A stretch of 32,792 nucleotides of DNA from Crocinitomix sp. (GTDB lineage Bacteria > Bacteroidota > Bacteroidia > Flavobacteriales_D > Crocinitomicaceae): contig DQTE01000130.1 in the NCBI GenBank assembly GCA_015662905.1, forward strand, positions 1 to 32,792, given 5' to 3'. Both the position numbers and the translations under genes were made by a program. Positions 1 to 32,792 of the stretch are shown one piece after another (position 1 is the stretch's first letter; each line of letters begins with the position of its first letter). The notes beneath the pieces were generated by a model, which saw only the letters and a list, made by a program, of their open reading frames with translations, ran no database searches and was not told the origin of the DNA.

Positions 1-97
1 TAAGAGGTTCTTTTTTGAGAAACTTAAAATTGATGCTAAAATATCAATAAATACGGTGTGATTTTGATCGACTAAATTTATTTAGGACAGCTACGTT

Positions 98-1126
98 TTA
101 TAATCTATGAATAAACCCATCAGGGTTAATAAACCTTAGACTAATTTCAAAACCACCTCTGTAATTTGAGTAATTATTTAATTTAGAAATATTTACGTCA
201 TAGGATAATCCTACGGAAAAATTTGCCATATTAAAGTAAACTTGCGGAATTAAGGCATCTAAAATATTAGTCACTCTAAAATTTAATCCTGCAGAAAAAG
301 ACGATTCATTTGAGTGAGAGGTAAATTTTGAAGCTGGTTTTATAATGTATTTAACCATACTACCGAAAACAATTTCACTTTGTTTATTTTGGTATTGAAA
401 TAAAAAGTTTGGGTATAAATATAGTGATTCGTGTATTGGTAAAAGCACGTCAGAGTGAAACACAAACTTCATAGGTAATTTAGCTTCTCCAGAATATAAA
501 GAGAATTTTGGTTTATTGACATGAAAAATGGCAAAGCCAACTCTGGCATGATTTGGGCTAAATGCAATGATGTTATTATCTTTCTTATGATACCACCAAG
601 TAATACCGGCTCCAATGTCTCCATAAGAAAAAGGTGTAAATCCTACGCCTTCACCATTAAAAATAGCAGGGTCATAATTTAGTCCATTGTATTGGCTAGC
701 CCATTGCATTTTAGTTGGGTCAATTCCAATCCTTGATTGGTTGGCCTGTATCCCCATTGATAATCTTGAATTTCGAGTTGTTTTAATCAGTACTGAAAAG
801 TCTAAGCCTACAAGTGTATTTCCTAATTCAACATCTCCGCTCACGTCTTTAAAAAAATGTAAACCAGCAGCATAAAATACTGTTTTTTTCGTAAACCCTG
901 TTTTTCCAAAAGAAAATTCAGCAGAGGCGCCATAGGTACGATAGGTCTTATTTATTGTCCTCCACTGATCTTTCCAATTCATTTCAGCTTTTACATTACC
1001 TAAAAAAGTACCTGTTAACGCTGGATTTGTTTGATAAGTAGCTCTAGTTAATTGAGAAAAATGAATATCTTGACCAAACACAAATATTGGCAATAACAAA
1101 AAGATATTGAAAACTATTTTATTCAT
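98..1126 (-). CDS. PorP/SprF family type IX secretion-associated outer membrane protein
   Basis: 342 aa; signal peptide then QDIHFSQLTRATYQTNPALTGTF, typical of PorP/SprF N-termini; beta-barrel-like remainder. Confidence 0.9.
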   Translation of the reverse strand: MNKIVFNIFLLLPIFVFGQDIHFSQLTRATYQTNPALTGTFLGNVKAEMNWKDQWRTINKTYRTYGASAEFSFGKTGFTKKTVFYAAGLHFFKDVSGDVELGNTLVGLDFSVLIKTTRNSRLSMGIQANQSRIGIDPTKMQWASQYNGLNYDPAIFNGEGVGFTPFSYGDIGAGITWWYHKKDNNIIAFSPNHARVGFAIFHVNKPKFSLYSGEAKLPMKFVFHSDVLLPIHESLYLYPNFLFQYQNKQSEIVFGSMVKYIIKPASKFTSHSNESSFSAGLNFRVTNILDALIPQVYFNMANFSVGLSYDVNISKLNNYSNYRGGFEISLRFINPDGFIHRL

Positions 1127-1138
1127 TTATGTTTTAAC

Positions 1139-1152
1139 TATACTATAGTATA
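1139..1152. repeat. 14-bp perfect palindrome TATACTATAGTATA just upstream of the PorP/SprF-like start
   Basis: Direct reading; equals its own reverse complement. Confidence 0.6.
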
Positions 1153-1186
1153 ACAATTAAAGTTACATTTTGTTACTTTTATTCGT

Positions 1187-1223
1187 AAAAAAAACATTCT
1201 AAACTGTTTAGAATGTTTTTTTA
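1187..1223. terminator. Likely (bidirectional) intrinsic terminator downstream of accC
   Basis: AAAAAAACATTCTAAACTGTTTAGAATGTTTTTTT: near-perfect inverted repeat flanked by A and T tracts. Confidence 0.75.
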
Positions 1224-1241
1224 AAAAATATTTAGTCAATA

Positions 1242-2576
1242 TTACATTTCAAAAGTTTCCATAAATTTAGTGGTAAAGTCACCTTTTCTAAATTTTTCGT
1301 CTTTCATTAATTTTTGATGAAAAGGGATAGTTGTTTTAATACCATCAATGAAGTATTCTTCAAGCGCTCTTTCCATTTTTCTTATAGCTTCTTCTCTTGT
1401 TTGTGCAACAGTAATCAATTTAGCAATCATAGAATCATAATATGGAGGTATTACATATCCCGCATAACAGTGTGTATCAATTCTTACTCCATGACCACCT
1501 GGTTGATGGTATTCAGTTATTTTTCCAGGAGATGGTCTAAAATCATTAAAAGGATCTTCAGCATTTATTCTACATTGTATAGCATGCATTTGAGGATAAT
1601 ATGCTTCTTTTTCTATTTTGTCACCAGCAGCTAATTTAATTTGCTCTTTAATTAAGTCATAATTAATAACTTCTTCCGTTATGGTATGTTCAACTTGAAT
1701 ACGTGTATTCATCTCCATAAAATAAAAATCACGGTTTTTATCAACTAAAAACTCTACTGTTCCTACACCTTCATATTTTACAGCTTTTGCCGCTTTTACA
1801 GCTGCTTTTCCCATCTTATCTCTTAATTTATCAGTCATGAAAGCGGATGGTGTTTCTTCTACTAGTTTTTGATGACGTCTTTGAATTGAGCAGTCTCTTT
1901 CAGATAAGTGACAAGCATTTCCGTATTTGTCGCCAGCAATTTGAATTTCAATATGACGTGGTTCTTCAATGAATTTTTCCATATACATACCATCATTTCC
2001 GAAAGCAGCTTTAGATTCTTGTCTTGCAGAGTTCCAGTGTTCCTCCATTTCATCTTCTGACCAAACGATACGCATACCTTTACCTCCGCCACCAGCGGTT
2101 GCTTTAATCATAACAGGATACTTAATTTTTTTAGCTGTTTTTTTAGCGTCAGCTAAATCTTTAAGTAAACCCTTTGATCCAGGAATACAAGGGACACCTG
2201 CCTCAATCATTGTGGCTTTGGCAGAAGATTTATCTCCCATCCCCTCAATCATTTCTGGAGAGGCACCAATAAACTTGATCCCGTTTTCTTCACATATTCT
2301 TGAGAATTTTGCATTTTCAGATAAAAAGCCATATCCTGGATGAATGGCATCTGCATTTGTAATTTCAGCAGCAGCAATTACCTTAGCAATATCTAAATAC
2401 GATTCTGATGATGGAGGTGGGCCAATACATACTGCTTCATCAGCAAACCTAACATGTAAAGAATCTTTATCAGCTGTAGAATAAATTGCTACAGTTTTTA
2501 TTCCCATTTCTTTACAAGTTCTTATTACACGTAGTGCTATTTCACCACGATTTGCTATTAATATTTTTTTAAACAT
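1242..2576 (-). CDS. accC: Acetyl-CoA carboxylase biotin carboxylase subunit
   Basis: [53 protein letters not shown] extends to 2594, but the canonical start is the internal Met at 2576. Confidence 0.97.
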
Positions 2577-2654
2577 AAATCTTTTTTTTATCAATACTAT
2601 AAACTGTTAACAACAGTATTTTAAATTTTCTATAAAATATAAAATTGATTTACA

Positions 2655-3143
2655 TTATGATGGGTCAACCAAAAATAAAGGTTGGTCATACTCTACAGGA
2701 GTTTGATCATCAACTAAAATTTTAACAATTTTACCTGATATTTCGGATTCGATTTCGTTAAACAATTTCATAGCTTCAATCACACATAAAACATCTCCAC
2801 TTGAAATAGAGTCACCAACATTTACAAACACATCTTTGTCAGGCGAAGGTCTTCTATAAAAAGTTCCAATCATTGGAGATTTTATAGTTACAAATTTTGA
2901 ATCATCAGTTGAATCATCAGATGTTACTTTATTTTCAGATGCTTCAGGTGTAGTAACAGGTGGTTGAACGATTGGTTGTTGAGGTTGAGCTTGGACCATA
3001 TTAACAGGAGCTTGAACCATAACTTGTTCAACAGGGTTATCAGTTTTTATTGTGATTTTAAAATCACCTTGTTCCATACTTACTTCAGACACGCCTGATT
3101 TTGAAACAAATTTAATTAAGTTTTGAATTTCTTTTAAATCCAT
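2655..3143 (-). CDS. accB: Acetyl-CoA carboxylase biotin carboxyl carrier protein
   Basis: 162 aa with biotinylation motif CVIEAMKLFNEIES, Pro/Gln-rich linker, adjacent to accC. Confidence 0.97.
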   Translation of the reverse strand: MDLKEIQNLIKFVSKSGVSEVSMEQGDFKITIKTDNPVEQVMVQAPVNMVQAQPQQPIVQPPVTTPEASENKVTSDDSTDDSKFVTIKSPMIGTFYRRPSPDKDVFVNVGDSISSGDVLCVIEAMKLFNEIESEISGKIVKILVDDQTPVEYDQPLFLVDPS

Positions 3144-3165
3144 AATATTTTAGTTTTGAGTTTAT

Positions 3166-4164
3166 TTATTTTTTTGTATCGTAAGCCCATTTTATGTAGA
3201 TAGCTCCCCAAGTAAAACCTCCTCCAAATGCAGCTAAAACAATATTGTCCCCTTTTTTTAATTTATCTTCCCATTCCCATAAACACAAAGGGATTGTTCC
3301 TGAAGTTGTGTTTCCATACTTTTGGATGTTAATCATAACCTTGTCTTTATCAAGTCCCATTCTTCTTGTTGTAGCATCAATAATTCTTAGGTTAGCTTGG
3401 TGTGGAACTAAGTAAGCTACATCCTCACTTGAAAGATTGTTTTTTTTCATAATTTCAGCAGAAACATCAGCCATGTTTCTAACAGCATGTTTAAAAACAG
3501 TTTGTCCGTCTTGGAACATATACATACCTTCAGATTCTGCATTTTCTTTAGTTACAGGTTCTTTTGATCCTCCTATTTTTTGAACTAAAGAGTTTCTGCC
3601 ACTACCATCAACCTTTAAGATGGAGTCTTTTATTCCATATCCTTCTGTATCTGGTTCAAGTAATACGCCTCCTGCACCGTCTCCAAAAAGAATACAAGTA
3701 GTCCTATCTTTATAGTTAACAATGCTAGACATTATGTCTCCACCAATAACGATAACTTTTTGGGCACTTTCATTTTCAATAAATTGTTTGCCAGTTTCTA
3801 AAGTAAACAAAAAACCTGAACAGGCAGCATTTACATCAAAGCCCCATGCGTTAGTAGCCCCAACTTTATCACAAATAATATTTGAAGCAGATGGGAATCT
3901 ATAATCGGCAGTAATTGTACCAACAATTATCATATCAATTTCCTTAGGTGAAATTCCTCTTTTTTTGCAAATTCCTTTAACCACTTCAGCGCCCAAGTCT
4001 GATAGTGCTTGACCTTTAGAGACAATTCTTCTTTCTTTTATTCCTGTTCTAGACACGATCCATTCATCATTGGTGTCCACCATTTTTTCAAGGTCAGCAT
4101 TTGTAAGTTTTTTTTCAGGTACGTAACCATGAACAGATGTTATTGCGGCTGTTATATTATTCAT
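3166..4164 (-). CDS. fabH: 3-oxoacyl-ACP synthase III
   Basis: 332 aa; DVNAACSGFLF, VPHQANLRI and KYGNTTSGTIPL thiolase-fold motifs. Confidence 0.96.
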   Translation of the reverse strand: MNNITAAITSVHGYVPEKKLTNADLEKMVDTNDEWIVSRTGIKERRIVSKGQALSDLGAEVVKGICKKRGISPKEIDMIIVGTITADYRFPSASNIICDKVGATNAWGFDVNAACSGFLFTLETGKQFIENESAQKVIVIGGDIMSSIVNYKDRTTCILFGDGAGGVLLEPDTEGYGIKDSILKVDGSGRNSLVQKIGGSKEPVTKENAESEGMYMFQDGQTVFKHAVRNMADVSAEIMKKNNLSSEDVAYLVPHQANLRIIDATTRRMGLDKDKVMINIQKYGNTTSGTIPLCLWEWEDKLKKGDNIVLAAFGGGFTWGAIYIKWAYDTKK

Positions 4165-4316
4165 TTAAACTTTTTTTTGGTAGATAATTTTGTTCACTAA
4201 TTGTTTAATTAAGGCTGTAAATGTATTAAAAAAAGAATAAAATTAGTTAAATTTTGTGTTTTTTAATTAAAAAACTATTCTTTTTTTGTTTTAAGATCTT
4301 ATAAAACATATACAAA

Positions 4317-4347
4317 CAAAAAAAGCTTACTAATTCAATAGTAAGCT
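4317..4347 (-). terminator. Intrinsic terminator downstream of rpmF
   Basis: AGCTTACTAATTCAATAGTAAGCT stem-loop; T-run on the minus strand after the stem. Confidence 0.75.
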
Positions 4348-4373
4348 AAATAATGTTTAGTTAAAGGTGTTTT

Positions 4374-4565
4374 TTAGATTGCTACTTCTTTCTCAGCAAC
4401 TACTTTACCTTTGTAGTATAGTTTTCCTTCATGCCAAAAAGCTCTGTGGAATAAATGTGGTTGACCAGTTGTTGGGCAAGTCGAAATATTAGCTGCCACA
4501 GCTTTTACGTGAGTTCTTCTTTTGTCTCTTCTCGTTTTTGAGATTTTTCTCTTTGGATGTGCCAT
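4374..4565 (-). CDS. rpmF: 50S ribosomal protein L32
   Basis: [25 protein letters not shown]...[15 protein letters not shown]. Confidence 0.96.
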
Positions 4566-4571
4566 TTTATC

Positions 4572-5117
4572 TTATTTTTTAAACTTCAAATTATTTAATT
4601 GTGACCACCTAGGGTCTATGTTATTTGTATTATTTGTGATTGATTCAGATGAAGTTTGTTCGTCTTTCTCAACCAATAAATATTTATTAATTTCTTCCAA
4701 CATTATTTGATTACACTCACCTTTTTTATGGAGTCTTTTAGATGGGATTGATAATGAGATGAATTCATAAATAGGTTGCATTATATCAATTTCTATTTCA
4801 TTGTGATATACACTAATTACTTTTTCATCATCAAATTCAGTTTCAGTAAATTTATATATAATTTCGTCATCTGACTTAATTGGTAAATCCACATTGTCAG
4901 TACATCTATCACACATTATTTTTACTGTTCCCGTCAGACTAAAGTTTGCTATCATCATTGTTTGTTGCTTTTCTAATTCAATTTCAACAATAACTTTAGC
5001 ACCTTTAATGTCAGTATATTCAAACTGTTCAAAGAACTCATCCCTAATGTTAAAGGTAAATGTGTGAAGTCCATCTTTAAGACTTGTAAATTTAATCTTA
5101 TAATCTTTATTCTTCAT
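4572..5117 (-). CDS. YceD/DUF177 family protein
   Basis: 181 aa immediately upstream of rpmF; CDRC motif followed by acidic segment; conserved yceD-rpmF adjacency. Confidence 0.88.
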   Translation of the reverse strand: MKNKDYKIKFTSLKDGLHTFTFNIRDEFFEQFEYTDIKGAKVIVEIELEKQQTMMIANFSLTGTVKIMCDRCTDNVDLPIKSDDEIIYKFTETEFDDEKVISVYHNEIEIDIMQPIYEFISLSIPSKRLHKKGECNQIMLEEINKYLLVEKDEQTSSESITNNTNNIDPRWSQLNNLKFKK

Positions 5118-5257
5118 CTACCTAAAAAATAGGAGTGCAAATATATTAATTATTTTTTAAATACTATTCTTTTGAACAAAATTATTTTACAAGTAGTTGT
5201 GAAAATACACTTTTCAATAAAAAACATCCTTAAATGCGAGTTTACATTTTGTTTTCT

Positions 5258-6739
5258 TTAATCTATGTATTTATCCACTAAATACAACATAGTAGCCATT
5301 GCAGCGCTTCCTAGTTCTAACTCTCTTTTGTTAACAGTTTCAAAAACATCAGCTTCAGTGTGATGATAATTAAAATAACGTTGTGAGCTAATAGCCATGC
5401 CCAACTGAAGCATGTTGGGGTAGTATTCTCTCAAAGGATTAATATCAACTCCCCCATAACCTTTATCAAATTTATATAATTGAAAAATATACAATAATTC
5501 TTTAAATGATTTAATAAAAGCCAGTTGTTTGTCATTTCCTACTATATCAAAACCAATTGGTAAAAATCCACCTCTATCAGATTCTATGGCGCATATATGT
5601 TTTTCCCCCTTTTCTTTACAAAGCTTAGCATAAGTTTTTCCACCCATATTACCGTTTTCTTCATTCATAAAAAGTACCAACCTTAAAGTGTGATTTGGAC
5701 GATAGCCTATAACTTTTAATAATCTTAAAGCTTCAATTGAGTGAGTAATTCCTGCGCCATCATCATGAGCGCCCTCACCAACATCCCAAGAGTCTAGATG
5801 GCCACCAAATGTAATAATGTTATTATCTTTATTACCTGTCATTTCGGCAATGACGTTGTATGAGTCTATATTGTTTAACATTTTACAATCCATTTCAATT
5901 TTAAGGGTAACTTTTCCTTTTTTTAGCCAATTGCTTAATTGGTTTGAATGAGAGGTACTTATAGCAGCGGCAGGAATTTTTTCAACTTCATCATTATAGC
6001 TCATAACACCAGTATGAGGGTAGTGGTCAATGGGGGTTGCTAAAGAACGAATAATAACGGCAATTGCTCCTTTTTTTGATGCTTCAACAGCACCATATCC
6101 ACGAATGGGATAGCACGCACCATAAGCTTTAAAAGTTTGTAGCAATGATTGATCAAAGGGTTGATTGATAAACACAATTTTGTTTTTTACTTTCTTAGGA
6201 TTGGCTTGCTTTAAATCAGAGAGCGTATTGAATTCGATTAACTCTCCTTCTAATATTCCATTTGTCCCTATTGAACCGCCAAGGGCTAAAACGTCTAACT
6301 TAAGGATTTCACTTTTGCTGTTAATTGCCCATGCCACCTCCTTTGTGCCCCTTTCCCAGTGAGGGACTTTTATTTTTTGAAGATAAACTTTGTCAAATCC
6401 GTAAGATTTTAAAACTTTTTCAGCCCAATAAATTGCCATTTCAGCTTCAGCTGATCCAGTAATTCTTGCGCCTATTTTTTTACATAATTCTTTTAGGATT
6501 ATATATGACTTCCCTTTAACTAATGCTTCTGAGTAGATTTTTGCGATAAATAGAGAATCGTTCTTTGTGTCAATATTTGGTGTGTCTTGTGTTTTGTCAT
6601 CAATGTTTAATTTGCAAGTTAATTTATTATTGTACGATAATTTGAGTTGTACAGATGAAAAAATCACTATTGCGGTTATAAGTGATATAACTAATACTAC
6701 TGATTTTAATCTATTGGTCATAATGTGTATTTTTTGCAA
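5258..6739 (-). CDS. M28 family metallopeptidase with PA-like region, N-terminal membrane anchor/signal
   Basis: FGGHLDSWDVGEGAHDDGAGITHSIEALR, MNEENGNMGGKTYAK; hydrophobic N-terminus. Confidence 0.9.
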   Translation of the reverse strand: MQKIHIMTNRLKSVVLVISLITAIVIFSSVQLKLSYNNKLTCKLNIDDKTQDTPNIDTKNDSLFIAKIYSEALVKGKSYIILKELCKKIGARITGSAEAEMAIYWAEKVLKSYGFDKVYLQKIKVPHWERGTKEVAWAINSKSEILKLDVLALGGSIGTNGILEGELIEFNTLSDLKQANPKKVKNKIVFINQPFDQSLLQTFKAYGACYPIRGYGAVEASKKGAIAVIIRSLATPIDHYPHTGVMSYNDEVEKIPAAAISTSHSNQLSNWLKKGKVTLKIEMDCKMLNNIDSYNVIAEMTGNKDNNIITFGGHLDSWDVGEGAHDDGAGITHSIEALRLLKVIGYRPNHTLRLVLFMNEENGNMGGKTYAKLCKEKGEKHICAIESDRGGFLPIGFDIVGNDKQLAFIKSFKELLYIFQLYKFDKGYGGVDINPLREYYPNMLQLGMAISSQRYFNYHHTEADVFETVNKRELELGSAAMATMLYLVDKYID

Positions 6740-6843
6740 TATACTAATTGTTGTGTTATTTTTAAAAAGAAAATTAAAAATCTAAAAATTCAAAAAATAG
6801 TTTAAATTTAAATGATTTAAATTATGAGATATAAATGAGTATT

Positions 6844-8163
6844 TTAACTGGTGTATTCTTGAGAAATTTGTCCTGTAATTCTCAATAAATCGTAATGAGA
6901 TTTTAAAGCGTTGAATAACTGATCGAAATAAGATAAGACCGAGCGCTGGTATGATGTTTTTATATCATTCAAGTTAAAGACATTAATTAATCCTAAATTG
7001 TATTTTTCCTTTCCTAATTCCCAAAGTTTTTCGGCGTGTTTAACCATTTTAAAAGACATTTCTTCAATTTGTATTTGTGTATTATACAATTCTATAATTC
7101 CTTTTAATTGGTGCGCTAATTTTAACTCTAATTCCTTAACCTGAAGTTCGGCAGTTTTATATTGGATTTTAGAAATTTCAACGGCTCTTTTTTTATTCCA
7201 ACCATTAAATAAAATATAATTAGCATTAATGCCCCCGTAATAATTAATGGCACTTGTATTTACATCTTGATTTTGATTGCCGAGTAATTTAATGTAACTT
7301 GATGATGGAGAGTATCCTAAATTTAAGGTTACAACAGGGTAATAAGCTGTTTTTTTAGCTTTAATTTCCAAATCTTGCAACTCTAAATTAATGTATTGAT
7401 TTTTTAAGTTTTGATTAGACATTTTCATCATTTGTAAGAGTTTTTCGTACTTTAGGTTAGTAGTTGTAAACTCTAATTTGTCAGTTAATATATAGTCTGA
7501 CTCAATAGATTCTGCCATTAATAGATTTAGATTACGTTTTGCGTTTTTAAGTGCTAATTTTTGTACTAAAAGATTTGTAGAATCACTTAATACTTGGTTT
7601 TCAAATTCTAATAAATCAAAAGAAGAATTAGTGCCTAAGTTACTTTTTAGTTTGAAATAGGATAATTTTTGTTTAGAGAAGTTTAATAAATTTTCAACTA
7701 CGTTTAATTTTCTTTTTTGAACTATTGCTGTATAGTAGGCTATAATCACATCATAAATTGTATTTTCAATAACTACAATAGCGTTTCCATTAGTTTGTTC
7801 TTCAAGTTGTTCTAGTTTTGTTTTACTTATTCTTATTCCAAAGCCATTAAAAATGGTCCAATTCATGTCAACAGATAATTTTAGGTTGTTAGAAAAGACA
7901 TTGCCGGGAAAAAAAGTAAATGGGTTGTTACTATTGTCAGCAATATTAGCATTATCACCAACATTTAGAGAAAATGTAGGAGAAAAACCTGCACTATACC
8001 AGTTATTCTGGAGTCTGGCTGATTCTTGATTTGTTTTTACAAGTTTTATTTGATAGTTATTTTCAAGTGCCTTGTTTATTGCTTGTTTTAAACTCAATTT
8101 CTCTTGACTTATACTCCAAATAGAACAATAAAGTAAAGTGAAAATTAAAAGGGTGTATTTCAT
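6844..8163 (-). CDS. TolC family outer membrane efflux protein
   Basis: 439 aa; signal peptide, LSLKQAINKALENNYQIKLVK, coiled-coil duplication, NLGLINVFNLNDIKTSY. Confidence 0.9.
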   Translation of the reverse strand: MKYTLLIFTLLYCSIWSISQEKLSLKQAINKALENNYQIKLVKTNQESARLQNNWYSAGFSPTFSLNVGDNANIADNSNNPFTFFPGNVFSNNLKLSVDMNWTIFNGFGIRISKTKLEQLEEQTNGNAIVVIENTIYDVIIAYYTAIVQKRKLNVVENLLNFSKQKLSYFKLKSNLGTNSSFDLLEFENQVLSDSTNLLVQKLALKNAKRNLNLLMAESIESDYILTDKLEFTTTNLKYEKLLQMMKMSNQNLKNQYINLELQDLEIKAKKTAYYPVVTLNLGYSPSSSYIKLLGNQNQDVNTSAINYYGGINANYILFNGWNKKRAVEISKIQYKTAELQVKELELKLAHQLKGIIELYNTQIQIEEMSFKMVKHAEKLWELGKEKYNLGLINVFNLNDIKTSYQRSVLSYFDQLFNALKSHYDLLRITGQISQEYTS

Positions 8164-8176
8164 TGTAACAATTCTT

Positions 8177-9259
8177 TTATTTAAAGTATCTAAAATCTTG
8201 ATTGTTTTTTATGTTTTTTAGACTCTCATAAATAAGTTTGATACAGTTTTCAATATCGTCTTTATGAGCCATTTCAACCGTAGTATGCATGTAACGTAAG
8301 GGTAAGGAAATTAAAGCTGATGGTACACCTGAGTTTGAATAAGCAAACGCGTCAGTATCGGTCCCTGTTGCTCTTGAAACTGCTGCTCTTTGGAAAGGGA
8401 TTTTTCCTTTTTTTGCAGATTTTATAATTAAATCTAAAAGGTTGTTTTGAACCGCAGGTCCGTAAGTCAATACGGGACCATCTCCTCCAATAATATCGCC
8501 TTGCTGTATTTTATTGATCATAGGTGTTTGTGTATCATGACAAACATCAGTAACTATAGCAACATTTGGTTGTATTTTTTCAGCAATCATTTGAGCCCCT
8601 CTCAGCCCAACTTCTTCTTGAACAGCATTTGTTATGTATAAACCAAAAGGTAGTTTGACTTTGTTTTGGTGTAATAACCTAGTAACTTCTGCAATCATAA
8701 AACCACCTATTCTGTTGTCTAAAGCACGACCAACAAATTTATTTTCATTTAATATTATAAATTCATCAGGGTAAGTCACAACGCAGCCCACATGTATTCC
8801 CATCTTCTCAACTTCTTCTCTAGTGTTGGCACCACAGTCCAGAAAAATATTGTCTTGTTTTGGTGGTTTTTCTGTAGATTTTCTTGTGTGAATAGCTGGC
8901 CATCCAAAAACTGCGGTTACGATTCCTTTTTTAGTATGGATATTTACTCTTTTAGAAGGAGCAATTTGATGATCAGAACCGCCATTTCGTCTTAAATAAA
9001 TAAACCCCTCTTTTGTAATGTAATGAACAAACCAGGATATTTCATCAGCGTGAGCTTCAATGACTACCTTGTATTTAGCTTTGGGATTAACAACTCCAAC
9101 AACACTTCCATAATTATCTACCCAATACTCATCAATATAAGGTTTTATATAATTTAGCCATATTTTTTGCCCCTCTTTTTCAAACCCTGTAGGAGAGGCA
9201 TTATTCAAGTACTTAGCTAGAAAATTAACAGATTTTTTAGTAATGATTGATTTTTGCAT
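8177..9259 (-). CDS. M42 family metallopeptidase (glutamyl aminopeptidase/endoglucanase-like)
   Basis: EAHADEISWFVHYI, GRALDNRIGGFM, AVQEEVGLRGAQ, SRATGTDTDAFAYSNSGVPSALISLPLRYMHTTVEMAHKDD. Confidence 0.94.
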   Translation of the reverse strand: MQKSIITKKSVNFLAKYLNNASPTGFEKEGQKIWLNYIKPYIDEYWVDNYGSVVGVVNPKAKYKVVIEAHADEISWFVHYITKEGFIYLRRNGGSDHQIAPSKRVNIHTKKGIVTAVFGWPAIHTRKSTEKPPKQDNIFLDCGANTREEVEKMGIHVGCVVTYPDEFIILNENKFVGRALDNRIGGFMIAEVTRLLHQNKVKLPFGLYITNAVQEEVGLRGAQMIAEKIQPNVAIVTDVCHDTQTPMINKIQQGDIIGGDGPVLTYGPAVQNNLLDLIIKSAKKGKIPFQRAAVSRATGTDTDAFAYSNSGVPSALISLPLRYMHTTVEMAHKDDIENCIKLIYESLKNIKNNQDFRYFK

Positions 9260-9334
9260 AGCCGTAAATTTAGCACAATTATTGTTAATAAAAAAAAAAT
9301 TAATTAATTTAGCGGTTGTAAAATTACAAATAAG

Positions 9335-10435
9335 ATGAAAAAACTATTCTTTCTCGGTTTTTTTTGGGGATTAAATTTTCTCAATTATGCCCAAACAGAT
9401 TCTACAGGAGTAATTGTAAAAGGTAAAGAAGTAGATCAATCTACTCTTGATTCTTTAGGAATGATTAATCCTGCTATTTTAGAAAAATATAACGAAGGGG
9501 TTAAATTTTTAAATGAAGGAAAAAATATTCCTGCAATTCAAAAGTTTACAGAAGCAATTTTAATGGATGATAAATATGTCGCGGCTTATTACAACAGAGG
9601 TGTAGCGCAAAAGAATTTAGACAAAGTTGAAGAAGCAATTAAAGACTTTGATAAGGCTTACCAGTTGGATTCTAAACATGATAAGTCACTTTATATGAAG
9701 GGGCAGGTCTTAATGGAGAGTCAGCAGTATGATAAAGCAGCGGTGAGCTTTGCCACAGCCTTTAAAGTCAACCCTGATAATGAAAAAGCTGCATATAATG
9801 AAGGTGTGGCATATTTTCAAATGGAAGAATATGACAAAGCTATAACCGCTTTTAATAAGGCTATTTCTTCAAAGTCTGACTATGCCTACGCTTACAATGA
9901 TAGAGGTAGTGCAAAATTAAAACAAGATGATATTGATGGTGCTATATTAGATTATAAATATGCAATTAAATTAAATCCAAAACTTAGTTTTGCTTATAAT
10001 AACTTGGCGTCTGCGTTCCGTAAAAAAGAAGACTATTCAACTGCAATTCGTTATTATACAGACGCAATAAGAATAAAGCCAGATTACTATGTAGCCTATA
10101 ACAACAGAGGGTTGTCAAAACTTGAACAAGGAAAGTATATGGACGCTATAGCAGATTTTAAGAAAGCAATAGAAAAAAATTCTAGTTATGCTTATGCTTA
10201 CAATAATTTGGCAGCAGTTTATATTAAAATGGAAAAATATCAAAAAGCAGTTGAAAATTGTAATAAGGCATTAGAGTTAAATCCTGAATACATGGAGGCT
10301 TTTTTCAATAGGGGGATTGCAAAAGAAATGTTAAAGGATTTGAAGGGGGCTTGTGCAGATTGGGAAGACGCCTTTATATTAGGGTCTGAAAATGCAGAGA
10401 AATATATAAATAGTCCTGCTTGTACAGAAAAATAA
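9335..10435 (+). CDS. Secreted tetratricopeptide-repeat protein (copy 1 of duplicated pair)
   Basis: Signal peptide; repeated TPR units (AYYNRGVAQKNLDKVEEAIKDFDKAYQLD); C-terminal GACADWEDAFILGSENAEKYINSPAC. Confidence 0.92.
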   Translation: MKKLFFLGFFWGLNFLNYAQTDSTGVIVKGKEVDQSTLDSLGMINPAILEKYNEGVKFLNEGKNIPAIQKFTEAILMDDKYVAAYYNRGVAQKNLDKVEEAIKDFDKAYQLDSKHDKSLYMKGQVLMESQQYDKAAVSFATAFKVNPDNEKAAYNEGVAYFQMEEYDKAITAFNKAISSKSDYAYAYNDRGSAKLKQDDIDGAILDYKYAIKLNPKLSFAYNNLASAFRKKEDYSTAIRYYTDAIRIKPDYYVAYNNRGLSKLEQGKYMDAIADFKKAIEKNSSYAYAYNNLAAVYIKMEKYQKAVENCNKALELNPEYMEAFFNRGIAKEMLKDLKGACADWEDAFILGSENAEKYINSPACTEK

Positions 10436-10466
10436 ATCATATTCTGAATCATTAAAAAATAATAAA

Positions 10467-12590
10467 ATGAAAAATATATTAATAATCATTACTTTAGTTT
10501 TTTGTTTAAGTACATCAGTAGCACAAGATGTGCCATTTGATAAAAAATTGTTTCCAAAAGAGCAAAAGGCAGCGTTTAAAATAGCAAAAGATCACTATGA
10601 AGCGGGTAATGAAAAGTTAGCAGACTTGACCATAGAACAATTAGGACTGATCTCGGCCAAAAAAACACCTATGAGTGTTGATTACAGAGGTGCTTTAAAT
10701 GAATATTTAGAAGCTTATAAATTTAACCCTAAAAGTGCGGATTTAAACTATCGAATAGGAATTTGTTATTACAACACAGATAAGTATAAAATGGAAAAGT
10801 ACTTTCTGGCAGCTTATAAATTAAAACCAACAGTCTCCAAAGATATTCACTATTTTATAGGTTCAAGTTATCATATTAATGGGCAGTGGCAAAAAGCAAT
10901 TGATGAGTATAATAAGTTCGCCTCAAATGCTACCTCTGAATTGATTGATGTTAAAACCAAAGCAGTAAAAAAAGTGCAAGAATGTAGAAATGGTCAACAA
11001 CTTGAAAAACAAAAAGCAAGGGTTTGGATTGATAACCTAGGTCCAAAAGTAAATTCTAAATATCCAGATTATGCTCCCGTTATTTCTACAGATGAGGCTA
11101 TATTGATATTTACAGCAAGAAGACCTGATAATGAAAAATTGTCTTTTGATGGAGATTATTTTGAAGATTTATACGAGTCAAGAAGAGAGAATGGAGAGTG
11201 GACAATGGCTAAAAATATGGGGAAACCAGTTAATGTAGAAGGACAACATGATGCTACGATAGGTCTTTCACCAGACGGGCATACGTTGTTTATATATAAT
11301 GATAATAAAGGAATGGGAGATATACTTATTTCAACTGATGAAGATGGGGGGTGGTCAAAGCCTGAACGCTTGAATAAAAATATAAATACAAAGGATTATC
11401 ACGAACCTGATGCTTCATTGACCTTTGATGGAAAACGCTTATATTTTACGTCAAATAAGCCTGGAGGATATGGGGGACACGATATATATTATTCTGATTG
11501 GAATGAGGATAAACAAGACTGGGGGGCAGCTCAAAATATAGGAGATATTTTAAATACCCCCTATGAAGAACGTTCAGTTTTTATCCATCCAGATGGTGAA
11601 ACTATGTATTTTGCTTCAACAGGCCACAATACAATGGGAGGTTATGATTTATTCTATTCAAAATTAGTTGATGGTGTTTGGCAAAAACCTGTTAATTTAG
11701 GCCCACCTTTAAACACTCCAGGAGATGATGTTCAACTAGTTGTAGCAGGTAATGGGCGTTATGGCTATTACTCATCTTATAAGGCAAATGGATATGGAGA
11801 AAAAGATATTTATTTAATTACTTTTTTAGGCCCTGAAAAATTACCTATGTTAAGTGGAGAGGACAATTTAATAGCTTCTATTGCTAAGCCAATCAAAGAA
11901 AAATTGGTAGAGCCAACAGTTAAAGTTGAAGGTGCTAATATGGCCATATTAACGGGGATTATTAGAGATGAAAAAACTAAAAAACCTTTAAAAGCGCAAA
12001 TTGTTTTAGTTGATAATGAAGAAAATAAAATAATAGCAGAGTTTACATCTGATGCTGTAACGGGTAAATATTTAGTTTCATTACCAGCAGGTAAAAACTA
12101 TGGAATAGCTGTTAAAAAAGAAGGGTATTTGTTCCATTCTGAAAATATAGTTATTCCAAATGAGAGTGGATTTAGACAATATGAAAAGGATGTTGATTTG
12201 AAAAAAGTAGAAATTGGTCAAACTATCGTATTAAGAAATATCTTCTTCGATTTAGATAGGTATAGTTTAAGACCAGAATCAGTTAATGAATTAAATAGGT
12301 TGGTTAAGCTAATGCAAGACAATCCAACTATGAAAATAGAATTATCTGGTCACACAGATACAAGGGGTAGTGCTGAACATAACAGACAATTGTCAGAGAA
12401 TAGGGCGAAAGCAGTTGTAGAATACTTAGTGGATCACGGAATTTCTAAAGATAGATTGAAATATGCAGGTTATGGAGAAACACACCCTATTGTTCAAGAT
12501 TCAGAAATATATAAAGAAAAATCTAAGACTAAAAGAGAAGAAATGCATCAACAAAATCGCAGGACAGAGTTCAAGATTTTGAGCCTATAA
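10467..12590 (+). CDS. PorE-like protein: TPR + PD40 beta-propeller + carboxypeptidase regulatory-like domain + OmpA C-terminus (copy 1)
   Basis: PDYAPVISTDEAILIFTARR, SFDGKRLYFTSNKPGGYGGHDIYYS; LSGHTDTRGSAEHNRQLSENRAKAVVEYL. Confidence 0.93.
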   Translation: MKNILIIITLVFCLSTSVAQDVPFDKKLFPKEQKAAFKIAKDHYEAGNEKLADLTIEQLGLISAKKTPMSVDYRGALNEYLEAYKFNPKSADLNYRIGICYYNTDKYKMEKYFLAAYKLKPTVSKDIHYFIGSSYHINGQWQKAIDEYNKFASNATSELIDVKTKAVKKVQECRNGQQLEKQKARVWIDNLGPKVNSKYPDYAPVISTDEAILIFTARRPDNEKLSFDGDYFEDLYESRRENGEWTMAKNMGKPVNVEGQHDATIGLSPDGHTLFIYNDNKGMGDILISTDEDGGWSKPERLNKNINTKDYHEPDASLTFDGKRLYFTSNKPGGYGGHDIYYSDWNEDKQDWGAAQNIGDILNTPYEERSVFIHPDGETMYFASTGHNTMGGYDLFYSKLVDGVWQKPVNLGPPLNTPGDDVQLVVAGNGRYGYYSSYKANGYGEKDIYLITFLGPEKLPMLSGEDNLIASIAKPIKEKLVEPTVKVEGANMAILTGIIRDEKTKKPLKAQIVLVDNEENKIIAEFTSDAVTGKYLVSLPAGKNYGIAVKKEGYLFHSENIVIPNESGFRQYEKDVDLKKVEIGQTIVLRNIFFDLDRYSLRPESVNELNRLVKLMQDNPTMKIELSGHTDTRGSAEHNRQLSENRAKAVVEYLVDHGISKDRLKYAGYGETHPIVQDSEIYKEKSKTKREEMHQQNRRTEFKILSL

Positions 12591-12700
12591 TTAAAAACAA
12601 AACTTGTTACATAGAAGACGGGTTTTATTTTAAAAATCAATATAATATAACTTTTTTTTGCAAAATAAGTATATATGTTAGGCAATATTATTTTTTTTTG

Positions 12701-12708
12701 TAAATTCG
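12701..12708 (+). promoter_or_regulatory. Possible Bacteroidota -7 box (TAAATTCG)
   Basis: One mismatch from TAnnTTTG, 18 bp upstream of the ATG; no clear -33 TTG. Confidence 0.3.
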
Positions 12709-12725
12709 CATAAAATTATATCAAG

Positions 12726-13760
12726 ATGAGAAATGTATTTATCGTGTTTATTTTTTTACCTACTTTAGTTTTTTCGCAGGAAAAATATAATTTAAAAAGT
12801 AAAAAAATATTCAAACAAGCTCAAGAAAGTAATAAAAGTGGAAATATTGATGAAGCGTTAAAACTTTATGAAGCCTGTTTAAAAGAAGAGCCTAAGTATA
12901 TAGAAGCATACTACAATATGTCTGTTATTGAATATGACAATAAAAATTATGATAGAGCCATTAAGTATTGTGTTAATGCTTTAAAAATAAGTAAAACAAA
13001 AGCTCCAATTCATAGGCAATTAGCTAAATCATATTTTATGATAGAAAATTATGACAGCAGTGCATATTACAGTAAGATAGCTACTCTGTTAGATCCCAAG
13101 TCAGATGAAAGTTTTTATATTCTTGCAAAATCTGAAAATAATATAAAAAAATATGAAAAGGCACTGAACCATATCAATAAAGCTATCGATTTGAACAATA
13201 CCGTAGCCGATTATTTTAATGTGAAAGGTATAGCCAATTTTGGTTTAGAGAACTTTGATGATGCAAAAACAGATTTTAATAAGGTTATAGAATTAGAACC
13301 AGGTAATACAAGTGTTTACAAAAATTTAGCCAATGTTTATATAGCGCTTGACGAACCCGAAAAAGCATTAGAGAATATTGATAAAGGCATAAGCTCAGCT
13401 ACCGGAAATGAAAAAATACAATACCTTTTATTAAAGGGGAATTACTATCATACCATTGGAGAACTTGATAATGCAAAGGCTTCTTATGAAGAAGCTTATA
13501 AGCTAAACAATCAAAGTCCAGTTGTTTTAACAAATATGGCAGCTGTAATGATTGATAAAAGTAAGTTTGAAGAGGCAGTTCAATATTGTGATAAAGCTAT
13601 AGAATTAGACCCTACAATGACAGAAGCTTATTTTAATAGAGGAATAGCAAACGAAATGTTAAGAAAAACAAATGAAGCTTGCGCAGACTGGGAAGAAGCT
13701 TTTATTTTAGGAGCAGTCAAAGCTGAGGAGTTTTTAAATAGTCCTACTTGTAACGAATAA
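12726..13760 (+). CDS. Secreted tetratricopeptide-repeat protein (copy 2)
   Basis: Signal peptide; TPR units; C-terminal EACADWEEAFILGAVKAEEFLNSPTC parallels copy 1. Confidence 0.92.
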   Translation: MRNVFIVFIFLPTLVFSQEKYNLKSKKIFKQAQESNKSGNIDEALKLYEACLKEEPKYIEAYYNMSVIEYDNKNYDRAIKYCVNALKISKTKAPIHRQLAKSYFMIENYDSSAYYSKIATLLDPKSDESFYILAKSENNIKKYEKALNHINKAIDLNNTVADYFNVKGIANFGLENFDDAKTDFNKVIELEPGNTSVYKNLANVYIALDEPEKALENIDKGISSATGNEKIQYLLLKGNYYHTIGELDNAKASYEEAYKLNNQSPVVLTNMAAVMIDKSKFEEAVQYCDKAIELDPTMTEAYFNRGIANEMLRKTNEACADWEEAFILGAVKAEEFLNSPTCNE

Positions 13761-13764
13761 ATCT

Positions 13765-15861
13765 ATGAAAATGAATAAAGTTAAATTAATATTGAGTTTT
13801 ATTTTTATTTCTTGTATATCATTAGCGCAAGATAAAGATATACCTTTTGATAAAAATATTTTCCAAAATGATAAACAAGCCTTTAATGAAGCTGTTAAAC
13901 AAATAAAATTAGGAGATATTCATTTTAATAGTGGATCAAATTCTGATTTATCTTATGCTTTGTCACATTATTTAAAAGCAGACTCTTTTAACCATTATAG
14001 TGCCGATTTGAATTATAAAATAGGGGTATGTTTTTTAAATAGTACACAAAAATTCAAAGCATTACCATATCTTCAATTTGCAGATAAATTCAATACAGAC
14101 GGTGAAAGATTTGAAGATCTTGATCTTTATCTAGCTCAAGCCTACCAGTTAGCAAGCGAATGGGATAAAGCAATAGAACATTATAAAGCTTATAAAAATA
14201 CACTAGGAGAGAATGACAAACCACAAAGGTTTTATTTGAACAAGAAAATAAGGGAGTGTGTTACAGGTAAAGAGTTATATGCGAATCCTGAAAGAGTTTG
14301 GATTGATAATTTAGGAGAAAACATCAATTCAGAATATCCTGATTTTGGTCCAGTAATTTCTGCGGACAATAGAATGCTATTTTTTACTTCAAGGAGACCG
14401 GGAGGAGTAGGTGATATTACAGATGAAACAGGCTATGATATGGAGGATATATACTATAGTGAGAGAGAATTTGGTGGTGATTGGCAACCTGCTAAAAATA
14501 TTGGATCACCTATAAATACCGAAACTCATGATGCAACAATTGGTCTTGCACCTGATGGAAAAAGTTTATTTGTGTATAAAAGTATTAGCAGAAAAGATGG
14601 TAATATTACAATAGCAAGACAGAATGATGATGGAACATGGACAGAAACAACTGAGTTGGGAAATACTGTAAATACAAAAAAACATGAATCTTCGGCATCA
14701 CTATCTTTTGATGAAAAAACATTGTTTTTTGTATCTGATAAACCTGGTGGATTGGGTGGTCATGATATTTATGTAGCCACTTGGGATGATGAAAAACAAG
14801 ATTGGGGAGAGGCGAAAAATTTAGGACCTACCATTAATACAAAATTTGAAGAAAAAGGTGTGTTTTTTCATCCAGATAATAAAACTTTGTACTTCTCATC
14901 AGAAGGTCATAATACAATGGGAGGGCTAGATATTTTTAAAACAGAGTATAATGCTGAAACAGATGAATGGTCAAAACCAGTAAATATTGGAGCACCAATA
15001 AATACCCCTGATGATGATGTGTACTTTGTTGTTTCTGGAAATGAAAGATATGCGTATTACTCCTCTTTTAGAGAAGGAGGATTTGGTGAAAAAGATATTT
15101 ATAAAATTACTTTTTTAGGGGACAAAAAAAATCCACTAATTGCATCATCAGACTTAATAGATACCCGTCTGAACGATAAATCTGATAATATTGAGTCTTT
15201 CGAAAAAGATGATATGATATTAATTTCTGGTACTGTAACAGACGGAAAATCAAATGAGCCATTAGTTGCAAAGTTAACTGTAATAGAGTCTAAAACAAAT
15301 AAAAAAATTACAGATATTATTACAAATGAAGACGGCACATATTTAGTAGCAGTTAAAGCTGGTAAATCCTACGCCATCACAACTACAAAAGAAGAATACA
15401 CTATTGCTTCTAAAACTATTAATACAACTAATAATGATGCTGGAAAAGAAATTGTTGAGGACTTCCAATTATTTACCCCTGTGCCAGGTGATGAATTTGT
15501 ATTAAGAAATATCTATTTTGGTTTTGATAAATCTAATTTAAGGCATAAATCTATTGAGGAACTAGATAGACTTGTTAACATTATGAAACAACATCCTAGC
15601 CTTGTTATTGAATTGGGAGGGCACACTGACAGAAGAGGTTCGGATGCCTACAATCAAATATTGTCTAAAAAACGTGCTGAGGTTGCAAAAAAATATCTAA
15701 TTGAACATGGTATTTTAGCAAATAGAATAAAAACAAAAGGTTATGGAGAAAGTAAACCAGAGGTGTCAGGTGATAAGATTAACGCTATGAAAACTAAAAA
15801 AGAAAAAGAAAATGCGCATCAACAAAACAGAAGAACGGTGGTGATGATAATTAGCAATTAA
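13765..15861 (+). CDS. PorE-like protein: TPR + PD40 + regulatory-like domain + OmpA C-terminus (copy 2)
   Basis: ERVWIDNLGENINSEYPDFGPVISADNRMLFFTSRRPGG; LGGHTDRRGSDAYNQILSKKRAEVAKKYL; same architecture as 10467..12590. Confidence 0.93.
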   Translation: MKMNKVKLILSFIFISCISLAQDKDIPFDKNIFQNDKQAFNEAVKQIKLGDIHFNSGSNSDLSYALSHYLKADSFNHYSADLNYKIGVCFLNSTQKFKALPYLQFADKFNTDGERFEDLDLYLAQAYQLASEWDKAIEHYKAYKNTLGENDKPQRFYLNKKIRECVTGKELYANPERVWIDNLGENINSEYPDFGPVISADNRMLFFTSRRPGGVGDITDETGYDMEDIYYSEREFGGDWQPAKNIGSPINTETHDATIGLAPDGKSLFVYKSISRKDGNITIARQNDDGTWTETTELGNTVNTKKHESSASLSFDEKTLFFVSDKPGGLGGHDIYVATWDDEKQDWGEAKNLGPTINTKFEEKGVFFHPDNKTLYFSSEGHNTMGGLDIFKTEYNAETDEWSKPVNIGAPINTPDDDVYFVVSGNERYAYYSSFREGGFGEKDIYKITFLGDKKNPLIASSDLIDTRLNDKSDNIESFEKDDMILISGTVTDGKSNEPLVAKLTVIESKTNKKITDIITNEDGTYLVAVKAGKSYAITTTKEEYTIASKTINTTNNDAGKEIVEDFQLFTPVPGDEFVLRNIYFGFDKSNLRHKSIEELDRLVNIMKQHPSLVIELGGHTDRRGSDAYNQILSKKRAEVAKKYLIEHGILANRIKTKGYGESKPEVSGDKINAMKTKKEKENAHQQNRRTVVMIISN

Positions 15862-15882
15862 AATTAATATATATTATCCAAG

Positions 15883-15910
15883 ACTCCATCAACGTTGATG
15901 GAGTTTTTTT
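15883..15910 (+). terminator. Intrinsic terminator after the second PorE-like gene
   Basis: ACTCCATCAACGTTGATGGAGT (22-bp perfect palindrome) followed by a T tract. Confidence 0.85.
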
Positions 15911-15946
15911 GTTTAAGGTAATAGTACAAATATAAATAGTTTAAAC

Positions 15947-17020
15947 ATGAGGTTTATATTTTTATCCATAATTACAATTTTTAGTTTAATAACTAATGCT
16001 CAGCAATATTCTTTAAATCATTTTTATATATATGATGCAACCTTAGCACAAAAAACAGATTCTGTTTTTAATTCACTATCAGATACAGCTATAGTAGGAC
16101 AAATGTTTATTCAAGCAGCAGGTGTACATGGAAAACCAGATAAAACAATAATCTCTTTAATCAAGAGAAATTATCTTGGGGGAATAATTATGCTTAATGG
16201 CACAAAAGAAAGTTTTATACAATCAATTAAAAAGTATAATGCTGTTAATAAGGGAGTGCCATTAGTATTTTCTGCGGATGCTGAACCCAGTTTAATAAAC
16301 AGGAAAATAAAAAACACTGTTCCTGTCAAAAATGCGAATAAATTGTTAAATAGAGATGAGGTGCGTTATTATGCAAAGTTAATTTGTAAAGAATTAAAAG
16401 AAATGGGTATTATGTACAATTATGCGCCAGTGGTTGATATGTCACCTAATAAAATTATAAATTTTAGGAGTTTTGGAATTAATGCCGATACAGCGCAAGT
16501 ATGGGCAAATATTTTTATTGAAGAAACTCAAAATAGCGGCATAGTTGCAACAGCAAAGCATTTCCCCGGTCATGGTTTTGTTGTTGGAGATACACATGAA
16601 AAATTAGTTTATATAGATGGCGAAATGAAAGAAGTTAAGAACTACAGACCATTAATTAATAAAGGAGTTTTATCCATAATGATTGCTCATATTGCCATTA
16701 AAAATAATGTTGAATACGATACTGAAAACTTACCATCAAGCTGTTCTAAAAAAATAGTCACAAATCTTTTAAAACAAAAGCTTAATTTTAAGGGGTTAGT
16801 AATAACAGATGCTTTAAATATGGGCGGGGTATCAAGTATTCCTAACTGCGAACTAAAAGCTGCTAAAGCAGGCTGTGATATCTTGTTGATGCCTAAAAAT
16901 GTTAGAAGCGCCATAGAAGATATTTTAGAAGAAATAAAAGTAAACAAACAATTTGAGCAACAAGTTTATGCGTCAGTAAAAAAAATTATTAGACTAAAAT
17001 TTTGCTTAGGTTTACTATAA
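15947..17020 (+). CDS. Glycoside hydrolase family 3 N-terminal domain protein (beta-N-acetylhexosaminidase/NagZ-like), secreted
   Basis: ATAKHFPGHGFVVGDTHEKL, VITDALNMGGV; signal peptide. Confidence 0.9.
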   Translation: MRFIFLSIITIFSLITNAQQYSLNHFYIYDATLAQKTDSVFNSLSDTAIVGQMFIQAAGVHGKPDKTIISLIKRNYLGGIIMLNGTKESFIQSIKKYNAVNKGVPLVFSADAEPSLINRKIKNTVPVKNANKLLNRDEVRYYAKLICKELKEMGIMYNYAPVVDMSPNKIINFRSFGINADTAQVWANIFIEETQNSGIVATAKHFPGHGFVVGDTHEKLVYIDGEMKEVKNYRPLINKGVLSIMIAHIAIKNNVEYDTENLPSSCSKKIVTNLLKQKLNFKGLVITDALNMGGVSSIPNCELKAAKAGCDILLMPKNVRSAIEDILEEIKVNKQFEQQVYASVKKIIRLKFCLGLL

Positions 17021-17077
17021 AATAGAAAATATCAAGTAAAAATATCCCTTTAACTTTTTTTTTTAACCGAATAGAAG

Positions 17078-17085
17078 TATATTCG
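17078..17085 (+). promoter_or_regulatory. Possible Bacteroidota -7 box (TATATTCG)
   Basis: One mismatch from TAnnTTTG, 32 bp upstream of the PPIase ATG; no clear -33 TTG. Confidence 0.3.
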
Positions 17086-17117
17086 CAAATTCAAAATTTA
17101 AAAACACAAAAACAGCT

Positions 17118-19325
17118 ATGGCAGTTATTGGAAAAATACAAAAAAACTCGTTATTATTGTTAGTAATTATTGGTGGAGCAATGCTTGCTTTTATCTTTAC
17201 AGATATGTTAAGAAATGTAGGTGGAGGAGCAGAACCTACACCAACAGCAACCATTGCAGGTAATCCTATTGATGATGCAGAATTTAACGAGTTAGAAACC
17301 TCTTTTATTAACAGAGAAAAACAAAACCTTGCCTATCAAGGAAAGGAAATGACTGAGCAACAAAAGAAGACTGCAAGAGATGAAGCTTTTAATGAGTATG
17401 TTAGAAGAATAATAATGAATAAAGAGTTAGAGGCCTTAGGAATAGTGGTTTCAGATGATGAGTTAACAGATATGGTTTTAGGAAATCATATTCACCCTTG
17501 GATATCAGGTGAAAGAGCTTTCCAGAATTCTTTAGGTCAATTTTCTAGAGATTCTTTAGCAAAGTATCTGGATATGTTAGAAATAGAGCCTTCAGGTGAT
17601 AATCCAGAAGAATATGCAAGATGGGTAGATTCTAAAAATGCTTGGAGTGATTTTGAAGACCAACTAATTGATGCAAGAAAAGCCGACAAATATGTTACAC
17701 TCGTTAAAAAAGGAGTTTACGTTAACTCTTTAGAAGCTAAAAATCAATATAATGGTGCAAATGAAAAAAGAACTGTGTCTTTTGTGTTGAAAAAATATAC
17801 AGACATAGATGAATCAGAGGTTGAATTGACAGATGAAGACTTAAAAGCATACTATGAAAAACATAAGAATGACAAACAATACGAACAAACAGACGAAAGT
17901 GCTGTGATTGATTTTGTTGAGTTTCCAATTATGTACACTCAAGACGATATAGATGCTACTTTAGAAAATACAAACAGAATCAAAACGTCATTTGAAAAAT
18001 CAACAAACGACATTGCATTTATGTATAATAAAAGTGATGTTGAATTTTATTCTGATTCTACCATTTTTAAATTAAATACAAATGATGTTTTTGACTTTAA
18101 CGTATCATCACCTTCTTATGCAATGGGTGCTGATGAAGCTATTCAAGCAGCGGATAGTGGTGATGTAGTTGGTCCTTTTATAGCAGGCGACCAAGTTGTA
18201 ATAGCAAAAGTTAAAGGATTTAAAAATCAAGAGCAAGCGTGGGTAAGACATATTTTAATCTCAACGGGTGCTAAACGTACCGAAATTCAGGCTAAAAAAA
18301 CAGCCGATAGTTTAATCAATGTGATTAAAAAGAATAATAATTTTGTTGAAATGGTAAAAGCTGTTTCCGAAGATCCAGGATCAATTGCTAATGATGGTGA
18401 ATATAAATGGTTTCCAAAAGGAATGATGGTGACTGAATTTGAAAACGCGTCTTTCAATGGAAAAAAAGGACAATTACAATTGGTAAAAACTAACTATGGT
18501 TACCACATAGTGGAGGTTTTAGGAAAACGTAATGCAAAATTACCTATTTTAGCACCTGTTGTAAAAACCATTAAACCGAGTGTAGAAACAAGAAAAACTA
18601 TTGAAGATTTAGCTTATGAGTTTATAGGTGATTTAGAAACAATGACTGAAGACTCTGCCTTTTATAAATTGGCAAATGAACAAGGTTTAACAGTGATGAA
18701 TTCCAGAATGTCATTGAAATCTCCTTTTGTAATGGGATTTGATGATGAAAAAAACACAAAGGTGAAAAAATTTGCTTTTGCGAAAGATGCAACTGTTGGA
18801 GATATATCTACACCTATTTACGACCAAGGAACCTACAAAGTAGCCATTATTGTCAGCAAGATGAAAGAAGGAACTCCTGATTTTGAAAATATTAAAAATC
18901 AAATGAGATTTCCTGCTTTGAGAGAAAAACAAGCCGAAAAATATAAAGAATTATTAGCAGGAACAAGTAATTTACAAGAACTTGTAGCAAAATTCCCTGA
19001 ATTACAAATACAAACAGCAACGGTTATGTTTAACTCTAATGCTATTCAAGGTGGAAGTACAAATGAACCAAAAATAATTGGAGCCATCTTTTCCGTACCA
19101 CAAGATTTAACACCTCTATTAAAACCAATTGAAGGTAACTCAGGAGTTTATGTGATTAGGATAAACAAAATTGAACCTGCGCCCGAAATGAATGATTATA
19201 CAGCAGAAAAACAAAGTTTAAGAGCTACACGTCAAGCTAATGCAGATAACCTTGTTATTAGAGCCCTGCGTGAAAAAGCTGATGTTAAAGATAATAGAGC
19301 CAAAGTAGAGATACAAGGCCGATAA
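17118..19325 (+). CDS. Peptidylprolyl isomerase (PpiD/SurA-like, membrane-anchored, parvulin domain)
   Basis: 735 aa; N-terminal TM, SurA_N-like region, parvulin domain (WVRHILISTGAKRTEIQAKKTADSLI...GSIANDGEYKWFPKGMMVTEFENASF). Confidence 0.92.
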   Translation: MAVIGKIQKNSLLLLVIIGGAMLAFIFTDMLRNVGGGAEPTPTATIAGNPIDDAEFNELETSFINREKQNLAYQGKEMTEQQKKTARDEAFNEYVRRIIMNKELEALGIVVSDDELTDMVLGNHIHPWISGERAFQNSLGQFSRDSLAKYLDMLEIEPSGDNPEEYARWVDSKNAWSDFEDQLIDARKADKYVTLVKKGVYVNSLEAKNQYNGANEKRTVSFVLKKYTDIDESEVELTDEDLKAYYEKHKNDKQYEQTDESAVIDFVEFPIMYTQDDIDATLENTNRIKTSFEKSTNDIAFMYNKSDVEFYSDSTIFKLNTNDVFDFNVSSPSYAMGADEAIQAADSGDVVGPFIAGDQVVIAKVKGFKNQEQAWVRHILISTGAKRTEIQAKKTADSLINVIKKNNNFVEMVKAVSEDPGSIANDGEYKWFPKGMMVTEFENASFNGKKGQLQLVKTNYGYHIVEVLGKRNAKLPILAPVVKTIKPSVETRKTIEDLAYEFIGDLETMTEDSAFYKLANEQGLTVMNSRMSLKSPFVMGFDDEKNTKVKKFAFAKDATVGDISTPIYDQGTYKVAIIVSKMKEGTPDFENIKNQMRFPALREKQAEKYKELLAGTSNLQELVAKFPELQIQTATVMFNSNAIQGGSTNEPKIIGAIFSVPQDLTPLLKPIEGNSGVYVIRINKIEPAPEMNDYTAEKQSLRATRQANADNLVIRALREKADVKDNRAKVEIQGR

Positions 19326-19348
19326 TATTGTATTTTGTTAAAATTTAT

Positions 19349-19381
19349 AATCCCCTTTAGAATTTCTTTAGGGGATTTTTT
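19349..19381. terminator. Terminator between convergent genes
   Basis: AATCCCCTTTAGAATTTCTTTAGGGGATTTTTT. Confidence 0.8.
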
Positions 19382-20627
19382 ATGTGTGTAAATTGGCTTC
19401 AAAAACACTTAACCAACCTTGCCATTTACCTTTGTTGTTTAAGGTTTCGTTATGCCACAATGGGATAAATAATCCCCCAACATTTTGTACTTCCTTTTTT
19501 AATTGATAAACAACTTTTATCGCTTCAGATATATTTAACTTTAAATACTCATTGAGTGTTCCATCCATGTATGTTATAGGATGCAAGCGTAAAGAGGTTA
19601 TTTCATTTTTACTTAAATCAAAAAAAGGAAAAGAAAAAGAAGTGCCTGCCCTAAAACCATACCCATCAGCAAACCCCATTGTATAATCATCAGTTATACC
19701 TAATTCTACTAGTTGTTGATAAGTTTGAGGTAAAGTTAATTTTAAAAAATGTTGCCTACTATTAAAAACTTTATAATTTAATATATCAGATAACCGCTTA
19801 ATTTCTTTTTGTATAATTTTTGGTTTAAGGTACGATTGGTACGAAGGGTGGATACCAATCTCACAGCTTTCACTTAAATTTTTTATTAAGGATTGAAACG
19901 ACTTATTTTTCCAGTGAATATTTTTATCATATTTCCCCCAGTTAGCCATTAAAAAAAAACAAATTACTTTATTTGTCTTAGCTGTATTTTTTATAATAGA
20001 AAAAGTATCAAATGGATCATTAATTTTATTAAGTCTAACCATAAATTTGTCTCTAATACACCTTCCTTTTGTTAAGTCTTTGATGTCGCTTAAAAGTGAT
20101 CTAAAAAACCCTTTGTTTTTAATAGCCCAAGCACTATCAATATCAAAAGTTATAATGGTTTTAAATTGATGTTTTACTATAGAGTAATCTAATTTTAAAA
20201 TTGCCCAAATAGATTTTACTATAATGTCAACATTTGGTTTGTGTAACCTGTTGTTTTTAAAAATAAATGAATCTTGTGCTGAAAATCTATCATGCTTATC
20301 TCTTTGTTTAATTACATACTCTTCGTATCTACTTAAAAAGTAAAATATAACAGCAAAATCATCATTTTGTTGATTAATTGTCCATTTGTCGTTCAAAAAT
20401 GTAAGCTCATAGTTGTTTTTAATTTGTGATTCTTGTATAATACCCTGAGGAAAAATTTGAAAATCGGCATGTAATTTTACGTTTGAATAGTTAATTTTAA
20501 TTGAATCAATTTTCTTAAATTCCTCAATTGATGTAGTGATATGATAATCTGTACCTTTAGATTTAAAAATAAAATCTAATACATAAACTAAACGTGGGGT
20601 GGTATATTCTGTAAAAACAACTACCAT
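19380..20627 (-). CDS. Polysaccharide deacetylase-like family protein
   Basis: 415 aa; IITFDIDSAWAIKNKG, CEIGIHPSYQSYL, FNSRQHFLKLTLPQTYQQLVELGITDDYTMGFADGYGFRAGTS. Confidence 0.75.
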   Translation of the reverse strand: MVVVFTEYTTPRLVYVLDFIFKSKGTDYHITTSIEEFKKIDSIKINYSNVKLHADFQIFPQGIIQESQIKNNYELTFLNDKWTINQQNDDFAVIFYFLSRYEEYVIKQRDKHDRFSAQDSFIFKNNRLHKPNVDIIVKSIWAILKLDYSIVKHQFKTIITFDIDSAWAIKNKGFFRSLLSDIKDLTKGRCIRDKFMVRLNKINDPFDTFSIIKNTAKTNKVICFFLMANWGKYDKNIHWKNKSFQSLIKNLSESCEIGIHPSYQSYLKPKIIQKEIKRLSDILNYKVFNSRQHFLKLTLPQTYQQLVELGITDDYTMGFADGYGFRAGTSFSFPFFDLSKNEITSLRLHPITYMDGTLNEYLKLNISEAIKVVYQLKKEVQNVGGLFIPLWHNETLNNKGKWQGWLSVFEANLHT

Positions 20628-21325
20628 TACTTTATTAAACCATTATCAGCAAAACTAAAATAATCATCATCAGTTACAATTAAATGGTCAAAAATTGGTA
20701 AATCTACATAGTTGCCAAATTGTTTTAAATTTTTAGTCAATTCAATGTCCGATTTAGAAGGGGTTAAATTCCCTGATGGATGATTGTGGCATAAAATAAT
20801 TGCAGAAGCAATTTGTTCAATAGCAATCTTAAAAATAAGTTTACCATCTGCAACAGTATTACTCAATCCACCTTTAGATATTAAATGATGTCCCTTAATA
20901 ACATTTGCTCTGTTTAAAATGATAATATAAAACTCTTCATGATTTAAGTCCTCAAATAAATGTTTAATGTATGTGTAAGCATCACGAGATGAGTTAATTT
21001 TTACTTTTTTGCTCACGGTATCTTTTTTTCTTCTACCTAATTCTAATGCAGCTATAATAGAAATAGCTTTTGCTTCTCCAATACCCTTGTATTTCATTAA
21101 ATCTTTAATGCTTTTTTTGGCTAAAATATTTATATCATTATCAACATCTTGCAGAATTTTTTGACACAACTGAACGGCAGATTTTTCCCTAGACCCAGAA
21201 CCAATTAAAATAGCCAAAATTTCAGCATTAGAAAGCGTTGATCTTCCGTTAAGCAATAATTTTTCTCTTGGTCTATCATCTTCCGATAAATTTTTAATTG
21301 AAATGTGATTGGTTTTCATAATCAC
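20627..21325 (-). CDS. radC: RadC/JAB domain protein
   Basis: N-terminal ERP/HhH-type region (DDRPREKLLLNGRSTLSNAEILAILIGSG), JAB/MPN motif CHNHPSGNLTPSKSDIELT. Confidence 0.95.
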   Translation of the reverse strand: MIMKTNHISIKNLSEDDRPREKLLLNGRSTLSNAEILAILIGSGSREKSAVQLCQKILQDVDNDINILAKKSIKDLMKYKGIGEAKAISIIAALELGRRKKDTVSKKVKINSSRDAYTYIKHLFEDLNHEEFYIIILNRANVIKGHHLISKGGLSNTVADGKLIFKIAIEQIASAIILCHNHPSGNLTPSKSDIELTKNLKQFGNYVDLPIFDHLIVTDDDYFSFADNGLIK

Positions 21326-21484
21326 TGCTAAATATAAACACTTTTTTAGTTTTAATGTGGTAATATTTACAACTAAAATTAAAATTTATTAAAAAAAGAC
21401 CTTAAAAAATCAATTATTTTTATAGTTTTGAATTTATATTTATTTGCGAATAAGCATTTAGATTGTTAAATAAGAATTTTAAAT

Positions 21485-22390
21485 ATGAAAAAACAATTTT
21501 TAATCATTGGTGTGTCTCTGTTACTGTTTTCTTGTGGAGATGGTAATATTGATGTAGAATCTGAAAACACAAATCCAGATGAAATTAGTGTTATTAATGA
21601 TTCTATTATTGATAATATGGATAATTATACAACCAAAATAGGAGGGAAAATGTTTAGTATTCCGTCGCCTATCCAAATGTCTTTATTATTAAAAGAAGAG
21701 GTCAGTACATTTAATGAGGAGATGATTTCTAACCCTGATAATGTATCAAATTACTCAACAACTTTTAAAAAAGCAATTAATATGGGAGTTTATGGCAGTG
21801 ATTTAGGATATGCCACTATGTATGAAAATAACACAGTAGCTTTGTCTTATCTTAATTCTATTGAAAAATTATCAGATGAATTAGGGATTGCTGATGCTTT
21901 TGATGAAGAATTAATCAACCGATTTATTGAAAACGGAAATAATCAAGATTCAATGTTGGTAATTATGTCTGATGGGTATAGAGAAGGAGATAGATTTTTA
22001 AAAGAAAATGAACAACATGATATTGCCTCTTTAATTTTAACTGGAGGTTGGATTGAATCTTTATATTTTGCTACTCAAACTTACAAATTATCAAAAAAAC
22101 AAAATATAGCCAACAGAATTGGAGAACAGAAAAGTGCACTAAATACAATTATTGAGCTTTTAGAAGATTACAATCAAGGAAACGATTATTCTCAGTTAAT
22201 CAATGATTTGAATGATTTAAAAACTGATTTTAATAATATTGATTTTAATTATCAATACGTAGAACCACAAACTAATGAAGAACAAGGGCTAACAGTTATT
22301 AAAAGTAAAACAAGTGTTAAAATAAATGAGGAAACAATGAATAACATTACCTCAAAAACAGAAAAAATTAGAAACAATTTAATTGGGTAA
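21485..22390 (+). CDS. Uncharacterised lipoprotein
   Basis: 301 aa; lipobox SLLLFSC followed by acidic residues (GDGNIDVESEN); no family recognised by eye. Confidence 0.8.
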   Translation: MKKQFLIIGVSLLLFSCGDGNIDVESENTNPDEISVINDSIIDNMDNYTTKIGGKMFSIPSPIQMSLLLKEEVSTFNEEMISNPDNVSNYSTTFKKAINMGVYGSDLGYATMYENNTVALSYLNSIEKLSDELGIADAFDEELINRFIENGNNQDSMLVIMSDGYREGDRFLKENEQHDIASLILTGGWIESLYFATQTYKLSKKQNIANRIGEQKSALNTIIELLEDYNQGNDYSQLINDLNDLKTDFNNIDFNYQYVEPQTNEEQGLTVIKSKTSVKINEETMNNITSKTEKIRNNLIG

Positions 22391-22393
22391 AAA

Positions 22394-22825
22394 ATGAAAA
22401 AAATATTATTAGGGTTAATTTTAAGCGTAGTTGCATCTTTATCTTATGCACAAGAATGTGATTCATTAGTTAATGAATGTTACAAATACTTATTAAAAGA
22501 TAAAAGAAACAATAAAGTATTTATTTCTGATGGGCAAGTTTATCAGGCTTTTGTAGATGTTGAGCAATCAGCTGAGTTTAAGGTTACACTGTATGGAGGT
22601 ACATTATATCGCATTGCAACCACAGCAGGTATAGACGATAATTATGTGATTTTTAACGTTTACGACCAAGATAGAAATTTATTATTTAGCAATGACAAAT
22701 ATAAAAATAAACCTTACTGGGATTTTAAGATAGATAACACAATGGATTGTTATATAGAGGCTTATCTTGATATAGATAAAAAAATTTCAGGATGTTTAGT
22801 GATTCTATTGGGATTCCAAAAATAA
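22394..22825 (+). CDS. Small secreted protein of unknown function
   Basis: 143 aa; signal peptide MKKILLGLILSVVASLSYAQ; 4 Cys in mature part; 3 bp after upstream gene. Confidence 0.8.
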   Translation: MKKILLGLILSVVASLSYAQECDSLVNECYKYLLKDKRNNKVFISDGQVYQAFVDVEQSAEFKVTLYGGTLYRIATTAGIDDNYVIFNVYDQDRNLLFSNDKYKNKPYWDFKIDNTMDCYIEAYLDIDKKISGCLVILLGFQK

Positions 22826-22861
22826 TACCTTACGCCTGATACTGTTTGTAATAAAAATTAA

Positions 22862-25800
22862 ATGAGCGAAAGAATTCTAAAAGCACTAATGCAGCTTTTT
22901 GCTATTATAGCAAGAGTTGATGAAGAGGTTGATATAGAAAAGCGTAATACAAGCGGAGAAGGAAGAAAGATTGTTGAGGAATTATTGAGTCAAGAACTAA
23001 AATCTTCAGACGTACAAGGTTATTTAAAGTTATTTGATGATTTTTTGGTTTCTTATCAAGGAAAGACCAAGAAAAAAGATGGAAAACGCAAACGAACATC
23101 TGTTCATTCTGTTAAAGTATTAAGAATATGTACCCAAATTAATGAGGAATTAACGCAAAAGCAAAAAATAATTGTACTCATAAGAATCCTTGAGTTTATT
23201 AACTCTAACAAAACGGTTGATCATCAAGAATTAGAGTTTGCGCAGACAGTTGCTGACACTTTTAACGTGTCAATGAAAGAGTATAACCAAATTAAAAAAT
23301 TTGTTGAAACTGATGCAAGTATTAGAAATGATGAGCCAAACCTATTATATGTAACAAACAATGAAAAAGAAAATTTAAAATCTGCCAAACACATTTATTC
23401 TCCTAATTTAGACGGTGAAATAAGAGTTATCAATATAAAAAGTGTAAACTTTTACTTTTTTAAGTATTTAGGCGGAAATACCCTAAACTTAAATGGACAA
23501 TCAATAGTGCCAGGAAGACACATTATTTTAAATAATGGGAGTTCCATACGTTCATCTAAAGTAAAACCAATCTACTATAGCGACATTGTAGGTAAGTTTT
23601 TATCTGATGAGACTAAAGCTAAAATTATATTTAAAGCTGAAAATGTACAGTACAAGTTTAAAAATGGTAAAATAGGATTACACGAATTTAATTTTTGTGA
23701 GGAATCTGGTAAACTCTTAGGAATAATGGGAGGGTCTGGGTCTGGAAAATCAACACTATTAAACGTACTTAATGGAAATTACTCTCCGTCAAAAGGAAAA
23801 ATTACCATCAATGGTATTGACATTCAAGAAGACAAAGAAAAAATTGAAGGGGTAATAGGATATGTTTCTCAAGATGATTTATTAATAGAAGAATTAACAG
23901 TATTTGAAAACTTATTTTATAATGCTAAGCTATGTTTTGGTAATCTGTCAAACAAGCAAATAGCCAAGCGTGTTTTATCAATGTTAATGTCTTTAGGCCT
24001 TTACGAAACAAAAGATTTAAAAGTAGGTAGTCCTCTTGAAAAAACAATTTCTGGAGGACAAAGAAAAAGATTAAACATTGCCCTTGAATTAATTAGAGAG
24101 CCATCTGTTTTGTTTGTTGATGAACCAACGTCTGGTTTATCTTCTAGAGATTCAGAAAATATAATGGATTTACTAAAAGAGTTGGCCCTTAAAGGAAAGT
24201 TAATTTTTGTAGTTATCCATCAGCCTTCATCAGACATTTTTAAAATGTTTGACAAGTTGTTGATTCTTGATCAAGGAGGATATTCTATTTACAATGGTAA
24301 CCCTGTTGATGCTGTAATTTATTTTAAAACACTTATAAATCACGTTAATTGTAACGAGAGTGAATGTCCCGAATGTGGTAACGTAAATCCAGAACAAATC
24401 TTTAATATAATTGAAAGTAAAGTCGTTGATGAATATGGTACATTGACAAATAACAGAAAAGTATCACCTGAAGAGTGGAATGTACATTACAAAAATATTT
24501 TAGAACCAGAGATTGAATTTGTTGATGATGAGGACAAATTACCTGAAAGCATTTTTAAAATTCCTAAGCGAATTAAACAAACTAAAATTTATTTTTTCAG
24601 AGATATACTTTCTAAATACACTAACAAACAGTATGTATTAATTAACTTTTTAGAAGCGCCTTTACTTGCTGCAATATTAGCTTTTTTCTTAAAGTTTTTT
24701 AATCCAGAAAATGATGAAGGATATGTGTTTAGGTTAAACGAAAACATTCCCTCTTACTTATTTATTTCAGTTATTGTTGCTTTATTTATTGGGTTAACGG
24801 TTGCCGCGGAAGAAATTGTTAAAGATAGAAAAATACTCAAGCGAGAATCGTTTTTAAATTTAAGTAAAAGTTCCTATTTATATTCTAAAATAACAGTAAT
24901 GTTTATCATTTCGGCCATACAAACATTAACTTATGTATTGGTGGGTAATTCTATTTTAGGCATAAATGGCATGTGGTTTGAATATTGGACTATCCTTTTC
25001 TCTCTCTTTTGTTTTGCCAACCTGTTAGGGTTAAATATCTCAGCTACTTTTAACTCTGTAAAAGTTATTTATATTTTAATTCCCATACTGATTATACCTC
25101 AACTACTTTTTAGTGGTGTGATAGTTAAGTTTGATAAACTTAACCCCGCATTTAGTAAAGAAGATTCAGTGCCGTGGATTGGTAATGTAATGGCGTCTCG
25201 TTGGGCCTATGAGGCGTTAGCTGTAACTCAATTTAAAGATAACAGCTACACAAAAATGTTTTATGATGCAGAAAAGAATAAGAGTTTTGCCACTTGGAAA
25301 AAAGATTATTGGTTAAAAGAATTAACAAGTAAGTTAGATTATGTTAAAATTAACATTAATAACCCAGACTTAAAAAAACAAGTTAAGAATGCCTTAGCGT
25401 TGTTAAGGAATGAAATTGCCCAAGAACAAAAGTTTTTAACCTCAAAAAGTGCAGTAAAAGTTTGTGAAAACTGTGTTGATAACTTAACCTTTGATAAGTT
25501 TGACGAGAATGTTTATGCTGAAGTAAGTAAATACTTTATTGGTGTATTAAAACCTCATTATAAAAGTATAGCCGACAAAAACAGAAAATTAATTGACCAA
25601 AAGAAAACTAAAATTATAGAGAAACACGGAAAAGAAAAGTTTTTAGCTGTAATGAATAACAATGCTAATGATAGATTGGAACAGTTTGTAACTAATAAGA
25701 TGGACTTGGATAAACTTTTAGTGAAAGACAATAAAATTATTCAAAAATCTGACCCAATTTATCTTGACCCTTATTCTAAGACATTCTTAAACTCACATTT

Positions 25801-25972
25801 TTATGCACCACGTAAAAAATTATTTGGAACTTATATTGATACATTTTGGGCTAACATTATTGTGATTTGGATAATGGTATTGATTTTAATCCTAACACTT
25901 TATTTTGATGTGTTTAAAAAAATGATAGAATTTACTGAAAATTTGTTTTCAAAATTAAAAATTAGTAAATAA
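22862..25972 (+). CDS. TerB-like N-terminal region fused to an ABCG-type ABC transporter (NBD-TMD half-transporter)
   Basis: 1036 aa; Walker A GGSGSGKST, signature ISGGQRKRL, Walker B VLFVDEPTSGLSS, H-loop VIHQPSSD; about 6 TM segments; N-terminal ~150 aa alpha-helical, TerB-like. Confidence 0.9.
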   Translation: MSERILKALMQLFAIIARVDEEVDIEKRNTSGEGRKIVEELLSQELKSSDVQGYLKLFDDFLVSYQGKTKKKDGKRKRTSVHSVKVLRICTQINEELTQKQKIIVLIRILEFINSNKTVDHQELEFAQTVADTFNVSMKEYNQIKKFVETDASIRNDEPNLLYVTNNEKENLKSAKHIYSPNLDGEIRVINIKSVNFYFFKYLGGNTLNLNGQSIVPGRHIILNNGSSIRSSKVKPIYYSDIVGKFLSDETKAKIIFKAENVQYKFKNGKIGLHEFNFCEESGKLLGIMGGSGSGKSTLLNVLNGNYSPSKGKITINGIDIQEDKEKIEGVIGYVSQDDLLIEELTVFENLFYNAKLCFGNLSNKQIAKRVLSMLMSLGLYETKDLKVGSPLEKTISGGQRKRLNIALELIREPSVLFVDEPTSGLSSRDSENIMDLLKELALKGKLIFVVIHQPSSDIFKMFDKLLILDQGGYSIYNGNPVDAVIYFKTLINHVNCNESECPECGNVNPEQIFNIIESKVVDEYGTLTNNRKVSPEEWNVHYKNILEPEIEFVDDEDKLPESIFKIPKRIKQTKIYFFRDILSKYTNKQYVLINFLEAPLLAAILAFFLKFFNPENDEGYVFRLNENIPSYLFISVIVALFIGLTVAAEEIVKDRKILKRESFLNLSKSSYLYSKITVMFIISAIQTLTYVLVGNSILGINGMWFEYWTILFSLFCFANLLGLNISATFNSVKVIYILIPILIIPQLLFSGVIVKFDKLNPAFSKEDSVPWIGNVMASRWAYEALAVTQFKDNSYTKMFYDAEKNKSFATWKKDYWLKELTSKLDYVKININNPDLKKQVKNALALLRNEIAQEQKFLTSKSAVKVCENCVDNLTFDKFDENVYAEVSKYFIGVLKPHYKSIADKNRKLIDQKKTKIIEKHGKEKFLAVMNNNANDRLEQFVTNKMDLDKLLVKDNKIIQKSDPIYLDPYSKTFLNSHFYAPRKKLFGTYIDTFWANIIVIWIMVLILILTLYFDVFKKMIEFTENLFSKLKISK

Positions 25973-25977
25973 ATTAT

Positions 25978-25985
25978 TATATTTG
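25978..25985 (+). promoter_or_regulatory. Putative -7 box TATATTTG upstream of tRNA-His
   Basis: Exact match to TAnnTTTG, 28 bp upstream of the tRNA 5' end; no -33 TTG at usual spacing. Confidence 0.4.
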
Positions 25986-26013
25986 CACCCGCAAAAGAAA
26001 TTGTTCTTTAAAT

Positions 26014-26088
26014 GGTGGTTGTAGTTCAGTTGGTTAGAACGCCTGATTGTGGTTCAGGAGGTCGTGGGTTCGAGTCCCATCTTCCACC
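26014..26088 (+). tRNA. tRNA-His (anticodon GTG), CCA not encoded
   Basis: Cloverleaf traced by hand: D-stem GTTC/GAAC, anticodon stem CCTGA/TCAGG with loop TTGTGGT, T-arm GTGGG TTCGAGT CCCAT, G-1:C73 pair. Confidence 0.95.
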
Positions 26089-26098
26089 CTTAATATTT

Positions 26099-26132
26099 AA
26101 GCCTTGAAGTCATTAGATTTCAAGGCTTTTTT
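26099..26132 (+). terminator. Intrinsic terminator after tRNA-His
   Basis: GCCTTGAA-N-TTCAAGGC followed by TTTTTT. Confidence 0.85.
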
Positions 26133-26154
26133 GTGATTCAAGATAAATAATCCT

Positions 26155-27429
26155 TTAAATATACTTATCTTTCCATAAATTTTTGATTGTTTTTTCTATG
26201 TCTTTTTCTCTGTTTGAGCTACCCGAAAAATAAAAATTTGTTCCACTAAGTTCTTTAGGCAAAAATTCTTGAGTCTCAAAGTTGTTAACCCCATTATGAG
26301 AGTATTTGTATCCTTTACCATATCCCATGTCTTTCATCAATTTTGTAGGTGCATTTCTAAGGGAGATTGGAACAGCTAAGCTCCCCGTTTCTTTAACTTT
26401 TTCTTGTGCCAAGTTTATAGCCATATAAGCAGCATTACCTTTAGGTGATGTAGCTAAATAAATGACACATTGTGATAAAATAATCCTACTTTCAGGAAAT
26501 CCAATAATAGATACAGCATCAAAACAAGTTTTAGCCATTATCAATGCGTTAGGATTGGCAAGTCCAATGTCTTCAGCGGCTAAAATAAGTAAACGTCTGG
26601 CTATAAATTTAGGGTCTTCACCTCCTTCAATCATTCTTGCAAGCCAGTAAACTCCTGCGTTAGGGTCGCTCCCTCTAATAGACTTTATAAAAGCTGATAT
26701 AATATCATAATGCTGTTCTCCATTTTTATCATAAACAGGTAAATTTTCTTGTATAATTTCTAAAACTACATCATTGGTAATTTTAATAATTGTATCATCA
26801 ATCTGTTCAATAACAAGTTCAAGAGCATTTAATAATTTTCTTGCGTCACCACCAGATATTTTAAAAAGTGCTTCAGTATCAATTAACTCAATTTGTTTTT
26901 TCTTTAATTCTATATCATTTTCAATGGCACGTTGTAATAGTTGAGTAAGCTCATCTTTGGTGTGGTGTTTTAAAGTGTATACCTGGCATCTTGACAATAA
27001 AGCGGATATGACCTCAAATGAAGGATTTTCGGTTGTGGCTCCTATTAACGTCAGCACACCTTGTTCAACAGCGCCAAGTAATGAATCTTGTTGAGACTTT
27101 GAAAAGCGGTGAATCTCATCAATAAATAATATAGCATTTTGACTACCAAATAACCCCTGACTTTTAACTTTTTGAATAATTTCTCTAATATCTTTTACGC
27201 CAGAATTTATAGCACTTAAAACATAGAAAGGTCTGCTGACTGAATTGGCGATAATTTGTGCTAAGGTTGTTTTACCTATACCTGGTGGTCCCCAAAGAAT
27301 CATTGAAGGTATGTGACCAGATTCTATGGCTTTTCGCAATCCACATTTTTTACATAAAATGTGTTGTTGACCTATATATTCGTTTAAGGTCTTAGGTCGC
27401 ATTCTTTCAGCTAAAGGAGTAAAATTCAT
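26155..27429 (-). CDS. rarA: Replication-associated recombination protein A (MgsA/RarA AAA ATPase)
   Basis: PLAERMRPKTLNEYIGQQHIL, WGPPGIGKTTLAQIIA, FIDEIHRFSKSQQDSLLGAVEQG, IRGSDPNAGVYWLARMIEGGEDP. Confidence 0.96.
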   Translation of the reverse strand: MNFTPLAERMRPKTLNEYIGQQHILCKKCGLRKAIESGHIPSMILWGPPGIGKTTLAQIIANSVSRPFYVLSAINSGVKDIREIIQKVKSQGLFGSQNAILFIDEIHRFSKSQQDSLLGAVEQGVLTLIGATTENPSFEVISALLSRCQVYTLKHHTKDELTQLLQRAIENDIELKKKQIELIDTEALFKISGGDARKLLNALELVIEQIDDTIIKITNDVVLEIIQENLPVYDKNGEQHYDIISAFIKSIRGSDPNAGVYWLARMIEGGEDPKFIARRLLILAAEDIGLANPNALIMAKTCFDAVSIIGFPESRIILSQCVIYLATSPKGNAAYMAINLAQEKVKETGSLAVPISLRNAPTKLMKDMGYGKGYKYSHNGVNNFETQEFLPKELSGTNFYFSGSSNREKDIEKTIKNLWKDKYI

Positions 27430-27448
27430 AAAAAAGTATTATACCTTA

Positions 27449-28435
27449 TTAAATGTGTAATTTTTTCCAAATTAAATCTTTTAACTCTGTTAAACCTTTT
27501 TGAGCGACAGAAGAGATAAAAATGGTATCTACTTCTTTAGGCAGATTTTCCGATAAAAGAGACTTTAGTTCATCATCAAGCATATCGGATTTTGATACAG
27601 CTAAAATTCTATCTTTATCCAATAAGTCGGGGTTATACTTGACCAACTCATTTACCAATATATTATATTCTTTTTTTATGTCGTCAGCATCAGCAGGAAT
27701 CATAAAAAGCAGTAATGAATTTCGTTCTATATGTCTTAAAAATCGTAACCCTAACCCTTTACCCTCAGATGCGCCTTCAATAATTCCTGGTATATCAGCC
27801 ATAACAAAAGATTTATAATCTCTATAAGCAACAATACCCAAATTAGGTTTTAGAGTCGTAAAAGGATAGTCGGCAATTTCGGGTTTAGCAGCAGATAAAA
27901 CAGAAAGCAAAGTAGATTTACCAGCATTTGGAAAACCAACCAAACCAACATCTGCTAAAATTTTTAATTCTAAAATAACCCATCCTTCTTCCTCTGGAAT
28001 ACCAGGTTGAGCGTATCTTGGAGTTTGATTAACAGAGTTTTTGAAATGAACATTTCCTTTTCCTCCTTTTCCACCTCTCATTAAAATTTGTTCTTCTCCG
28101 TCTTCGGTAATTTCAAATAGTACTTCTCCAGTTTCAGCATCTTTAGCTATTGTACCTAATGGCACTTCAATATATACATCCTTTCCGTCTGCCCCATGAC
28201 ATAACATTTTACCACCGTGCTCACCGTGTTCGGCTTTAATGTGCTTTTTATACTTTAACGGAAGCAATGTCCACATTTGTGCGTTACCTTTTACAATAAT
28301 ATGCCCACCTCTTCCACCATCTCCACCGGCAGGACCACCAAAAGCAACATACTTTTCTCTACGCATATATCTAGAGCCCGCTCCGCCTTTGCCAGAACGA
28401 CAATGAATTTTTACGTAATCTATAAAGTTGCTCAT
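27449..28435 (-). CDS. obgE: GTPase Obg
   Basis: [70 protein letters not shown]. Confidence 0.97.
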
Positions 28436-28437
28436 TT

Positions 28438-28471
28438 TTGGTGTTGTTTTATGGGTGCTTTATAACACCAA
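28438..28471 (-). promoter_or_regulatory. Putative hairpin abutting the obgE start codon
   Basis: Minus strand TTGGTGTT-(18 nt)-AACACCAA, then AA, then ATG. Confidence 0.45.
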
Positions 28472-28481
28472 TTTATAAAAA

Positions 28482-29606
28482 TTATGATTTAAAAGTGTCT
28501 ATTGCATCAAATAATCGTTGGGTAATGTCGTCAATAGAACCAACGCCATCTATTTTAATAAATTTATTCTGTTTATTATAATAATCTGCTACTACTGCAG
28601 TTTGGTCATTATAAACTTTAATTCTATTTCTGATTACCTCTTCGTTAGCATCATCTGCTCTACCAGAATCTTTACCTCTTAACAATAGTCTATTTACTAA
28701 TTCATCTTCATTAACGTCTAAAGCTAACATTAGTTTTACACTAGTGTTTCTTTTAGATAAAAAAGATTCTAAAGCATCTGCTTGTACTTCTGTTCTTGGA
28801 AATCCATCAAAAATAAATCCTTCAGCTTCAGGATGTTTTTCTACTTCACTTTCAAGCATTTTAATTGTAACTTCATCAGGAACTAATTGACCGTTATCTA
28901 TATAGCCTTTAGCTAATTTGCCTAATTCCGTTTCATTTTTTATGTTATATCTAAACACATCACCAGTTGAAAGATGGTATAAATTATATCTATCTACAAG
29001 TCTTGCCGCCTGTGTTCCTTTTCCTGCGCCCGGAGGACCAAATAAAACAATGTTTAACATTACTGTATCTTTTAGTTTATATATTTCTTTTAAGTTACGA
29101 CCTAGTTCATCATAGTCAAGCCCGTACCCAACAACAAAAGTATTGGGAATTTCTAAACCTACATAATTAATAGAGTATTTTTTATTAAAAACGGTAGGTT
29201 TTAGTAGCAAAGTAGCTATTTTAATTGATTTTACATTCAAATCGTTCAATATTGGTAATACTTTTTCTAATGTATTGCCAGTATCAATAATGTCTTCAAC
29301 AATAACAATGTCTCTGTTCTTAATATCGTGATTAAAACCTATCAATTGATTGATGTTACCTGTTGAGCTCGTTCCTTCGTAAGATGAGAATTTGACAAAA
29401 CTTATTTCTAAATTAAAAGATAGCTCTTTCATTAAATCAGAGGTGAACATAAAAGAACCGTTTAGAATGGCAATGAACAAAGGCGGTTGCTTATCGGTTC
29501 GATTTTGAAAATCAGTTGAAATTTCTTGCGCTACTTTTTTAACAGCCTTTTTAATTTCTAGTGAGTTAATATAAGGAACAAAAGTTTTGTTGTGTAATTT
29601 AATCAT
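28482..29606 (-). CDS. Fused hypoxanthine phosphoribosyltransferase (N) / adenylate kinase (C)
   Basis: Hpt half: VIVEDIIDTGNTLEK; Adk half: MLNIVLFGPPGAGKGTQAARL, FIFDGFPRTEVQADAL; one uninterrupted 374-aa ORF with junction KLKDTV|MLNIV (internal Met codon starts at 29060). Confidence 0.95.
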   Translation of the reverse strand: MIKLHNKTFVPYINSLEIKKAVKKVAQEISTDFQNRTDKQPPLFIAILNGSFMFTSDLMKELSFNLEISFVKFSSYEGTSSTGNINQLIGFNHDIKNRDIVIVEDIIDTGNTLEKVLPILNDLNVKSIKIATLLLKPTVFNKKYSINYVGLEIPNTFVVGYGLDYDELGRNLKEIYKLKDTVMLNIVLFGPPGAGKGTQAARLVDRYNLYHLSTGDVFRYNIKNETELGKLAKGYIDNGQLVPDEVTIKMLESEVEKHPEAEGFIFDGFPRTEVQADALESFLSKRNTSVKLMLALDVNEDELVNRLLLRGKDSGRADDANEEVIRNRIKVYNDQTAVVADYYNKQNKFIKIDGVGSIDDITQRLFDAIDTFKS

Positions 29607-29695
29607 TTTGGCAAAAATACAGCATTTACTTGGTAATGTAGTGAGTTTTATTATAGAGTAATAAACATTTTAGTTAAGTTGTTGACATAAAATGG

Positions 29696-30838
29696 TTATA
29701 CATTTTTTTCTAAAAACTCTTCTATAGGATACACATACGTATCATTTTTATATAAATAGGGCATTTTTACAGGGGCGATAATGTAACTTTCTGTTGCTTT
29801 TATATCTGATAAAGCAATCCAAAATCCCTTGGTTACATTAGGTGTTGTAGAGGTTTTAATTTCTATAGCGATAACTTTAGTCCCTTTTGTTAGTACCAAG
29901 TCAATTTCATTGCCATTTGAAGAACGGTAATAATAATGATTCCAATCTCTGTATTTAAAAATGATGTTTTCAATAACTGTTACTTCCCAAGATGAACCGT
30001 AAATTGGATGAGTAAATAGTTCGTCAAATGTTTCAATTTTTAATAACGTATGTAGTACACCTGTGTCCCTAAAATATATTTTTGGCGATTTAATTAATCT
30101 TTTTTTTATGTTTAAATGATAAGGCTCTAATAACCTAATCATAAAAGTATTTTGAAGAATATCTATATAGTGCTTTACAGTGGTATGACTAACCCCCATT
30201 GAATTTCCTAATTGTGAATAATTTAAAATTTGTCCGTTGAAATGAGCCAACATCATCCATAACCTGCGAATGTTATTGGGAGCTATTTCAAACCCAAAGG
30301 TTCTTAAATCTCTCTCTAAAAAGGTTTTGATATAATTTTTTAACCAAACAAATGCATTTTTGTTAGTTTTAGCCAAAATACTTAAAGGCATACCGCCTAT
30401 AAGTCGATACCGTTGCATAGATATTCTATCCTTAATCTCTTGCCATAAAAAAGGAGTTAGTTCGTAATAATAAATTCTACCAGCCAAACTTTCCGAGCTT
30501 TGTTGGGTTAAAGTTGGAGATGAACTTCCTGAAATTATAAACTTTGTATCAGGATTGTTATCTATAAAAGGTCGTAACTCTGTAAATAAACTTGGCATTA
30601 TTTGTATTTCATCTATGCAAATGATTTTACCTTTGTTTAGTTTTAAAAAACTTTCGGTTTCTTTTATAACAGCTCTATCGGAACTTAATTCCATATCTAA
30701 AAAAACAACTTTTTTTTTGTCGGAAATTAATTGTTTTGCCAATGTTGATTTTCCTACCTGACGTGCACCAACAATTGCTATTACAGGAATATTATCCTGT
30801 TGCTCTTCTATGTCCTTTTGTATTAATCTTTTGAACAT
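29696..30838 (-). CDS. AAA ATPase with DUF4143 domain
   Basis: VGARQVGKSTLAKQL, IICIDEIQIMP, FIISGSSSPTL, ELTPFLWQE; C-terminal NEIDLVLTKGTKVIAIEIKTS. Confidence 0.92.
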   Translation of the reverse strand: MFKRLIQKDIEEQQDNIPVIAIVGARQVGKSTLAKQLISDKKKVVFLDMELSSDRAVIKETESFLKLNKGKIICIDEIQIMPSLFTELRPFIDNNPDTKFIISGSSSPTLTQQSSESLAGRIYYYELTPFLWQEIKDRISMQRYRLIGGMPLSILAKTNKNAFVWLKNYIKTFLERDLRTFGFEIAPNNIRRLWMMLAHFNGQILNYSQLGNSMGVSHTTVKHYIDILQNTFMIRLLEPYHLNIKKRLIKSPKIYFRDTGVLHTLLKIETFDELFTHPIYGSSWEVTVIENIIFKYRDWNHYYYRSSNGNEIDLVLTKGTKVIAIEIKTSTTPNVTKGFWIALSDIKATESYIIAPVKMPYLYKNDTYVYPIEEFLEKNV

Positions 30839-30874
30839 TGCTTTATAATTTTTAAATACAAATGTATTAATTAT

Positions 30875-31091
30875 CTATGTATTTTGCAAATTAAACTTTC
30901 AATTTGCATACATAATCCTATTAATTTAACTATGTATTTTGCAAGTCATACTTTTACTTTACATATATAATTGCAATAATTAACTATGTATTTTACAAAT
31001 TAAGTTTTCAATTTACATATACAATTGAAATGATTAACTATGTATTTTGCAAATTAAACTTTCAATTTACATACTTATTAAGGTGATAATT
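30875..31091. repeat. Four tandem ~54-bp direct repeats (consensus start CTATGTATTTTGCAAATTAAACTTTCAATTTACATA)
   Basis: Copies begin at 30875, 30930, 30984 and 31038 (periods 55, 54, 54); aligned by hand. Confidence 0.9.
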
Positions 31092-31240
31092 TTTTATGTT
31101 TTGTATTAATTTTACCACATCAAACTTGAAAAAACAGCAATTTTGGCAGTAAAAAAGCAAAGAATAAGACAGATTTTCCGGTATTTTACTTTGGTGCTAT
31201 AATTGACGACTTGGAAACGGACGGTAAAACCAAAAATAAA

Positions 31241-32792
31241 ATGGATATAGAAAAGTTAACACATAAAACTAAAGAAGTTTTAAATAAAGCACAAGCCATT
31301 GTAGAAAGAAATGGTCAGCAAGCTATTGAGCCTGCTCACATACTTAAAGCAATGCTTGAAAACGACCAAACAGTTTTTCCTTTTTTGTTTAGTAAATTAA
31401 ACGTTAACTTAAATCATTTTAAAACAGTTGTAGACAAAGTGGTGGAAAGTCTTCCTAAAGTGTCGGGAGGACAAGTTTACTTATCAAACAAATCAAATCA
31501 ATTATTAAATGATGCGTTTAAGTTATTAAAGGAGTTTGGAGATGAGTTTGTGTCCCTAGAGCTACTGTTTTATGCAATGACCGACTTAAATGATTCGGTG
31601 GGTAGTTTGTTAAAGGATAGTAAAATAACTAAAAAAATATTAAAAGAAGCTATTATGGATTTAAGAAATGGAAATAATGTAAATTCTGTAAGTGCAGAAG
31701 ATACTTACCAAAGTTTGTCTAAATATGCCATTAACTTGAATACGCGAGCAGAAAGTGGTAAATTAGACCCAATTATTGGTAGAGATGATGAAATTAGACG
31801 TGTTTTACAAATTTTAACACGTAGAACAAAAAACAACCCTATTTTAATAGGAGAACCAGGAGTGGGTAAAACTGCTATTGCCGAAGGAATCGCCCACCGA
31901 ATTGTGGATGGTGATGTGCCTGAAAATTTAAAGAGCAAAGTAGTGTACTCATTAGATATGGGAGCTTTGATTGCAGGCGCAAAATATAAAGGAGAATTTG
32001 AAGAGCGATTAAAGGCTGTTGTAAAAGAGGTTATTGATTCGGAGGGAGAAATCATTTTATTTATTGATGAAATTCATACCCTTGTGGGGGCAGGAGGTGG
32101 TGATGGCGCAATGGATGCCGCTAATATTTTAAAACCTGCATTAGCAAGAGGAGAATTAAGAGCTGTAGGAGCAACTACATTAGATGAATATCAAAAATAT
32201 TTTGAAAAAGACAAAGCTTTAATTAGACGTTTTCAAACTGTGATGATTGATGAACCTGATACGGAAGATGCTATTTCAATTTTAAGAGGTATAAAAGAAA
32301 AGTATGAAACTTATCACAAAGTATTAATTAAAGATGAGGCTATTATTGCAGCAGTTGAGTTGTCACAACGTTACATAACCGAAAGACATTTACCAGACAA
32401 AGCCATAGATTTAATTGATGAAGCAGCTTCTAAGCTACGTATGGAAATCAACTCTAAACCTGAAGAGTTAGATGAGATTGAACGTAAAATAATGCAGTTA
32501 GAAATTGAGAAGGAAGCCATTAAAAGAGAAAAAGATAAAAAGAAATTAGCTAAAATTGAAGAAGATTTAGCTAACCTTAACGAAAAGAAAAATGAGCTAT
32601 TTTCTAAATGGAAAACAGAAAAAGATAAGGTAGAAGCGATTCAACGTGCCAAAGAGGAGATAGAAAACCTTAAAATGGAAGCAGACATTGCAGAGAGAGA
32701 AGGAAATTACGAAAAAGTAGCTCAAATTAGATATGGTCGAATTAAAGAACTTGAAAACCAGCTTGACGCTTTAAGAGTTGAATTGCAAGAGA
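31241..32792 (+). CDS. clpB: ATP-dependent chaperone ClpB (partial; runs off the window)
   Basis: Open from ATG 31241 to window end: [39 protein letters not shown]...[17 protein letters not shown]...[23 protein letters not shown]; absent from ORF track for lack of a stop. Confidence 0.96.

Follow-up and report, generated by a model that had tools for sequence, protein, structure and literature searches.

The window, the 32,792-nucleotide stretch of Crocinitomix sp. DNA analyzed here, carries towards its end an AAA_14/DUF4143 ATPase gene of the PDC-S01 type, an array of four tandem repeat units in the promoter region of that gene, and a divergent clpB gene (Table 1). The neighbor is clpB-like by its AAA_lid_9 and Clp_N domains, as the initial annotation of the locus had it, and probably does not belong to the system described below. 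On the other side of the ATPase gene, a single open frame (28482-29606, minus strand) fuses a phosphoribosyltransferase domain to an adenylate kinase.

Table 1 Coordinates of the features discussed, as positions within the window
Feature	Position	Strand	Remarks
AAA_14/DUF4143 ATPase gene, PDC-S01 type	29696..30838	-	predicted winged helix, PD-(D/E)XK motif; promoter holds the array
Predicted Bacteroidota -7 box TACATTTG	30859..30866	-	20 bp from the unit 1 TTG; from sequence, known consensus
Repeat unit 1	30875..30929	-	55 bp; nearest the ATPase gene; contains predicted -33 TTG (30887-30889)
Unit 1 dyad TGCAAATTAAACTTTCAATTTGCA	30885..30908		equivalents at 30940-30963, 30994-31017, 31048-31071
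Repeat unit 2	30930..30983	-	54 bp; dyad most diverged of the units
Repeat unit 3	30984..31037	-	54 bp
Repeat unit 4	31038..31091	-	54 bp; repeat-like across first ~40 bases
clpB	31211..32791	+	divergent neighbor; truncated by window end; probable start ATG 31241

The array and its predicted promoter

The coordinates and spacing (55, 54, and 54 bp) first given for the four copies were confirmed. Tandem Repeats Finder (TRF) delimits the array at 30851-31074, with a period of 54, 4.2 copies, and a score of 278, far above any other in the window. The best direct-repeat self-match of the array region is 52 at a lag of 54, compared with at most 16 in 300 shuffles and at most 14 in the other 260-bp stretches of the window. 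Copies 1 and 4 share 93% identity over their first 41 bases, whereas the other copy pairs share 78 to 85%; the initial annotation was accurate in describing the outer pair as identical over the first 31 bases and different at one of the next six, and in placing a TGCAAATT-8-AATTTGCA dyad in copy 1 that is weaker in the other copies. It missed the dyad character of the copies, which have diverged and are not simple direct repeats.

The array occurs once in the 2.97-Mb genome. Only two lone sites outside it match CTATGTATTTTGCAA with one mismatch or fewer anywhere in the genome, BLAST of 1.7 units against the same genome returned the array alone at E < 0.01, and the dyad pattern of the array recurs at one further site, at 3 mismatches. 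This uniqueness led us to reject a dispersed repeat.

A predicted Bacteroidota-type promoter, TTG-N20-TACATTTG, which had also escaped the first reading, extends out of copy 1; its two boxes, whose coordinates were checked, correspond to the -33 and -7 consensus of this phylum. On the gene strand, ATGCAAATTGAAAGTTTAATTTGCAAAATACATAG in unit 1 is followed by ATAATTAA and then by TACATTTG. The array therefore overlaps the gene's own predicted promoter, with the -33 box lying inside unit 1, and units 2 to 4 follow upstream at 54- to 55-bp steps, approximately five helical turns. The ATPase start codon (ATG at 30836-30838) is 36 bp from the array, in agreement with the ~37 bp estimated earlier, compared with ~150 bp between the array and the probable clpB start. 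Operators control clpB in many bacteria, and the array sits between the ATPase gene and clpB, so that control of the divergent gene, for example by a heat-shock operator, could be envisaged; we regard this as extremely improbable in view of the distances, the absence of an adjacent clpB homolog from all of the DUF4143 loci examined, and the occurrence of such elements at DUF4143 gene starts throughout the family.

The ATPase is 380 amino acids long, with an AAA_14 domain followed by DUF4143, both above curated cut-offs, and it matches the PADLOC PDC-S01 profiles (E 4.2e-79). In 47 sequences that include the window protein, the Walker motifs are intact, with G24, R26, G29, K30, D76, and E77 invariant, as are the residues of a PD-(D/E)XK signature, E285, E311-x-D313, and E326-x-K328. 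In the AlphaFold2 model (mean pLDDT 94), the P-loop ATPase portion is accompanied by helices at ~187-237 that can be read as a winged helix and by an alpha/beta domain at ~280-354; the winged-helix and nuclease-like designations are predictions from motif and secondary-structure order. The nearest solved fold is that of the archaeal AAA+ ATPase SSO1545 (2fna), a PDB sequence search gave weak P-loop matches alone, and an NCBIfam search gave no informative family. A domain search found neither a transposase or recombinase domain nor a Rep domain in the protein. The array thus lacks the adjacent initiator gene that defines replication iterons, and nothing supports the term iteron, which the initial annotation had used, in its replication sense.

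Upstream elements of DUF4143 genes in the family, in other phyla, and on plasmids

We took 110 DUF4143 genes from the taxonomic family and compared the 160 bp preceding each with the upstream regions of other genes from the same loci; controls overlapping a DUF4143 gene or its upstream region were removed, leaving 122. With thresholds picked post hoc (a score ≥15 for direct or ≥11 for inverted repeats), 93/110 DUF4143 genes and 9/122 controls have an upstream tandem repeat or large palindrome, the remaining 17 family genes scoring below the thresholds. The odds ratio is 69 (p = 9e-36) and the threshold-free comparison gives p values of 4e-16 for inverted and 6e-18 for direct repeats, all of which overstate the number of independent cases because the genes are related. 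The operator-like reading of the array and its link to DUF4143, both proposed from the window sequence, were thus upheld among relatives. The 54-bp sequence itself, however, is not constant beside DUF4143 genes: sequence and spacing differ by ATPase subfamily, the element taking the form of 22/23-, 32-, 38-, 52-, 54-, or 64-bp repeats or of one palindrome (31-49 bp), often perfect. Direct repeats occupy the same upstream place in many subfamilies, and their periods cluster close to whole numbers of helical turns (Rayleigh R 0.79, n = 60; the genes are related and not independent). In the relatives too, the dyad contains or abuts the predicted promoter. The second DUF4143 gene of the window genome (L257:769-2223, contig C60 of G000) has a broken frame, split over two frames, and is preceded directly, at its start, by its own, different tandem array (33 bp x 2.7).

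Since a single-protein scan of genome contigs gave no confirmed relative, a broader set was gathered by alignment-based search, comprising 80 named loci from Pseudomonadota, Acidobacteriota, Chloroflexota, Verrucomicrobiota, Nitrospirota, and other phyla. The inverted-repeat score is 9.1 for 85 genes spanning many phyla against 6.7 in controls (p 3e-10), with no enrichment of direct repeats in this set (p 0.89), and the expectation of a tandem repeat in every case was accordingly dropped. Most of the set falls below the score thresholds, including many genes with flush imperfect dyads recognizable by eye. Relative to the start codon, dyad centers peak at -18.5 and -30.5, and no such peaks occur in the controls. 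The -18.5 class is a 37-bp palindrome flush with the ATG, for example CCTTGCAAATCGGGAATTAAACTCCATAATTGCAAGG immediately followed by ATG, with a -35-like TTGCAA in the left arm and a -10-like CATAAT in the right arm, ~17 bp apart. In the -30.5 class, a TTGACA-like box often lies near the center and a TATAAT-like box directly past the palindrome. These box positions imply, from sequence, that the transcript would begin at or near the ATG in both classes, leaving the palindrome untranscribed and the message without a leader.

This arrangement bears on whether the array could act as RNA, as leader hairpins or a terminator of the ATPase or clpB transcript. A hairpin is possible in copy 1, and the palindromes of relatives are often perfect. 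However, the predicted promoter lies downstream of or inside the element, and in many subfamilies direct repeats take up this position. The 69 non-complementary arm pairs show no excess of G.T (16) over A.A (18) or T.T (15), and Rfam covariance models at gathering score match nothing at the array, the sole match in the window being a tRNA at 26015-26088. An RNA role is very improbable, and the preference for DNA recognition expressed in the initial annotation stands, given the direct repeats and the palindromes that contain or abut the predicted promoter.

Homologs were found on 373 plasmid records, and plasmid genes collected afterwards follow the same upstream-element rule. The flush palindrome is present on plasmids of Octadecabacter, Phaeobacter, Roseobacter, Dinoroseobacter, Pseudooceanicola, Neorhizobium, Agrobacterium, Bosea, and Thiothrix, different palindromes precede the Moraxella and Runella genes, and no palindrome was discerned by eye for those of Sinorhizobium, Sulfitobacter, and a few others. 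Phage records yielded eight homologs alone, weak and unannotated. On three Roseobacter-group plasmids (L260, L265, and L266), a DUF4143 gene directly follows repC.

Pairing of the element with the ATPase

The elements of same-genome paralogs are unrelated, with a mean local similarity of 9.0 to 9.5 against 9.0 for shuffled sequences, the exception being one pair above 50% protein identity. Among pairs of genes from different genomes at 50 to 65% protein identity, 28% have an element in common. On the protein tree, element type changes 14 times, compared with 53 times when shuffled and 103 times for the genome label. By both the paralog and the tree tests, the site is co-inherited with the encoded protein and specific to it. 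The window core also matches the upstream regions of three of its nearest relatives from other phyla, which have flush dyads (L154, p 0.002; L155, p 0.006; L160, p 0.004); matches to the nearest relatives L153 and L157-L159 were not significant. Similarity of the predicted recognition helix is weakly associated with operator similarity beyond overall identity (partial rho 0.13). For similarity over ATPase residues ~103-116, the association with operator similarity is stronger (partial rho 0.25 versus 0.13).

Unrelated elements among paralogs, together with an element type that follows the protein tree, form the trace expected of a protein that binds its own site. A position overlapping the promoter would suit any regulator, so that the repeats could instead be operators of a separate host regulator. 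Such a regulator would be expected to use the same site at same-genome paralogs, which share none above the shuffled level; furthermore, the element tracks the protein tree over genomes and phyla, and the annotated plasmid stretches, which are short, contain no common neighboring regulator gene. We therefore consider a separate regulator unlikely.

Palindromes also occur apart from intact genes. In 200 family genomes, the exact palindrome TGYAAATTGAAA-N7-TTTCAATTTRCA of one subfamily was found at 19 sites, with an ATPase gene next to 10 of them (in one case truncated by a contig end), a gene fragment next to 4, and the other 5 standing alone. The five solo sites, each in a different genome and with neither an ATPase gene nor a recognizable remnant nearby, are L246, L247, L248, L243, and L245; the first three lie at the 3' end of aspS. 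In L250 (4296-4517), L252 (4279-4496), and L251 (4223-4357), a fragment encoding the ATPase C terminus lies close behind the palindrome, the central part of the gene being gone, and the L251 remnant is flanked by a 19-bp direct repeat, GAAGCGGGGGATTAAATAA. At L255 (4430-5822), related palindromes lie on either side of the ATPase gene, the downstream one 15 bp past the stop codon.

The solo palindromes are not explained by a model of pure autoregulation. They may be relics, but because relics should decay, a further role or mobility could also be entertained for them. A REP/RAYT-like selfish mobile element carrying the ATPase, with the palindromes as its ends or recognition sites and the promoter overlap secondary, would accommodate the three remnants that keep the palindrome and a 3' fragment with the middle deleted, the palindrome and truncated 5' copy beside an intact gene at L244, the solo sites in five genomes, the paired palindromes of L255, the direct repeat around one remnant, and the homologs on plasmid records. 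Against it, the ATPase lacks any transposase or recombinase domain, the upstream element sits over the promoter, and same-genome copies are diverged paralogs with no recent duplicates among them. We judge it a poor candidate, with a low probability.

That nearly every relative has its own, matching element points to control of these genes by the proteins they encode. The operator reading of the array is well supported, and we propose with moderate confidence that the units are cognate operators of the DUF4143 ATPase-nuclease gene, sited in its promoter and probably bound by the winged helix of the ATPase itself for autoregulation. The ATPase as binder, repression as the effect, and any link to defense are what we infer. 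Each 54-bp unit contains one imperfect dyad of TGCAAATT-like half-sites, unit 1 taking in the predicted -33 box and units 2 to 4 lying upstream on the same helix face. Under the autoregulatory model, the ATPase would most likely bind these sites as an oligomer through its winged helix, and the bound protein would repress or tune its own transcription until released by a change of ATP state or by an invader signal.

Comparison with known systems

PDC-S01 is described as a fusion of an ATPase domain with the PD-(D/E)XK superfamily and is reported to be the fourth commonest defense-type system across prokaryotes, with experimental validation pending for most PDCs (PMC12988326); in rumen genomes it is given as the most frequent individual locus (PMC13356809). 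The Thermus AAA_14/DUF4143 gene TT_P0211 is reported to show a 6.6-fold rise when plasmid and Argonaute are both present (PMC4406477), which fits an inducible gene. The open-access literature searched yielded no description of a cognate upstream operator of PDC-S01.

For this very common, uncharacterized candidate anti-phage family, the occurrence of a cognate promoter element in different phyla gives a first sequence handle on possible control of its genes. It predicts that a PDC-S01 protein binds a known DNA sequence, and the element could serve as a substrate in assays of binding, ATPase, and nuclease activity and as a simple reporter of gene inducers. More tentatively, the whole DUF4143/PDC-S01 family might consist of self-addressed DNA-binding ATPase-nucleases, whose own palindrome or array, occupied in the uninfected cell, would serve as lock and sensor; an invader drawing the protein off or altering its ATP state would switch defense on, and solo palindromes would be remnants or further targets. 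This generalization is possible but doubtful.

Tandem repeats in a Bacteroidota intergenic region recall the BrickBuilt MITE of P. gingivalis, which contains a minisatellite. BrickBuilt is a dispersed MITE whose description mentions no ATPase (PMC4596501), whereas the window array is single in its genome, and this identity was ruled out.

The iterons of plasmid replication initiators are helix-phased tandem repeats directly upstream of the gene for a winged-helix protein. The likeness lies in the tandem repeats, of ~22 bp in several relatives of the window gene; the window array differs in being chromosomal, in belonging to a family with several paralogs per genome, and in the lack of a Rep domain, and nothing points to a replication role for it.

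Toxin-antitoxin operators and the controller boxes of restriction-modification systems are palindromes over the promoter of the presumed binder's gene and are subfamily-specific. The elements described here resemble them in both respects and differ in that the presumed binder is an ATPase-nuclease, with no small antitoxin or controller gene seen. Another close counterpart is the PDC-S01 candidate itself (AAA_14/DUF4143, COG1373-type), whose profiles the window ATPase matches and for which the papers found name no cognate upstream operator.
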